From contig NZ_JACCFK010000002.1 of assembly GCF_013410405.1 (NCBI RefSeq), forward strand, positions 124,001-188,000: a DNA stretch of 64,000 nt. The letters are read 5' to 3'. The stretch is from Amycolatopsis endophytica. GTDB lineage: Bacteria; Actinomycetota; Actinomycetes; Mycobacteriales; Pseudonocardiaceae. Shown in pieces: positions 1 to 64,000 of the stretch (position 1 is the stretch's first letter; the number at the start of each line of letters is the position of its first letter). The position numbers and the translations under genes were made by a program. The notes beneath the pieces were generated by a model. It had not been told where the DNA came from, did no database searches, and saw nothing but the letters and a program-made list of their open reading frames with translations.

Positions 1-1172
1 CCACGATCCGCGCCGACGGGTACGAGACCGGCGGCGCCGATCGCGAACCGGTCGTCGTGGACGACCTGCCCGGCGACTACGAGCTGGGCGGGTACTGCGA
101 CTACATGGCGAAGGAGATCGCCGAGCAGCCCGAAGCGGCGCAGCGGGTGCTGCGCGGGCGCCTCGACGAACGCCTGGGCACCGCGAGGCTGGACGGTCTC
201 CGGTTCACGGCGCGGGAACTGCGGGCCATCCGGCGGGTGAAGTTCCTGGGCTGCGGGTCGGCCTACTACGCCGGGCAGGTCGGCGCGGAACTGGTCGAGA
301 CGCTGGCGCGGGTCCCGGCGGACGCCGAACCGGCCGCCGAGTTCCGCTACCGCAACCCGGTGGTGGACCCGCACTGTCTCTACGTCGCCGTCAGCCAGTC
401 CGGCGAAACCGCGGACACGCTGGCCACGGTGGAGGAGCTGCGGCGCAAGGGCGGGCGCGTGGTCGGCGCGGTGAACGTGGTCGGCTCGGCGATCGCCCGC
501 GAGTGTGACAGCGGGGTGTTCCTGCACGCCGGTCCGGAGATTTCGGTGGCTTCGACGAAGGCGTTCACGAACATGACGTTGTCGTTCGCGTTGCTGGCCC
601 TGACCCTGGGCCGGGTGCGGGACCTGTCGCTGGGGGAGGGCAGGCGGATCGCGGCGGCCCTGGCGGCGCTGCCCGGGCTGATCGGCCAGGTGCTGGACGG
701 CGAGGACCGGATCGCGACGCTGGCCGGGCGGTTCGCCGACGCCGAGCACGTGTTCTTCCTGGGGCGGGTCCGGGGCTGGCCGGTCGCGCGCGAAGGGGCG
801 CAGAAGCTCAAGGAGATCTCCTACGTGCACGCCGAGGCCTACCAGTCCTCGGAGCTCAAGCACGGGCCACTGGCGCTGGTCGACGCGGCGATGCCCAGCG
901 TGGTGCTGGTGCCCGGCGACGAACTGACCGCCAAGAACACCGGCACGATCGAGCAGATCAAGGCACGCGGCGGGCCGGTCGTCGCCGTCACCACGACGGA
1001 TCTGGTGCTGCCGCGCGCCGACGAGGTGGTCCGGATCCCGTCGGCGGGACCGGAACTGGACCCGATCCTGCTCACCATTCCGCTGCAGCTGCTGGCCTAC
1101 CACGTGGCGTGCAAGCTCGGCCGCGACATCGACAAGCCGCGCAACCTCGCCAAGAGCGTCACCGTCGAATAG
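1..1172 (+). CDS. glmS: Glutamine-fructose-6-phosphate aminotransferase, C-terminal part (cut by window edge)
   Basis: This is the isomerase half of GlmS, which makes glucosamine-6-phosphate from fructose-6-phosphate and glutamine, the first step to UDP-GlcNAc and peptidoglycan. The reading frame is open from position 3 and continues off the left edge, so the GTG at 57 is not a real start and the N-terminal glutaminase domain lies outside the window. Two SIS domains are visible, with the sugar-phosphate motifs CGSAYYAG, QSGETADTL and STKAF. The catalytic segment KLKEISYVHAEAYQ is followed by ELKHGPLAL, and the protein ends with the family signature PRNLAKSVTVE. The next gene starts only 25 bp after the stop, behind an operator palindrome. 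Confidence 0.95.
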   Translation, partial: TIRADGYETGGADREPVVVDDLPGDYELGGYCDYMAKEIAEQPEAAQRVLRGRLDERLGTARLDGLRFTARELRAIRRVKFLGCGSAYYAGQVGAELVETLARVPADAEPAAEFRYRNPVVDPHCLYVAVSQSGETADTLATVEELRRKGGRVVGAVNVVGSAIARECDSGVFLHAGPEISVASTKAFTNMTLSFALLALTLGRVRDLSLGEGRRIAAALAALPGLIGQVLDGEDRIATLAGRFADAEHVFFLGRVRGWPVAREGAQKLKEISYVHAEAYQSSELKHGPLALVDAAMPSVVLVPGDELTAKNTGTIEQIKARGGPVVAVTTTDLVLPRADEVVRIPSAGPELDPILLTIPLQLLAYHVACKLGRDIDKPRNLAKSVTVE

Positions 1173-1192
1173 TTATCCTAGTGCTAGGATAA
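1173..1192. promoter_or_regulatory. Perfect palindrome containing the -10 box of the PadR gene
   Basis: TTATCCTAG and CTAGGATAA form perfect 9-bp arms around a 2-bp centre, immediately after the glmS stop codon. The right arm contains TAGGAT (1185-1190), exactly 7 nt before the GTG start of the PadR regulator, as expected for a -10 box of a leaderless transcript. A repressor bound here would cover the core promoter. The most economical reading is an autoregulatory PadR operator. Confidence 0.75.
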
Positions 1193-1197
1193 CCAGC

Positions 1198-1728
1198 GTG
1201 ACGCCCGCCGAGCTGACCCTGCTCGGCCTGCTCGTGGAACGGCCACGGCACGGCTACGAGCTGGAGGAGGTCATCACCGCTCGCGGCATGCGCGAGTGGA
1301 CCGAGATCGGGTTCAGCTCCATCTACTACCTGCTGGGCCGGCTCCGCGACCGGGGCCTCATCGCCGAGGTGGACACCCCGCGGGCCGGGCGGGCCAGGGC
1401 ACGCAAGGTGTTCGGGCCCACCGAGGAGGGGCGGCGGGTGTGCGCGGCCGAGGCCGAGGCGGCCGTCGCGGAGCTGCGGCCGGTGTTCCCGCCCGTCCTG
1501 GTCGGACTGGCCAGTCAGCCCGTCATCCCGCCGGAGCGCCTCCGCGCCGCACTGTCCGAACGCGCCTCGGCGCTGGAGGAGCGCGCCGACGCCGTGCGCC
1601 GCGCCGCGGAACAACCGGGCGCTCCCGCGTTCGTGCGCGCCATCTTCGACTTTTCCCTGCACCAGCTGGACGCCGAACGGCGGTGGCTGGCCGGCTACCG
1701 CTCCACACTGGACGAAGGAGACGCCTGA
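1198..1728 (+). CDS. PadR family transcriptional regulator
   Basis: This 176-residue protein begins with the PadR winged helix (about residues 1-90): LTLLGLLVERPRHGYEL, then GFSSIYYLLGRLRDRGLI and the wing RKVFGPTEEG. The remainder is the helical C-terminal dimerisation region usual for class I PadR proteins. GTG at 1198 is chosen because a TAGGAT -10 box lies 7 nt upstream, so the transcript is probably leaderless. The downstream GyrI-like gene begins 2 bp after its stop, so the two are co-transcribed. PadR-GyrI pairs usually act as ligand-responsive repressor plus small-molecule-binding partner; the ligand cannot be read from sequence. Confidence 0.9.
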   Translation: MTPAELTLLGLLVERPRHGYELEEVITARGMREWTEIGFSSIYYLLGRLRDRGLIAEVDTPRAGRARARKVFGPTEEGRRVCAAEAEAAVAELRPVFPPVLVGLASQPVIPPERLRAALSERASALEERADAVRRAAEQPGAPAFVRAIFDFSLHQLDAERRWLAGYRSTLDEGDA

Positions 1729-1730
1729 CC

Positions 1731-2348
1731 GTGCGCCCCTACGACGTCAAACGCGAGCTGAACGCGCTCTACGCGCCGAAGAACACCGAGTGGGCGCTGG
1801 TCGAGGTGCCGGAGCAGCAGTTCCTCGCGATCGACGGCCATGGCGACCCCAACACCTCTCCCGACTACGCCCGCGCCGTGGAAGCGCTCTACGCGGTGGC
1901 CTACACGCTGAAGTTCGCGGTCAAACGTGGCGGCGGCCGGGAGTTCGTCGTGGCGCCACTGGAAGGGCTGTGGTGGGCCGACGACTACGCCGCCTTCACC
2001 CGGCGTGACAAGGACTCGTGGCACTGGACGATGCTGATCAGCCAGCCGCCATGGGTGGGCGCGGATCTCGTCGACGCAGCACGGGACACCGCGCTGGAGA
2101 AGAAAAAACTTCCCGCGATCGGTGGAATTCGCCTCCGCGCCCTGCGTGAAGGACGCAGCGCCCAGGTTCTGCACGTCGGCTCCTACGACGACGAAGGGCC
2201 GGTGCTGGCCGGGCTCGGTGCCTTTTTCGCCGGTCACGGCCTTCGCCACGGCGGTCTGCACCACGAGATCTACCTCAGCGATCCCCGCCGGACCGAGGCC
2301 GCGAGGCTGAAGACGGTGCTGCGTCAGCCCGCCGAACCGGCCTCCTGA
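1731..2348 (+). CDS. GyrI-like small-molecule-binding domain protein
   Basis: This 205-residue protein resembles the stand-alone GyrI-like (SHV-type) family. It opens with a motif around EVPEQQFLAIDGHGDPN, continues through a WWADDY segment and ends with HHEIYLSDPRR, which is typical of this family. Such domains bind hydrophobic or cationic small molecules, and some hydrolyse them. The GTG start at 1731 is preceded by GGAG at about 10 nt, and the upstream PadR stop is only 2 bp away, so the pair forms an operon. Its likely role is to sequester or sense the compound that relieves PadR repression; this is inferred from context. Confidence 0.8.
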   Translation: MRPYDVKRELNALYAPKNTEWALVEVPEQQFLAIDGHGDPNTSPDYARAVEALYAVAYTLKFAVKRGGGREFVVAPLEGLWWADDYAAFTRRDKDSWHWTMLISQPPWVGADLVDAARDTALEKKKLPAIGGIRLRALREGRSAQVLHVGSYDDEGPVLAGLGAFFAGHGLRHGGLHHEIYLSDPRRTEAARLKTVLRQPAEPAS

Positions 2349-2352
2349 CCGC

Positions 2353-2372
2353 CGCGGGAGCATCGGCCTCGC
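2353..2372. promoter_or_regulatory. Weak DosR/DevR-like box upstream of the universal stress protein gene
   Basis: The core GGGAGCATCGGCCT (2356-2369) matches 9 of 14 positions of the DosR core GGGACTWWAGTCCC. It lies about 95 bp upstream of the universal stress protein ATG. Alone it would not be convincing; it is listed because stronger sites precede several neighbouring genes. Confidence 0.3.
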
Positions 2373-2463
2373 CCACCGAGGACCAAGTGCTCTTCGCCGG
2401 GCCCCTCCCGGCCGCGATGCTGGTGGGGCGGCGACCGGCCCGCCCGGCTTGAGGAGAGCAGAC

Positions 2464-3390
2464 ATGAGGTTCGCGCACACCGGTGACACCGTGGTGGTGG
2501 GCGTCGACGGATCACCCGGCTCGCGGCGGGCCGTGGCGTGGGGTGCGGGCGAGGCGGCCCGGATGGCGCTGCGGCTGGTCCTGGCGCACGGCTTCGGGAT
2601 TCCCGACGCGTTCGGGGAGGAGCTGCCCGGCGACCTGCTGTCCGCGCACCAGGCGCACGCGGACCGGGTACTGGCCGACGCGGGCCGGCTCGCGCGCCGC
2701 GCCGGCCCGCGGACCTCGATCACCGTGGAATCGAGCCCGGACGGCCCGATCCCGTTGCTGGTCAAGAAATCCGACACGGCGCGGATGCTGGTGCTGGGGT
2801 CGGCCGGGCGCAGCGCGTTGCGGGACCTGGCGATCGGGTCGACCGCGCTGGCGCTGGCCATGCACGGGCACTCACCGATCACCGTCGTCCGCGGGCCCGA
2901 ACCCGCCGCCGGGACGCCGGTGGTGGTCGGGGTCGACGGGTACGCGCCCGCCGAGCCCGCGATCGAGCTGGCGTTCGAGGAGGCCGCCGCCCGCGCCGTC
3001 CCGCTCGTGGCGGTGCACGTGTGGAACGACTACGACCTGGCCGAGACATTCGGGTTCGCGCGCGACCCGTTCGGCACCGCGCCGCGCCAGGACGCCGAAC
3101 GTGCGGTGCTGGACCGGTCGCTGGCGCCGTGGCGGGTCAAGTACCCCGAGGTCGCCGTGCGCCCGGTCGTCGGGCGGGACCAGCCCCGTGCCCGGCTGCT
3201 GGACTGGAGCGCCAGGGCGCAGCTGATGGTGGCGGGCAGCCGCGGCCGCGGCGGATTCCGCGGAATGCTGCTCGGGTCGACCACGCAGGCGCTGATCGAC
3301 CACGCCCGCTGTCCCGTGCTGATCGCCCGTTCGCCACTGGATGAAGGACTTTCGCCCCCTTTACCCGGTGACGGTGCTCGCGTTCCCTGA
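2464..3390 (+). CDS. Universal stress protein with two tandem Usp domains
   Basis: This 308-residue protein has two Usp domains (about 10-140 and 150-295). Each starts with a VVVGVDG strand. The second carries a clear ATP-binding loop, GSRGRGGFRGMLLGST, and the first a shorter version around GSAGRSALRDLAIGST. Tandem Usp proteins of this kind are frequent members of the mycobacterial DosR dormancy regulon. ATG 2464 is preferred over the upstream TTG at 2449 because GAGGAG sits 7 nt before it. A DosR-like box for the next gene overlaps the 3' end of this one. Confidence 0.93.
   Translation: MRFAHTGDTVVVGVDGSPGSRRAVAWGAGEAARMALRLVLAHGFGIPDAFGEELPGDLLSAHQAHADRVLADAGRLARRAGPRTSITVESSPDGPIPLLVKKSDTARMLVLGSAGRSALRDLAIGSTALALAMHGHSPITVVRGPEPAAGTPVVVGVDGYAPAEPAIELAFEEAAARAVPLVAVHVWNDYDLAETFGFARDPFGTAPRQDAERAVLDRSLAPWRVKYPEVAVRPVVGRDQPRARLLDWSARAQLMVAGSRGRGGFRGMLLGSTTQALIDHARCPVLIARSPLDEGLSPPLPGDGARVP
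3342..3361. promoter_or_regulatory. DosR/DevR-like box upstream of the aldehyde dehydrogenase gene
   Basis: The core AGGACTTTCGCCCC (3345-3358) matches 11 of 14 positions of GGGACTWWAGTCCC. It lies inside the last codons of the universal stress protein gene and 66-85 bp before the aldehyde dehydrogenase ATG, a normal distance for a DosR activator site. Matched by eye; not scored against a matrix. Confidence 0.45.
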
Positions 3391-3426
3391 GGAGGGCGCC
3401 TTTCTGCGCGGCGAGGAGTTTCGGAA

Positions 3427-4950
3427 ATGAGATACGTTCCCCCCGGGCAGCCCGGCAGCGTGGTCGCGGTGCAGTCCTGCTACGACAATTTCGCCGGGGG
3501 GAAATGGCTGGCGCCGACCGAGGGCGGGTACCGGGAGGTGGTGGCCGCCGCGACCGGCCGACCGCTGTGCCGGGTCGCCGACTCCACCGCCGCCGACCTG
3601 GAACCGGCGCTGGACGCCGCGCACGCCGTGCATGCGGTCTGGAGCGAGAGTCCGCCTTCGTCCCGGGCGAAGGTGCTGGCCGCCGCGGCCGACGCGATCG
3701 AGGACAATGCCGAGATACTGGCGGTCGCCGAAAGCTGGGAGACCGGGCGCCCGATCCGGGAGGCGCTCGGGGTGGACATTCCGCTCGCCGCCGGCCACTT
3801 CCGGTATTTCGCGGAGGTGATCGGTGCGGAGGAAAGGACCGTTCCCGGAATCGGCGACGTCCTCGCCTACCAGTTCCGGGAACCGCTCGGCGTCGTCGCG
3901 CAGTTCCTGCCCGTGCGGTTTCCCGTGCTGCTGGCGGCCTGGAACCTGGCGCCCGCGCTGGCGGCGGGAAACTGCTCGGTCGTCAAGCCCGCCTCGGCCT
4001 CGTCCTGGTCGGTGCTGAAACTGGCCGAGGTGATCGGGGAAGTGCTGCCTCCGGGTGTGGTCAACGTCGTGACCGGGCGCGGCGAGGGCGTCGGGCGGGA
4101 CCTGGCACGCAGCAGGCGGATCGCGAAGGTGGTGTTCAGCGGGGAAACCGGGACGGGGCAACGGATTCCGCGCTACGCCGCCCGCAGCCTCGTGCCGGTG
4201 GCGCTGGAGGTCGGGTCCCGCTCGCCCAGTGTGTTCTTCGACGACGTGCTCGCCGACGAGGACGACTTCCTCGACCAGGCCGTGGACGGGATCGTGGTGG
4301 CCGCCTCCGGCGAGGGCCTGGTGTGCAGGTGCCCGTCGCGGGCGCTGGTCCACGAGTCGGTGTGCGACGAGCTGGTCGGCCGCGCGCTGGAACGCATCGC
4401 CGAACTGGTCGTGGACGATCCGCTGGACACCGCGACGCGGGTGGGCCCGTGTGGCGGTGCCGAGCAACTGGCCAAAGTGGAGTCCTGTGTGGACCGTGGT
4501 CGCCAAGAGGGCGCCGGTGTCCTGATCGGTGGGCACCGGGTGGACGTCGGCGACGAATTCAGCGGCGGGTTCTTCTACGCGCCCACGGTGCTGCGCGGCC
4601 ACCACCGGATGCGGGTCTTCCACGACGACCTGTGCGGACCGGTGCTGGCGGTGACGACCTTCACCGATGAGGAGGACGCGGTCGCTCTCGCCAACACCAC
4701 ACCCAACGGACCGGGCGCGGGCGTGTGGTCCCGCGACGGCGACCGCGCCTGCCGCGTCGGCCGCGCGGTGAAGGCCGGACGCGTCTGGACCAACTGCTGC
4801 CACCAGTATCCGGCCGGGACACGGCACGGCTGCACTCCGTCGACAGTGGTGGGCCGCGACGCCCACCGCCGGGTGCTGGACCAGTACAGCCGGATGAAGA
4901 GCCTGGTGGTCGGTCACCCCCGCACCGGCCCGCGCCCGCTGGCCGGATGA
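3427..4950 (+). CDS. Aldehyde dehydrogenase family protein with degenerate active site
   Basis: This is a full-length (507 aa) relative of ExaC-type NAD-dependent acetaldehyde dehydrogenases, alignable from MRYVPPG to the C-terminus. The catalytic Cys300 (LVCRCPSR) and general base Glu261 are present. However, the oxyanion-hole Asn of PWNFP is Arg164 (LPVRFP), LELGGKSP has become LEVGSRSP, NQGEVC reads GEGLVC, EEIFGPV reads DDLCGPV, and the Gly-rich GGYKQSG loop is replaced by HGCTPST. The frame is nonetheless intact, which argues for a retained non-classical function rather than fresh decay. An AGGAG-type site (GGCGAGGAG) precedes the ATG, and a DosR-like box lies 66-85 bp upstream. It may be a hypoxia-induced pseudoenzyme or have an altered substrate. 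Confidence 0.88.
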   Translation: MRYVPPGQPGSVVAVQSCYDNFAGGKWLAPTEGGYREVVAAATGRPLCRVADSTAADLEPALDAAHAVHAVWSESPPSSRAKVLAAAADAIEDNAEILAVAESWETGRPIREALGVDIPLAAGHFRYFAEVIGAEERTVPGIGDVLAYQFREPLGVVAQFLPVRFPVLLAAWNLAPALAAGNCSVVKPASASSWSVLKLAEVIGEVLPPGVVNVVTGRGEGVGRDLARSRRIAKVVFSGETGTGQRIPRYAARSLVPVALEVGSRSPSVFFDDVLADEDDFLDQAVDGIVVAASGEGLVCRCPSRALVHESVCDELVGRALERIAELVVDDPLDTATRVGPCGGAEQLAKVESCVDRGRQEGAGVLIGGHRVDVGDEFSGGFFYAPTVLRGHHRMRVFHDDLCGPVLAVTTFTDEEDAVALANTTPNGPGAGVWSRDGDRACRVGRAVKAGRVWTNCCHQYPAGTRHGCTPSTVVGRDAHRRVLDQYSRMKSLVVGHPRTGPRPLAG

Positions 4951-5355
4951 GGGACCGCCGGAGACGCCCGGGGCGCGGTCTCGATCACGTCGCGGCTGTC
5001 GGCCAGCGACGCTTCCGGCGCGGTGCGGCCGGTCGCCTCGAGGTAGGCGTCGACGAGCCGGTTGCCCACCGCGTATCCCGCTCCGGCAGGCAGCCCCACC
5101 GGGGTGCCGCCGTAACGGGCGGCGGTCCCGTCGCCGTGGATCCAGGCGGCGAAGTTCTCCATGCCGGTGACGTCGAGGCCGGAGACGACCCTTCGCGGCA
5201 CCGCTGTTCGTCCCGGTCGAGTGGAAAACCGGAGCCCATCCGGTGCATTGCGCGGCGGGCTCCACCATGGACCGCAGCAGCCCGGGACGCTCCACCGGCG
5301 CGGCCGTCAGGATCTTCCGCATCGCGGGGCAGGTGTCCAGAACGGTGATCGTCAT
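4947..5355 (-). pseudogene. Remnant of a DUF2268-type putative zinc protease gene
   Basis: Three pieces of one protein family lie in order on the minus strand but in different frames. The N-terminus MTITVLDTCPAMRKIL...RPGLLRSMVEP runs from 5355. MHRMGSGFPLDRDEQRC covers roughly 5248-5198. The C-terminal part VVSGLDVTGMENFAAWIHG through GYAVGNRLVDAYLEATG ends near 4950. The central roughly 150 codons, which carry the HExxH zinc site in intact relatives, are deleted, and both junctions change frame. It overlaps the last codons of the convergent aldehyde dehydrogenase. The remnant is almost certainly non-functional. Confidence 0.75.
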
Positions 5356-5396
5356 GGGGGGGACGGTAAAGTCTCCAGTGGCGGTCGACTCAAGGG

Positions 5397-7070
5397 TCAC
5401 AGTGACGCGAGTTCCGGCTCCAGGTCGTCCAGTCCCAGCGTGCCGACCGACAACGCGGCCATGTGCCAGCTCTTGAGTTCGAAGTTGGGGTTGCGGGTGC
5501 GTGCCGCCGCGCGGCCGGCGAGCCAGGCGCGCTCGCCGAGCTTGTAGCTGATCGCCTGACCGGGTACGCCCAGGTAGCGCACGATCTCGCTGTCCAGGAA
5601 GGCCGACTCACGGGTGGTGTGGGCGCCGAAGAACGCCCGGCCGGTCTCGGCGTTCCAGTGCAGGCCGGGGCCCAGTCCGGCCTCCTCGGGGACGGGCAGC
5701 CGCAGGTGCATGCCGATGTCCACGATCAGCCGGATCACCCGCATCATCTGCGAGTCCAGGTAGCCCAGCCGGGCGCCCGGGTCGTCGAGGTAGCCCAGCT
5801 CGTCCATCAGCCGCTCGGCGTAGAGCGCCCACCCCTCGGTGGTCGCGCTCACCGAACCCGCGCTGGTCTGGAACAACGAAAGCCGGTCCGCGAGCGTCGC
5901 CCAGTGGGCGAACTGCAGGTGGTGGCCGGGCACGGACTCGTGGTACCAGGTGCTGACCAGCGTCCACAGCGGGAACCTCTCGCGTCCCAGCGTCGGCAGC
6001 CAGGTGCGGCCGGGCCGGGAGAAGTCCCGCGACGGGCGTGTGTAGTAGGGCGCGGCGGCGCTGCCGGGCGGGGCCAGGTGCGTCTCCAGCACCCGCACCG
6101 GGGGCGCGAGGTCGAAGTGCGTGCCGTCGAGATCGCTCATCGCCCGGTCGGTCAGGTCCTGCAGCCGGCGCCGGATCTGCTCCGCGCCGTCCACGGCGGG
6201 GCCCTCGCGGTCGAGGTGCGCCATGGCCTCCAGCACGGGCGCGCCGGGCAGCACCCGGCCGGCCTGCTCGCGGATCTGGGCCGCCAGCGTCCGGTACTCC
6301 TCCCAAGCCCAGGCCGTGGTGGCTTCGAGGTCGAGGTCGGCGCCGGTCCACTGGCGGGCCAGCAGCAGGTAGCGCTCCTCGCCGACGCCGTCGGGCGTGC
6401 CGTCGGCGCGCGGCAGGTACTCGCCGGTCAGGAACGCCGTCAGCGCGGTGAGCGCTTCCTGCGCGGCGGTCGTCGCCCGGTTCAGGTCCGCGCGCAGGGC
6501 GAGAGGCACGTCGGCCGCGGAGGCGAAGTCGGCGAACCAGCCCCGGCCGTCGCCCACGGCTGTCCACGCGCGCAGTTGCGCGGCCGCGGTTTCCACCTGG
6601 CGCGGCGCCGCGAAGAGCCCGCGCCGCACGCCCTCGCGCAGCGATTCGGTGTACCCGGCCAGCGCCTCCGGCACCCGCGCCGCGCGGCGGGCGACCGCCG
6701 CCCAGTCCTCGTCGGAGGCCGTGGGCATCATCTGGAACGTGCTCCGCAGGCCCTGCAGGGGGCCGAGGATGTTGCGCACCGGCCGCAGGTGCTCACCGGC
6801 TTCGCTGACCGCCAGCTGGGTTTCCAGGCGCTCGCGCAGCAGCCGCGCGCACCGGCGCTCGTCGTCTCCGTCGGGGTGCAGACCGTTCAGCCCGGCCAGG
6901 GTCGCCGTCGCCAGCTCGTCGCGGGCCTGCTGTCCGGCGGGGGAGAGGTCGGTGAGCCGGTCCTCGCCGGGGCTGATGCCGAGCGTGGTGCCCAGCTGCG
7001 GATCGAGGACGCAGAGGCGGGAAACATGGGAGTCCGCGAGATCACGAACGGCGGTGGTGGTGTCCGGCAC
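5397..7070 (-). CDS. DUF885 family protein (putative zinc peptidase)
   Basis: This 557-residue protein has the signature of DUF885 proteins: the zinc-site motif [11 protein letters not shown] (His377, Glu378, His383/384), followed by a [12 protein letters not shown] helix that supplies the third ligand. Relatives are thought to be cytoplasmic metallopeptidases of thermolysin-like fold, but substrates are largely unknown. No signal peptide is visible. The gene is divergent from nadE, sharing a 59-bp intergenic region with an 18-bp near-palindrome. Downstream it abuts the DUF2268 remnant. Confidence 0.88.
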
Positions 7071-7075
7071 GGCCG

Positions 7076-7093
7076 GAGTCTAGATCTAGGCTC
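7076..7093. promoter_or_regulatory. Near-perfect palindrome between DUF885 gene and nadE
   Basis: A perfect CTAGATCTAG core (7080-7089) is flanked by GAG and CTC, giving an 18-bp inverted repeat with one mismatched pair. It begins 5 bp upstream of the DUF885 start and lies about 40 bp upstream of the nadE GTG. TAGGCT at 7087-7092, overlapping the palindrome, is a plausible nadE -10 box. A dimeric regulator here could control both genes. Confidence 0.45.
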
Positions 7094-7129
7094 GACGGTG
7101 CACGGCACGCACGCGGAACGGGGACAGGT

Positions 7130-9193
7130 GTGACAGCAGCTCAGGGCCACGACTTCACGTCGCTCTACCGGCACGGGTTCGTGCGGGTGGCCTCCGCCGT
7201 CCCGCGGGTCAGGGTCGCCGACCCGGAGTTCAACGCCGATGCCACGCTCGCGCTCGCCCGGCGGGCGGCCGCGGACGGGGTGGCGATCACGGTGTTCCCC
7301 GAACTGGGTTTCTCCGCCTACACCGCCGACGACCTGTTCCACCAGGACGCGCTGCAGGGCGCGGTGGACGACGCCGTGGCGCGTTTCGTGGCGGAGTCCG
7401 CGGACCTGCCGGGCGTGTTCGCGATCGGCGCGCCGCAGCGGATCGACGGGCGGCTGTTCAACTGCGGCATCGTGGTCCACCGCGGGCAGGTGCTGGGCGC
7501 GGTGCCCAAGAGCTACCTGCCGAGTTACCGCGAGTTCTACGAGAAGCGCCAGTTCGTCGCGGGCCGCGACGCGGTGTCGGAGCGGGTGCGCGTCGCCGGG
7601 CAGGACGTGCCCTTCGGCAGCGACCTGCTCTTCGCCGCGCCGAACGTGCCCGGCCTGGTGTTCCACGTGGAGATCTGCGAGGACGGCTGGGTGCCGCTCG
7701 CGCCCAGCGGGTTCGGCGCGCTGGCCGGGGCGACGGTGCTGCTGAACCTGTCGGCGAGCAACATCGTCATCGGCAAGGCCGGTTACCGGCGCACGCTGTG
7801 CACGAGCCATTCGGCACGCAACCTCGCCGCCTACGTGTACTCGGCCGCCGGGCCGGGGGAGTCCACCACGGACATGGCGTGGGACGGCCAGGTCGTGATC
7901 GCGGAGAACGGTTCGCTGCTGGCCGAGGGCGAGCGGTTCACCTCCGACCAGCTGGTGACCGCGGACATCGACCTGGAGCGGCTGGCCGCGGACCGGTTGC
8001 GCACCACCAGTTTCAGCGACAATGCCCACGACCACCGGGAGCGCCTCAAACGGTTCCGGCGCGTCGACTTCGAGCTGGAGCTGCCGCCGGGGCCGGTGGA
8101 GCTGCGCCGGGAGATCCAGCGCTTCCCGTACGTGCCGGCGAACGCGGCCGACCGCAACGAGCGCTGCGCCGAGGTGCACCACATCCAGGTGCAGGGCCTG
8201 ACCCAGCGCCTGGCGGCCACCGGGATCGAGAAGGTCGTCATCGGCGTGTCCGGCGGGCTGGACTCGACGCAGGCGCTGATCGTGGCCGCGCAGAGCATGG
8301 ACCGGCTCGGCCTGCCGCGGGAGAACGTGCTGGCCTACACGATGCCCGGGTTCGCCACCACGAACCACACGCTGACCAACGCGCACAAGCTGATGCAGGC
8401 GCTGGGCACGTCCGCGCACGAGATCGACATCCGGCCCTCGGCGAAGCAGATGCTGGCCGATCTCGGGCACCCGGCCGCCGACGGCTCACCGGTGTATGAC
8501 GTGACGTTCGAGAACGTGCAGGCGGGGGAGCGGACCTCGCACCTGTTCCGGCTGGCCAACCATCACGGCGCGCTGGTGGTGGGCACCGGTGACCTCAGTG
8601 AGCAGGCGCTGGGCTGGGCCACCTACGGCGTGGGCGACCAGATGTCGCACTACAACGTCAACGCCTCGGTGCCCAAGACGCTGATCCGCTACCTGATCGC
8701 GTGGGAGGTGGCGACCGGGCAGCTGGGCGAGGGCGCCGACGAGGTGCTGCGGTCCATCCTGGCCACCGAGATCTCACCGGAGCTGGTGCCGGGGGACGGC
8801 CCGGATTCGGGCCCGTCGCAGAGTTCCGAGGCGAAGGTCGGGCCCTACGAGCTCCAGGATTTCCACCTGTACTACCTGCTGCGTTTCGGGTACCGGCCCA
8901 GCCGGATCGCCTACCTGGCGCGGCACGCCTGGGGTGACGTGGCCGCCGGGCGCTGGCCGGACCTGGTCCCGGAGGACGAGCGCACCAGCTACGACCTGCC
9001 GACGATCAAGAAGTGGCTGCGGGAGTTCCTGTGGCGGTTCATCCAGACCAGCCAGTTCAAGCGCTCCGCGATGCCCAACGCGCCGAAGGTCGGCTCGGGC
9101 GGCTCACTCTCGCCCCGCGGCGACTGGCGCGCGCCCAGCGACGCCAGCGCCCGCGCCTGGCTCGACGAACTGGAGACCAACGTCCCGGGCTGA
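7130..9193 (+). CDS. nadE: Glutamine-dependent NAD+ synthetase
   Basis: NadE amidates nicotinic acid adenine dinucleotide to NAD+, the last step of NAD synthesis, with ammonia channelled from glutamine. The N-terminal nitrilase-type glutaminase domain has the triad Glu58 (VFPELGF), Lys127 (PKSYLP) and Cys183 (VEICEDGW). The C-terminal synthetase domain has the ATP-pyrophosphatase loop SGGLDS at 374-379. At 687 aa it matches the long two-domain mycobacterial enzyme (about 680 aa). GTG at 7130 is the first good start in frame. The gene ends tail-to-tail with the DUF1876 gene, leaving 1 bp between stops. Confidence 0.97.
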
Positions 9194-9194
9194 G

Positions 9195-9464
9195 TCAGTT
9201 GGCCAGTGGTCCCGAGAACGTGAACTGGGTGTCGATGTCGGAGGCGACGGCTTCGAGCAGTTCCTCGGTGAGGTCGCTCAGTGCCCGCGCGAGGGCCAGC
9301 TCGGCCGCGATGTCGGGCAGGTGCTGCCCGCGCGGCCCGTTCCGGACCAGGCCGATCCCGGTGAAGCGGGTGCCGTCGGCTCCGCCGAGCCGGATTTCGG
9401 CGCGCGTGACACCCCCGATCTCGTCCAGGCCGATGTCCATCTTCCACTGGCACGCTTGCCGCAT
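9195..9464 (-). CDS. DUF1876 family protein (Rv1738-like)
   Basis: This 89-residue protein fits the DUF1876 family: WKMDIGLDEIGGVTRAEIRL, a central GIGLVRNGPRGQHLPDIAAELA and a closing helix LSDLTEELLEAVASDI. The M. tuberculosis member Rv1738 is one of the most strongly DosR-induced proteins and its fold resembles ribosome hibernation factors. The ATG at 9464 has GAGGAG 7 nt upstream. A DosR-like box lies 55-74 bp upstream of the start, consistent with hypoxic induction. A role in ribosome stabilisation during dormancy is inferred from the family. Confidence 0.88.
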   Translation of the reverse strand: MRQACQWKMDIGLDEIGGVTRAEIRLGGADGTRFTGIGLVRNGPRGQHLPDIAAELALARALSDLTEELLEAVASDIDTQFTFSGPLAN

Positions 9465-9518
9465 CAACGCTCCTCGTTCGCCACTGGCCTCACTGTCCCC
9501 GTTGGCGTGGCCGCGACT

Positions 9519-9538
9519 CAAGGGCCGGAAGTCCCTAA
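9519..9538. promoter_or_regulatory. DosR/DevR-like box upstream of the DUF1876 gene
   Basis: The core GGGCCGGAAGTCCC (9522-9535), followed by TAA, matches 11 of 14 positions of the DosR core, including a complete GTCCC half. It lies 55-74 bp upstream of the DUF1876 ATG on the minus strand and overlaps the last codon of the CPBP gene. Matched by eye. Confidence 0.5.
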
Positions 9539-10257
9539 CCGGAGCGCTGGACGGCCCACGCCAGTACCAGACCACCCGAGTTGAGCACGAGGTGCACCAG
9601 CGCCGGGGCCAGGACTCCCCGTCCGGCGTAGCGCAGGGCGCACAAGGCGACCCCGGCCGCGCCGGCGGCCACCATCGCCGCCACGGACAGCACCGGGAGC
9701 GGGATCCCGCCCGCGGCCGCGTCGACGGCGGCGTTGCGGCGCAACGCGAGTGAGGGCAGCAGGTGCCACAGCCCGAACAACGCGGACGCGCCGAGGACGG
9801 GCCGCCAGCGCCACCGTTGGCCGCCGCCGAGGAGCGCGGGCAGGACACCGCGGAAGGCGATCTCCTCGACGAGCACCGTGCCCAGCGGGATGCGGACCAG
9901 CGCCAGCCACAGCAGGTCGCCGGGCGCGGGCTGCCCGACCCGGCCGTCCTGGAACAGCGTCCGCAGCCCGGGCACGGCCAGCGCGACCGCGAACCCGGTC
10001 GCGACCACGAGGCAGACGATCCCGCCCGTGCGCGCGGACCGGCGCCAGTGCCGCGCGGACAGTCCCATCTCGGCGGCCGCGAGCCCGGCGGCGCGGGCGA
10101 GTCCGATGAGCACAGCCGAGGTCACCACCCCGCACACCGGGTAGGCCCAGCCGGGCAGGACCCGGTTGGCGAGCGTGGTGGCGGCGGCGAGCACCGCCAC
10201 GGAGCCGACGACGGCGGCACGGCCGGGCAGCCGGGGAGCGGTGCTGGTCTCACGCAT
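9535..10257 (-). CDS. CPBP family intramembrane metalloprotease
   Basis: This roughly 240-residue polytopic membrane protein carries all CPBP (Abi/Rce1-like) motifs: the paired glutamates and arginine in LVEEIAFRGVL, a histidine in LFGLWHLLPS and the final HLVLNSGG. These residues form the intramembrane catalytic site. About seven hydrophobic segments are visible. ATG at 10257 is chosen; a GTG two codons upstream (10263) is an alternative and neither has a strong ribosome binding site. The start is 31 bp from a DosR-like box shared with the divergent Rv1733c-like gene, so hypoxic control is plausible. Confidence 0.85.
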   Translation of the reverse strand: MRETSTAPRLPGRAAVVGSVAVLAAATTLANRVLPGWAYPVCGVVTSAVLIGLARAAGLAAAEMGLSARHWRRSARTGGIVCLVVATGFAVALAVPGLRTLFQDGRVGQPAPGDLLWLALVRIPLGTVLVEEIAFRGVLPALLGGGQRWRWRPVLGASALFGLWHLLPSLALRRNAAVDAAAGGIPLPVLSVAAMVAAGAAGVALCALRYAGRGVLAPALVHLVLNSGGLVLAWAVQRSG

Positions 10258-10287
10258 CGTCACCAGTGTGCCCGTTGTCCGCGCGGC

Positions 10288-10307
10288 ACAGGGACCAACG
10301 GCCCTTC
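10288..10307. promoter_or_regulatory. DosR/DevR-like box between CPBP and Rv1733c-like genes
   Basis: The core GGGACCAACGGCCC (10291-10304) matches 11 of 14 positions of GGGACTWWAGTCCC. It sits in the 199-bp divergent region, 31 bp from the CPBP start and about 150 bp from the Rv1733c-like start, and could serve either or both. The rest of this region holds no supported gene. Confidence 0.5.
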
Positions 10308-10456
10308 ACCGCAGGCCCGGCGGCGTGCACGCTGGAACCGGGGCCGACCGGGGAAGGTGCGGACATGGCTGGCGGAGCAGGCCCGGTGGTCGTGGGTGCC
10401 GGGTGCGAGCCGGACCCGGTCCACCGCGGGCTCGGGCCGGAACGGGCGGGCTGACG

Positions 10457-11038
10457 ATGTCCGGCTCAGGGCTGCGCCGGTTCTGGCGGTTGCTCCGCCC
10501 GGAGGGCCCGCTGGCGCGCCCGTGGGACCGGTGGGAGGCCCGGCTGTTCCTGGTCGCGATCCTGCTGGCGCTGGTCGCGGTGCCGGTGTCCGTGCTGGTG
10601 GTGTCGCAGGTCTACGGCACACAGGCCTCGATCGCGCGGGCGCAGCAAACCGACCGGTCCCCGGTGATGGCGCTGGTGCTGGCCGAAGCCGGGACGTTCG
10701 TGGCGGGCGGACCGGTCTCGCAGGTGCAGGAGGTGCCCGCGCTGTGGGTCCTGCCGGACGGCACCGAGCGCACGGGCCCGATCGCCGTCGCGGCGGGCAC
10801 GGACCGGGGTGCGCGGCTGCCGATCTGGGTGGACGGGGAGGGCGAGCCGGTCCCGCCGCCGCTGTCGATGTTCAACGCGCTGGGCATCGCGCTCAGTGTC
10901 GGATTGCTGCTGTGGCTCGGTGTGGTGCTGGTACTGGCGCTCGTCGTGCTCGGGGTGCACTGCGCGCTGGACCGCGCCCGTGCGGCGGCCTGGGCGCGGG
11001 AGTGGGAGAGGCTCGGTCAGGGAAGGAGCGGACGATGA
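10457..11038 (+). CDS. Rv1733c-like two-TM membrane protein
   Basis: This 193-residue protein has two transmembrane helices (about residues 28-50 and 140-168) around an extracytoplasmic loop of about 90 residues. The loop sequence ALWVLPDGTERTGPIAV and the following LPIWVDGEGEPVPPP align well with M. tuberculosis Rv1733c, a DosR-regulated membrane antigen of unknown function. ATG 10457 is supported by the WDRWEARLF entry into the first helix. The stop overlaps the start of the next small gene (ATGA), so the two are translationally coupled. A DosR-like box lies about 150 bp upstream. Confidence 0.85.
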   Translation: MSGSGLRRFWRLLRPEGPLARPWDRWEARLFLVAILLALVAVPVSVLVVSQVYGTQASIARAQQTDRSPVMALVLAEAGTFVAGGPVSQVQEVPALWVLPDGTERTGPIAVAAGTDRGARLPIWVDGEGEPVPPPLSMFNALGIALSVGLLLWLGVVLVLALVVLGVHCALDRARAAAWAREWERLGQGRSGR

Positions 11039-11214
11039 GCGAGCTGGAAAACCGGAAGGCGGCCAGGGAGGCGCGGGTGACGGCGGCGTCCCGCACGGAC
11101 CGGCACAGCACCGCGGAACTGGCCGAATCGGCGATGCGGAGGTACTTCGCCGAGGAGGCATACCGTGAACGGGACGACCGGGAGCGGCACGCGCGCGAAC
11201 ACCAAGATGTATAA
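11035..11214 (+). CDS. Small hydrophilic protein coupled to the Rv1733c-like gene
   Basis: This 59-residue protein starts with ATG overlapping the preceding stop (ATGA) and has a strong ribosome binding site, GGAAGGAG, 6 nt upstream. It is highly charged (many Arg, Glu, Asp and His), with a predicted helical segment TAELAESAMRRYFAEEAYRE, and has no membrane segment. I do not recognise the family. Coupling to the Rv1733c-like gene, next to the DevR/DevS genes, suggests that it belongs to the hypoxia response. Its short length, clean RBS and overlap make it a likely real gene. Confidence 0.7.
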   Translation: MSELENRKAAREARVTAASRTDRHSTAELAESAMRRYFAEEAYRERDDRERHAREHQDV

Positions 11215-11243
11215 CGCCCTATACGGCCAGGCTTTGAAGGCGT

Positions 11244-11897
11244 TCAACACCTGTCCCGCAGGTCCCTGCCCTTCCGCAACTTCGTGGCAAGGACGGCCGC
11301 CTGCGTCCGCCGTTCCAGGCCGAGCTTGGTAAGCAGGCGGGACACGTAGTTCTTCACGGTCTTCTCCGCCAGGAACATCCGCTCGGCGATCTGGCGGTTG
11401 GTGAGGCCCTCGCCGATGAGGTCGAGCAGGTCTCGCTCGCGTTCGCTCAACGCGGCCAGCGGCCCGGTCTCGACCGCGTCGGCGCGCAGCTTCGCCATCA
11501 GCGTGGCCGCCGCGCGGGTGTCCAGCAGCGACCGGCCCGTCCCGATCTCGCGCACGGCGGAGACGAGCTGCAGCCCCTGGATGTCCTTGATGACGTACCC
11601 GCCCGCCCCGGCGAGGATGGCGTTGAGCATGGCCTCCTCGTCGGTGTAGGAGGTCAGGATCAGCACGTTCAGCTCGGGCAGGCGGGAGCGCAGCTCGCGG
11701 CACAGCTCGATGCCGTTGCCGTCGGGCAGGCGCACGTCCAGCACCGCGACGTCCGGCCGCAGCGCGAGAACGCGGGTCAGCGCCTGCGCGGCGGTCGACG
11801 CCTCACCGACCACCGTCAGGGCGGGATCGGCTTCGAGCAGGTCCGCGACGCCGCGCCGCACGACCTCGTGGTCGTCGACGAGGAACACCTTGATCAC
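11244..11897 (-). CDS. NarL/LuxR-family response regulator, DevR/DosR-like
   Basis: This 217-residue regulator has a receiver domain (residues 1-120) with the acidic pair Asp8/Asp9 and phospho-acceptor Asp54 ([10 protein letters not shown]). It ends with a LuxR-type helix-turn-helix: [39 protein letters not shown] and a recognition helix like that of DosR. The overall sequence closely follows mycobacterial DevR/DosR. The kinase gene lies upstream on the same strand, leaving a 112-bp gap with two DosR-like sites, so autoregulation is likely. The start is GTG with GAAGGGG about 11 nt upstream. It is the predicted master regulator of the surrounding island. Confidence 0.92.
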
Positions 11898-11953
11898 GCC
11901 GCCACCCCTTCCCGGACGGGACCCTCCCAGGCTACGGGCGGCCGGGCGTGCGC

Positions 11954-11973
11954 GACCGGGCCTTGGTCCCGAA
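11954..11973. promoter_or_regulatory. Candidate DosR-like site upstream of the response regulator gene
   Basis: A complete half-site GTCCCGAA (11966-11973) with a poorer opposite half gives 10 of 14 core matches (11957-11970). It is 57-76 bp upstream of the regulator's GTG. A second, partly matching site (GGGACCGAGGTCAC, 11979-11992) follows directly. The pair would fit autoregulation. Confidence 0.4.
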
Positions 11974-12009
11974 AGCCGGGGACCGAGGTCACCGGTCCGG
12001 ATCGTTCGG

Positions 12010-13734
<1,725 letters not shown>

Positions 13735-13808
13735 TCAGTCAGAGTGGCATGTCACCTGCCCGAACACCAGTGAAAAGCCCGTGCGCCGTGGGGCGATTTT
13801 CACCGCGG

Positions 13809-13828
13809 ATAGGGCACAAAGGCCCCGT
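13809..13828. promoter_or_regulatory. Candidate DosR-like site upstream of the nitroreductase gene
   Basis: The core GGGCACAAAGGCCC (13812-13825) matches 10 of 14 core positions. It lies in the 179-bp divergent region, 75 bp from the kinase start and 86 bp from the nitroreductase ATG. No other clear element was found in this region. Confidence 0.38.
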
Positions 13829-13913
13829 GCCCGGTGACGGCGTGCCCTCGTGTGGGGGAAGGCGCGGGAGAACAGTGGAGCGATCCCGGACCCGTCGTGG
13901 CAGGGGGCGCCCG

Positions 13914-14831
13914 ATGTCTTTCGCGAGCCAGGACCCGGTGGGGGCCGCGCTCGGTGCCGCGATCCGCGCGCCGTCACCGCACAACACCCAGCCGTGGCGG
14001 TTCGAGGTGGACGGTGACCGGATCGAGGTGTTTCTCGATCAGGACCGCGTGCTGAAGGTGGCCGATCCCGAGGGCCGGGAGGCGCGGTTGGCGTGTGGCG
14101 CGGCGCTGTTGAACATGCGTCTCGCCGTGCGGGCGGTGGGCCGGACGCCGGTGGTGGGGCTGGTGCCGCGGGCGAACGAGCCTGCGCATCTGGCGACGGT
14201 GCGGGTGCGGGGCCGACGGAGGCCGAACCCCGACGACGTGGCGATGGCGCGGGCGATCGTCTACCGGCGGAGCAACCGGCGCGCGTTCACGGCCCGTGAG
14301 GTGCCGGTGTGGGTGCTGGAGGCGCTCGTGCGGGCGGCCGCGGAGGAGGGTGGTGCCCTGGTGCCCTTGACCGGCGGTGCGCGGCTGGCGGAGTTCGGGG
14401 GGTTACTGCGGGAGGCGGAGCGGGTGCAGCGCGACGATCCCGCGTACCAGGAGGAGCTGGCGCGGTGGACGGCGCTGGAGGGGGCACGGAAGGACGGGCT
14501 GCCTGCCGCGGCGGCGGTGATGGGGCCGGAGTGGCCGTTCGATCGCCGTCCGCTGGTGGCGGTGCTGTTGTCGGACACCGACGGCAGGGCGGCGCAGGTG
14601 CGGGCGGGTCAGGCGTTGCAGCGGGTGCTGTTGCGGGCGACGACGGCCGGGGTGAGCGTGTCGTTTCTCGCGCAGCCGGTGGAGGTGCCCGCGTTACGGG
14701 GCGAGGTGGCGCGGCTGGTCGCGGCGCCGGGGTGTCCGCAGGTGGTGCTGCGGTTCGGGTACGGGTTCGCGGCACCGGCGACGCGGCGGCGGCCGGTGGC
14801 GGCGGTGACGCATTACACCGGCGGTGGTTAG
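13914..14831 (+). CDS. Acg-type nitroreductase family protein
   Basis: This 305-residue protein belongs to the Acg family of FMN-binding nitroreductase-fold proteins, recognisable from AAIRAPSPHNTQPWRF at the N-terminus, YRRSNRRAF in the middle and PQVVLRFGYG near the end. In M. tuberculosis the members Acg (Rv2032), Rv3127 and Rv3131 are all DosR-induced; they can bind FMN but may lack reductase activity. ATG 13914 gives a normal N-terminus. It is divergent from the DevS-like kinase, with a DosR-like site between them, and the formate dehydrogenase cluster follows in the same direction. Confidence 0.88.
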   Translation: MSFASQDPVGAALGAAIRAPSPHNTQPWRFEVDGDRIEVFLDQDRVLKVADPEGREARLACGAALLNMRLAVRAVGRTPVVGLVPRANEPAHLATVRVRGRRRPNPDDVAMARAIVYRRSNRRAFTAREVPVWVLEALVRAAAEEGGALVPLTGGARLAEFGGLLREAERVQRDDPAYQEELARWTALEGARKDGLPAAAAVMGPEWPFDRRPLVAVLLSDTDGRAAQVRAGQALQRVLLRATTAGVSVSFLAQPVEVPALRGEVARLVAAPGCPQVVLRFGYGFAAPATRRRPVAAVTHYTGGG

Positions 14832-14860
14832 GCAGGGCCGCGGTGGGGCATCTGTGCGGC

Positions 14861-15289
14861 ATGGCCCGCGAAGACTCCCTTCCGACGTTGCGCAGCCTCG
14901 CGGATCTGGCGCAGCTGCTGATTCCCGGCGCGGTCGTCTATGTGCGGTACTCACCGGGCCCGGAGTCCGACGTGGGGCATCCGAGCACCGATCACGAGAG
15001 CGGGCTGCGGATGCCGGGGGTGTCGGTGAACCCGCTGAACCCACCGGGCTGGTGGTCGCTGCCGGTGGAGGACTGGCTGGCGCGCCGGATCTGCCAGTAC
15101 CTGCACCAGCAGCGGGAGGGGGCGCGCCCGTGGGTGCTGGGCGGGACGGAGGTGGATTTCGGGCCGGACAACGAGCCGTTGCTGGTGGATGTCGAGCCGA
15201 TCGCGTGGATCGCGGACGAGCTGGTGACCGAGGCCCGCGAGCGCTACCACTCCCGGCTGGACGCGGGGGCTTCGACGCACGAGGATTGA
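14861..15289 (+). CDS. DUF6098-type protein next to formate dehydrogenase
   Basis: This 142-residue protein has the pattern of a small actinobacterial family (DUF6098 as I recall): LPTLRSLADL, VYVRYSPGPESD, a GVSVNPLNPPGWW segment, RICQYLHQQREGARPWVL and FGPDNEPLLVDVEPIAWI. It has no signal peptide, metal motif or membrane segment. ATG 14861 is chosen; an in-frame GTG at 14843 is an alternative. It sits between the nitroreductase and formate dehydrogenase genes, all co-directional, and may have a role in assembly or regulation of the dehydrogenase. That role is inferred from position only. Confidence 0.72.
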   Translation: MAREDSLPTLRSLADLAQLLIPGAVVYVRYSPGPESDVGHPSTDHESGLRMPGVSVNPLNPPGWWSLPVEDWLARRICQYLHQQREGARPWVLGGTEVDFGPDNEPLLVDVEPIAWIADELVTEARERYHSRLDAGASTHED

Positions 15290-15343
15290 TCTCGCGGGTT
15301 TGCCCGCCGCGGTGGCGGGGAAAGCGGGCGGCAGGAGGTGGCG

Positions 15344-18300
15344 ATGGGCGTGGGCGACTGGGTGCGGTCGTGGCCGGTGCTGCGGCAGTTGAGCGGTGCC
15401 GACCCGCTGGGCCGGGGCAGTGCGGCGCAGTCCGCGCGGTCGAAGTCCCTGGAGCCCCGCACCGCCTCGGCGGACCGGGTGGTGCATTCGGTGTGCCCGT
15501 ACTGCGCGGTCGGGTGTTCGCAGAAGGTGTTCGTGAAGGACGAGCAGGTCGTCCAGATCGAGGGCAACCCGGATTCGCCGATCTCGCGGGGGCGGTTGTG
15601 CCCGAAGGGGTCGGCGAGCAAGCAGCTGGTGACCGGGCCGCAGCGGCAGGAGAAGGTGCTCTACCGCGCCCCGTACGGCACGCAGTGGCAGGAGCTGGAC
15701 CTGTCGGCGGCGATGGACATGGTCGCCGACCGGGTGCTGGACGCGCGGCGCAGGGGCTGGCAGGACACCGACGAGCACGGTCATCCGCTGCGCCGGACCA
15801 TGGGGCTGGCGAGCCTGGGCGGGGCGACGCTGGACAACGAAGAGAACTACCTGATCAAGAAGCTGTTCACGGCGATGGGTGCGATCCAGATCGAGAACCA
15901 GGCCCGTATTTGACACTCCGCCACGGTTCCCGGTCTGGGAGCCTCCTTCGGTCGCGGTGGCGCGACGGACTACCAGCAGGACCTGATCAACGCCGACTGC
16001 GTGATCATCATGGGCTCGAACATGGCCGAGGCCCATCCGGTGGGTTTCCAGTGGGTCGTGGAAGCCAAGGCGCGGGGCGCCAAGGTGTTCCACATCGATC
16101 CGCGGTTCACGCGGACGAGCGCGATGGCCGACCGGCACGTGCCGTTGCGGGCGGGGACGGACATCGCGTTCCTGGGCGGGGTGATCAACCACATCCTGTC
16201 CAACGGGCTGGAGTTCCGGGAGTACGTGCAGGCTTACACGAACGCGCCGTTCCTGGTGCGGGAGGATTTCGCCGACACCGAGGACCTGGACGGGTTGTTC
16301 AGCGGGTACGACCCGGAGTCGGCGTCCTACGATCCGGGGAGCTGGCACTACGAGAGCGTGCCGCCGCGGGAGGGCCGGGGCGAGCGGGCGAAGGAGCAGT
16401 CGGCGCCGGACCAGCACGGCTCGGGTGGGCCGCCGCTGGAGGGCGGGGCCGACGAGATCGCCGCTGATCCGTCGCTGGAGCATCCGCGGTGCGTGTTCCA
16501 GATCCTCAAGCGGCATTTCGCGCGGTACACGCCGGAGATGGTGGAGCGGGTGTGTGGTGTGCCGCGGGAGCTGTTCGACGAGGTGTGCCGGGCGTGGACG
16601 GCGAACTCTGGGCGGGAGCGGACGGCGGCGCTGGTGTACAGCGTGGGGTGGACGCAGCATTCGATGGGTGCCCAGTACATCCGGGCCGGGTCGATCATCC
16701 AGTTGCTGCTGGGCAACATCGGCCGTCCGGGTGGCGGGGTGTTCGCGTTGCGGGGGCACGCCTCGATCCAGGGGTCGACGGACATCCCGACGTTGTTCAA
16801 CCTGCTGCCCGGGTACCTGCCGATGGCGGACACCTCGCACGAGGGCATCGGCGGCTATCTGGACCTGGTGCGGGGTGACCGGCAGAAGGGGTTCTGGCGC
16901 AACGCCGACGCCTATCTGGTGTCGCTGCTCAAGGAGTACTGGGGCGAGCACGCCACGGCCGAGAACGACTGGTGTTTCGACTACCTGCCGCGGATCAACG
17001 GCGATCACGGCACCTACCGCACGGTCATGGACATGATCGACGGGAAGGTGTTCGGGTACTTCCTGCTGGGGCAGAACCCGGCGGTGGGGTCGGCGAACGG
17101 GCGGTTGCAGCGGCTGGGGATGGCGAACCTGGACTGGCTGGTGGTGCGCGACCTGGCGATGATCGAGAGCGCGACGTTCTGGAAGGACTCGCCGGAGATC
17201 GAGACCGGGGAGATCGCGCCGGAGCGGTGCCGCACGGAGGTGTTCTTCTTCCCGGCGGCCTCGCACGTGGAGAAGTCGGGCACGTTCACGCAGACGCAGC
17301 GGATGTTGCAGTGGCGGGACAAGGCGGTGGAGCCCAAGGGGGACCAGCGCAGCGAGCTGTGGTTCTTCTACCACCTGGGCCGGATCCTGAAGGAGAAGCT
17401 GGCCGGTTCGGCCGATGAGCGGGATCGTCCGCTGCTGGACCTGTGGTGGGACTACCGGATGGAGCACGGTGACGAGCCCTCGGGTGCGGACGTGCTGCGC
17501 CGGATCAGCGGGGTGGACCTGGGCGAGGACCGGGCGCTGAACGGGTACCTGGAGCTCAAGGCCGATGGCAGCACGGCGTGCGGGTGCTGGATCTACAGCG
17601 GGGTGTACGCCGATGAGGTGAACCAGGCGGCGCGCCGCAAGCCGCACGACGAGCAGGGGCCGTATGAGTCGGAGTGGGGCTGGACGTGGCCGCTGAACCG
17701 GCGGGTGCTCTACAACCGGGCCTCGGCCGATCCGTGGGGGCGGCCGTGGAGTGAGCGCAAGAAGCTGGTGTGGTGGGACGCGGAGAAGGGTGAGTGGACC
17801 GGGTACGACGTGCCGGACTTCGAGAAGAACAAACCGCCGGACTTCGTGCCGGAGCCGGGCGCGGTCGGGCCGGACGCGTTGCACGGCGACGACCCGTTCA
17901 TCATGCAGGCGGACGGCAAGGGCTGGCTGTTCGCGCCGAACGGGGTGCTGGACGGGCCGTTGCCGACGCACTACGAGCCGCACGAGTCGCCGGTGCGCAA
18001 CGCCCTGTACGGGCAGCAGGGCAATCCGGCGCGCAAGGTGTACGCGCGGGTGGACAACCCGTCGAACCCGTCGCCGCCGGAGGCGCACGGTGAGGTGTTC
18101 CCGTTCGTGTTCACCGCGTCGCGGCTGACCGAGCACCACACGGCGGGCGGGATGAGCCGTCAGCTGCCGTATCTGGCGGAGTTGCAGCCGGCGTTGTTCG
18201 TGGAGGTGTCGCCGGAGCTGGCGGCCGAGCGGGATCTGGTGCACCTGGACTGGGCGCATGTGGTGACGAGCCGGTCGGCGGTGGACGCGCGGGTGTTCGT

Positions 18301-18601
18301 GACCGAGCGGATGCGGCCGCTGCGGATCTCCGACCGGGTGGTGCACCAGGTGTGGATGCCTTATCACTGGGGGCACACCGGGCTGGTGGACGGTGACGTG
18401 GTCAACGATCTGCTCGGGGTGGTGGCCGATCCGAACGTGTTCATCCAGGAGAGCAAGGTGGCGACCTGCGATGTGCGACCGGGGCGGCGGCCGCGTGGCC
18501 CGGCGCTGCTGGCTTACCTGGAGGAGTACCGGGGGCGAGCGGGGATCACGGTGGAGACCGGGACGCGGATCGACACGGCCGACGGTGCGGAGGAGCGGTG
18601 A
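15344..18601 (+). CDS. Selenocysteine-containing formate dehydrogenase, catalytic (alpha) subunit
   Basis: This is a 1085-residue molybdopterin oxidoreductase that oxidises formate to CO2. The N-terminal [4Fe-4S] motif is CPYCAVGCS with the fourth Cys in RGRLCPKGS. The frame contains one TGA (15911-15913) at codon 190, exactly where family members have the Mo-ligating Cys or Sec (QARI-U-HSATV), with the conserved His after it and a downstream GRGGATD. A SECIS hairpin begins 11 nt after the TGA. Reading through gives one continuous protein to 18601, so this is selenocysteine rather than a frameshift. ATG 15344 has AGGAGG 5 nt upstream. No twin-arginine signal is visible, unlike E. coli FdnG, so a cytoplasmic active site is likely. 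The beta and NrfD-type subunits follow with 1-bp overlaps. Confidence 0.94.
15925..15943 (+). promoter_or_regulatory. Bacterial SECIS element directing UGA recoding
   Basis: GGTTCCC (15925-15931) pairs with GGGAGCC (15937-15943) around the loop GGTCT. The hairpin starts 11 nt after the TGA. E. coli fdhF has the same 11-nt spacing and a GGUC apical loop on a similar stem, the SelB-binding determinant. The hairpin lies within the coding sequence, as required in bacteria. Confidence 0.88.
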
Positions 18602-19503
18602 TGGCGAACAGCTTCTACGGTCCGCTCGACGATCCCGCCGGTGAGGCGGGTTACCGGGAGCATCCACCGCGGGTGGGGTTTTTCACCGACACGTCGGTGT
18701 GCATCGGGTGCAAGGCGTGCGAGGTGGCGTGCAAGGAGTGGAACGGGGTTCCCGACGACGGGTTCGATCTGCTGGGGATGTCGTTCGACAACACCGGTGA
18801 GCTGGGCGCGAACTCGTGGCGGCACGTGGCGTTCGTGGAGCAGGAGCGGCCGGGGGCGGACTCGCCGGAGCCGGTGGATCTGGGGCTGCCCGCGTTCGAC
18901 CTGCCCGGCGCGGACGGGGACGCGGGGACGCGCACCGATTTCCGGTGGTTGATGAGTTCGGACGTGTGCAAGCACTGCACGCACGCCGGATGCCTGGACG
19001 TGTGTCCGACGGGGGCGTTGTTCCGCACCGAGTTCGGGTCGGTGGTGGTGCAGCCGGACATCTGCAACGGGTGCGGCTACTGCGTGTCCGGCTGCCCGTA
19101 CGGGGTGATCCAGCGGCGCGAGGACGACGGCCGCGCCTGGAAGTGCACGCTGTGTTACGACCGGCTGCGGGACGGGCAGGAGCCGGCGTGCGCGAAGGCG
19201 TGCCCGACCGACTCGATCCAGTTCGGGCCGCTGGACGAGCTGCGGGACAGGGCGGCGCGGCGGGTGGACGCCCTGCACGGGGCGGGCGTGACCGAGGCGC
19301 GGCTCTACGGTGAGAACCCTGATGACGGGGTGGGCGGTGACGGGGCGTTCTTCCTGTTGCTGGACGAGCCCGAGGTGTACGGTCTGCCGCCGGATCCGGT
19401 GGTGCCGACGCGGCACGCGGGGTCGATGTGGAAGTACGCGGGCATGGCCGCGTCGGCGTTCGCGGCCGCCGCGGTGTCGGTCTTCTTCGGACGGGGCAGG
19501 TGA
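18601..19503 (+). CDS. Formate dehydrogenase iron-sulfur (beta) subunit
   Basis: This 300-residue electron-transfer subunit has four ferredoxin-type cysteine clusters: CIGCKACEVACKEWN, CKHCTHAGCLDVCPTGA, CNGCGYCVSGCPYGV, and CTLCYDRLRDG with CAKACPTDSI. It can thus bind four [4Fe-4S] centres, as in FdnH. A single hydrophobic helix near the C-terminus (KYAGMAASAFAAAAVSVFF) probably anchors it to the membrane. The ATG overlaps the alpha-subunit stop by one base (TGATG), with AGGAG 5 nt upstream. It passes electrons from the catalytic subunit to the NrfD-type membrane protein. Confidence 0.95.
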   Translation: MANSFYGPLDDPAGEAGYREHPPRVGFFTDTSVCIGCKACEVACKEWNGVPDDGFDLLGMSFDNTGELGANSWRHVAFVEQERPGADSPEPVDLGLPAFDLPGADGDAGTRTDFRWLMSSDVCKHCTHAGCLDVCPTGALFRTEFGSVVVQPDICNGCGYCVSGCPYGVIQRREDDGRAWKCTLCYDRLRDGQEPACAKACPTDSIQFGPLDELRDRAARRVDALHGAGVTEARLYGENPDDGVGGDGAFFLLLDEPEVYGLPPDPVVPTRHAGSMWKYAGMAASAFAAAAVSVFFGRGR

Positions 19504-20429
19504 TGAAGGAACAGCTCGCGGTGCCGCAGGCGGAGTTCCGGTCCTACTACGGGCGGCCGGTGCTCAAGCCGCCGGTGTGGGAGTGGAAGATCGCGGCTTA
19601 CCTGTTCACCGGCGGGTTGTCGGCCGGGTCGGCGATGCTGGGTGCCGGGGCCGATCTGACCGGGCGCCCGGCGCTGCGGCGGGTGGGCCGGGCCGGGGCG
19701 CTGGGCGCGCTGGGGGCGAGCCTGTACCTGCTGGTAGCCGATCTCGGGCGGCCGGAACGGTTCCTGCACATGTTGCGGGTGGCCAAGCCGAGTTCGCCGA
19801 TGAGCGTCGGCACCTGGATCCTGGTCGCCTACGGGCCGGGTGCGGGTGTGGCCGGGGTGGCGGAGATGGTGCCATCACGGTGGTGGGCGGGGCGGTTGCT
19901 GCGCCGGCTGGCCCGGCCGGGTGGGCTGGCGGCGGCGGCGATCGCGCCCGCGGTGGCCTCCTACACGTCGGTGTTGTTGTCGCAGACGGCGGTTCCGGCG
20001 TGGCAGGACGCGCACCGGCAGCTGCCGTTCGTGTTCACCGGGTCGGCCGCGGCCAGCGGCGCCGGGCTGGGACTGGTGTTCGCGCCGGTCGGGGAGGCCG
20101 GGCCCGCCCGGCGGCTGGCGGTCATCGGGGCGGCGGCCGAGGTGGCCGGGTCGAAGGTGATCGACCAGCGGCTGGGGCTGACCTCGCAGGCCTACACCAC
20201 GGGCAAGGCGCACCGGCTGCGGAAGTGGTCGGAGTACCTGACGCTGGGCGGCGCCGCGGGCGCGCTGCTCGCCGCCCCACGCGGCCGTGCCGCGGCGGTG
20301 GTTTCCGGGCTGGCGCTGCTGGCGGGCAGCGTGCTGCAGCGGTTCGGGGTGTTCGAGGCCGGGGTGGCGTCCACGAAGGACCCGAAGTACGTGGTGGTGC
20401 CGCAGCGGGAACGGGTCAGCCGGGGCTGA
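19503..20429 (+). CDS. NrfD/PsrC-type membrane subunit of formate dehydrogenase
   Basis: This 308-residue integral membrane protein of the NrfD/PsrC family has about eight hydrophobic helices, with WEWKIAAYLFTGGLSAGSAML at the first and LVADLGRPERFLHMLRV in the loop that marks this family. Such proteins exchange electrons with menaquinone without haem. It replaces the cytochrome b gamma subunit of the E. coli complex. The ATG overlaps the beta-subunit stop by one base. Its last 14 bp overlap the end of the convergent MBL gene. Confidence 0.92.
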   Translation: MKEQLAVPQAEFRSYYGRPVLKPPVWEWKIAAYLFTGGLSAGSAMLGAGADLTGRPALRRVGRAGALGALGASLYLLVADLGRPERFLHMLRVAKPSSPMSVGTWILVAYGPGAGVAGVAEMVPSRWWAGRLLRRLARPGGLAAAAIAPAVASYTSVLLSQTAVPAWQDAHRQLPFVFTGSAAASGAGLGLVFAPVGEAGPARRLAVIGAAAEVAGSKVIDQRLGLTSQAYTTGKAHRLRKWSEYLTLGGAAGALLAAPRGRAAAVVSGLALLAGSVLQRFGVFEAGVASTKDPKYVVVPQRERVSRG

Positions 20430-21225
20430 GCATCGGGCCGAGTGCGAGGCTGTCGCCGCGGGCCAGCAGGCGCACGTCGGTCGCCGGGTGATGGCGCGCC
20501 TCGTGCAGGAAGTTCGACACCGGTGAGGTGAACTTGCCGTAGTCGTCGAAGTGGACGGGCACCACGTGGCCGGGCCTGATCAGGTCCAGCATCCGCCCGC
20601 CCTGGCGGTCGTCCATGGTGACGAGGACGCCGAGCACGCGGGTGCCGCCCAGGTGGAGCACCGCCAGGTCGATCTCGGGGTAGCGGCGGCGGATCTCGGC
20701 GAGCTCGTCGTGCATGATCGTGTCGCCGCTGACGTAGATCCGCAGCGTCGCCGCGCCGGGATGGGCGCTGAATTCCCAGATGCTGCCCATCACCGGCGGC
20801 AGGATCCGGTTCAACGGGCCGCGGGAGTGCCGGGCCGGGACCGCGGTGACGGTGAGCTTCGCCGCGCCGTCGGTGAAGGTTTCGCTGTGCCAGGTGTCCA
20901 GGGCGACGGTGGACCGGAAGCCGTGTTTGGACAGCCGGGTCGCGGCGTGACCGGTGGTCAGGATCGGCACGTCCGCGGGCAGGTCCCGGCGGGCGACGCG
21001 GTCGAAGTGGTCGCCGTGCAGGTGGGACAGCACCACCCCGTCCAGCGGGGGCAGGTCGGCGACCTGGGCGGCCGGTTCGGTTCGGCGGCGGGAGACCAGG
21101 CCCTGACCGAAGTAGGACCACTGGCCGCGGTGCAGGAAGTTCGGGTCGGTCAGGAGGGTGAACGGTCCGAGCCGGACGAGGGTGGTGGCGGTGCCGATGA
21201 AGGTGAGCGAGTCGGCGGGGAACAT
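20416..21225 (-). CDS. MBL-fold (UlaG-like) metal-dependent hydrolase
   Basis: This 269-residue beta-lactamase-fold protein carries the metal motif SHLHGDHFD, a later GHAATRL segment, a SGDT strand and a final HFDDYGKF. The layout is that of UlaG/YtnP-like metal-dependent hydrolases. Such enzymes hydrolyse phosphodiesters, lactones or phospholipid derivatives; the substrate here is unknown. ATG 21225 is preceded by GAAGGA about 8 nt upstream. It converges on the formate dehydrogenase operon with a 14-bp overlap and is probably not functionally linked to it. Confidence 0.85.
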   Translation of the reverse strand: MFPADSLTFIGTATTLVRLGPFTLLTDPNFLHRGQWSYFGQGLVSRRRTEPAAQVADLPPLDGVVLSHLHGDHFDRVARRDLPADVPILTTGHAATRLSKHGFRSTVALDTWHSETFTDGAAKLTVTAVPARHSRGPLNRILPPVMGSIWEFSAHPGAATLRIYVSGDTIMHDELAEIRRRYPEIDLAVLHLGGTRVLGVLVTMDDRQGGRMLDLIRPGHVVPVHFDDYGKFTSPVSNFLHEARHHPATDVRLLARGDSLALGPMLSPG

Positions 21226-21299
21226 CGACGGTCCTTCGGCTGGGCGATCCGGTCCCTGCCCGGGCTACCCACCGCTGCCCCGATGATGCGCGGAACCGG

Positions 21300-22049
21300 T
21301 CAGCCCGCGGTGCGGAGCGCGGTGACGGCCAGTGTCGTCAGTGGCACCGTGAACCCGCCGCCGATCGCGTCGATCGCCGCGCCGACGCCGGTCAGCACCT
21401 CGGCCCGCTGCTGCGGCGGGAGCGGGGTCAGTCCACCGGTGGTGGACATCTGGTCGAGCCATTCGTCGCGGGAATAGGTTCGCTCGGCGTCGAAGCGCCA
21501 CTGCTCCGGCTCGGCGAACGCGCCGGATTCGCGGATCTGTCCGGCGACCGTGGCGAGGCCGGCGCGGTAGGTCTCCACCGGGTCGGTGTGCGCGCCGGGG
21601 TTCACCGGGGAGCCGGGTACCACGCGCCGGATCGCCGCGCCGAGGGCTTCCATCACCTCGGGTGGCGCCTGGAAGGCGTGGGCGAACACCGCGAACCGGC
21701 CGCCGGGGCGCAGCACCCGCGCGACCTTGGCCAGGCCGGCGACCGGATCCACCCAGTGCCAGGACTGCGCGGCGATGACCGCGTCGAACGTCCGTCCGGT
21801 GGGGTCCCAGTCCTCGAACGTCGCGACCTCGGTCTCGACGCCGCTGCCGCGGGCGAACCCGGCCATGCGGGCGTCGGGTTCGACGCCGAGCACCCTGGCG
21901 CCCGCGGTCTGGAACTGGCGGGCGGCGATGCCGGTGCCGCACCCGACGTCGAGCACGTCGGTACCGGTGACGCGGTCGATCAGGGCTTGCGGGTACGGGG
22001 GCCGGGCGCGGTCGTAGAGGGCGGCGTCGGTTCCGAAGGACTCGGCCAT
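21300..22049 (-). CDS. Class I SAM-dependent methyltransferase
   Basis: This protein has the Rossmann-type methyltransferase motif I VLDVGCGTGIAARQF, an acidic VLGVEPD loop, the post-motif segment AAQSWHWVDP and VLRPGGRF. It belongs to the broad UbiE/Methyltransf_11 group; the substrate is not predictable. ATG 22049 (AESFGTDAALYDRARP) is preferred: the ATG at 22079 also fits the frame but lies inside an operator palindrome. The gene is divergent from a TetR regulator with two operator copies between them, so it is probably that regulator's target. Confidence 0.85.
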   Translation of the reverse strand: MAESFGTDAALYDRARPPYPQALIDRVTGTDVLDVGCGTGIAARQFQTAGARVLGVEPDARMAGFARGSGVETEVATFEDWDPTGRTFDAVIAAQSWHWVDPVAGLAKVARVLRPGGRFAVFAHAFQAPPEVMEALGAAIRRVVPGSPVNPGAHTDPVETYRAGLATVAGQIRESGAFAEPEQWRFDAERTYSRDEWLDQMSTTGGLTPLPPQQRAEVLTGVGAAIDAIGGGFTVPLTTLAVTALRTAG

Positions 22050-22072
22050 CCGGCGGGCCTCATGCGGTAAAA

Positions 22073-22106
22073 TGGGCATGCGCCCACGCTAATGGGCATG
22101 CGCCCA
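22073..22106. promoter_or_regulatory. Tandem operator pair between methyltransferase and TetR genes
   Basis: The 14-mer TGGGCATGCGCCCA occurs twice (22073-22086 and 22093-22106), exactly 20 bp apart. TGGGC and GCCCA are inverted arms. Two turns of helix separate the copies, as for TetR dimers binding cooperatively. The pair lies in the divergent promoter region of the TetR gene and its neighbour. Confidence 0.7.
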
Positions 22107-22132
22107 CTACGTCAACGCACGGAGGTGACCGA

Positions 22133-22729
22133 GTGCCCACGGGGGTGCACATCCGCGACGCCCGCCGCCAGTTGTTCGACGCCGCGGAGCGGATCCTGCT
22201 GCGGGAGGGCCCGGCCGCGCTGACCAGCCGCGCGGTCACGGCCGAGGCCGGTTGCGCCAAGGGAGTGCTGCACCGGCACTTCGCCGACTTCGACGACTTC
22301 CTCGCCGAACTGGTGCGCGAACGCGTCGCACGGCTCGAAGACCAGGCCGCCGCGCTGCACGGAACGGCAGGCACCGGCAGTGTGATCGCCAACCTCACCG
22401 ACGCGCTGATCGAGTTGTTCGACCCGGTCGCGGTGGGCGTCGTCGGGCTGGTCATCTTCCGGGACGAGCTGCGCGCGCGGCTGCGCCAGGCGTGGCCGGG
22501 CATCCCGGTCCTGACCGAAGCGGCCGCCATGATCGCCGCCTACCTGACCGACGAATGCGAACTGGGCCGCCTCGCCGCCGACACCGACGCCGGTTCCCTG
22601 GCCCTCGCCCTGATCGGGTCCGGTCACCTCCTCTTCGCCGACCGCGCCAGCGGGCCGCCCGGCTTCGCGGCGGTCGAGCAGGTGGTGAGCGCGGTGCTCG
22701 CGGACGTCGTGGGACGCCGGCTGTTGTGA
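22133..22729 (+). CDS. TetR/AcrR family transcriptional regulator
   Basis: This 198-residue regulator has an N-terminal TetR helix-turn-helix: RDARRQLFDAAERILLREGP, LTSRAVTAEAGCAKGVLHRHFADFDDFLAEL. Its helical ligand domain is unrelated to any specific subfamily I can name. The GTG start has GGAGG 7 nt upstream. Two palindromic operators lie 27-60 bp upstream, between it and the divergent methyltransferase, which implies autoregulation plus control of the methyltransferase. Confidence 0.9.
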   Translation: MPTGVHIRDARRQLFDAAERILLREGPAALTSRAVTAEAGCAKGVLHRHFADFDDFLAELVRERVARLEDQAAALHGTAGTGSVIANLTDALIELFDPVAVGVVGLVIFRDELRARLRQAWPGIPVLTEAAAMIAAYLTDECELGRLAADTDAGSLALALIGSGHLLFADRASGPPGFAAVEQVVSAVLADVVGRRLL

Positions 22730-22902
22730 GAGTGCCGCGACGCGGGTTCTGCGCTGCGCGCGGCTGAGGGCGCCGGCTTCGCTTCGCTACACCCCGGCGC
22801 TGGTGGTGGGCCGCGTTGCCGGGTGTGGCGTTGGTGCGTAGGGCTGCTTGCGGTGGATGGTCGACTCGCGGTCCGAAACGTGGGACTCGCCGAAGGTGCG
22901 CG
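22730..22902. other. Gene-free spacer resembling a dispersed intergenic repeat
   Basis: This 173-bp stretch has no supported gene. It is GC-rich and contains a GGTGGTGGGC segment also found in the 53-bp tandem repeat at 38.5-38.75 kb. A minus-strand reading ending GESHVSDRESTIHRK looks like a peptide often mis-annotated at actinomycete gene ends. A repeated, non-coding element is possible but unproven from one window. Confidence 0.3.
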
Positions 22903-23868
22903 TCAGCCGATCTCGCGTAGGTGGTGCTGGAAAGCGGTGTCGGCCGCCCGCAACGGCATGCCGAGTGCATGGCTGTAGGTGCGTGCCCAGGCCAGCCGCC
23001 GCTGCAGTTCCTCGCCGTCGGGCGTGTAGCGGGCGCCGGCGGCGGCGCGGTAGGTCGTCGCGGCCTGCTCGGCGGCGGTTTCGGCCTGGCGGTGGGCCTG
23101 CGCGGCCAGCCTGCGGCGGTGCTTGTCGGCGGCGGTGAGGGTTTCCTCGGCCAGCAACTGCGCCTGCGACAGCAGGGAAACGGCCAGCTCGTCGACGACC
23201 GCAGCGCCCTCCGTGGGCTCGCGCGGGCTGCGGGCCCGCAGTCGCGCCACTTCCGCACGCAGGCGCGTCGCCTCGCGGTCGCGCGCGGTGATCTCCTCGG
23301 CGACGCGACGCTGGAACGCGCGCACGTCCTCGCGGTCGAAACCGCGCCGGTACCGCCGCGCACGGCGGAACAGGCGGCCCCGCACCCGGTCGGCGGTCAG
23401 CTCGGCCCGCGGACCGGAATCCCCGTCGCCCAAGGGAAGCCGCACGCTCTGCCGACCGCGGCCGCGCACCTCGGCGTTGGTCATCACCTCGGCGACCACG
23501 GCGTAGGCGCCGGTCCAGTCCGCCGCCAGCTCCGGGGTCCACTCGTCACCCAGGAACCGTTCCAGCGTGGCCAGCAGCGCCTGGCCGACCAGCGGGTAGA
23601 ACTCCGGCAGCACGCCGGACTCGCGGTGCGCCCGCCCGAGCCGCCGCAGGGAGGGGACCGCGGCGTCGAGGTCGTCCACCCGCGACACGATGTCGCCCAG
23701 CGCCGCGACGAACCGGCCCCGCTGCTCGGTCAGCGACACCTCGAACAACTCCCGCAGCGCCGGGCGCAGCAGGAACAACGTGGCGTAGAACGACAGCGCG
23801 AACTCGTCGCCGCGCTCGGCGACCGTGGACCAGCTCGCCCGGAGACGCGCGACGTCCACGGCGGTCAA
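22903..23868 (-). CDS. Globin domain fused to DivIVA-like coiled coil
   Basis: Residues 1-135 form a flavohaemoglobin-type globin: Tyr28 (B10, LSFYATLF), Gln49 and the proximal His81 (LGRAHRESGVLPEFYPLVG) are all present, so haem binding is expected. In place of the FAD/NAD reductase domain there is a DivIVA-like segment, RGFDREDVRAFQRRVAEEI (about 175-193), then coiled coil to residue 213. A second helical block, SLLSQAQLLAEETLTAADKH, and following helices resemble Wag31/DivIVA C-termini. The start is TTG (23868); GTG 23859 is possible. A 7-bp-arm palindrome lies just upstream. It may link gas sensing to cell-pole or envelope organisation; this function is inferred. Confidence 0.8.
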   Translation of the reverse strand: MTAVDVARLRASWSTVAERGDEFALSFYATLFLLRPALRELFEVSLTEQRGRFVAALGDIVSRVDDLDAAVPSLRRLGRAHRESGVLPEFYPLVGQALLATLERFLGDEWTPELAADWTGAYAVVAEVMTNAEVRGRGRQSVRLPLGDGDSGPRAELTADRVRGRLFRRARRYRRGFDREDVRAFQRRVAEEITARDREATRLRAEVARLRARSPREPTEGAAVVDELAVSLLSQAQLLAEETLTAADKHRRRLAAQAHRQAETAAEQAATTYRAAAGARYTPDGEELQRRLAWARTYSHALGMPLRAADTAFQHHLREIG

Positions 23869-23885
23869 CGCGCCTGCCCGGTCGT

Positions 23886-23903
23886 GACCGGGCTTTCCCG
23901 GTC
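23886..23903. promoter_or_regulatory. Palindrome upstream of the globin gene
   Basis: GACCGGG (23886-23892) and CCCGGTC (23897-23903) are perfect arms around CTTT, 18-35 bp upstream of the globin start. It could be an operator or a 5'-leader hairpin. The remaining sequence up to the GH3 terminator shows nothing else recognisable. Confidence 0.4.
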
Positions 23904-24071
23904 GGTGCAGGTCATCGCGCCCGTCCTTCCCTCGCCGAATGGCAGGAGCCAGGGCATGGGTCGAAGTGACGTGCGTGGCGGTGCGGGTAGCGGAGCCAGC
24001 GCACGGCCCACGGCAAGCGGCTCCGCCACTTCGACACAGACCCTAGGACGGGCCACCGGCCCAGGGAAGTG

Positions 24072-24088
24072 TTTTCCAGAGTGGAAAA
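24072..24088. repeat. Short A/T-rich inverted repeat next to the GH3 terminator
   Basis: TTTTCCA and TGGAAAA are perfect arms around GAG, directly beyond the GH3 terminator hairpin, in a region otherwise almost free of A/T runs. It may extend the terminator structure or be a protein-binding site for the downstream globin gene. Confidence 0.35.
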
Positions 24089-24103
24089 AAGGTTTCGGAA
24101 ACC
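24085..24103 (-). terminator. Intrinsic terminator of the GH3 gene
   Basis: On the minus strand GGTTTC-C-GAAACC forms a compact hairpin followed immediately by six T residues. It lies 50 bp after the GH3 stop codon. Confidence 0.65.
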
Positions 24104-24152
24104 ACGGGAGGGCCGGTGCCGGATCGCGGGGACCCGGCACCGGCGGCGCAGG

Positions 24153-26006
24153 TCAGCGGCCCCGGTACCGCAGGCCGTACCCGTAGGGGAACAGCGGGTC
24201 CTGACCGTCGCCGACGTTGATCGGCTGCTGCCCGGCACTCCGCATCCACGTCACCGGCAGCTTCCCGGTCGGGTTGTAGTCACCGAAGAGCACGTCGGCC
24301 ACGCCGCCGCCCTCGGTGCCCGGCAGCCACGACGCCAGCAGCGCGTCCCAGCCCGGCAGTTCCGTGGCGATGTCCAGCGGGCGGCCGGACACCAGCACGA
24401 CCACGACCGGCACCCCGGAGTCCTTGAGGCGCTGCAGGGTCGCCAGATCCTCGGCGTCCAGCCCCATCCCCGCCGGCCGGTCGCCCATGAACTCGGCGTA
24501 GGGCGTCTCGCCGACCACCGCGACCGCGACGTCGTAGTTCCCGTCGATGCCGGTGCCGTCCCGGCTGTAGGTCACCGCGCTGGAGCGCGCCTTGTCGCGG
24601 ATCCCTTGCAGGATCGTGGTTCCGGGCGTGATCGGGCCACTGGAACCCTGCCAGCTGATCGTCCAGCCGCCGCTCTGGTTGCCGATGTCGTCGGCGTTCT
24701 TGCCCGCCACGAAGATCTTCTGGCCGCGCTTGTCCAGTGGCAGCACGCCGCCGTCGTTCTTGAGCAGCACCTGCGATTCACGCACCGCCTGCCGGGCCAG
24801 CGCCCGGTGTGCCTGGCTGCCGACCGTGCCGGTGAGCCGCCGGTCGGTGAAGGGCCGCTCGAACAGGCCGAGCTGGAACTTCTTGGTCAGGATGCGGCGG
24901 TTGGCGTCGTCGATCCGGCTCATCGGGATACCGCCGGATTCGACCTCGGCGCGCAGGATGCCGAGGAACTTCACGTAGTCGTAGGGCACCATCACCATGT
25001 CCACGCCCGCGTTGATCGAGGCGCGCACTTCCTCGGCGGTGAATCCGTCCTGCCCGTCGATCTTGTCGATGCCCTGCCAGTCCGAGATCACGAAGCCGGA
25101 GAAGCCCAGTTCCTTCTTGAGCACGTCGGTGATCAGGTATCCGTTGGCGTGCATCTTCACGCCGTTCCAGCTGCTGAAAGAAATCATCACCGACCCGACA
25201 CCGCGTCGCACCGCGGCCTGGAACGGCGCCAGGTGGAGGGCGCGCAGCTGCGCCTCGGTGAGTTCGGTGTCGCCCTGGTCGACACCACCGGTGGTGCCGC
25301 CGTCGCCGACGTAGTGCTTGGCCGTGGCGAGCACGGATCCCTTGCTGGACAACGACCTGCCCTGCAGGCCGTCGATGATCGTGGACATCGACGAGACCAG
25401 CTCCGGGGTTTCGCCGAAGGACTCGTAGGTGCGGCCCCAGCGGTCGTTGCGCGCCACGCACAGACAGGGCGCGAAGTCCCAGTCGACGCCGGTCCCGGCG
25501 ACCTCTTCGGCGACCGCGTCACCGATCCGTTCGACCAGACGCGGATCACGGGTGGCGCCCAGTCCGATGTTGTGCGGGAAGATCGTGGCGCCGTGGACGT
25601 TGTTGTGGCCGTGCACCGCGTCCACGCCGTAGATGATCGGGATGTGCAGGGGAGAGGTCAGCGCGGCGCGCTGGAACCCGTCGTACATGTCGGCCCAGGA
25701 CCGGGCCGTGTTCGGGGTGGGGACGGAACCACCGCCGGAGAGCAGCGACCCGAGCCGGTAGGTGGCGATGTCGGCGGGGTCGGTGATGGCGGCGCGTTCG
25801 GCCTGCGTCATCTGGCCGAGCTTGTCGTCGAGGCTCATGCGGGACATCAGGTCGTGCACCCGCACGGCGACCGGCTGGGACGCGTCGAGGTAGGCGGGCC
25901 CGTGGTGGGCGGGAGCGGCCGCCACGGAGGTCGCGCCGGACACGAGCGCGACGGTGGCGGTGAGTGCGGCGAAAAGGGATCTCCGGCGAACTGGTCGGGG
26001 TCTCAT
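24153..26006 (-). CDS. Secreted GH3 family beta-glucosidase
   Basis: This 617-residue glycoside hydrolase starts with a signal peptide (RRRSLFAALTATVALVSG, cleaved near AAAPAHH). The catalytic (beta/alpha)8 domain has the KH motif at 230-231 and the nucleophile Asp309 in GFVISDWQGI. A C-terminal alpha/beta domain contains the LLKNDGGVLPL segment. Closest known types are bacterial and plant beta-D-glucan exohydrolases that release glucose from 1,3/1,4-linked chains. ATG 26006 has AAGGAGG at 7 nt. A GTTGC-N5-GCAAC inverted repeat lies 29-43 bp upstream and an intrinsic terminator follows the gene. Confidence 0.93.
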   Translation of the reverse strand: MRPRPVRRRSLFAALTATVALVSGATSVAAAPAHHGPAYLDASQPVAVRVHDLMSRMSLDDKLGQMTQAERAAITDPADIATYRLGSLLSGGGSVPTPNTARSWADMYDGFQRAALTSPLHIPIIYGVDAVHGHNNVHGATIFPHNIGLGATRDPRLVERIGDAVAEEVAGTGVDWDFAPCLCVARNDRWGRTYESFGETPELVSSMSTIIDGLQGRSLSSKGSVLATAKHYVGDGGTTGGVDQGDTELTEAQLRALHLAPFQAAVRRGVGSVMISFSSWNGVKMHANGYLITDVLKKELGFSGFVISDWQGIDKIDGQDGFTAEEVRASINAGVDMVMVPYDYVKFLGILRAEVESGGIPMSRIDDANRRILTKKFQLGLFERPFTDRRLTGTVGSQAHRALARQAVRESQVLLKNDGGVLPLDKRGQKIFVAGKNADDIGNQSGGWTISWQGSSGPITPGTTILQGIRDKARSSAVTYSRDGTGIDGNYDVAVAVVGETPYAEFMGDRPAGMGLDAEDLATLQRLKDSGVPVVVVLVSGRPLDIATELPGWDALLASWLPGTEGGGVADVLFGDYNPTGKLPVTWMRSAGQQPINVGDGQDPLFPYGYGLRYRGR

Positions 26007-26034
26007 CCGTGGTCCTCCTTGACACATCGGATTT

Positions 26035-26049
26035 GTTGCCGCGAGCAAC
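26035..26049. promoter_or_regulatory. Inverted repeat upstream of the GH3 gene
   Basis: GTTGC-CGCGA-GCAAC, 15 bp, lies 29-43 bp upstream of the GH3 start, between the start and an A/T-rich stretch (TTAAA). The position fits an operator for a sugar-responsive repressor or a small leader hairpin. Confidence 0.3.
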
Positions 26050-26135
26050 TTAAACCGGGTGTAACGTAGCCCACACCTCTCCTGGAGGTCCAGACCTCTG
26101 TTCGGCCCACGACGTTCGTCGGTAGGTTGGCGGAC

Positions 26136-26651
26136 ATGGCAAGGCCGAACAGCACCGTCGTCGTGCTCGCCGGTGCCGGAGCGGGGGAGATCCTGGCCCG
26201 GCTCGACGGGCTGGCGAACGTGCGTGTGGCGCGGTCCGGGGACCCGGCCGTCCTGGCCGGGCAGGGGCCCTATGTCCTGCACGGGCACGACCCACTGGCG
26301 GCGGTCGGCGAGGCGTGGGCGGGGTTCTTCGACCGGCAGGCCGAGCCGGGCGCGCTCGAGGTGGCGATCGAAACCACGCTGACGGGCCTGCGCGGGGGAA
26401 GCGCGCTGCTGCCCGACTACTACCTGGTGCTCGACCCGGAATCCCTGTCCGCGACCGCAAAACACTGGTGGCTGGGTGTTCTCGCGGGCGCGGCGCCCAG
26501 CCGCGTGGTGCCGGTCGCCCCGAGCGCCGCGGCGGTGCGGGAAGCGCTGTCCCGGCTCCCCGCCGGCCGGTGGTGGCCCGACGACCTCGACACGTGGTTG
26601 CGCGACCTGGTCCGGACGGTGCCCGACCAGGTCGCGCTGCCGCGCGCCTGA
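26136..26651 (+). CDS. Hypothetical protein, 171 aa
   Basis: I do not recognise this family. The protein is soluble, with no signal peptide or membrane segment, and opens with a hydrophobic strand and Gly-rich turn (TVVVLAGAGAGEIL) reminiscent of a Rossmann-like start. It is Trp-rich in the second half (KHWWLGVL, GRWWPDDLDTWLRDL). ATG 26136 lies 7 nt after TAGGTT, so the transcript is probably leaderless. It is divergent from the GH3 gene and ends 1 bp from the stop of the convergent monooxygenase. Confidence 0.72.
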   Translation: MARPNSTVVVLAGAGAGEILARLDGLANVRVARSGDPAVLAGQGPYVLHGHDPLAAVGEAWAGFFDRQAEPGALEVAIETTLTGLRGGSALLPDYYLVLDPESLSATAKHWWLGVLAGAAPSRVVPVAPSAAAVREALSRLPAGRWWPDDLDTWLRDLVRTVPDQVALPRA

Positions 26652-26652
26652 G

Positions 26653-28209
26653 TCAGGCGCGAGCCGCCACCGCGGGACGGAACCAGCTCCGGAGCGCCGT
26701 GCGGAGTTCCTCCCGGTCCTCATCGCCCGGCCGGGGCCGGTCGCTGGCCCAGGCGAGGTAGCCGTCCGGGCGGATCAGCAGGGCCGTGAGCGGCGTGGTC
26801 CGGGAGCGTCCTCGGACGACCTCGACCTGCCCGTCCCAGCCGGACAGCGCATCCGCCAGCGCGCCGTCCTCGGTCAAGTCCAGCAGCAGCGGCCGGGCCG
26901 TTCTGGTCAGCTCCGCCAGCCGGACGGTCCCGGCGCCGGTGTCCACCTCGACCGCGGGCGCGAACCGGCCCACCAGCGGGTGCGCTTCGCCCAGCTCGTA
27001 GCGGACGTCTGCACCCGCGGTGAGCGCCGCGAGGCGCCGCACGGTGTCCGGGTCGCCGAGCAGCTCGCCGAACACCGCGCGCAGCCCGGTGACGTCGCCG
27101 CCGGGAGCGATCAGGGCCGATTGGGCCTGGGCGTTGAGCACCATGCGGGAGGCGGCGGCCCGGCGCTCGGTCTCGTAGGTCTCCAGCAGACCGGGCGCGG
27201 CCCTGCCGCCGAGCTCGGCGGCGAGCTTCCAGCCGAGGTTGACCGCGTCCTGCAGGCCCAGGTTGAGGCCGGGCCCGCCGCCGGTGGCCGAATACACGTG
27301 GGCGGCGTCGCCGATCAGGAACACCCGCCGGTCGGCGAACCGGTCGGCGACCCGGGTGTTGCCGCCGCTGAGCCTGCGCAGCGCGTGTGGTCCCGCACCG
27401 TCGGGCGGCCCGAACGGCACATCGGTGCCGAGCACACGACGCACGCTCTCCCGCAACTCCGCGAGACTCATCGGCTCGCTCGCGGGCGGCTGGTCCCATT
27501 CCGTGGTGGTGACCAGCGGCGGATGCCCCGGCATCGGCGCGTAGGAGAACCCGCCCTGCTCGGTGCGGTGCGGCAGGAACGGCGCGACGGTGCCGTAGCC
27601 GGGCACGGTGAGCGCGCCGGTACCGGGGTCGACCCAGTCCGCCGGCAGGGCCACATGCGCCGTGCGTACGGTCATCCGGTCGTAGGTGACACCGGGAAAA
27701 CCGATGCCGGCCAGCTTGCGCGTGACGCTGTGCGCCCCGTCCGCGCCGACGAGGTAGCGGGCCCGCAACCGGTAGGTCCCGTCCGGGCCGTCGATGTCGA
27801 CGGTCACCGCGTCCGCGTCCTGCGCCAGAGCGGTGACTTCGTGACCGCGCCGGACCTCGACGCCGAGCTCGGCGGCACGTTCGTCCAGGACCTGCACGAT
27901 CCGGTGCTGCGGCACCGGCAGGGTGTAGAGCGGGCTGTCCTCCAGGAGGCCCAGGTTCAGGCCCAGTGCGCCGAACATGAAGTAGCCGGAGTTCGGCTGG
28001 GGCGGTTCGGCGCTGCCGCTGAGCCGCTCGTGCAGGCCCCGCTGGTCGAGCACCCGCACGACCTGGCCGAGCAGTCCGTTCGCCTTCGGCTCCGCGCTCG
28101 GCTCGGGCAGTCTTTCCAGCACGATCGGCCGCACACCGGCCAGGGCCAGTTCGCAGGCCAGCATCAGCCCGTTCGGGCCGCCGCCGACGATGACGACATC
28201 GGTGAGCAT
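26653..28209 (-). CDS. FAD-dependent aromatic-type monooxygenase
   Basis: This 518-residue enzyme is of the PHBH/PheA group. It has an N-terminal dinucleotide loop, VVIVGGGPNGLMLACELALAG, the DG motif in YLVGADGAHSVTRK, and the second FAD motif RVFLIGDAAHVYSATGGGPG. A thioredoxin-like C-terminal domain follows. Relatives hydroxylate phenols, polyketides or antibiotics such as tetracycline and rifampicin. The ATG is preceded by GAGGAG. It is divergent from a TetR regulator, with a 26-bp palindrome between them, an arrangement typical of inducible detoxification. The substrate is unknown. Confidence 0.92.
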   Translation of the reverse strand: MLTDVVIVGGGPNGLMLACELALAGVRPIVLERLPEPSAEPKANGLLGQVVRVLDQRGLHERLSGSAEPPQPNSGYFMFGALGLNLGLLEDSPLYTLPVPQHRIVQVLDERAAELGVEVRRGHEVTALAQDADAVTVDIDGPDGTYRLRARYLVGADGAHSVTRKLAGIGFPGVTYDRMTVRTAHVALPADWVDPGTGALTVPGYGTVAPFLPHRTEQGGFSYAPMPGHPPLVTTTEWDQPPASEPMSLAELRESVRRVLGTDVPFGPPDGAGPHALRRLSGGNTRVADRFADRRVFLIGDAAHVYSATGGGPGLNLGLQDAVNLGWKLAAELGGRAAPGLLETYETERRAAASRMVLNAQAQSALIAPGGDVTGLRAVFGELLGDPDTVRRLAALTAGADVRYELGEAHPLVGRFAPAVEVDTGAGTVRLAELTRTARPLLLDLTEDGALADALSGWDGQVEVVRGRSRTTPLTALLIRPDGYLAWASDRPRPGDEDREELRTALRSWFRPAVAARA

Positions 28210-28260
28210 GGGATCTCCTCGGTTCGCAGGGGAAGGTAGCGCCACGCTAGCCAGAAAAGT

Positions 28261-28286
28261 GCGTGCACGCAAATTTGCGTGAACGC
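28261..28286. promoter_or_regulatory. 26-bp operator palindrome between monooxygenase and TetR genes
   Basis: GCGTGCACGC and GCGTGAACGC flank AAATTT, giving a 26-bp inverted repeat with one mismatched pair. It is in the 100-bp divergent region, 24 bp upstream of the TetR start and 52 bp from the monooxygenase start. Confidence 0.75.
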
Positions 28287-28309
28287 AGGAAAGCTGGGAC
28301 GCTGGACCG

Positions 28310-28930
28310 GTGACGACACGACGCACCGGACTGCGTGAAGAGAAGAAGCAGGCCACGCGGCAGGCCCTGCGCGAGGCGGCGTTGCGGCTGGCGCTGGGAT
28401 CGGGACCGGACGACGTGCGCGTCGACGACATCGCCGAGGCGGCCGGTGTCTCCCCGCGGACCTACAACAACTACTTCTCCAGCCGGGAAGAAGCCATCGT
28501 CGCCGCGGTCACCGGCGAACGGGAGGCGCGGGTCGCGGCCGCGGTGATCGCCCGCCCGGACAGCGTCCGCCTCGCCGACGCGGTCATCGAGGCGGTCGTC
28601 GAGCAGTACACCAGCGCCGGTGACCCCGGCCGCGACGCGATGACGCTGATCACGACCCATCCGGCGCTGCGCGAGGCGTTCGTCCGCACCACCACCGCGA
28701 TCGAGCACCCGCTGGCCGACGCGATCACCCAGCGCGGCATCGACCCGGACACCGCGGGCGTGCTCGCCGCGGGCGTGACCGCCGCTGTCCGGGTGGCGCT
28801 CGAACGGTGGCTGCGACCGGCACCCGCCGCCCACGGCCTCGTCGTACCGGCCGGTGCGCTGCCGGACCTGCTGCGCGGCGCGCTGGAAACACTGGCACCC
28901 GCGCTCGAAGCCGCGGAAGCCCGGACGTGA
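28310..28930 (+). CDS. TetR family regulator of the divergent monooxygenase
   Basis: This 206-residue regulator has the TetR DNA-binding domain REEKKQATRQALREAALRLA ... VRVDDIAEAAGVSPRTYNNYFSSREEAI. It begins with GTG at 28310. The long palindrome 24 bp upstream is the likely operator for both itself and the monooxygenase. Its 3' end converges on the deazaflavin reductase gene across a strong hairpin. Confidence 0.9.
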   Translation: MTTRRTGLREEKKQATRQALREAALRLALGSGPDDVRVDDIAEAAGVSPRTYNNYFSSREEAIVAAVTGEREARVAAAVIARPDSVRLADAVIEAVVEQYTSAGDPGRDAMTLITTHPALREAFVRTTTAIEHPLADAITQRGIDPDTAGVLAAGVTAAVRVALERWLRPAPAAHGLVVPAGALPDLLRGALETLAPALEAAEART

Positions 28931-28952
28931 ACCCGGGCGGCGACACGACAAC

Positions 28953-28978
28953 GGGCGGCCCGGATCACCGGACCGCCC
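28953..28978. terminator. Bidirectional terminator hairpin
   Basis: GGGCGGCCCGG pairs with CCGGACCGCCC around ATCA (11 pairs, one mismatch). It lies between the converging TetR and deazaflavin reductase genes. There is no T-tract, as is common in high-GC actinomycetes. Confidence 0.7.
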
Positions 28979-28993
28979 GCTCGGGACAAGGAT

Positions 28994-29416
28994 TCAACCC
29001 TTGCGCTCCAGCACGACCACCGGGATCTCCCGCGGGGTCTTCTTCTGGTACTCGTCGTAGTCCGGCCACACCTCGGTCATCTTCGCCCACATCGCGGGCT
29101 TCTCCCCGGCCGTGGCGACGCGCGCGGTGGCCGGGAAACGGTCGCCCTTGATCTGCACCTCGACGTTCGGGTCGGCCTGCAGGTTGACGAACCACGCCGG
29201 TGGCGCGTCCGCGCCGCCCTTGGACGCCACCACCAGGTAGTCACCCTCGTGTTCGCGGAAGATCAGGGCGTGCGTCCGCTGCTGCCCGGACTTGCGGCCC
29301 TTGGTGAACAGGATCAGGATCGTGGTCCCGTTGCGCCAGGTGTAGCCGTCCTCGCCGTTGGTTTCGAGGTAACGCTCGACGTGCGGATCGCCGTGCAGAT
29401 CGGTAGCAGAACTCAT
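28994..29416 (-). CDS. Deazaflavin (F420)-dependent nitroreductase-family protein, Ddn-like
   Basis: This 140-residue split-barrel protein has the Ddn/FDOR-A pattern: GTTILILFTKGRKSGQQRTHAL, then YLVVASKGGADAPPAWFVNLQADP, and an EVWPDYDEYQKKTPREIPVV ending. Such proteins use reduced F420 to reduce nitroimidazoles, quinones or enones; the presence of the gene implies that the host makes F420. The ATG lies 6 nt after a TACCGT -10-like box, so the message may be leaderless. Confidence 0.9.
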   Translation of the reverse strand: MSSATDLHGDPHVERYLETNGEDGYTWRNGTTILILFTKGRKSGQQRTHALIFREHEGDYLVVASKGGADAPPAWFVNLQADPNVEVQIKGDRFPATARVATAGEKPAMWAKMTEVWPDYDEYQKKTPREIPVVVLERKG

Positions 29417-29446
29417 GCCCCGACGGTACCCGCGGACAGGCGCGCC

Positions 29447-30541
29447 CTAACCGCACCAGTCGCGGATCACCTCATCGGTGTCCGCACCCGGCGTCGCGGG
29501 CGGTTTCGGCTCCGCGACGGCCGTGCGGGAGAACCGAGGCGCGGGCGCGGCCTGGACCGCGCCGTTGATCTCACGCAGCGAACCGCGCGCGGCCAGGTGC
29601 TCGTCACGGGACGCCTCGGCCAGCGACAGCACCGGCGTCACGCACGCGTCGGTCCCGTCGAACACCTCCGCCCACTCGTCGCGGGTGCGTGCGGCGATGA
29701 CCTCGGTGAACCGCTCGCGCAGCTTCGGCCAGCCGTCCCGGTCGCCCTGCGCGGGCAGGTGCTCACCGTCCAGGCCCAGGCCTTTGAGCAGTTCGGCGTA
29801 GAACTGCGGCTCCAGCGCACCCAGCGCGATGTACCCGCCGTCGGCGCAGCGGTAGGTGTCGTAGTAGGGGCAGCCGGTGTCGAGGAGGTTGGTGCCGGGC
29901 TCGTCGGCCCACGCGCCCTGCGCGCGCATCGCCCACACCATCTGCATCAGCACGCTCGCGCCGTCGACCATCGCCGCGTCGACCACCTGGCCCCGGCCCG
30001 AACCGGCCCGCTCCACCAGCGCCGCCAGCACCCCGGTGACCAGGAACATCGAGCCGCCACCGAAGTCGCCCACCAGGTTCAGCGGCGGCACCGGCTTGCC
30101 CGCCGCGTCCCGCACCGCGTGCAGGGCACCGGTGAGGGAGATGTAGTTGATGTCGTGCCCCGCGCGCGAGGCCCGCGGACCGTCCTGGCCCCAGCCGGTC
30201 ATCCGCCCGTACACCAGGCGCGGGTTGCGGGCGAGACAGTCCTCCGGGCCGACGCCCAGCCGTTCGGCCACCCCGGGGCGGAACCCCTCCAGCAGCACGT
30301 CGGCCTTGTCCACCAGCCGCCCGACCAGCTCCCGGCCCTCGGCGGTCTTCAGATCGGCCGCCACCGAACGGCGGCCGCGCAACAGGTGATCCCGCGCCCG
30401 CGCGGGCAGCACCTGCAACCCGCCGGAGGGCCGCTCGACGCGCACCACGTCCGCCCCGAGGTCGGCCAGCACCATCGCGGCATGCGGCCCCGGTCCGATT
30501 CCCGCCAGCTCCAGCACCCTGATCCCGGCCAGCGGCCCCAT
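29447..30541 (-). CDS. CaiB/BaiF CoA-transferase family protein, alpha-methylacyl-CoA racemase-like
   Basis: This 364-residue class III CoA-transferase-fold protein is closest to alpha-methylacyl-CoA racemase: [46 protein letters not shown] and the catalytic segment [14 protein letters not shown], whose His and Asp form the racemase site. It would epimerise branched 2-methylacyl-CoAs before beta-oxidation. ATG 30541 with GGGAG upstream gives the usual N-terminus. It is divergent from the following membrane-protein gene. Confidence 0.9.
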
Positions 30542-30701
30542 CGGCACTCCCTCGTCCTCGTCGTGCAGGTGCCCCGGATTCTGCCAGCCCGCGGCGCCGC
30601 GCGGCTGTGGCCCGACACATACCGGGACCGTGCGCGAAACCAGGCGCATCATGGAGTCAGGGCACCCGGCCGGGGCGCCCGCCGTGGGTGAGGGAGCCGC
30701 C

Positions 30702-31379
30702 ATGCCCTACCAAGACCTCGGAGCCTTCGTCTGGCCCATCCTGGTGCTGATCTGGGTCCTGGCCGCGTCCTACTCCCGCGCCGCCATGCACCGCCGCTGG
30801 CACGCCCGCACGCATCCCGCGCCGCACCGCCCGCCCTCCCGGCCCGTCGACGCGCCGGAAGCGGCCGAATCGCTGCGTGCCCTGTGGGACAAGGCCCGCG
30901 CCCGCTACGACCGGGTCGCGGGGGAGTACGGCCGCTACGAGTCCGATCCGGGACAGGTGCTGCGGCGGCCCGCGCTGGCCGATCCCGCCGTGCCCTCGAC
31001 CAGCCGGTTCATCGACGCCTTCCACGAGGCGATGGCCCTGCACACCGAGACCTACCCGCCTGCCGACCTGGCCAAGTCCTACGTCAGGGCCACCGAAAAC
31101 GCCGAACAGACCTGGCGGGCGGCCTGTGAGGCGGCCGACAAACTGCGCGCGTCCCGCTTCACCGCCGACGAACGCGCCCTGATCAACCAGGGCATCAAAC
31201 TCCTCGAACTCGCCGAGGGCGCCACCACCACGGCCGAGCAGGAAGCCGCACTCGCCGCCGCCCGGCAGGTGCTCGGCAGGCTCGAACGCAGCACCGGCAC
31301 CCGGCTGGACTGGCGGGTGCCGCCTCCGGCCCGGCAGGCGATCGACCGGCACGGCACACCGGAACTGCCCCCGGCATGA
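30702..31379 (+). CDS. Hypothetical membrane-anchored protein, 225 aa
   Basis: One N-terminal transmembrane helix ([16 protein letters not shown], about 8-24) is followed by a basic stretch and a long, mainly helical cytoplasmic domain rich in Ala and charged residues. I do not recognise the domain. The ATG is preceded by GAGGGAG. The gene ends just before a strong bidirectional terminator shared with the ChaB-type gene. Confidence 0.75.
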
Positions 31380-31382
31380 CGA

Positions 31383-31410
31383 ACGGGGCCCGGCGCGTGC
31401 CGGGCCCCGT
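31383..31410. terminator. Strong bidirectional terminator hairpin
   Basis: ACGGGGCCCGGC pairs perfectly with GCCGGGCCCCGT (12 bp) around GCGT. It lies 4 bp after one stop and 13 bp before the convergent stop. Confidence 0.85.
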
Positions 31411-31422
31411 GTCCGCCGCTGC

Positions 31423-31821
31423 CTACTTGCGTGCCTGAGCCGACTTGCGGTTGTTGGCCTTCTGGATGGCCTTGACCAGGTCGTCCTTCTTCATCGAGGA
31501 CCGGCCCTTGATGTCGAGCTTGCGGGCCACGTCCATCAGGTGCTGCTTGCTGGCCTTCGCGTCCACGCCGCCGGCCGTCTTCGTCGCCTTGCGGCCCGCG
31601 CCGCGACTCGCCTGCTTGTCCGAAGGGCCCTTCTTGCCCTTCTCCTCCCAGTGGTCGCCGACCTTCTCGAACGAGTGCTTCAGCGACGCGTACGCCGTCT
31701 GGTGCGCGCGGCGGCCCTCGCCGTAGGTCTCCACGGCCGAATCGTGGGTCTCGACCCACGTGTCCTGCGCCTTCTTCGACGACCGTTTCAGCGTGTCCGG
31801 CAGAACCTCACGTCCAGGCAT
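31423..31821 (-). CDS. ChaB-family protein with Rho-N/SAP-like C-terminal domain
   Basis: This 132-residue basic protein has a ChaB-like N-terminus (EVLPDTLKRSSKKAQDTWVETHDSA) and a C-terminal helix-extended-loop motif, KQHLMDVARKLDIKGRSSMK then KKDDLVKAIQKANN, typical of Rho N-terminal/SAP-like nucleic-acid binding domains. Both halves are joined by a Lys/Gly-rich linker. The ATG has AGGAGGTG about 6 nt upstream. Function is unknown; small ChaB/Rho-N fusions are frequent in actinomycetes and may bind RNA or DNA. Confidence 0.82.
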   Translation of the reverse strand: MPGREVLPDTLKRSSKKAQDTWVETHDSAVETYGEGRRAHQTAYASLKHSFEKVGDHWEEKGKKGPSDKQASRGAGRKATKTAGGVDAKASKQHLMDVARKLDIKGRSSMKKDDLVKAIQKANNRKSAQARK

Positions 31822-31879
31822 CAGAGCACCTCCTGTCGTGTCTTGTGCCCGTGGAAGGGCTTCCCGTGACGGTTCGCGG

Positions 31880-32155
31880 TCAAACTTCTCCGTCCTCGAC
31901 CCGCATCGCCTGCCCTTCGGCGCCGGTGGCGGGCCGCTGACGGCCACGGGCCTCGCCGATCTCGGTCGCCTCGGCATCGACCAGCTCGTTGGCGCGGTCC
32001 GGGGCGGCGAACTGGTCGCCCGGCGCCTCCGAGTCCGGTTCGACCGCCCGGTCCGGATCGGTGACCCGCCAGCTCACCGGGTCCTCCAGCGGCTTGCGCT
32101 CGACGTCCAGCTCCAGGTTCTCGTCCTGTTCGGAGCGCGGTCGGTCCTCCGGCAT
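31880..32155 (-). CDS. Small acidic hypothetical protein, 91 aa
   Basis: This is a very acidic, Pro- and Asp-rich protein predicted to be mostly disordered, with no motif that I recognise. It is supported as a gene by a strong ribosome binding site (GAGGAGGG about 5 nt before the ATG) and by lying 11 bp downstream of the co-directional SDR gene, with the ChaB-type gene next. Confidence 0.65.
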   Translation of the reverse strand: MPEDRPRSEQDENLELDVERKPLEDPVSWRVTDPDRAVEPDSEAPGDQFAAPDRANELVDAEATEIGEARGRQRPATGAEGQAMRVEDGEV

Positions 32156-32166
32156 GGTTTCCCTCC

Positions 32167-33012
32167 TCAGCCCGGCATCGTCTCGCCGCCGAGCGCGGCG
32201 AGCACTTCACCGGTGTAGTAGGACGACAGCTGGTTCGCGGCGAAGAACACGTAGGACGGAGCCAGCTCGTCCGGCTGCGCCGCCCGCCCCATCGGCACCT
32301 GCTGCCCGAACTTCTCGACGTGACCGGCCGACAACGTCGCCGGGATCAGTGGTGTCCACACCGGACCCGGTGCCACCGCGTTGATCCGCACCCCGCGGTC
32401 GGCCAGCGCCTGCGCCATGGCGTAGGTCCAGGCGATCACCGCGCCCTTGGTCGCCGAGTAGTCGATGAGGGACTTGTTGCCCCGCAACCCGTTCACCGAC
32501 GCGGTGTTCACGATGGAGGACCCATCGCCCAGGTGCGGCAGCGCCGCGTGCGTGACCCGGAAATAGCTGTGGATGTTGACGTCGAACGTGCGCATCCACT
32601 GCTCGTCGGTCAGGTCCTCGGGCGAGTCCAGTTCCTGCTGCGTGGCCACGTTGTTCACCAGCACGTCCAGACCGCCGAACGCGCGCACGGTCTCGTCCAC
32701 GACCTTGCGGCACTGCTCCCGCGCGGCCAGGTCACCGGCCAGCAGCAGGCACTGGCGGCCCTCCTTGCGCACCAGGTCCGCGGTTTCCTCGGCGTCATCG
32801 TGTTCCTCCAGGTAGGCGACCGCGACGTCGGCGCCCTCCTTGGCGAACGCGATCGCCACGGCCCGGCCGATACCGGAGTCCCCGCCGGTCACCAGCGTGC
32901 GCCTGTCGCGCATCAGCCCGCGCCCGGTGTAGTCCTCCATCCGGTCCCGCGGCCGCGGGACCATGTCGCCCGTCACACCCGGCGGTTCCTGCTGCTGCGG
33001 TGGCTGTCCCAT
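32167..33012 (-). CDS. SDR family oxidoreductase, YghA/YdaD-like
   Basis: This 281-residue short-chain dehydrogenase has the cofactor loop TLVTGGDSGIGRAVA, the NNVA structural motif and active site YSATK with the upstream Ser. The extended N-terminus (PGVTGDMVPRPRDRMEDYTG) is characteristic of the general-stress YdaD/YghA subgroup, which is linked to aldehyde and osmotic stress. ATG 33012 is chosen (GGAG 7 nt upstream) over the GTG at 33018. It is the first gene of a three-gene minus-strand run with the acidic and ChaB-type proteins. Confidence 0.9.
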   Translation of the reverse strand: MGQPPQQQEPPGVTGDMVPRPRDRMEDYTGRGLMRDRRTLVTGGDSGIGRAVAIAFAKEGADVAVAYLEEHDDAEETADLVRKEGRQCLLLAGDLAAREQCRKVVDETVRAFGGLDVLVNNVATQQELDSPEDLTDEQWMRTFDVNIHSYFRVTHAALPHLGDGSSIVNTASVNGLRGNKSLIDYSATKGAVIAWTYAMAQALADRGVRINAVAPGPVWTPLIPATLSAGHVEKFGQQVPMGRAAQPDELAPSYVFFAANQLSSYYTGEVLAALGGETMPG

Positions 33013-33107
33013 GCGCACGCTCCTTCCTCACCTGCCCGGGGTGTCCCCGCTGGCGTCCGCGCCAAACGCGACGGTTGGCGCCACGGGCCGCCGGGTACCG
33101 CAGTCCC

Positions 33108-34160
33108 ATGAGCCTGCGCGTGGTCGTCACCGGAGCCAGTGGCAACGTCGGCACCAGCACCGTTCAGGCACTGAGCCGCGATCCCGGCGTGGCCTCGATC
33201 CTCGGCCTGGTCCGCCGCGAACCGGAATGGACCGCGCCGAAGCTGCAGTGGCGCGCCACCGACCTCGCCGAGGACCAGATCCGCCACCTCGTCCGCGGCG
33301 CCGACGTGGTGATCCATCTCGCCTGGCTGTTCCAGCCCACCCACGACCCCGCGGTCACCTGGCGGTCCAACGTGCTCGGCGCGATCCGCGTGTTCGAGGC
33401 CGCGGCCGGCGAACAGGTGCCCGCGCTGGTCTACTCGTCCTCGGTCGGGACCTACTCACCCGGCCCGAAGGACCGCCCCGTCACGGAAAGCTGGCCCACG
33501 CACGGCTGGCCCGGCGCCGCCTACCCCCGTGAGAAGGCGTACCTGGAGCGCTACCTCGACGGCTTCGAACAGGCCAACCCGGACCTGCGCGTGGTGCGCC
33601 TGCGACCGGGATTCGTCTTCAAACGGGAGGCCGCCTCCTCCCAGCGGCGCCTGTTCGGCGGCCCGTTCATCCCCGGCAGCCTCGCCCGGCCCTCCCGCAT
33701 CCCGCTCATCCCGGACGTGCCGGGCCTGCGGCTGCAAACCGTGCATTCCGCCGACATCGGCGAGGCATTCCGGCTCGCCGCGCTCACCGACGTCCACGGT
33801 GCGTTCAACGTCGCCGCCGACCCGGTCATCGACCCGACCGCACTGGCCCGGCTGCTGCGCGCCCGCACCGTGCCCGTCCCGGCGTGGGCGCTGCGCGCCG
33901 CGGTCGCCGCGGGCTGGTACACCCACCTCGTGCCCGCCTCACCCGGCCTGCTCGACACGGTGCTGCGCCTGCCGATCATGGACACCACCCGCGCCCGCGA
34001 CGAACTGGGCTGGATCCCGCGGCACACCGGCCTCGACGCGATCGCCGAGTTCCTCGCCGGGCTGCGCGAGGGCGCCGGCCTGCCCACCCCGCCGCTGGCA
34101 CCGGATTCCGCCGCCACCCGCATCCAGGAGGTGGGCACCGGAATCGGCTCCCGGCCGTGA
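33108..34160 (+). CDS. NAD-dependent epimerase/dehydratase family protein
   Basis: This 350-residue extended SDR has the TGASGNVGTSTV nucleotide loop, a VYSSSVGTYSPG strand and active-site Tyr-x3-Lys in AAYPREKAYLERYL. The substrate specificity is not obvious; actinomycete homologues are annotated as generic NAD-dependent epimerases. The ATG is 6 nt after a TACCGC element, so the message may be leaderless. It is divergent from the SDR gene and followed by the M20 peptidase in the same direction. Confidence 0.85.
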   Translation: MSLRVVVTGASGNVGTSTVQALSRDPGVASILGLVRREPEWTAPKLQWRATDLAEDQIRHLVRGADVVIHLAWLFQPTHDPAVTWRSNVLGAIRVFEAAAGEQVPALVYSSSVGTYSPGPKDRPVTESWPTHGWPGAAYPREKAYLERYLDGFEQANPDLRVVRLRPGFVFKREAASSQRRLFGGPFIPGSLARPSRIPLIPDVPGLRLQTVHSADIGEAFRLAALTDVHGAFNVAADPVIDPTALARLLRARTVPVPAWALRAAVAAGWYTHLVPASPGLLDTVLRLPIMDTTRARDELGWIPRHTGLDAIAEFLAGLREGAGLPTPPLAPDSAATRIQEVGTGIGSRP

Positions 34161-34194
34161 GCCGCGGGCGCGCCGTGATGGTAGGAATGGCGGC

Positions 34195-35505
34195 GTGAGC
34201 ATCGAGACCGCGGCCGACGAAGCCGTCACGCTGACCAGCGAGCTGATCCGCATCGACACCACCAACACCGGCGACCCGGAGACGCTGGTGGGGGAGAAGG
34301 CGGCGGCGGAGTTCGTCGCGGAGAAGCTCACCGAGGTCGGCTACGACATCACCTACGTCGAATCCGGCGGCCGCGACCGCCACAACGTGTTCGCCCGCCT
34401 CGCCGGCGCCGACTCCAGCCGCGGCGCGCTGCTCGTGCACGGCCACCTCGACGTCGTGCCCGCCGACCCGTCGGAATGGTCGGTGCACCCGTTCTCCGGC
34501 GCGGTACAGGACGGCTACGTGTGGGGCCGCGGCGCGGTGGACATGAAGGACATGCTCGGCATCATGCTGGCGCTGGCGCGGCACTACAAGCGCGAGAACG
34601 TCGTCCCGCCGCGCGACATCATCTTCGCCTTCCTCGCCGACGAGGAAGCGGGCGGCAAGTACGGCGCCCAGTGGCTCGTGGAGAACCGGCGCGACCTGTT
34701 CGAGGGCGCCACCGAGGCCGTCAGCGAGGTCGGCGGCTTCTCCATCAACCTCTCCGACGACGCCCGCACCTACGTCGTGGAGACCGCGGAGAAGGGCATC
34801 CGGTGGATGAAGCTGCGCGTGCGCGGCACCGCCGGCCACGGCTCGATGATCCACCGCGACAACGCCGTCACCAAGCTCTCCGCCGCCGTTGCCCGCCTGG
34901 GCCAGCACCGGTTCCCGCTCGTGCTCACCGATTCGGTGCGCGAGTTCCTGGCCGGGGTCACCGAGATCACCGGGTGGGACTTTCCCGAGGACGACATCGA
35001 CGGCGCGGTCGCCAAGCTGGGCAACATCTCCCGCATGATCGGCGCCACCCTGCGCGACACCGCCAACCCGACCATGCTCACCGCCGGGTACAAGTCCAAC
35101 GTCATCCCCTCGGTCGCCGAGGCCGCCGTGGACTGCCGCATCCTGCCCGGCCGCATGGAGGCGTTCGACCGCGAACTCGACGAAATCCTCGGCCCGGACA
35201 TCGAGAAGGAGTGGATGGAGCTGCCCCCGGTCGAAACGACCTTCGATGGCGCACTCGTCGACGCGATGACCGCCTCGATCGTCGCCGAGGACCCGGGCGC
35301 GAAGGTGCTGCCCTACATGCTCTCCGGCGGCACCGACGCCAAATCGTTCCAGACCCTGGGAATCCGCAACTTCGGGTTCGTCCCGCTCCAGCTTCCCGCC
35401 GACCTCGACTTCTCCGGCCTGTTCCACGGCGTCGACGAACGCGTCCCGGTGGAGGCCCTCAAGTTCGGCACCCGCGTGCTGGACCGGTTCTTCCGCGCCT
35501 CATGA
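34195..35505 (+). CDS. M20 family metallopeptidase
   Basis: This 436-residue zinc peptidase of the ArgE/DapE/CPG2 class has metal-site motifs HGHLDVVP, GRGAVDMKD, the EE pair in LADEEAGGKYG and the final His in LFHGVDERVP. It has no signal peptide. GTG 34195 lies 7 nt after TAGGAA, which supports a leaderless start there. Its stop overlaps the next ATG (ATGA). Together with the following lipoprotein, uppP and phosphatase genes, the order recalls the M. tuberculosis Rv2141c-Rv2135c region. It is related to the second M20 gene at 54.5 kb. Confidence 0.92.
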   Translation: MSIETAADEAVTLTSELIRIDTTNTGDPETLVGEKAAAEFVAEKLTEVGYDITYVESGGRDRHNVFARLAGADSSRGALLVHGHLDVVPADPSEWSVHPFSGAVQDGYVWGRGAVDMKDMLGIMLALARHYKRENVVPPRDIIFAFLADEEAGGKYGAQWLVENRRDLFEGATEAVSEVGGFSINLSDDARTYVVETAEKGIRWMKLRVRGTAGHGSMIHRDNAVTKLSAAVARLGQHRFPLVLTDSVREFLAGVTEITGWDFPEDDIDGAVAKLGNISRMIGATLRDTANPTMLTAGYKSNVIPSVAEAAVDCRILPGRMEAFDRELDEILGPDIEKEWMELPPVETTFDGALVDAMTASIVAEDPGAKVLPYMLSGGTDAKSFQTLGIRNFGFVPLQLPADLDFSGLFHGVDERVPVEALKFGTRVLDRFFRAS

Positions 35506-36008
35506 CCAGCGCGGCCCACTTCCGCACGGCGTCGCGCTCGCTGCCGGAGGCGGTGGAGGAAGGCGGCGCCTTCTCGGTGGGCGGAGCGGTGTTCGCCGCG
35601 CTCGAGGACCAGCACGTCCACCTGCGGCTGCCCACGGCGGAGGTGGACGAGGTCCTGTCGGGCCACCCGTCGGCGATCCGAACCCGCCACGGCGTGCGTG
35701 TGCCGTTGGACGGCATCAACGGGCAGCAGCTCAACCACTGGCTGCGACGCGCATGGCTCGCCCACGCCCCGGAGCCACTGGCCACACGGGAACGGGCCGC
35801 CCACTGCGCCGAGCCCGGTGACCTGCCCCGAACCATCGGCCGCCCCGCCACGCGCGCGCTGGCGAGCGCCGGCATCACCACGCTGGACGAGATCGCCGCC
35901 CTGACCGAGGCTGAGCTGCTGGCACTGCATGGCGTGGGCCCGAAAGCCGTGCGCATCCTCCGCGAGACCCTCGCCGAGACGGGCCGCTCCCTGGACGGTC
36001 AGAGGTAG
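35502..36008 (+). CDS. MmcQ/YjbR-like plus helix-hairpin-helix protein
   Basis: This 168-residue protein has a YjbR-like N-terminal half (GGAVFAALEDQHVHLRLP, VRVPLDGINGQQLNHWLRRAW) and a C-terminal helix-hairpin-helix domain (ASAGITTLDEIAALTEAELL, LHGVGPKAVRILRETL) like the C-terminal domain of RNA polymerase alpha. DNA binding is likely; the cellular role is unknown. The ATG overlaps the M20 stop by 4 bp, so translation is coupled. Confidence 0.78.
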   Translation: MTSAAHFRTASRSLPEAVEEGGAFSVGGAVFAALEDQHVHLRLPTAEVDEVLSGHPSAIRTRHGVRVPLDGINGQQLNHWLRRAWLAHAPEPLATRERAAHCAEPGDLPRTIGRPATRALASAGITTLDEIAALTEAELLALHGVGPKAVRILRETLAETGRSLDGQR

Positions 36009-36256
36009 TGCCGGAGGCCGGGGCGATCGATCCGCCCCGCCGCCCGGCAACGCAAGCCGACCGACTACCGGCCGCCCAAGCAACCAGCGGTCACCCCGCC
36101 GCGCGACAGCGCGGCTTCAAAGATCAAGGGATAGTCCTCGCCGGACAGGCAGACTCCGGGATGACCAGGGCTCCCGCAGTCCGTCTCACCTCGGGTGCAT
36201 GGTTCGCTGGGTGCAGAGCACGGCGCTGGCGCGCCGCCGACCGAGTTCCTCGGGCG
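36009..36256. other. Gene-free spacer between convergent genes
   Basis: This 248-bp stretch contains no supported open frame, tRNA or strong hairpin. It is slightly less regular in codon-position GC than its surroundings, as expected for non-coding or decayed sequence. Confidence 0.5.
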
Positions 36257-36478
36257 TCAGACCAGGACTTCGGGCAGGCCGGTGAGCGGCTGGCGCTTGC
36301 GGCGCAGCCACACCCGCCGCGTGCCGTCGGAGTAGAGCCGGACCGTCGACAGCTCCCACCCGCCGTACTCGGCGTTGATGGACAGCTGCGTGGCCGCGGC
36401 CCGCCGGGAAACGCCGGGTGGCAGCTGCAACCGGCGGTACTCCCAGTCCTCGTCGACCACCGCCTCCGGATGGTTCAT
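36257..36478 (-). CDS. DUF5703 family small protein
   Basis: This 73-residue protein has the pattern DWEYRRLQLPPGVSRRAAAT ... AEYGGWELSTVRLYSDGTRRVWLRRK, which I recognise as DUF5703, a short actinobacterial family (Rv2137c-like position). Function is unknown. Its ATG overlaps the stop of the upstream lipoprotein gene (ATGA), so the two are coupled. Confidence 0.8.
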   Translation of the reverse strand: MNHPEAVVDEDWEYRRLQLPPGVSRRAAATQLSINAEYGGWELSTVRLYSDGTRRVWLRRKRQPLTGLPEVLV

Positions 36479-37503
36479 GGCTGGATCACCTGGACCCCTT
36501 CTCCCGCCGCGGAGCCGACGAACACGCGCCCGCTCCGCTCCTCGACGGTAACCGAGTTCGGTTGCCGGACCGTCGGGAAACGGTACTTCTCGACCGGTTC
36601 GCCGCCGCGCACGTCGAACCCGACGACCTCGTTGCGCTCGGTGAGCGTCACCCACGCCAGCGCGCGCCGCGGGTCGTAGGCGAGGCCGTACGCCCCGCCG
36701 GGCACCGGGTACCGCTGCCGCAGCAACAGCGGACCGGTGGAAAACGCCAGAAGGGCACCCGCGCGTGTGTCGACGACGAGGACCCGGCCGAAGGAGTCGG
36801 CGACCGCGTTGGTCGCGCCGTCCCCGGCACGCAGACCCTCCGCCATCGTGCCGCCGTCCACGTCCACCGAGAACAACGCCGTGCGCAGCTCGTCCAGCAC
36901 GACGGCGCTGCCGCCCGCCTCCAGCACGTCGTCGGCGCTGTAGAGCTGCCCCTGGATGGTCTTGGTGAACTGCCCGCCGGTGAACACGTCCACGGCCTTG
37001 CGGTCCCGCACCGCCACCAGCGTCCGCTCACCCTCGACGACCGCGCCCGCGGGCTGCCCGTCGACGGTGAGCGTGCTGACCTCGCCACCCGGCAACGTGA
37101 TCCGCGCGACCTGCCCCGCCGTCGGCACCGTGGCCAGCAGCACCCCGCCGGACACCCGCAGCTGCGCGGCCCGCCCGGCCAGCGGCACCCGCACGGGCGC
37201 GGCCGCCAGGTCGTCGGCAGGGTAGAGCAGCACGGCGTCCGGTACGGCGACGGCGAGCGTCCCGGTAGCCGGATCGGCGGCGACGGCGGTGACCTCGCCC
37301 TGCGTGCCGACCACGGTGCCCGCCGGAGCGGCGGAGGGCCGCGGCGACACCGGCGCGGTCGCGGCGACCGGATCGGCGACCACCTGCAGCGTGTCGGTCG
37401 ACTCGCCCGAACCGGACGAACACCCGCCGAGCACCAGCGCGCAGGCCAGCACCGCACCGGTGCCCACTGTGGCGGACCTGCGCACTAGACCTCCGGATCG
37501 CAT
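36475..37503 (-). CDS. Beta-propeller lipoprotein, LppL-like
   Basis: This 342-residue protein begins with a lipoprotein signal ending in the lipobox VLGGC. The mature part is built of repeated strand motifs such as TLAVAVPDAVLLYP, ALAWVTLTERNEVVGFDV and GRVFVGSAAGEGVQV, typical of a YncE/NHL-like beta-propeller. It is probably anchored on the outer face of the membrane. Its position next to DUF5703 and uppP matches M. tuberculosis lppL. A GGAGG lies about 11 nt before the ATG. Confidence 0.85.
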   Translation of the reverse strand: MRSGGLVRRSATVGTGAVLACALVLGGCSSGSGESTDTLQVVADPVAATAPVSPRPSAAPAGTVVGTQGEVTAVAADPATGTLAVAVPDAVLLYPADDLAAAPVRVPLAGRAAQLRVSGGVLLATVPTAGQVARITLPGGEVSTLTVDGQPAGAVVEGERTLVAVRDRKAVDVFTGGQFTKTIQGQLYSADDVLEAGGSAVVLDELRTALFSVDVDGGTMAEGLRAGDGATNAVADSFGRVLVVDTRAGALLAFSTGPLLLRQRYPVPGGAYGLAYDPRRALAWVTLTERNEVVGFDVRGGEPVEKYRFPTVRQPNSVTVEERSGRVFVGSAAGEGVQVIQP

Positions 37504-37565
37504 GCCTACGTTGCCTCCAGCATCCCCTGAAAACCCCGCCGCGTCACGTGGCATCCACCTCACCG

Positions 37566-38528
37566 TCACTTCGTGCCCCGCTCGGGGTAACCGAACTCGA
37601 TACCGCTGACATCGGCCAGCGCCGAGGAGATCGCGATCGGCAGCGAGATCTCCTCCGCCGCCAGCGAACCGGTCAGCTGACCGGTGTCGCGCGCCCCCAC
37701 CACCGGCGCGACCACACCCGGCCGGTCCCGCACCCACGCCAGCGCCACCACCAACGGAGACACGCCCAGGCCGTCGGCCGCGGTGGCCACCGCCTCGACG
37801 ATCCGCGCCGCCCGCTCCGTGCGGTGCTGCTCGACGTACCCGGCGTACTCCGCCGACGCGCCCCGCGAATCAGCGGGCGTGCCGTGGCGGTACTTGCCGG
37901 TCAGGACACCGCGGCCGAGCGGCGCCCACGGCAGCACGCCCAGTCCGTGGTAGCGGGCGGCCGGGACCAGCTCCCGCTCCACCCCGCGCTCCACCAGCGA
38001 GTACTCGGCCTGCGTGGCGACGAGGGTGTTCGGCGCGCTCGCCGCCGCCGACGCCAGCTGCCAGCCGGCGTAGTTGCAGACCCCGGTGTAGCGGACCTTG
38101 CCCGAGGTCACCGCGTGCTCCAGCGCCGAGAGCGTCTCCTCCAGCGGCACCGTCTCGTCCCACGCGTGCAGCTGCCACAGGTCCAGGTGGTCGACCCCGA
38201 GCCGGCGCAGCGACCCCTCCAGCGCGGACAGCAGCGCACCGCGGGAGGCGCCGCCGCCGAACGGGCCGTCCGTGCGGCGCGCCACGGCCTTGGTGGCGAC
38301 CACGATCTCGTCGCGCGGCACCAGGTCACCCAGCAGACCGCCGACGATGCGCTCGGCCTCACCATCCGCGTAGATGTCGGCGGTGTCGACCAGCGTCCCG
38401 CCCGCCTCGACGAACGCGACGAGCTGGCTGGCGGCCTCGTCGGCATCGGTCTCGGTGCCCCAGGACATCGTGCCGAGCGCCATCCGGGAGACCCGCAACC
38501 CCGACCTGCCGAGCTGTCGCTTCTGCAT
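37566..38528 (-). CDS. Aldo/keto reductase
   Basis: This 320-residue (beta/alpha)8 oxidoreductase opens with QKRQLGRSGLRVSRMALGTM. Asp and Tyr of the tetrad are in VDTADIYADGEAE, the Lys in VATKAVARR and the His in LWQLHAWD. It uses NADPH to reduce aldehydes or ketones; the substrate is unknown. The upstream region up to uppP is filled by a 4 x 53-bp tandem repeat that starts only 9 bp from the ATG, so the promoter must be within or beyond the repeats. Confidence 0.92.
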   Translation of the reverse strand: MQKRQLGRSGLRVSRMALGTMSWGTETDADEAASQLVAFVEAGGTLVDTADIYADGEAERIVGGLLGDLVPRDEIVVATKAVARRTDGPFGGGASRGALLSALEGSLRRLGVDHLDLWQLHAWDETVPLEETLSALEHAVTSGKVRYTGVCNYAGWQLASAAASAPNTLVATQAEYSLVERGVERELVPAARYHGLGVLPWAPLGRGVLTGKYRHGTPADSRGASAEYAGYVEQHRTERAARIVEAVATAADGLGVSPLVVALAWVRDRPGVVAPVVGARDTGQLTGSLAAEEISLPIAISSALADVSGIEFGYPERGTK

Positions 38529-38536
38529 GCACGAAG

Positions 38537-38749
38537 AGTAACTGCGGCGGGGAGCGCCACCGTTGAGGGTGGTGGTGGGCGACGGCGGGAGTAGCTGCGG
38601 CGCGCAGCGCCACCGTTGAGGGTGGTGGTGGGCGACGGCGGGAGTAGCTGCGGCGCGCAGCGCCACCGTTGAGGGTGGTGGTGGGCGACGGCGGGAGTAG
38701 CTGCGGCGCGCAGCGCCACCGTTGAGGGTGGTGGTGGGCGACGGGCGGG
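38537..38749. repeat. Tandem repeat, four copies of a 53-bp unit
   Basis: Units start at 38537, 38590, 38643 and 38696. Units 2 and 3 are identical; unit 1 differs at a few bases and unit 4 has a 1-bp insertion near its end. Each contains GCGCCACCGTTGAGGGTGGT, so single units can form hairpins. 53 is not a multiple of 3, and no gene covers the array. It lies between the divergent aldo/keto reductase and uppP genes. Confidence 0.92.
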
Positions 38750-38824
38750 GGTAGCGAAAGTTGTGTCAAGGGCTTGACGAAGGCGGCTCATCGAGTGATG
38801 TGGACCGCCGATAGCCTTCCCGCC

Positions 38825-38860
38825 GTGCGAACGCGACTGACTTCCTCGAAGGCCCGGTAG
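38825..38860 (+). CDS. Possible 11-codon leader ORF before uppP
   Basis: GTG at 38825 follows a TAGCCT -10-like box after 7 nt, the leaderless layout seen at many genes here. It reads MRTRLTSSKAR and stops at 38858-38860, three bases before the uppP ATG. It could be a translated leader peptide that couples to or regulates uppP. The evidence is positional only. Confidence 0.35.
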   Translation: MRTRLTSSKAR

Positions 38861-38863
38861 AGC

Positions 38864-39700
38864 ATGGGCTGGTTCGAATCACTCGTCCTCGGCCTGGTCC
38901 AGGGCCTGACCGAGTTCCTGCCGATCTCCTCCAGCGCCCACCTGCGCATCACCGCCGCGCTCGCCGGCTGGGACGATCCGGGCGCGGCGTTCACCGCCGT
39001 CACCCAGATCGGCACCGAGCTGGCGGTGATCCTGTACTTCTCGAAGAAGATCGGCCGCATCCTGGCCGCCTGGTGGCGTTCGATCTTCGACCGGGAAGCC
39101 CGCCACGATCCGGACGCGCGGCTGGGCTGGCTGATCATCGTCGGGTCGCTGCCGATCGTGGTGCTGGGACTGCTGTTCCAGGACGCCATCGACCACGCCT
39201 TCCGTGACCTGCGGCTGACCGCCACGATGCTGATCGGGTTCGGCATCCTGCTGCTCATCGCCGACCGCGTCGGCCGCCAGTACCGCACGCTGGACCACCT
39301 CACCGTCCCGCACGGCCTGGGCTACGGCTTCGCTCAGGCGCTCGCGCTCATCCCGGGTGTGTCCCGCTCCGGCGGCACCGTCACCGCGGGCCTGCTGCTC
39401 GGCTACACCCGCGCCGAGGCCACCGAGTACGCGTTCCTGCTGGCCCTGCCCGCGGTGTTCGGTTCCGGCCTGTACAAGCTCACCGACATCGGCGGCGCGG
39501 ACAGCCCGGAGTGGGGGCCGACGATCCTGGCCACCCTGGTCGCCTTCGGCGTCGGCTACGCCGTGATCGCGTGGCTGATGAACTTCATCAAGACCAAGAG
39601 CTACGTGCCGTTCGTGATCTACCGGATCGTGCTCGGCGCGCTGCTCATCGTGCTGGTCACCACCGGTGTCCTTGATCCGAACGCCGGTCCCGCCATGTAG
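38864..39700 (+). CDS. uppP: Undecaprenyl-diphosphatase
   Basis: UppP (BacA) dephosphorylates undecaprenyl pyrophosphate to recycle the lipid carrier of cell-wall synthesis; it also confers bacitracin resistance. This 278-residue polytopic protein has both active-site motifs: [14 protein letters not shown] near the N-terminus and [20 protein letters not shown], including the catalytic Glu, Ser and Arg. About eight membrane segments are visible. The following phosphatase gene begins 9 bp after the stop, with its -10 box overlapping the uppP stop codon. Confidence 0.97.
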
Positions 39701-39709
39701 GTTGGCGGC

Positions 39710-40426
39710 GTGGCTACCGTGATCCTGCTCCGGCACGGCCGCTCGACCGCGAACGGTTCGGGCGTGCTGGCCGGACGGACCCCCAAGGTCGGTCTCGACG
39801 ACACCGGCCGCGCACAGGCCAAGGCGCTGGTCGACCGGCTGGCCGGGGTGCCGCTGGCCGAGGTCGTGGTCTCGCCGCTGCTGCGGTGCAAGAACACGGT
39901 GGCCCCGCTCGTCGCCGAGCGGGGCCTGACCCGCACCGTCGAACCCCGCCTGTCCGAAGTGGACTATGGCGAGTGGACGGGCCGCGAGTTGAAGAGCCTG
40001 GTCAAGGAACCGCTGTGGCGGGTCGTGCAGGCCCACCCGTCGGCCGCGGTGTTCCCCGGTGGCGAGGGGCTGGCCGGCATGCAGGCCCGCGCGGTGACCG
40101 CCGTGCGCGAGCACGACGCCCGCATCACCGCCGAGCACGGCGACCACGCCGTCTGGTTGCTGTGCAGCCACGGCGACGTGCTCAAGTCCATTCTCGCCGA
40201 TGCGCTGGGCCAGCACCTGGACTCGTTCCAGCGGATCGTGGTCGACCCGGCGTCGGTGTCGGTCGTCCGCTACACCGAGGTGCGCCCGTTCGTGGTGCGG
40301 GTCAACGACCACAGCTCCGACCTGACCGGGGTGGTGCCGCCCGCGCCGAAGCGCGGTAGGAAGAAGAAGACGTCCTCCGACGCCGAGATCGGGGGGTCGA
40401 CAGGACAGAAGGGCCGCGCTGGATGA
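39710..40426 (+). CDS. Histidine phosphatase (phosphoglycerate-mutase-like) family protein
   Basis: This 238-residue protein has the RHG catalytic motif in VILLRHGRSTAN, a partner His in LLCSHGDVLKS and the acidic residue in EVDYGEWTGREL. It belongs to the MSMEG_4193-type branch (Rv2135c-like) that follows uppP in mycobacteria. The C-terminus is a Lys/Arg-rich tail. GTG 39710 follows TAGGTT (39698-39703) after 6 nt, giving a leaderless-type promoter overlapping the uppP stop. Its stop overlaps the M3 peptidase start by 4 bp. Confidence 0.9.
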   Translation: MATVILLRHGRSTANGSGVLAGRTPKVGLDDTGRAQAKALVDRLAGVPLAEVVVSPLLRCKNTVAPLVAERGLTRTVEPRLSEVDYGEWTGRELKSLVKEPLWRVVQAHPSAAVFPGGEGLAGMQARAVTAVREHDARITAEHGDHAVWLLCSHGDVLKSILADALGQHLDSFQRIVVDPASVSVVRYTEVRPFVVRVNDHSSDLTGVVPPAPKRGRKKKTSSDAEIGGSTGQKGRAG

Positions 40427-42471
40427 CACCGGACAACCCGTTCTCGCAGGCGAGCGACCTGCCCCACGGTCTGCCGCCGTTCGACCGGATCGCCGACGAG
40501 CACTTCGCGCCGGCGTTCGAGGCCGGTCTGGCCGAGCACGCGGCCGAGATCGAGGGCATCGCGTCCAGCCCGGAGCAGGCGACCTTCGACAACACCATCG
40601 TGGCGATGGACACCGCCGGCCGCCTGCTGCAGCGGGTGTCGTCGGTGTTTTTCAACCTGACCTCCTCCGACACCAACCCGGTGCGGCAGGAGCTGCAGGC
40701 CGAGATCGCGCCGAAGCTGGCCGCGCACTCCGACGCCATCCACCTGAACCCGGCCCTGTTCGCCCGCGTCCGCGACCTCTACGAGCGCCGCGACCAGCTC
40801 GGGCTGGACGAGGAGTCGGCATGGCTGCTGGAACGCACCTACACCGACTTCCAGCGCGCCGGGGCCGGTCTCGACGCCGCCCAGCAGGACAAGCTGCGCG
40901 CGCTCAACGAGGAACTGTCCACGCTGAGCACCCGGTTCCAGGAGAACCTGCTGCGCGACACCAACGATCTCGCGGTGCTCGTCGGCGACGCGAACGAGCT
41001 GACCGGGCTGTCCGGCGGGACCATCGCCGCCGCGCGCGAGGCAGCCGCCGCGCGCGGCGCGGAGGGCCAGTACCTGCTCACCCTGAACCTGCCCACCTCA
41101 CAGCCGCTGCTGTCCTCGCTGGACAACCGTGAGCTGCGGGAGCGGCTGTTCACCGCGTCGATCTCGCGTGGCAACCGGGGCAACGACAACGACAACACCG
41201 CCGTGCTCGCGCGCACCGTCCAGCTGCGCGCCGAGCGGGCCGCGCTGCTGGGCCACCCCAACCACGCGGCGTACGTGATCTCCGACGAGACCGCCCGCAC
41301 CGCCGAGGCCGCGGTCGGCCTGCTGGAGCGGCTGGCGCCGGTGGCGGTCGCCAACGCGCGCCACGACGCCGAAGAGCTGCAGGCCTACCTGGAGCAGGAC
41401 CACCCGGGTGCCCGGCTGGAGCCGTGGGACTGGGCCTTCTACGCCGAGCGCGTCCGCAAGGCCAAGTTCGACCTCGACGACGCCACCCTGCGGCCCTACT
41501 TCGAACTGGACCGCGTGGTGCGCGACGGTGTCCTGTTCGCCGCGAGCCAGTTGTACGGGCTGAGCTTCACCGAACGGCACGACCTGCCCGTCTACCACCC
41601 CGACGTGCGGGTGTTCGAGGTCTTCGACGCCGACGGCACCGCGCTGGGCCTGTTCCTGGGCGACTACTACACCCGCGACTCCAAGCGCGGCGGCGCGTGG
41701 ATGAACACCTTCGCCGACCAGTCCGGGCTGCTGGGCGAGACCCCGGTGGTCGTCAACAACCTCAACATCGCCAAGCCGCCGGCCGGAGAGCCGACGCTGT
41801 GCACCTTCGACGAGGTGGCCACGCTGTTCCACGAGTTCGGGCACGCGCTGCACGCGCTGGTCTCCGACGTGAAGTACCCGAAGTTCTCCGGCACCCAGGT
41901 GCCGCGCGACTTCGTGGAGTACCCGTCGCAGGTCAACGAGATGTGGATGCTGTGGCCGGAGGTGCTGGCCAACTACGCCAAGCACCACGAGACCGGTGAG
42001 CCGCTGCCGCGGCGCCTGGTGGAGAAGCTGGAGGAGTCCGCCCAGTACGGCCAGCCCTTCGCCACCACCGAGTACCTGGCGGCGTCGCTGCTGGACCAGG
42101 CATGGCACGGGCTGGGCACCGAGGACTCGATCGGCGATGTCGCCACATTCGAGGCCGCGGCGCTGGAGAAGGCCGGGGTCGCGGTTCCGTCGATCCCGCC
42201 GCGCTACCGCAGTACCTACTTCGCGCACGTGTTCAGCGGCGGCTACTCGGCCGGGTACTACTCCTACATCTGGAGCGAAGTGCTCGACGCCGACACCGTC
42301 GAGTGGTTCAAGGAGAACGGCGGGCTCAAGCGCGAGAACGGCGACCACTTCCGGCGCACCCTGCTCTCCCGCGGCGGCAGCGGCGACCCGATGGCGTTCT
42401 TCCGCACCTTCCGCGGCCGCGACCCCGAGATCGCGCCACTGCTGGCGCGGCGCGGTCTCACCGGCGCCTGA
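40423..42471 (+). CDS. M3 family oligopeptidase (Dcp-like)
   Basis: This 682-residue cytoplasmic zinc peptidase has the M3 signature LFHEFGHALHAL (His470, Glu471, His474), with the third ligand Glu about 25 residues later. The whole length matches peptidyl-dipeptidase Dcp/oligopeptidase A, which trims short peptides. The ATG overlaps the preceding stop (ATGA) and its own stop overlaps the next ATG (TGATG), so three genes are translationally coupled. Confidence 0.95.
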   Translation: MTPDNPFSQASDLPHGLPPFDRIADEHFAPAFEAGLAEHAAEIEGIASSPEQATFDNTIVAMDTAGRLLQRVSSVFFNLTSSDTNPVRQELQAEIAPKLAAHSDAIHLNPALFARVRDLYERRDQLGLDEESAWLLERTYTDFQRAGAGLDAAQQDKLRALNEELSTLSTRFQENLLRDTNDLAVLVGDANELTGLSGGTIAAAREAAAARGAEGQYLLTLNLPTSQPLLSSLDNRELRERLFTASISRGNRGNDNDNTAVLARTVQLRAERAALLGHPNHAAYVISDETARTAEAAVGLLERLAPVAVANARHDAEELQAYLEQDHPGARLEPWDWAFYAERVRKAKFDLDDATLRPYFELDRVVRDGVLFAASQLYGLSFTERHDLPVYHPDVRVFEVFDADGTALGLFLGDYYTRDSKRGGAWMNTFADQSGLLGETPVVVNNLNIAKPPAGEPTLCTFDEVATLFHEFGHALHALVSDVKYPKFSGTQVPRDFVEYPSQVNEMWMLWPEVLANYAKHHETGEPLPRRLVEKLEESAQYGQPFATTEYLAASLLDQAWHGLGTEDSIGDVATFEAAALEKAGVAVPSIPPRYRSTYFAHVFSGGYSAGYYSYIWSEVLDADTVEWFKENGGLKRENGDHFRRTLLSRGGSGDPMAFFRTFRGRDPEIAPLLARRGLTGA

Positions 42472-43175
42472 TGGAGGTCGGCCCGGAACCGCAGTACGAC
42501 GTCTTCGCCGACGAGTTCCTCGACCACGCGCGCGACGGGTTCTACAACGCCTACCTCGACCGGCCTGCCTGCCTGGACCTCCTGGGCGACGTGGCCGGCC
42601 GCCGGGTGCTGGACGCCGCCTGCGGTCCCGGGCTGTACGCGGCGGAGCTGGCCGCCCGCGGCGCGGACGTGACCGGCCTGGACATCAGTCCGCGCATGAT
42701 CGAACTGGCCCGGGAACGCGTCCCCGGCGGCGAGTTCCGGGTCCACGACCTGGACTCGCCGCTGGACTGGCTGCCGGACGCGTCGGCGGACCTGGTGCTG
42801 TTCGCGCTCGCGCTGGAATACCTCGACGACCGGGTTTCGGCGCTGCGGGAGCTGCGGCGCGTGCTGCGGCCGGCCGGGGCGCTGGTGCTGTCGCGGCAGC
42901 ACCCGACCGGTGACTGGCTGCGCCACGGCGGCAACTACTTCCAGCCGCGCGTGGTGGAGGAGGTCTGGAGCCGCGGCTGGCACCTCCGCTTCTGGCTGAC
43001 CCCGCTGGAACAGACCTGCGACGAGCTTCGGACCGCCGGCTTCCTCATCGAGCGCCTGACCGAACCCCGCCCGGTCCCCGAAGCCGCCGCGCAGGACCCG
43101 GCCCGCTACGGACGACTGTCCACCGAACCGACGGGTTTCCTGGCGATCCGCGCGGTGCCCGATCCGCGGGGCTGA
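42471..43175 (+). CDS. Class I SAM-dependent methyltransferase
   Basis: This 234-residue protein has motif I RRVLDAACGPGLYAAELAARG, the acidic DVTGLDISPRMI loop, ADLVLFALALEYLDD and VLRPAGALVLS. It is of the Methyltransf_11/25 type, and its substrate is unknown. The start overlaps the M3 peptidase stop by one base. It converges on the YciI gene with 7 bp between stops. Confidence 0.88.
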   Translation: MEVGPEPQYDVFADEFLDHARDGFYNAYLDRPACLDLLGDVAGRRVLDAACGPGLYAAELAARGADVTGLDISPRMIELARERVPGGEFRVHDLDSPLDWLPDASADLVLFALALEYLDDRVSALRELRRVLRPAGALVLSRQHPTGDWLRHGGNYFQPRVVEEVWSRGWHLRFWLTPLEQTCDELRTAGFLIERLTEPRPVPEAAAQDPARYGRLSTEPTGFLAIRAVPDPRG

Positions 43176-43182
43176 CCGCGCC

Positions 43183-43509
43183 TCACTCCCGCAGCGGCCA
43201 CACCTCGACCACGCCCTGGGCCACCGCGCACGGCGTGCCCGCCGCCATGCGGACGGCCTCGTCCAGGGAGTCCGCCTCGAAGATCCCGAACCCGGCGATG
43301 GGCAGGTCCGCACGCAGGAACGGGCCCGGCGTCACCTGAACGTCGGCGCCGTCGTGGTTGCGGACCTGCACCGGGGCGCCCGCGATGCCCACGACCGCGC
43401 CGCGCGCCCTCAGCTCCGCGTCGTGGTCGTGGGCCGCGTCGCGGACCGCCTGGTCGGTGCGCTCGTAGCCGGAGCTGTCGCCGTAGCCGATCGTGATGAA
43501 CTTCGCCAT
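43183..43509 (-). CDS. YciI-like domain protein
   Basis: This 108-residue protein has the alpha/beta-barrel (DGPF/YCII) pattern: KFITIGYGDSSGY, an AHDHDAELRARGAVVGIAG helix-strand, PGPFLRADLPIAGFGIFEAD and VWPLRE. Such proteins often associate with sigma factors or act in catabolic pathways; the role here is unknown. The ATG lies 6 nt after TAGCTT, suggesting a leaderless message. A bulged hairpin (43525-43562) lies just upstream. Confidence 0.82.
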   Translation of the reverse strand: MAKFITIGYGDSSGYERTDQAVRDAAHDHDAELRARGAVVGIAGAPVQVRNHDGADVQVTPGPFLRADLPIAGFGIFEADSLDEAVRMAAGTPCAVAQGVVEVWPLRE

Positions 43510-43524
43510 CCGGGCAAGCTAGCC

Positions 43525-43562
43525 CCGTCAGCCGTTGTTGACGAGGTAACGGTTGCTGACGG
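43525..43562. promoter_or_regulatory. Bulged inverted repeat upstream of the YciI gene
   Basis: CCGTCAGCCGTT pairs with AACGG...CTGACGG, with a 3-nt bulge and an 11-nt loop. The loop side also carries direct GTTGNTGACG repeats. It is 16-53 bp upstream of the YciI ATG; an operator is possible. The remaining sequence to the mdh terminator shows nothing else. Confidence 0.35.
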
Positions 43563-43643
43563 CCCGGCATCATCGTTCGCGACTTTCGCCATGGTGCCGA
43601 TCATGCCCTTGTCCGGCGACGGAGTTTCGCCTCCGGACACGAC

Positions 43644-43678
43644 GGAGGGCCGGCTCCCGACAGGGGAACCGGCCCTCC
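43644..43678. terminator. Terminator of the mdh transcript
   Basis: GGAGGGCCGG pairs with CCGGCCCTCC (10 bp), with further pairing of TCCC and GGGA inside. It lies 9 bp beyond the mdh stop codon. Confidence 0.8.
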
Positions 43679-43687
43679 ACGGGAAAC

Positions 43688-46835
<3,148 letters not shown>

Positions 46836-46839
<4 letters not shown>

Positions 46840-49800
46840 GCGTGGTTCCCCAGTAGTTCCCATTCGGTCAGCGCGGTGCGCCGCCCGGTCGCGGCGGTGA
46901 TCCGCAGCCGGTAGGCGCGGTAGGTGCCGGGTTCGGCGATCGTGAACGGCCGGGTCTGCCGCCGCCACCGGAACCGCTCGCCGCGCCGTTCGTCCAGCCG
47001 CACCCACGTCTGGCCGTCGAGGCCCTCCAGCACCCAGTCACTCGGATCTCCGCCACGAGCGGCCGAGGTCAGGGTGTACATCTCGGCGCGCGCGCTCACC
47101 GGGCACTCGATCACGGGGGTGCGGGAGCGGAAGACGACCTGCGTGGCAGTGGTGTTCGCGAACAACTCGGCGACGTCGGTGCCGTCGTCGCTGGTGCCGG
47201 ATGCGGTGACGTCGGTCAGCGGTGCCGCGTTCGGCGACGGTGGCGGGTCACCCCAGTCGGTGGGGGTGTCGCTGCCCTCGAACTCCAGGCGTGCGGCGCC
47301 GAACAGCTCCTCGTGCGACAGCCACGTCGAGCCGTGGGCCCTGCCGTCGATGGTCAGGCCGCGCACGTAGGGCTTGGCGCCGGGCGCGCTGATCACCACC
47401 GTCCGCCCGCCCTCCAGGTGCAGGGTGGCCTTCTCGAACAACGGCGCGGTCAGCACGTAACCCGGGTTGCCGACCGCCAGCGGGTAGAGACCGAGCGCGG
47501 CGAAGACGTACCACGCGGACATCTCACCGTTGTCCTCGTCACCGGGGTAGCCCTGGCCGATCTCGCTGCCGAGGTAGCAGCGGGTCAGCACCTCGCGCAC
47601 GACCGCCTGCGTCTTCGCGGCCGCCCCGGCGTGGCAGTACATCCACGGGATGTGGTGGCTGGGCTGGTTGGAGTGCCCGTACTGGCCGAGCCGCACGTCG
47701 CGGGCCTCGGTCATCTCGTGGATGACCCCGCCGTAGGACCCCGGGGCACGCCCGGTCTCCGGCGTCGCGAAGAAAGTGTCCAGTGTGGACTCCAGTGCCG
47801 CGCGGCCGCCGAGCAGCCGTGCCAGTCCCGCGCCGTCGTGCGGCACCGAGAACGCGGTGTTCCAGCCGTTGGTCTCGGTGTAGTCGAAACCCCACAGCGC
47901 CGGGTCGTACTGCCCGGGCTCCCACCGCCACCGGCCGTCACGGTGACGGCCCTGGAAGAAACCCGTACGCGCGTCGAAGTGGTTCGCGTAGTGCGCCGCG
48001 CGCTGACGGAAGTAACGCGCGTTGTCGTGGTGCCCCAGCGCCTGCGCGAGCCCGGCGAGACCGAAGTCGTTGACGCAGCCCTCCAGCGCCCAGGACAGCC
48101 CTTCGGGTGTGGTCAGCGGCGTGAACCCGAGGAAGATCGACTCGCGCAGCCCCTGCCGCCCCACGCTGCGGCCGGGCGGGGTGACGGTGGCGTTGCGCAG
48201 GGCGGCTTCGTAGGCGGCGTGCACGTCGAAACCGCGCACCCCGCGCAGCCAGGCGTCGGCGAAGGCGACGTCGGAGCTGGTGCCGGTCATCAGGTTGGCG
48301 TAGCCGGGGGAGGACCAGCGCGAGATCCAGCCACCCTCCCGGAACTGCTGCACGAACCCCTCGATCAGCTCACCGCAGCGTCGCGGCGCGAGCAGCGCCA
48401 GCGCGGGCCACACCGTGCGGTAGGTGTCCCAGAACCCGTGGTTGACCGACATCGGCCCGTCGAGCACCTTGGCGCCGGTCCGGGTGCGGGTGCTCGGCCA
48501 GAAGCGCCGCCGCACCGGGCTGGCGTGCCGCACCCCGCGTGGCGTGTGTTCGTGCGCCGAGTTCGGGTAGAGGAACAGCCGGTACAGGCTGGAATAGAAG
48601 GTGGTCAGCTGATCCGGCGTCGCGCGCTCGATCTCGACCCGTCCGAGCAGGTCCTGCCACTGGGCCCGCGCCTGGTCACGTACCTCCTCGAAGGTGGTGC
48701 CCGCCGGGATTTCCTGGTCGAGGTTGCGCCGTGCCTGGGCCAGGCTGATCAGCGAGGTGGCGATCCGGAGGTGGACCACGGGCGCGTCGAACGACAGGTA
48801 GCCGGTGTTGGGCCACTTCAGGCGGCGCCCGCGGGTGGCCGGCCGGTCGAAGGTGCCGTAGACGAACATCCGTCGCGCGCCCACGGACAGGCGGCTGCGC
48901 GCCCAGGTGTGCCCGGTGACGACGCCGCGGGCCGGGTCGAGCCGGAGGCCGCCGCGCCGGTTGACGTTGTCGAAGAGAACCCAGCCGCCCTCGCCGGGGA
49001 AGGCGAACCGGACCAGCGCGGCGTGGTCGGCAGGCGCGAGGTCGACGGTGATGCCGTTGTCGCAGCGCACGCCGTAGTGGTGCGGCCGGTCGGTCTCGTT
49101 GTCGTGCGAGAACGCCAGCGCCCTCGCCTTGCGCCCGGTCCGAACTGGGCCGATTCCGGGCAGGAAGTGGAAGGGGTGCCGGTCGCCCATCCACGGGCTC
49201 GGCTGGTGGCTCACCGCGAGAGCCTGCAGCTCCGGCCGGTTGTCCGCGTTGTTGCGCCGGTGGTACTCGTAGATCCAGTTGGTGACCGAGGCGTCGGTGA
49301 CCGGGGTCCAGAAGTTGAACCCGTGCGGCACGGCGGTGGCAGGGAAGGTGTTGCCGCGGGAGAACTCGTTGCTGGAGTGGGTGCCACGGGTGGTGCGAAT
49401 CCAGTCGACCGCGTCACGTGGCCCGTGCGGCGGCAGGTCGGCGATCCGGAGGTCGTCGAGCCAGCCGGCGACCGGCTCACCCGGCGACGGCTCGACGGAC
49501 AGCACGATCGACCGCGCCGTGCGCCCGGCGGCCTTCCCGAGTGAATGCCGGACCAGGTTCCACTGGTCGAGATACAACGTCTTCGACTCACCGGCGGAGA
49601 CGGCCGAGCCGCCGATCACGGTGCCGTCGTCGAGCTCGACCGCCAGCGCCACGAACGTGCTCCGCCAGCTCGGGCCGGCGTCGGACTCCGGGAACACCAC
49701 ATAGGACAGTGCGGTGTCCGGGCCGATCGGGAAGTCCACTTCGAACAGCACGTGACGTGCGGGTTCGCTCGCCGTGTAGCGGGCGGCACGCAGGCCGGTG

Positions 49801-49922
49801 AACCCGGCTCGGGCCTTGGCCGCCGGCGCACGGTCCGGGCCCGCGCCGACGGCGACGACCGCACCGGCGCGGGGCCGCGGATCACCGTCCTCGAACGAGG
49901 AGAAGAAGTGGGTCCGGGTCAC
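46836..49922 (-). CDS. GH92 family alpha-mannosidase, without signal peptide
   Basis: This 1028-residue GH92 enzyme has the family landmarks: RGNTFPATAVPHGFNFWTPV, a PSPWMGDRHPF segment, VNHGFWDTYRTVWPAL and the catalytic GDEDNGEMSAWYVFAALG. GH92 enzymes are calcium-dependent exo-alpha-mannosidases of inverting type. The C-terminus carries an F5/8C-like beta-sandwich (DWVLEGLDGQTWVRLDERRG). It begins directly with MTRTHFFSSFEDGD and has no signal peptide, unlike its neighbour. GTG 49922 follows TACGGT after 7 nt. Substrate linkage cannot be read. Confidence 0.92.
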
Positions 49923-49949
49923 GTCGCCTACCGTAACCGGCCGCCCGGC

Positions 49950-52900
49950 TCACTTCCCGCCGAGCAGCTCCACCTCGGACAAACCGGGCGCGCCTCCCGC
50001 GCTGTCGGTGATCCGCAGCCGGTAGTGGGCGTACGCGCCGGGGGTGGCGATCTTGAATGCGCGGGTCTGCTGCCGCCACGGGAACGTCTGCCCGGACCGG
50101 GTGTCCAGCGTCGTCCAGGTCTGCCCGTCGGCCGAGCCCTCCAGCACCCAGCCCCGCGGATCACCGGCCTCCTTGGCGGAGGTGAGCGTGTAGAAGGTGG
50201 CGGTCACCGGGCCGGGCACCGGGCAGTCGACCGTGGTCAGCGGGCGGGCCTGGGTGGCGGAGGTGTCGTCGAACAATGGCGACGCGCCGGGCGTGGTGAG
50301 GTCAGCGGAGGGCTCCGGCACCTCGTCGCCCCGCGTGAGCGAGGGCGGTACGTCGGCGGCACCGGTGCCCCAGCGCGACGGGTCCGGGCCCATCGCGAAG
50401 TCCAGCGTGCCGCCCTTGGCCAGCACATCGTGCGGCAGCGACGTCGACGTCCACGGCTTGCCGTTGACCCGCAGCCCCTGCACGTAGACGTTGCGGGCAT
50501 TGTTTCCCGGTGCGTTGATCACCAGGTCACGGCCGTTGCCCAGGTGCACGGTCGCCCTGGTGAACAGCGGCGACCCGACCGCGTACTCCGGGCTGCCCAT
50601 CCGCAGCGGGTAGAACCCGAGCGCGCCGAAGACGTACCACGCCGACATTTCGCCGTTGTCCTCGTCCCCGGCGTAGCCCTGGCCCAGCTCACTGCCCACG
50701 TACAGCCGCGACAGCGCCTCCCGCACCCCGGCCTGCGTCTTCCACGGCTGCCCGGCGTAGTCGTACATGTAGAGGATGTGGTGGCTGGGCTGGTTGGAGT
50801 GCCCGTACTGGCCCATCCGCACGTCACGGGCCTCGCGCATCTCGTGGATCTGCCCGCCGTAGGAACCCGGGAAACCGGCGGTCTCCGGGGTGGCGAAGAA
50901 CTGGTCCAGCTTGGCGCCCAGGGCCTCCCGCCCGCCGTAGAGGTTGGCCAGCCCCTGCCCGTCCTGCGGCACCGTGAAGGCCATGTTCCACCCGTTGGTC
51001 TCGGTGTAGTCATAGCCCCACACCCGCGGGTCGTAGCGGTCGGCCGGGACACGGAACGCGCCCGCCTCGTCGCGGCCCTGGAAGAACCCGGCGGCCGGGT
51101 CGAACAGGTGCACGTAGTTCTGCGCGCGGTTGCGGAAGTACTCGGCGTTCTCGGCGTATTCGCGGCGCCGCGGGTCGTCCGGCGCGGCTTCGTCGGCGAG
51201 CTTCCGGGCCAGGGTGGAGATGCCGAAGTCGTTGAGGTACCCCTCGATCGCCCAGGACATGCCCTCACCGGTCGAGGCCGGGGTGTAGCCGAGGAAGATC
51301 GACCGCTCCAGGCCCTTGCGGCCGACGCTCTCGTTGGGCGGCGCCACGGTGGCGTTCTTGATCGCCGCGTCGTAGGCGGCCTGGACGTCGAAGTTGCGGA
51401 CGCCCTTGAGATAGGCGTCGGCGAAGGCCACGTCGGAGCTGGTGCCGGTCATCAGATTCGCGTAGCCGGGGGAGGACCAGCGCGCCACCCAGCCGCCGTC
51501 GCGGTACTGCTGCACGAACCCGTCGATCATCTTGCCCGCCATGTCCGGTGACAACAGCGAGTAGGCAGGCCAGGTGGTGCGGTAGGTGTCCCAGAACCCG
51601 TTGTTGACGTAGATCTCGCCGTCGACGATCTTCGAACCGGTCTGAGCCGGGGTGTCCGGGCCGGTCCTGGCCGCGACCGGGCTGGCGTAGGCGTGCCGCG
51701 GGCTGCGGGTGGTGCCGACGTTCTCGAACCCGGAGTTGGGGTAGAGGAACAGCCGGTACAGGTTCGAGTAGAGCGTGGTCAGCTGGTCCCGGCTCGCGCC
51801 ATCCACCTCGATCACGCCCAGCGCGCGGTCCCAGGCGGCCCGCGCGGCATCCCGGACGGTGTCGAACGCGGTGCCCGCGGGGATTTCCTGGTCCAGGTTG
51901 CGTTTCGCCTGGTCGACGCTGATCAGCGAGGTCGCGATCCGCATCGTCACCGTCTTCGAGCGGGCCGGGTCGAACTTGAGGTAGCCGCGCACGTGGTCGC
52001 GGCCCTCGCCGGGCAGCAGGTCGCCCCCGGTGACCGGGCGGTCGAAGGTGGCGTGGACGAACATGCGGCCCGCGCCGGCGGAATTGCCGCTGCGCACGTC
52101 GGTGAAACCGGACAGCGTGCCGTTCTCCTGATCGAGCGTCAGGCCCCCGGCGTCGGTAATGTTGTCGAAGATCAGGTTCGCGTCGGACCCGGGGAAGGTG
52201 AACCGGAACAGCGCCGCGTGGTCGGTCGGGGTCAGTTCGGCGCGGACGCCGTTGTCGAAGTTCACGCCGTAGTAGTAGGGCTTCGCGGTCTCGTTCTCGT
52301 GCCGGAACGGCAGCGCCCGAGCCGCCCGGTTCCCATCCGGCACGCCGCCCGCGGCCGAGGGCATCACCTGGAAGGTCTGCCGGTCACCCATCCACGGGCT
52401 CGGCTCGTGGGACAGCGCCAGCGCCTGCATCGTCGGCACGTTCCGCGCGTTGTTGCCCTCCTGGTAGCGGTAGAGCCAGCTCATCGAGCCGGCGTCGGTG
52501 ACCGGGGTCCAGAAGTTGAAGCCGTGCGGCACCGCGGTGGCGGGGAAGTTGTTGCCACGCGAGAACGTGCTGTTGGCGTTGGTGCCGCGGGTGGTCAGTA
52601 CGTGATCGGACAGGTGCCCGGCGCGGGCCCGCGGGGCGGCCGGGCCGAGGGTGATGTCGTCGAACCAGCCGTTGAACCCGCCCGGCCCGTCCGGGTTGTC
52701 GTAGGCGACGAGGATCCGCGCGACGGTCTTGCCCCGGGCCACCTGGCCCAGGGCGCTGCGCACCAGGTTCCACTGGTTGGCGTAGAGCGACTTCGCCGCG
52801 CCCTGCCCGCGCGGGGTCACCGGGAAGCCGTACTGGTCGAGCGCGCCCAGGTCGGAGAGGTAGGTGCCGTCGGTGAAGGCCAGGTCCACCGCGACGTTGG

Positions 52901-53783
52901 TGCTGGGATATTTCAGATCCTCCCCGGTCAGCTCGGGGAAGACCTTGTAGGACAGCTCGGTGTCGGGCCGCACCGGGATGCGGACGTCGAACACCTTGTT
53001 CCACGAGTAGCCGTGCCGCGCGGTCTGGGTGCCGCCGTAGTGGAAGGCCCGCAGACCGGTGAACCCGGCGCGCGGCTTGCTGGTGTAGCCGCCGGGCGGG
53101 CCACTGTCCGGATAGGACCGCATGGTCGGCAGCGGCGGCGGGGCGGGCTGGTCGTCGGCCAGCAGCAACTCGGCCAGCTGCACGATGTCGGCACCGTGGT
53201 TGGCGGTGACGTCGAGCCGGTAGAAGCGGTGGGTGGCGGGGGAGCCGAGCCGGAACTCCCTGGCCTGGAGCCGGTCGTCGAACGCCTGCCCGGTCCGCGT
53301 GTCGAGTGTGGTCCAGGTGCTGCCGTCGTCGGAGCCCTGCAGGGTCCAGTCCCGCGGATCGCGTTCCGGGGCGTCGTCGGCCGAGGTCAGGCCGTAGCGG
53401 GTGATCGTGACCGGTTCGGCGAACTCGGCCTGCACCCAGCCGCTGGAAGCGAAGGCGAGCCATTTCGACTCCGGCCGCCCGTCGAGCACGTTCACCGCGA
53501 CCTCCCCGCCCGCGGTGTTCTCGGCACTGGCGGTGGCGCCGGTGGCCTTGCCGCGCACGTCACCGGGGATGGCCGAGCCGTTGGCGCCGTTGACCCCCGA
53601 CGCGCGCGGCCGCCCGTCCGGACCGGTCTCGACCGTGTCGGTCCAGTCCGGCTCGGGCTGACCGGCCTCGAACGACGAGGCGAACCCCGCCGGGGCCTGC
53701 GCGCCCGCCGTCGGCACGGTGATCATCCCCGTGATCAGCAGAGCAGCGGCCAGCGGAGCCCACGCGCGAATGGTTCGGACCAT
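49950..53783 (-). CDS. Secreted GH92 family alpha-mannosidase with discoidin-like domains
   Basis: This roughly 1277-residue exported paralogue begins with a signal peptide (VRTIRAWAPLAAALLITG, cleaved near AGAQAPAG). An N-terminal F5/8C-type domain (ESKWLAFASSGWVQAEF, WTLQGSDDGSTWTTLDTR) is followed by the GH92 core with RGNNFPATAVPHGFNFWTPV and GDEDNGEMSAWYVFGALG, then a second F5/8C-like domain at the C-terminus. ATG 53783 is chosen over a GTG ten codons upstream. Together with the cytoplasmic paralogue and the GH3 enzyme it suggests use of mannan or glycoprotein glycans. Confidence 0.93.
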   Translation of the reverse strand: MVRTIRAWAPLAAALLITGMITVPTAGAQAPAGFASSFEAGQPEPDWTDTVETGPDGRPRASGVNGANGSAIPGDVRGKATGATASAENTAGGEVAVNVLDGRPESKWLAFASSGWVQAEFAEPVTITRYGLTSADDAPERDPRDWTLQGSDDGSTWTTLDTRTGQAFDDRLQAREFRLGSPATHRFYRLDVTANHGADIVQLAELLLADDQPAPPPLPTMRSYPDSGPPGGYTSKPRAGFTGLRAFHYGGTQTARHGYSWNKVFDVRIPVRPDTELSYKVFPELTGEDLKYPSTNVAVDLAFTDGTYLSDLGALDQYGFPVTPRGQGAAKSLYANQWNLVRSALGQVARGKTVARILVAYDNPDGPGGFNGWFDDITLGPAAPRARAGHLSDHVLTTRGTNANSTFSRGNNFPATAVPHGFNFWTPVTDAGSMSWLYRYQEGNNARNVPTMQALALSHEPSPWMGDRQTFQVMPSAAGGVPDGNRAARALPFRHENETAKPYYYGVNFDNGVRAELTPTDHAALFRFTFPGSDANLIFDNITDAGGLTLDQENGTLSGFTDVRSGNSAGAGRMFVHATFDRPVTGGDLLPGEGRDHVRGYLKFDPARSKTVTMRIATSLISVDQAKRNLDQEIPAGTAFDTVRDAARAAWDRALGVIEVDGASRDQLTTLYSNLYRLFLYPNSGFENVGTTRSPRHAYASPVAARTGPDTPAQTGSKIVDGEIYVNNGFWDTYRTTWPAYSLLSPDMAGKMIDGFVQQYRDGGWVARWSSPGYANLMTGTSSDVAFADAYLKGVRNFDVQAAYDAAIKNATVAPPNESVGRKGLERSIFLGYTPASTGEGMSWAIEGYLNDFGISTLARKLADEAAPDDPRRREYAENAEYFRNRAQNYVHLFDPAAGFFQGRDEAGAFRVPADRYDPRVWGYDYTETNGWNMAFTVPQDGQGLANLYGGREALGAKLDQFFATPETAGFPGSYGGQIHEMREARDVRMGQYGHSNQPSHHILYMYDYAGQPWKTQAGVREALSRLYVGSELGQGYAGDEDNGEMSAWYVFGALGFYPLRMGSPEYAVGSPLFTRATVHLGNGRDLVINAPGNNARNVYVQGLRVNGKPWTSTSLPHDVLAKGGTLDFAMGPDPSRWGTGAADVPPSLTRGDEVPEPSADLTTPGASPLFDDTSATQARPLTTVDCPVPGPVTATFYTLTSAKEAGDPRGWVLEGSADGQTWTTLDTRSGQTFPWRQQTRAFKIATPGAYAHYRLRITDSAGGAPGLSEVELLGGK

Positions 53784-53913
53784 GACTCGCAGCGAAGCCC
53801 GCGGCTCCACCACCCGTCAAGGAGCCACGCCAAGCCTGACGCCAACCGGACAAGGAAGGGTGAACCTCCGTGCGCGATCAGCCGCCGGGGTTTAAGCGGC
53901 CACGGGGCCGGAG

Positions 53914-54468
53914 TCACTCCAGGTGGGTCAGGGCCGCGGCGGCGACCGACGCGCCTGCGGGACACGCCCCCTCCTGGGCGGCGCCCGGCTCCGGGATCGC
54001 GGTGGCACCGACCAGCTGGCCGACATCGTCCACCGCGACGAACGTGAAGCAGATGCGCTGGAACTCGGCCTGCACGGCGCTGTGCTGCCCGACCGGCACC
54101 TGCGACGTGCGCCCACCGCGGGTCATCGTCTGCGCGTAGGACAGCGGGACCGCCAGCCGCAGGCTCACGTTCTGGTCCCCGACCAGCCACCGGCACGAGG
54201 GCCCGTCCTCACCCGCCTCCTCCCGGCCCGGACCGGTGATACCGAGCGCGGCCAGGTCACGGTCGTCGAGCGCGCGACACGGTTGCTGCGCCAGTTCGGC
54301 CATGGGGTACTTGCTCAGCTGCGGCGAGGCCGAGGTCACCGGCGGCGGCTGCGGTGTCGTCGGTGTCGTCGGTGTTGGCGGTGTCGCCGGATCGTTCGAG
54401 CATCCGGCGAGCAGGACCGCAGCGCCGACGAGAGCGAGCGAGCACCGGTGGACATCGAGCCTCGGCAT
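53914..54468 (-). CDS. DUF3558-type lipoprotein
   Basis: This 184-residue lipoprotein has the lipobox VLLAGC near residue 23, a Thr/Pro-rich linker (PATPPTPTTPTTPQPPP) and a globular domain with conserved cysteines (QQPCRALDDRDL, GPSCRWLV, RICFTFVAV, GACPAGASVA), which fits the DUF3558 family abundant in Pseudonocardiales. Function is unknown. The ATG is 6 nt after a TACCGT -10-like box, suggesting a leaderless message. Confidence 0.85.
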   Translation of the reverse strand: MPRLDVHRCSLALVGAAVLLAGCSNDPATPPTPTTPTTPQPPPVTSASPQLSKYPMAELAQQPCRALDDRDLAALGITGPGREEAGEDGPSCRWLVGDQNVSLRLAVPLSYAQTMTRGGRTSQVPVGQHSAVQAEFQRICFTFVAVDDVGQLVGATAIPEPGAAQEGACPAGASVAAAALTHLE

Positions 54469-54533
54469 GCGGTCACGGTAGAGGCCCGGCGGCCGGATCC
54501 GCGTCGCGACGGCAGGTTGCGGCCACCGACGGC

Positions 54534-55823
54534 TCAGCAGTGCGTCAGGAAGTGCTCCAGCACCCGCTTGCCGAACCGCAGCCCCTCCAGCGGCACCCGC
54601 TCGTCCACGCCGTGCGCCATCGCCCGGTACGGGAAGCCCTCGGGCAGCCACAGCGGAGCGAAGCCGTAGCAGGCGATGCCCAGCGGACTGAACGCCTTGG
54701 CGTCGGTGCCACCGCCCATGCAGTAGGGCACCACCACCGCGTCCGGGTCCTGCGAGCGCAGCGCGGCGGCCATCGCCTCGAACCACGGCGAGTCCACGGG
54801 CGCCTGCACGGCGGGCTGGTGCGCCACGAACTCGCGGGTGACGTCCGGGCCGAGCAGGTCGTCCATCGTGGCCAGCAGCCCGTCCTCGGTGCCCGGCAGC
54901 GTGCGCGTGTCCACCTGGGCCTGCGCCAGGCTCGGGATCACGTTCACCTTGTACCCGGCGTCCAGCATCGTCGGCGTGGTGCTGTTGCGGATGGTCGGTT
55001 CCACGATCGAGGCCGCGGGCCCCAGCCGGGCCATCGTGCCCTCCACATCGGACAGATCGACCTCGACGCCGAGCGCCTCGCCGGTGCGCACCAGGAACGC
55101 CTCCACCGTCGGCGTCAGCGCCACCGGCCACTCGTGCGACGCGATCCGCTGCAGCGCCCCGATCAGCCGCACCACGGCGTTCTCGCGGTTGGGGCGCGAG
55201 CCGTGCCCGGCGCGGCCCCGCGCCGTGAGTCGCATGTGGGCGGTGCCGCGCTCGGCGGTCCCCACCGGGTAGAGGCGCTTGACCGAGCCGTCCGCCGCGG
55301 GAACGTGGTAGGTGTAGCCGCCGGACTCGCTGATCGCCGCCACGCAGCCGTCGAACAGCTCCCGGTGCTCCGAGACCAGCCAGTGCGCCCCGTACTCGCC
55401 GCGGTCCTCCTCGTCGGCCACGAACGCCAGCACCAGATCGCGGCGCGGCCGCAACCCGTCGGCCAGCGCGCACAGCACCATCGCGACGAAGTCCTTCATG
55501 TCCACCGCGCCCCGGCCCCACAGGAACCCGTCGCGGGCCTCGCCCGCGAACGGCGGCACCGTCCAGTCCGCGGCGTCGGCCGGCACCACGTCCAGGTGCC
55601 CCTGCACCAGCAACGCGGGCAGCGACGGGTCGGTACCCGGCACGTGTGCGACCACGTTGGTGCGCCGCGGCGCGGACTCCAGGATCAGCGGCTCGATCCC
55701 CGCCCCGGCGAGCACCCCCGCGACGAACTCCGCCGCGTCCCGCTCACCCTCGGCGTCGCCGTGGCCGCGATTGGTGGTGTCGAACCGCAGCAGCTGCGCG
55801 CACAGACTTTCGACGTTAGCCAT
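54534..55823 (-). CDS. M20 family metallopeptidase
   Basis: This 429-residue cytoplasmic zinc peptidase has motifs QGHLDVVP, GRGAVDMKDF, VADEEDRGEYGAHW and a final AHGVDERVP. It is a diverged relative of the M20 gene at 34.2 kb. The ATG lies 8 bp inside the end of the upstream M55 D-aminopeptidase gene, so the two are co-translated. The pair faces the peptide ABC transporter, which suggests cleavage of imported dipeptides. Confidence 0.92.
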   Translation of the reverse strand: MANVESLCAQLLRFDTTNRGHGDAEGERDAAEFVAGVLAGAGIEPLILESAPRRTNVVAHVPGTDPSLPALLVQGHLDVVPADAADWTVPPFAGEARDGFLWGRGAVDMKDFVAMVLCALADGLRPRRDLVLAFVADEEDRGEYGAHWLVSEHRELFDGCVAAISESGGYTYHVPAADGSVKRLYPVGTAERGTAHMRLTARGRAGHGSRPNRENAVVRLIGALQRIASHEWPVALTPTVEAFLVRTGEALGVEVDLSDVEGTMARLGPAASIVEPTIRNSTTPTMLDAGYKVNVIPSLAQAQVDTRTLPGTEDGLLATMDDLLGPDVTREFVAHQPAVQAPVDSPWFEAMAAALRSQDPDAVVVPYCMGGGTDAKAFSPLGIACYGFAPLWLPEGFPYRAMAHGVDERVPLEGLRFGKRVLEHFLTHC

Positions 55824-56643
55824 ACTTCCCCTGCACCGCGCCCGCGGCGATCGCCGTGACCACCTTGAACGCCTTCATCGCCTCGGTCATCGTGGCCGCG
55901 TCGAAGCCGACCCGGCGCACGCCGGCCTGCCCGACCGTCGGCACCACCGCGGCGGCCTGCGCCAGGTGGCTCGCGTCGAACTCGACCTCGATGCGGTGCG
56001 CGGCGGCCGTGCCCGGTGTCCGCACCGCACGGTCCATGCTCGCCCGTGCCGCCGTGCGCAGCATCTCGGCGGTCCTGGACGGGGGAAGGCAGATCGCGGC
56101 GTAGCGGCTCACGCACTCCTTCACCGCGACCAGTTCGGCGCCGGGCGCGTAGTCCGCCGCGTCCTCGCACGCCTTGTCGTCACCGGACACCAGCAGCACC
56201 GGCACCCCGTACTCGGCGGCCAGCGCGGCGTTGAGCCTGCCCTCGCTGGCAGGCACCCCGTCCAGCCACACCCCGGTGATCTGGTTCTCCAGGTAGGTGT
56301 GCGACAGGACCCCGTCGGCACCGGCACCGGCGTGGTAGCCGAGGAACACCACACCGTCCACACCCGAATCGATGCCCTGCATCATCGACAGCGGCTTGTG
56401 CCGCCCGGTCAGCATGCGGGCGCGCTCGTCGAGGTCTTCCAGCAGCAGGTTGCGCTGCGACGAGTGCGCCTCGTTGACCAGCACGTCCGTGGCGCCGCCC
56501 TCGTGCAGCCCGCGGATGACCGCGTTCACGTCGCCGGTGAACAGGCGGCGGAAGCGCTGCCACTGCTCGGTGCCCGGGACGACGTCGTCGGTCCAGGTGA
56601 CACCGGTGGCGCCCTCCATGTCCGCCGAAACCATGATCCGCAT
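55816..56643 (-). CDS. M55 family D-aminopeptidase (DppA-like)
   Basis: This 275-residue protein has the M55 signature at the N-terminus, RIMVSADMEGATGVTW, with zinc-binding Asp and Glu, plus NEAHSSQRNLL and GYHAGAGADGVLSHTY. B. subtilis DppA is a decameric D-aminopeptidase that releases D-Ala from peptides and is encoded with the dpp transporter. Here it is divergent from a dpp-type operon. The ATG follows TAAGGT after 7 nt, so the transcript is likely leaderless. It is coupled to the downstream M20 peptidase. Confidence 0.93.
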   Translation of the reverse strand: MRIMVSADMEGATGVTWTDDVVPGTEQWQRFRRLFTGDVNAVIRGLHEGGATDVLVNEAHSSQRNLLLEDLDERARMLTGRHKPLSMMQGIDSGVDGVVFLGYHAGAGADGVLSHTYLENQITGVWLDGVPASEGRLNAALAAEYGVPVLLVSGDDKACEDAADYAPGAELVAVKECVSRYAAICLPPSRTAEMLRTAARASMDRAVRTPGTAAAHRIEVEFDASHLAQAAAVVPTVGQAGVRRVGFDAATMTEAMKAFKVVTAIAAGAVQGKYG

Positions 56644-56688
56644 GGTCCAGACCTTACGTCACGGGTCGGCAACACCCCCGGTGAGTCG

Positions 56689-56718
56689 TTGACTCCGTGT
56701 GCTTGGAAGTGGTTACTT
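56689..56718 (+). promoter_or_regulatory. Sigma-70-type promoter of the peptide transporter operon
   Basis: TTGACT (56689-56694) and TTACTT (56713-56718) are separated by 18 bp. The start site would fall near 56725, giving a leader of about 30 nt that contains the AGAGG ribosome binding site. Confidence 0.55.
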
Positions 56719-56754
56719 TCCGGGATCCGAGAACCAGCCAGAGAGGTGGGACCT

Positions 56755-58563
56755 GTGGGGATGCGTTTCCCGAGACGAGGCCGCGCGGCGGTCGCGGTGG
56801 GCGTCGCGGCGCTCGTGGCGGGCCCGTTCGTGCCCGTCGCGCAGGCGCAGGAGCAGGGCCCGGTGCTGCGCGTGGCGCTGGTGCAGGAGATCGACCACCT
56901 GAACCCGTTCCTCGCCTCGTTCGCCTCCAGCACCATGGTCGGCCGGATGACCTGGGAGTTCCTGACCCTGCCCTCGGCCGAGGACAACACCCCCGCGCCC
57001 GGCCTGGCCGAATCCTGGACCACCTCACCGGACAAACTGACCTGGACCTACCAGATCCGCGACGGCGTGAAGTGGTCCGACGGGCAGCCGGTCACCGCCA
57101 AGGACGCGGCCTACACGTTCACCCGGATCATGACCGACGAGAACGCCCAGGAGGCCAACGGCACCTACGTCGAGAACTTCGAGTCGGTCACCGCCCCCGA
57201 CGACCACACCCTGGTCATCAGGACCAAGACACCGCAGGCCAGCATGACCGCGCTGGACGTGCCGATCGTGCCCGAGCACATCTGGGCGAACCAGCCGGAC
57301 ATGGACAACCCGGCCACCGACGAGGTCCCGGTCGTCGGCGTCGGCGACGGCCCGTTCCTGATCACCGAGTACCGGCCGAACGAACTGGTGCGGCTCAAGG
57401 CCAACCCGGACTACTGGCGCGGGAAGTCGCAGGTCGGTGAGCTGCAGTTCATCACCTACAAGAGCGCCGAAGCCGCGGTCCACGCGCTGCAGAACAACGA
57501 GGTCGACTTCGTCAACCGGCTCACCTCGACCCAGTTCGACACCCTCAAGAACGCCGACGGCATCACCACCAACCAGGCCACCGGCCGCCGCTACCGCGAA
57601 CTGATCCTCAACCACGGCGCCCAGACCCTGTCCCGCCAGCCCATCGGCGACGGCAACCCGGTGCTCAAGGACGTCCGCGTGCGGCAGGCCATCGCCCGTG
57701 CGCTGGACCCGCAGACCCTGGTGGACAAGGTGCTCGGCGGCTACGGCCAGACCGGCGGCGGCATCGTGCCCGCCTCGTTCCCCACCTACCACTGGGAACC
57801 GGCGGCGAACGAGCGCTACACGTTCGACACCGCGGCCGCCAACGCCCAGCTGGACCAGGCGGGCTATCCGCGCGGTGCCGAGGGCACCCGCATCGGCCCG
57901 GACGGCAAGCCGATCGAACTGCGGCTGCTGGGCCGCGCCAGCGAGGACTTCGCCCTGCGTGCCTCCGACTACGTGGTCAGCTGGCTCGGCGACATCGGCA
58001 TCAAGGTGACCAAGCAGCTGGTCTCCGACAACGAGGTCGACGAACGCACCAACAACGGCGACTACGACCTCGCGTTCTCCGGCTGGGGCACCAACCCCGA
58101 CCCGGACTACATCCTGTCCAAGCAGACCTGCGCCGCGCTGCCCGCCGTGCCGGGCAGCAGCAGTAGCACCGCGTTCTTCTGCGACCCCGAGTTCGACCGC
58201 CTCTACGCCGCGCAGAGCACCGAGTTCGACCAGGCCACGCGTGCCGACCTGGTCAAGCAGGCCCAGGCCCGCTACTACACGCAGGTGCCCAGCATCGTGC
58301 TGGACTACGACAACGTGCTGGAGGCCTACCGCTCCGACACCTTCGCGAACTTCCCGAAGCAGCCCGCGAACACCGGTCAGATCATGGAGCAGAGCGGTTA
58401 CTGGGGCTTCTACGGCGCCACCCCGGCGCAGGGCGGTTCCGGTGGTGGCGGCGGCCTGTCCACCGGGGCGTGGATCGGCATCGGCGCCGGGATCGTGGTC
58501 GTCCTCGCCATCGCGGGCACCGCGGCCGGGCGGCGCCGCAAGTCCTCCGAGGACACGGAGTAG
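56755..58563 (+). CDS. Peptide ABC transporter substrate-binding protein with C-terminal membrane anchor
   Basis: This 602-residue SBP_bac_5 family protein is of the DppA/OppA type, with the core segment PDKLTWTYQIRDGVKWSDGQ and a VRQAIARALDPQTL helix. It starts with a Sec-type signal peptide (RAAVAVGVAALVAGPFVPVAQAQ) that has no lipobox. Instead of lipid anchoring it ends with a Gly-rich linker, one hydrophobic helix (GAWIGIGAGIVVVLAIAG) and a basic tail RRRKSS. GTG 56755 is chosen because AGAGG is 9 nt upstream; ATG 56761 is possible. It is the first gene of the transporter operon. Confidence 0.93.
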   Translation: MGMRFPRRGRAAVAVGVAALVAGPFVPVAQAQEQGPVLRVALVQEIDHLNPFLASFASSTMVGRMTWEFLTLPSAEDNTPAPGLAESWTTSPDKLTWTYQIRDGVKWSDGQPVTAKDAAYTFTRIMTDENAQEANGTYVENFESVTAPDDHTLVIRTKTPQASMTALDVPIVPEHIWANQPDMDNPATDEVPVVGVGDGPFLITEYRPNELVRLKANPDYWRGKSQVGELQFITYKSAEAAVHALQNNEVDFVNRLTSTQFDTLKNADGITTNQATGRRYRELILNHGAQTLSRQPIGDGNPVLKDVRVRQAIARALDPQTLVDKVLGGYGQTGGGIVPASFPTYHWEPAANERYTFDTAAANAQLDQAGYPRGAEGTRIGPDGKPIELRLLGRASEDFALRASDYVVSWLGDIGIKVTKQLVSDNEVDERTNNGDYDLAFSGWGTNPDPDYILSKQTCAALPAVPGSSSSTAFFCDPEFDRLYAAQSTEFDQATRADLVKQAQARYYTQVPSIVLDYDNVLEAYRSDTFANFPKQPANTGQIMEQSGYWGFYGATPAQGGSGGGGGLSTGAWIGIGAGIVVVLAIAGTAAGRRRKSSEDTE

Positions 58564-58566
58564 AGG

Positions 58567-59583
58567 TTGACGAACGCTGTTTCCACGGCCGCGGCGGAGC
58601 TCGACGAGCCCCGCCGCGGCACCGGCACCGCCCGGTTCCTGCTCGGCAAGACCGGGGAGGCGATCGCCAGCCTGCTGCTGGTGGTCGCCCTCGGGTTCCT
58701 GCTGTTCCGGATGATCCCCGGCGATCCGGTCACCACCCTGACCCGCGACCGGCCGACCAGTCCCGACCAGCTCGCGCTGCTGCGCGAACGCCTCGGCGTG
58801 GACAAGCCGCTGTACCAGCAGTTCTTCGACTACCTCGGCGGCCTGTTCCGCGGCGACCTGGGCAGCTCCTACGGCTACAACCGGCCGGTCGCGACGCTCA
58901 TCGGCGAACGGATCGGGCCGACGCTGCTGCTGGTGGGCACGGCCACCGTGCTGGCCGTCGCGCTCGGGCTGTGGCTCGGCGTGCGGGCCGCGTGGCGGCG
59001 GGGCAGCGCCTTCGACCGCACCCAGACCGGACTCGCGCTGACCCTGTGGTCGATGCCCCAGTTCTGGCTGGGCCTGCTGCTGCTCGTCGCGACACAGGGC
59101 GTGTTCCCCAGTGGCGGTATGCGCTCCCCGGACACCCCGCCGGAGTTCTTCCCGCAACTGCTCGACGTCGCCCACCACCTCGCGCTGCCGTGCCTCACGC
59201 TGCTCGCCGTGATCTACGCCCAGTACATGCTGGTGATGCGCTCGTCGCTGCTGGGCGAGATGAACGCCGAATACCTGACCACCGCCCGCGCGAAGGGCCT
59301 GCGTGAGGACCTGGTGCGCCGCCGCCACGCGGTGCCCAACGCGCTGCTGCCCACCGTGACGCTGGTGTTCCTGCAGTTCGGCCTGGTGGTGTCCGGCACC
59401 GTCACGGTCGAGACCGTGTTCTCCTGGCCCGGGCTGGGCCTGCTCACCTACGAAGCGCTGCGGGTGCCGGACCTCCCGCTGCTGCAAGGAGTGTTCGTGG
59501 TCATGGCCGGGTCGGTCATCGTGATGAACCTGATCGCCGAGGTGCTCTACCGCGTCCTCGACCCGCGGGTGCGCGCCCAGTGA
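58567..59583 (+). CDS. Peptide ABC transporter permease (DppB-like)
   Basis: This 338-residue permease has six hydrophobic segments and the BPD_transp_1 EAA loop (EYLTTARAKGLREDLVRRRH). The N-terminal helix (LLVVALGFLLFRMIPGDPV) is typical of DppB/OppB. The start is TTG at 58567, 3 bp after the previous stop, with GGAG 6 nt upstream. It forms the channel with the next permease. Confidence 0.95.
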   Translation: MTNAVSTAAAELDEPRRGTGTARFLLGKTGEAIASLLLVVALGFLLFRMIPGDPVTTLTRDRPTSPDQLALLRERLGVDKPLYQQFFDYLGGLFRGDLGSSYGYNRPVATLIGERIGPTLLLVGTATVLAVALGLWLGVRAAWRRGSAFDRTQTGLALTLWSMPQFWLGLLLLVATQGVFPSGGMRSPDTPPEFFPQLLDVAHHLALPCLTLLAVIYAQYMLVMRSSLLGEMNAEYLTTARAKGLREDLVRRRHAVPNALLPTVTLVFLQFGLVVSGTVTVETVFSWPGLGLLTYEALRVPDLPLLQGVFVVMAGSVIVMNLIAEVLYRVLDPRVRAQ

Positions 59584-60488
59584 CCGGCCCCGTCACCGCG
59601 CCCGCCGCGATCGTCTGGCAACGCCGCCGCGCCGCGGCCGCCGCCGTGTGGCGCGAGTTCGCCACCGACCGCGGCGGCCTGGCCGGTCTCGGCGTGCTCG
59701 TGCTCGTGGTGCTGCTGGCCGTGCTCGCCCCCGTGATCACCGACCCGGCCGGTCTCGACGTCGTCAACGCGCCAGGGAGACCCTTGCAGCCGCCCAGCGG
59801 CGAGTTCCCGCTCGGCACCGACATCGACGGCCGGTCGGTCCTGCTGCTCACCCTGTGGGGCGCGCGGGTGTCACTGCTGGTCGGGTTCGCCGCCACGATC
59901 CTGTCGGTGTTCATCGGCACCCTCGTCGGGATCCTCGCCGCGCACTTCGGCGGCTGGGTCTCCGGCCTGCTGATGCGGTTCACCGACTTCTTCCTCGTGC
60001 TGCCCTCGCTGGTGCTGGCGATCGCGCTGTCCACCGTCCTGCCGCACGGCGTGCCGACGATCATCGTCGCCGTCGGCGTCACCTCGTGGCCGACCACGGC
60101 ACGGCTGGTGCGGGCACAGACGCTGACCATCGAGTCCCGCCCCTACATCGAACGCGCCCGCGCGCTGGGCGGCGGGCACGGCCACGTCATCGGCAAACAC
60201 GTGCTGCCCGGCGTGCTGCCGCTGGTCCTGGCCAACACCACGCTCGTGGTGGGCAACTCGATCATCGCCGAGTCCACGCTGTCCTTCCTCGGGCTCGGCG
60301 ATCCGACCGCGCCGTCGTGGGGCCAGATGCTGCAGCGTGCCCTGCAGTCCGGCGCGGTCACCGGGGGAGCGTGGTGGTACCTGGTGCCGCCCGGCCTGGC
60401 GATCGTGGTGATCGTGCTGTCGTTCACCCTCGCCGGCCGCGCGCTGGAGACCGTGCTCAACCCGCGGCTGAAAGGGGAGCACGCGTGA
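59580..60488 (+). CDS. Peptide ABC transporter permease (DppC-like)
   Basis: This 302-residue permease has six membrane segments. The LGTDIDGRSVLLLTLWGARVSL region after the first helix is typical of DppC/OppC, and the EAA loop is RPYIERARALGGGHGHVIGK. GTG 59580 overlaps the DppB-like stop by 4 bp (GTGA), and its own stop overlaps the ATPase start in the same way. Confidence 0.95.
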   Translation: MTGPVTAPAAIVWQRRRAAAAAVWREFATDRGGLAGLGVLVLVVLLAVLAPVITDPAGLDVVNAPGRPLQPPSGEFPLGTDIDGRSVLLLTLWGARVSLLVGFAATILSVFIGTLVGILAAHFGGWVSGLLMRFTDFFLVLPSLVLAIALSTVLPHGVPTIIVAVGVTSWPTTARLVRAQTLTIESRPYIERARALGGGHGHVIGKHVLPGVLPLVLANTTLVVGNSIIAESTLSFLGLGDPTAPSWGQMLQRALQSGAVTGGAWWYLVPPGLAIVVIVLSFTLAGRALETVLNPRLKGEHA

Positions 60489-62104
60489 GCCCGCTGCTGG
60501 AACTGAAGGACCTCTCCGTTTCCTACGGCGACGTCGACGCCGTGCGCGGCGTCGACCTGACCGTGCGGGCGGGGGAGACGCTGGGCATCGCGGGGGAATC
60601 CGGATCGGGCAAGTCCACGGTCGCGATGAGCGTGCTGCGGCTGCTGCCCAAGTCGGCGAAGGTGACCGGTGAGATCCTGCTCGACGGCGAGGACGTCACC
60701 ACGATGCGGTGGGGCCGCCTGCGCGCGGTGCGGTGGGCCGAGGCGTCGGTGGTGTTCCAGGGCGCGATGCACGCGCTCAACCCGGTCCGCACCATCGGCG
60801 ACCAGATCGCCGAACCGATCCGCCTGCACGACTCCTCCACCGGGGACGTCGGCGAGCGGGTCGCCGAGCTGCTCGAATCGGTGGACCTCCCGGCCGCGCG
60901 CGCCGGGGCCTACCCGCACGAACTGTCCGGCGGGCAGAAGCAGCGCGTGATGATCGCGATGGCACTGGCCTGCCGCCCGCGGCTGATCATCGCCGACGAA
61001 CCCACCACCGCGCTCGACGTGATCGTGCAGGCCCAGGTGCTGGACCTGCTCAGCCGCCTGGTCGCCGAACGCGGCCTCGGGCTGATCATGATCAGCCACG
61101 ACCTGTCCGTGCTGGCCGCGACCTGCTCCCGCGTCGCCGTCATGTACCAGGGTGAAATCGTGGAGGAAGGCCCGTCCGGGAACGTGATGGGCGCGCCGGA
61201 GCACGAGCACACCCGGGCGCTGGCCGCCGCGTTCCCGACCGTCGGCGACCCGGCCGCCCGGTTCGCGCCCGCCACCACCGCGCCACTGCCCCCGGAACCC
61301 GACACCCCGCGCGAGCAGGACGTGCTGCTGGCCGCCGAAGACCTGCACGTCACCTTCCGCGACCGCCGCGGCGCCCGGATCGCCGCGGTCGGCGGCGTGG
61401 ACCTGCAGGTGCGGCGCAACGAAATCGTCGCGCTCGTCGGCCAGTCCGGCTCCGGCAAGACGACCCTGGCCCGCACACTGCTGGGCCTGCAGAAACCGAC
61501 CTCGGGCGTGGTCCGGTACGACGGCTCCCCGGTACCGGCTTCCGGCGCCGCGCTCAAGGCCTACCGCCGCCACGTCCAGCTCGTCCTGCAGGACCCGGCC
61601 AGCGCGCTCAATCCGCGCCACACCGTCTACGAGGCGGTCGCCGAGGGGCCCCGCATCCACCGCCTGCCCGGCGACGAACGCCAGATCGTGGTCGAGGCGC
61701 TGGAGGCCGCCGAACTCCGTCCGGCCGAGCAGTTCCTGCACCGGCTGCCGCACGAGCTCTCCGGCGGGCAGCGGCAGCGCGTCGTGATCGCCGGTGCGCT
61801 CGCCCTGCACCCCGGCGTGCTGGTGGCCGACGAACCGGTCGCCTCCCTGGACGCGTCCGTGCGCGGCGAGATCCTCGGCCTGCTGCTGCGCCTGCGGCGC
61901 GAACTCGGCCTTGCCGGGCTGGTCATCACCCATGACCTCGGGCTGGCCTGGAACATCGCCGACCGCGTCGCCGTGATGTACCGAGGTGAACTGGTCGAGG
62001 TCGGTACCGTCGAAGAGGTCCTGCTGCACCCGGAACACGACTACACGCGGTCCCTGCTCGCCGCACTGCCGGGCGGCACGTCGCGCCACGCTTTACCGTC
62101 GTGA
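60485..62104 (+). CDS. Fused peptide ABC transporter ATPase (DppD-DppF-like)
   Basis: This 539-residue protein joins two ATP-binding cassettes. The first has Walker A GESGSGKST, signature LSGGQKQR and Walker B LIIADEP. The second has GQSGSGKTT, LSGGQRQR and VLVADEP. This supplies both nucleotide-binding domains of the transporter in one chain; in many bacteria DppD and DppF are separate. The four-Cys region that holds an Fe-S cluster at the end of some Dpp ATPases is not evident. GTG 60485 overlaps the previous stop (GTGA). Confidence 0.96.
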   Translation: MSPLLELKDLSVSYGDVDAVRGVDLTVRAGETLGIAGESGSGKSTVAMSVLRLLPKSAKVTGEILLDGEDVTTMRWGRLRAVRWAEASVVFQGAMHALNPVRTIGDQIAEPIRLHDSSTGDVGERVAELLESVDLPAARAGAYPHELSGGQKQRVMIAMALACRPRLIIADEPTTALDVIVQAQVLDLLSRLVAERGLGLIMISHDLSVLAATCSRVAVMYQGEIVEEGPSGNVMGAPEHEHTRALAAAFPTVGDPAARFAPATTAPLPPEPDTPREQDVLLAAEDLHVTFRDRRGARIAAVGGVDLQVRRNEIVALVGQSGSGKTTLARTLLGLQKPTSGVVRYDGSPVPASGAALKAYRRHVQLVLQDPASALNPRHTVYEAVAEGPRIHRLPGDERQIVVEALEAAELRPAEQFLHRLPHELSGGQRQRVVIAGALALHPGVLVADEPVASLDASVRGEILGLLLRLRRELGLAGLVITHDLGLAWNIADRVAVMYRGELVEVGTVEEVLLHPEHDYTRSLLAALPGGTSRHALPS

Positions 62105-62180
62105 TCGGCCGGAAGTCAAGTGAAGATCAGGGAAAAGGCGGCGCCGCCGGGAACCCGGACGGGAACGGTGTGTAATCTCC

Positions 62181-63743
62181 GTGGACGAAATGGCGACCAC
62201 GACTGACCCCGCTCCCGGGGCGCCCGCGCAGGCGCACCCGGCCGCGCGCGTGCGCGTGCCCTCGCGGTTCCCGTACCGCACCATCGCGATGGGCACGCTC
62301 GGCAGCACCCTGCTCCTGCTCGGCGCGCTCGGTGCGGGCGGCATCCTCATCCGCGACCCCGTCCTCGGGCACGGCCCGCTGTCCTGGGTCCGCTACGGCC
62401 ACGGCCGGATGCTCGCCAACGCCGTGCTCTACGGCGGGTTCGCGCTCGTGGTGTGGGCGTGGGTCCGGCTGGGCCGCTACATGCTCGCCGGGCGCATCGG
62501 CAGCCGCCCGATCCTGGTCGCCGCCGCGTGCTGGATGGCGCCGCTGCTGATCTCGCCTCCGCTGTTCACCCGCGACGTGTTCTCCTACCTCGGCCAGGGT
62601 GCCCAGCTGCTGCACGGGCTCGACCCGTACGCGCACGGCCCCGCCGAGCTGGACGTGCTGCCGAACGTGGTGCAGAACGTGCACCCGGTGTGGCAGACCA
62701 CCCCCGCCCCGTACGGGCCGTTGTTCCTGCTGATCGCCAAGGGCACCGTCGCGCTGACCGGCGACAACGTGATCGCCGGTGTCATCGTCACGCGCCTGGT
62801 GCTGCTGATCGGCCTGGTGATGATGCTGTGGGCGCTGCCGCGGCTGGTGCGCAGGCTCGGCGGGAAGCTGCCGATCACGGTGTGGCTCGCGGTCGCCAGC
62901 CCGATGACGGTCATCCACCTCGTCGGCGGCCCGCACAACGACCTGCTGATGCTCGGCTTCCTCACCATCGGCGTGGTCGCCGCGCTGGAACGCCACCACG
63001 CGGTCGCGGTCGTGCTGGTCACCATCGGCATGCTGATCAAGCCCACGGCGGCGGTCGCGCTGCCGTTCCTGGTGTGGGTGTGGGCCAACCACCTGCCCCA
63101 CCCCGGCAAGGTCCGCAACTTCTTCCAGGCGGGCGCGATCTCGGTGGGCCTGTTCGGGGTCGTGTTCGTGCTCGGCACCTGGGTTTCGCTCGGATCGTTC
63201 AACCTGGGCTGGGTCACCGGCCTGCAAGCGCCGACGCTGGTGACGAACTGGCTCAACTTCCCGACCGGCATCGGGCAACTGGCCCACACGCTGGTCAACA
63301 TCGTGATCACCGTGCCGGAGTCGCCGTTCGTCACGGTCGCCCGCGCGCTGGCGATGCTCACCCTGGCCGCGTTCATGGTGCGGCAGTGGTGGAAGGCGCG
63401 AAACGGCGGCAACGAGGCGATCTTCCGGATGGCGATGGCCCTGCTGGCCACGGCCATCCTCGCCCCGCCCACCCTGCCGTGGTACCTGACCTGGGGCTTC
63501 GTGATCGCCTCGGCCTTCCCGTGGCGGCGCAGGCACCTGGCCGTCGTGGTCGCCGTGGCGTCGTTCCTGGTGCTGGCCTACTACCCGACCGGCGAGCAGG
63601 CGCTCTACGACTGGTGGTTCGTCGTGGTGGTCCTGGCACTGTCGGTCTACGCGGCGGCGTCCCTGCTGCGGCCCGACCCGCTCGGACTGGTGGGCGCGTG
63701 GCGCAGGCAGCGCGAGGTGCCCGACTTCGTCGGCAAGGACTGA
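62181..63743 (+). CDS. Polyprenol-phosphomannose-dependent alpha-1,6-mannosyltransferase (MptB-like GT-C)
   Basis: This 520-residue GT-C glycosyltransferase has about 12-13 membrane segments. The acidic motif sits in the first large loop (FTRDVFSYLGQGAQLLHGLDPY), and a NVHPVWQTTPAPYGPLFLL segment follows, as in MptB/MptA. These enzymes add alpha-1,6-mannose to lipomannan or related glycolipids in mycolic-acid and related actinomycetes. GTG 62181 lies 5 nt after TGTAAT (62170-62175), which suggests a leaderless or very short leader. ATG 62190 is an alternative. Confidence 0.9.
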   Translation: MDEMATTTDPAPGAPAQAHPAARVRVPSRFPYRTIAMGTLGSTLLLLGALGAGGILIRDPVLGHGPLSWVRYGHGRMLANAVLYGGFALVVWAWVRLGRYMLAGRIGSRPILVAAACWMAPLLISPPLFTRDVFSYLGQGAQLLHGLDPYAHGPAELDVLPNVVQNVHPVWQTTPAPYGPLFLLIAKGTVALTGDNVIAGVIVTRLVLLIGLVMMLWALPRLVRRLGGKLPITVWLAVASPMTVIHLVGGPHNDLLMLGFLTIGVVAALERHHAVAVVLVTIGMLIKPTAAVALPFLVWVWANHLPHPGKVRNFFQAGAISVGLFGVVFVLGTWVSLGSFNLGWVTGLQAPTLVTNWLNFPTGIGQLAHTLVNIVITVPESPFVTVARALAMLTLAAFMVRQWWKARNGGNEAIFRMAMALLATAILAPPTLPWYLTWGFVIASAFPWRRRHLAVVVAVASFLVLAYYPTGEQALYDWWFVVVVLALSVYAAASLLRPDPLGLVGAWRRQREVPDFVGKD

Positions 63744-63830
63744 CCCCGGGTCGCGCCACCGCCGAGTCGAACCCGACCGGTCCGGCGTGCACACCCGCCG
63801 ATCGGTCAACGCGGCGGCCGCGGAGCGATC

Positions 63831-64000
63831 TCAGGTCCGGTCCAGGGCGTGGCGCAGCTGGGAGAGCCAGTCCAGGTGACCGCGGATCGCGGCGTGACCG
63901 TCCGGTGTCAGCCGGAACCAGGTCCGTGGCCGTCTGCCCACCGAACCCTTGCGCACTTCGAGGTAGCCCGCCTCCTCCAGCGTGCGGCTGTGTTTGGAGA
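63831..64000 (-). CDS. Winged-helix transcriptional regulator, C-terminal part (cut by window edge)
   Basis: The minus strand is open from the right edge to a TGA at 63831-63833. It reads SKHSRTLEEAGYLEVRKG, then a wing segment GRRPRTWFRLTPDGHAAIRG and ends LRHALDRT. This is the recognition helix and wing of a small PF13601-like winged-helix regulator of about 100 residues. Its start is outside the window. Confidence 0.8.
   Translation of the reverse strand, partial: SKHSRTLEEAGYLEVRKGSVGRRPRTWFRLTPDGHAAIRGHLDWLSQLRHALDRT

Follow-up and report, generated by a model that had tools for sequence, protein, structure and literature searches.

Does the in-frame TGA of a formate dehydrogenase gene in the actinomycete Amycolatopsis endophytica encode selenocysteine (Sec), and what would direct the ribosome to read it so? 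The window analyzed here is the whole stretch of 64,000 nucleotides at positions 124,001 to 188,000 of contig NZ_JACCFK010000002.1, in which fdhA, the gene for the formate dehydrogenase alpha subunit, occupies 15344 to 18601 on the forward strand. Judged from sequence comparison, fdhA almost certainly encodes the catalytic subunit of a formate dehydrogenase with a Sec ligand, its UGA being decoded through SelB and a downstream hairpin.

The gene and its neighborhood

The fdhA frame contains a single internal TGA (codon 190; 15911 to 15913, forward strand) in the context ENQARI-U-HSATVPGL. Another 895 codons follow it without a stop, up to a terminal TGA at 18599 to 18601, giving a protein of 1085 amino acids in which Sec would be residue 190. 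The internal TGA stands at the metal-ligand position, in the same place as the TGA of Escherichia coli fdnG and fdhF. Direct reading of the sequence points to AGGAGG (15333 to 15338, forward strand), located 5' of the ATG, as the likely fdhA ribosome binding site, and a promoter scan gave no match above chance.

The predicted protein scores as a member of the NCBIfam family NF041513 (formate_DH_Act; 1923.2 bits; cutoff, 1400), with no difference seen, over residues 6 to 1064, which is nearly its whole length. It also exceeds the cutoff of TIGR01553 (formate dehydrogenase-N alpha; 906.3 bits; cutoff, 814.2). Its domains are PF04879 (N-terminal 4Fe-4S) and PF00384 and PF01568 (molybdopterin), and the Sec/Cys ligand codon is aligned with that of its relatives. 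Among solved structures, its best relatives are formate dehydrogenases, led by the nitrate-inducible enzyme 1kqf (E value, 4.9e-198). By eye, no twin-arginine motif was seen in the FdhA N terminus. The preliminary description had placed the TGA at the Mo-ligand position of a formate dehydrogenase gene continuous to 18601, and the frame and both family scores agree with it. It had also said that ordinary gene calling splits the gene, and a plain ORF list indeed cuts fdhA in two (15338 to 15913 and 16001 to 18601).

Genes of this kind are already known, both from the NCBIfam model and from printed Sec-type formate dehydrogenases of actinobacteria. For Actinomycetospora chiangmaiensis DSM 45062, an actinobacterium like the window host, the published account describes a Sec-type formate dehydrogenase, selenite-dependent formate removal, membrane-bound FdhA1 (1078 amino acids) and FdhA2 (1089 amino acids) with predicted Sec, and SelA, SelB, and SelD at low abundance in the proteome; it lists SelA and SelB with the FDH1 cluster, whereas the window genome has selD, selA, and selB on a contig other than that of fdhA (PMC7176365). 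A genome note on Amycolatopsis mediterranei reports a UGA-containing formate dehydrogenase and a tRNA-Sec, as in the window genome, and gives both as absent in Amycolatopsis orientalis (PMC4048454). A Sec-containing formate dehydrogenase is likewise reported for Corynebacterium aurimucosum (PMC2830990). Among bacteria at large, formate dehydrogenase alpha and SelD are described as the most widespread selenoproteins (PMC5029168), and FdhA is said to account for 46.7% of detected Sec-to-Cys conversions (PMC1794560).

Two genes follow fdhA on the forward strand, each with an ATG that overlaps the preceding stop codon. These are fdhB, encoding an iron-sulfur subunit (18601 to 19503; PF13247, 86.4 bits; TIGR01582, 183.2 bits, below the cutoff of 334.7), and a gene for an NrfD-type membrane anchor (19503 to 20429; PF03916, 62.4 bits). 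With the window's own locus included, fdhB is the neighbor of fdhA in all 59 loci examined, and the anchor was found in 56 of them, a count in which locus ends cut the anchor short. FdhA would form the catalytic subunit of a formate dehydrogenase that is attached to the membrane and carries molybdenum (or tungsten), with Sec as the metal ligand; formate would be converted to CO2, and the electrons would pass through FdhB and the NrfD-type protein to the quinone pool. We infer Sec insertion and the activity, metal, electron acceptor, and orientation of the enzyme from the sequences.

The region 5' of fdhA (12010 to 15289) holds a GAF-GAF histidine kinase gene on the reverse strand, an Acg/Rv3131-type FMN oxidoreductase gene, and a DUF6098 gene. 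Within the 1.5 kb of flank visible, 8 of 59 loci, counting that of the window, have DUF6098 close to fdhA, and 6 of the 59 have Acg there; by these counts, the link to fdhA looks genus-local. Farther downstream, an ORF on the reverse strand (22903 to 23868) appears globin-like by eye.

Sec-decoding genes and the site codon in relatives

The preliminary description had reasoned that the host must carry selA, selB, selC, and selD elsewhere, and all four were found. One tRNA-Sec scores above the cutoff in the genome (72.2 bits; anticodon UCA according to ARAGORN; aligned to the family), about 1.28 Mb from fdhA on the same contig. On their separate contig, selD, selA, and selB stand side by side, with genome profile scores of 391 bits for SelD, 429.9 bits for SelA, and 238.7 bits for SelB. 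The last is just below the NCBIfam cutoff of 242.25, and the SelB winged-helix domain is clear (PF09107, 56.9 bits; cutoff, 23.2). FdhD is present as well (171.3 bits; cutoff, 140.9). With tRNA-Sec, SelA, SelB, and SelD, the genome has the gene content that defines the bacterial Sec-decoding trait. The UGA would be decoded by Sec-tRNA-Sec, brought by SelB bound to the hairpin 11 nucleotides (nt) downstream; without this delivery, the ribosome would stop.

Of the 13 rows from a formate dehydrogenase family search of the genome, only that of the window gene contains an internal TGA; the other 12 have no internal stop. A formate-dehydrogenase-like molybdopterin gene with an open frame of 779 amino acids and no internal stop lies about 3 kb from the tRNA-Sec (G000:C2:1410000-1426000; C2:1413027-1418084).

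A sample of 200 genomes of the family, the window's own included, was searched for the gene (E value of ≤1e-100) and for tRNA-Sec (E value of ≤1e-9). The former is present in 126 genomes; the latter was found in 138, under stricter filters that lose weak matches. The earlier statement that most actinomycetes lack selenoproteins therefore fails within this family. The site codon was read in 138 family loci that cover all 126 genomes and leave out some paralogues; it is TGA in 129 loci (own included) and TGC in 9 or, counted by genome, TGA in 117 and TGC in 9. TGA coincides with a detected tRNA-Sec in 116 genomes and stands without one in a single genome (G138, which is 87% complete and in about 370 contigs), while TGC is found with tRNA-Sec in two genomes (G031 and G115) and without it in seven. 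Because relatives are not independent, the Fisher P value of 3.4e-9, uncorrected for kinship, overstates the association, the direction of which is plain. G031 and G115, as well as the 20 of the 138 tRNA-Sec genomes that have no match to the window formate dehydrogenase, may have other selenoproteins.

In a class-wide sample of 246 genomes, 72 had a match at an E value of ≤1e-60. The 49 further loci read from it comprise 29 best matches and 20 picked ones (including the 5 full-length rows that lack a stop), so that their TGA:TGC ratio is no fair sample. Counting that of the window, 187 loci were read in all, 169 with TGA and 18 with TGC at this codon. An in-frame UGA thus stands where some relatives have Cys, the pattern by which bacterial selenoproteins are recognized.

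Some rows contained two TGAs. A second in-frame Sec codon was rejected, the extra TGA being the end stop in the rows fetched whole, which are those that this check covers; rows with the 5' part only were left out. The frames of L133 and L135 are themselves damaged, and an additional TGA occurs in L099, 691 codons further on. The locus L191 (G028:C178:1-3000) encodes a different formate dehydrogenase (38% identity across the matched region); its TGA is preceded by GTT, and a tRNA-Sec lies on the same contig.

The hairpin downstream of the TGA

A spacer of 11 nt (15914 to 15924) separates the TGA from a hairpin at 15925 to 15943 on the forward strand (GGTTCCCGGTCTGGGAGCC), which has 7 pairs, the loop GGUCU, and a folding energy of -11.2 kcal/mol. 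Its 5-nt loop, 7 pairs, and distance of 11 + 7 = 18 nt agree with the bacterial SECIS (bSECIS) model printed in PMC13188914. At 15908 to 15966, Rfam SECIS_3 (RF01989) scores 33.3 bits (E value, 5.9e-6) against a gathering score of 63, which bars the name SECIS_3 and leaves the assignment to the bSECIS model unaffected; a scan of the whole window at gathering scores gave no Rfam matches. Because, in addition, the 53-nt stretch from 15908 to 15960 by itself folds no better than shuffled sequences (z score, -0.45), the case for the hairpin rests on comparison and not on folding energy. A genome scan for the same type, in which 150 of 18712 first-look candidates were scored, yielded the window site (E value of 6.5e-15, by construction) and otherwise only two chance-level matches (E values of 1.87 and 8.64), one of which was inspected.

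The comparison covered 62 distinct TGA sites, taken from the first 80 TGA loci, with 500 shuffles. The stem is paired in 96.1% of cells, and none of the shuffles reached either this level or the covariation score. Columns 21 and 33, which are third codon positions (GTx and GGx), pair as UA in 24 sites, UG in 18, CG in 14, GU in 4, and GC in 2; they are unpaired in 0 of the 62 sites and in 0 of 140 distinct TGA sites, again with several pair types. Most of the covariation is carried by one column pair only. Two of the five measures are weaker: 110 of the 500 shuffles had at least as many pairs changed on both sides as the 2 observed, and 15 had at least as many further pair types as the 8 observed. 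At 16 of the 62 sites, the bases of the outer pair 18/36 do not pair. The U20-A34 pair was rejected as independent proof of structure, since these positions are set by the protein and the pair is present in all 18 Cys genes. The hairpin is evolutionarily coupled to the Sec codon: in the nine TGC genes of the family, pairing falls to 60.3% of cells, with no excess over shuffles, and none of the 18 TGC genes read retains column pair 22/32.

E. coli SelB uses the bulged U of its hairpin. The stems of E. coli fdnG and fdhF, read from NC_000913, fold with this bulge and share with the window the UGA, the 11-nt spacer, and a similar loop (AGTCT in fdnG and GGTCT in fdhF). The preliminary description had likened the hairpin to that of fdhF, which is correct for the spacer and the loop letters and does not hold for the stem: the window has one extra nucleotide in the 3' arm, so that the U, which bulges out in E. 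coli, is faced by A or G. A or G stands opposite that U in 137 of the 140 distinct TGA sites. Imposing the E. coli-like bulged pairing on the alignment leaves 82.3% of cells paired, versus 96.1%, and a single site among the 62 forms pair 19/34. The bulge-free form is not unique to actinomycetes. Among the matches listed by a pattern scan (55 distinct sites out of 80 loci), 48 have the bulge and 7 fold without it, 6 of the latter being titled acidobacteria and 1 Senegalimassilia. It is thus a variant rather than a class of its own.

The base before the TGA and the reading of the codon

The codon preceding the TGA is ATT (Ile; 15908 to 15910, forward strand). Among the 140 distinct sites, its third base is T in 125, A in 14, G in 1, and C in none, which makes A or T in 139. 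Elsewhere in the same genes (codons counted at -150 to -2 and +12 to +139), ATC makes up 96.8% of Ile codons and GTC or GTG 97.7% of Val codons. In each of the 18 TGC genes, the site codon follows GTC or GTG. The UGA follows GTC in E. coli fdnG and fdhF, unlike in the window; among the matches listed for the pattern scan, C is the most frequent base there (35 of 55 sites), also at GC3 values above 0.85 (13 of 17). These counts suggest a lineage-wide constraint on the base before the TGA, with shared descent as a caveat. Whether actinomycete Sec decoding has cis rules of its own, such that a hairpin without a bulged U works and A or U is needed 5' of the UGA, is a tentative reading to which we give slightly less than an even chance.

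A base other than C may keep the UGA clear of competing structure in a GC-rich mRNA. The predicted probability that the UGA is unpaired is 0.72, compared with 0.57 when C and 0.56 when G precedes it. However, a preceding C does not lower the predicted upper-stem probability, which rises slightly (from 0.49 to 0.54), and this counts against competing structure as the cause. Alternatively, the base may have a role in weakening termination at that codon. The T could also reflect G-U wobble pairing in the P site, an explanation weakened by the occurrence of ATA at 14 of the 140 sites. Judged against a limited literature search, the bulge-free pairing and the avoidance of C before the TGA may be new details.

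The TGA could in principle be a sequencing or assembly error for TGC or TGT in an ordinary Cys formate dehydrogenase, as the occurrence of Cys homologues in 9 of 138 family loci allows. However, TGA was read at the site in the other 129 loci, from separate assemblies, and the preliminary description's own test, whether close relatives have a Cys codon here, gave TGA in all 10 other genomes of the genus in the sample of 200. The window also has neither the GTC or GTG codon nor the broken stem that mark all 18 Cys homologues, and we regard an error as extremely improbable. Scarcely more credible is the view that a nonsense mutation has truncated the gene into a pseudogene, or that another tRNA suppresses the UGA; the in-frame stop itself would speak for it. 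Against this view stand the length of open frame past the stop, the FdhA protein identity of 91 to 92% with seven of the ten congeners sampled, the covariation at synonymous hairpin sites, and the tRNA-Sec with its UCA anticodon. Taken together, the TGA in relatives and the coupling of the hairpin to the Sec codon make an error or a nonsense mutation very unlikely.

Our analysis thus speaks for a functional selenoprotein gene, one that is split by plain gene calling. The relatives provide a natural experiment, in that the Cys forms read have lost both the hairpin and the unusual preceding codon, and tRNA-Sec was not found in seven of the nine family genomes with such forms. If the base before the UGA is indeed constrained, GC-rich actinomycetes would have a cis feature that is absent from E. 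coli fdnG and fdhF.
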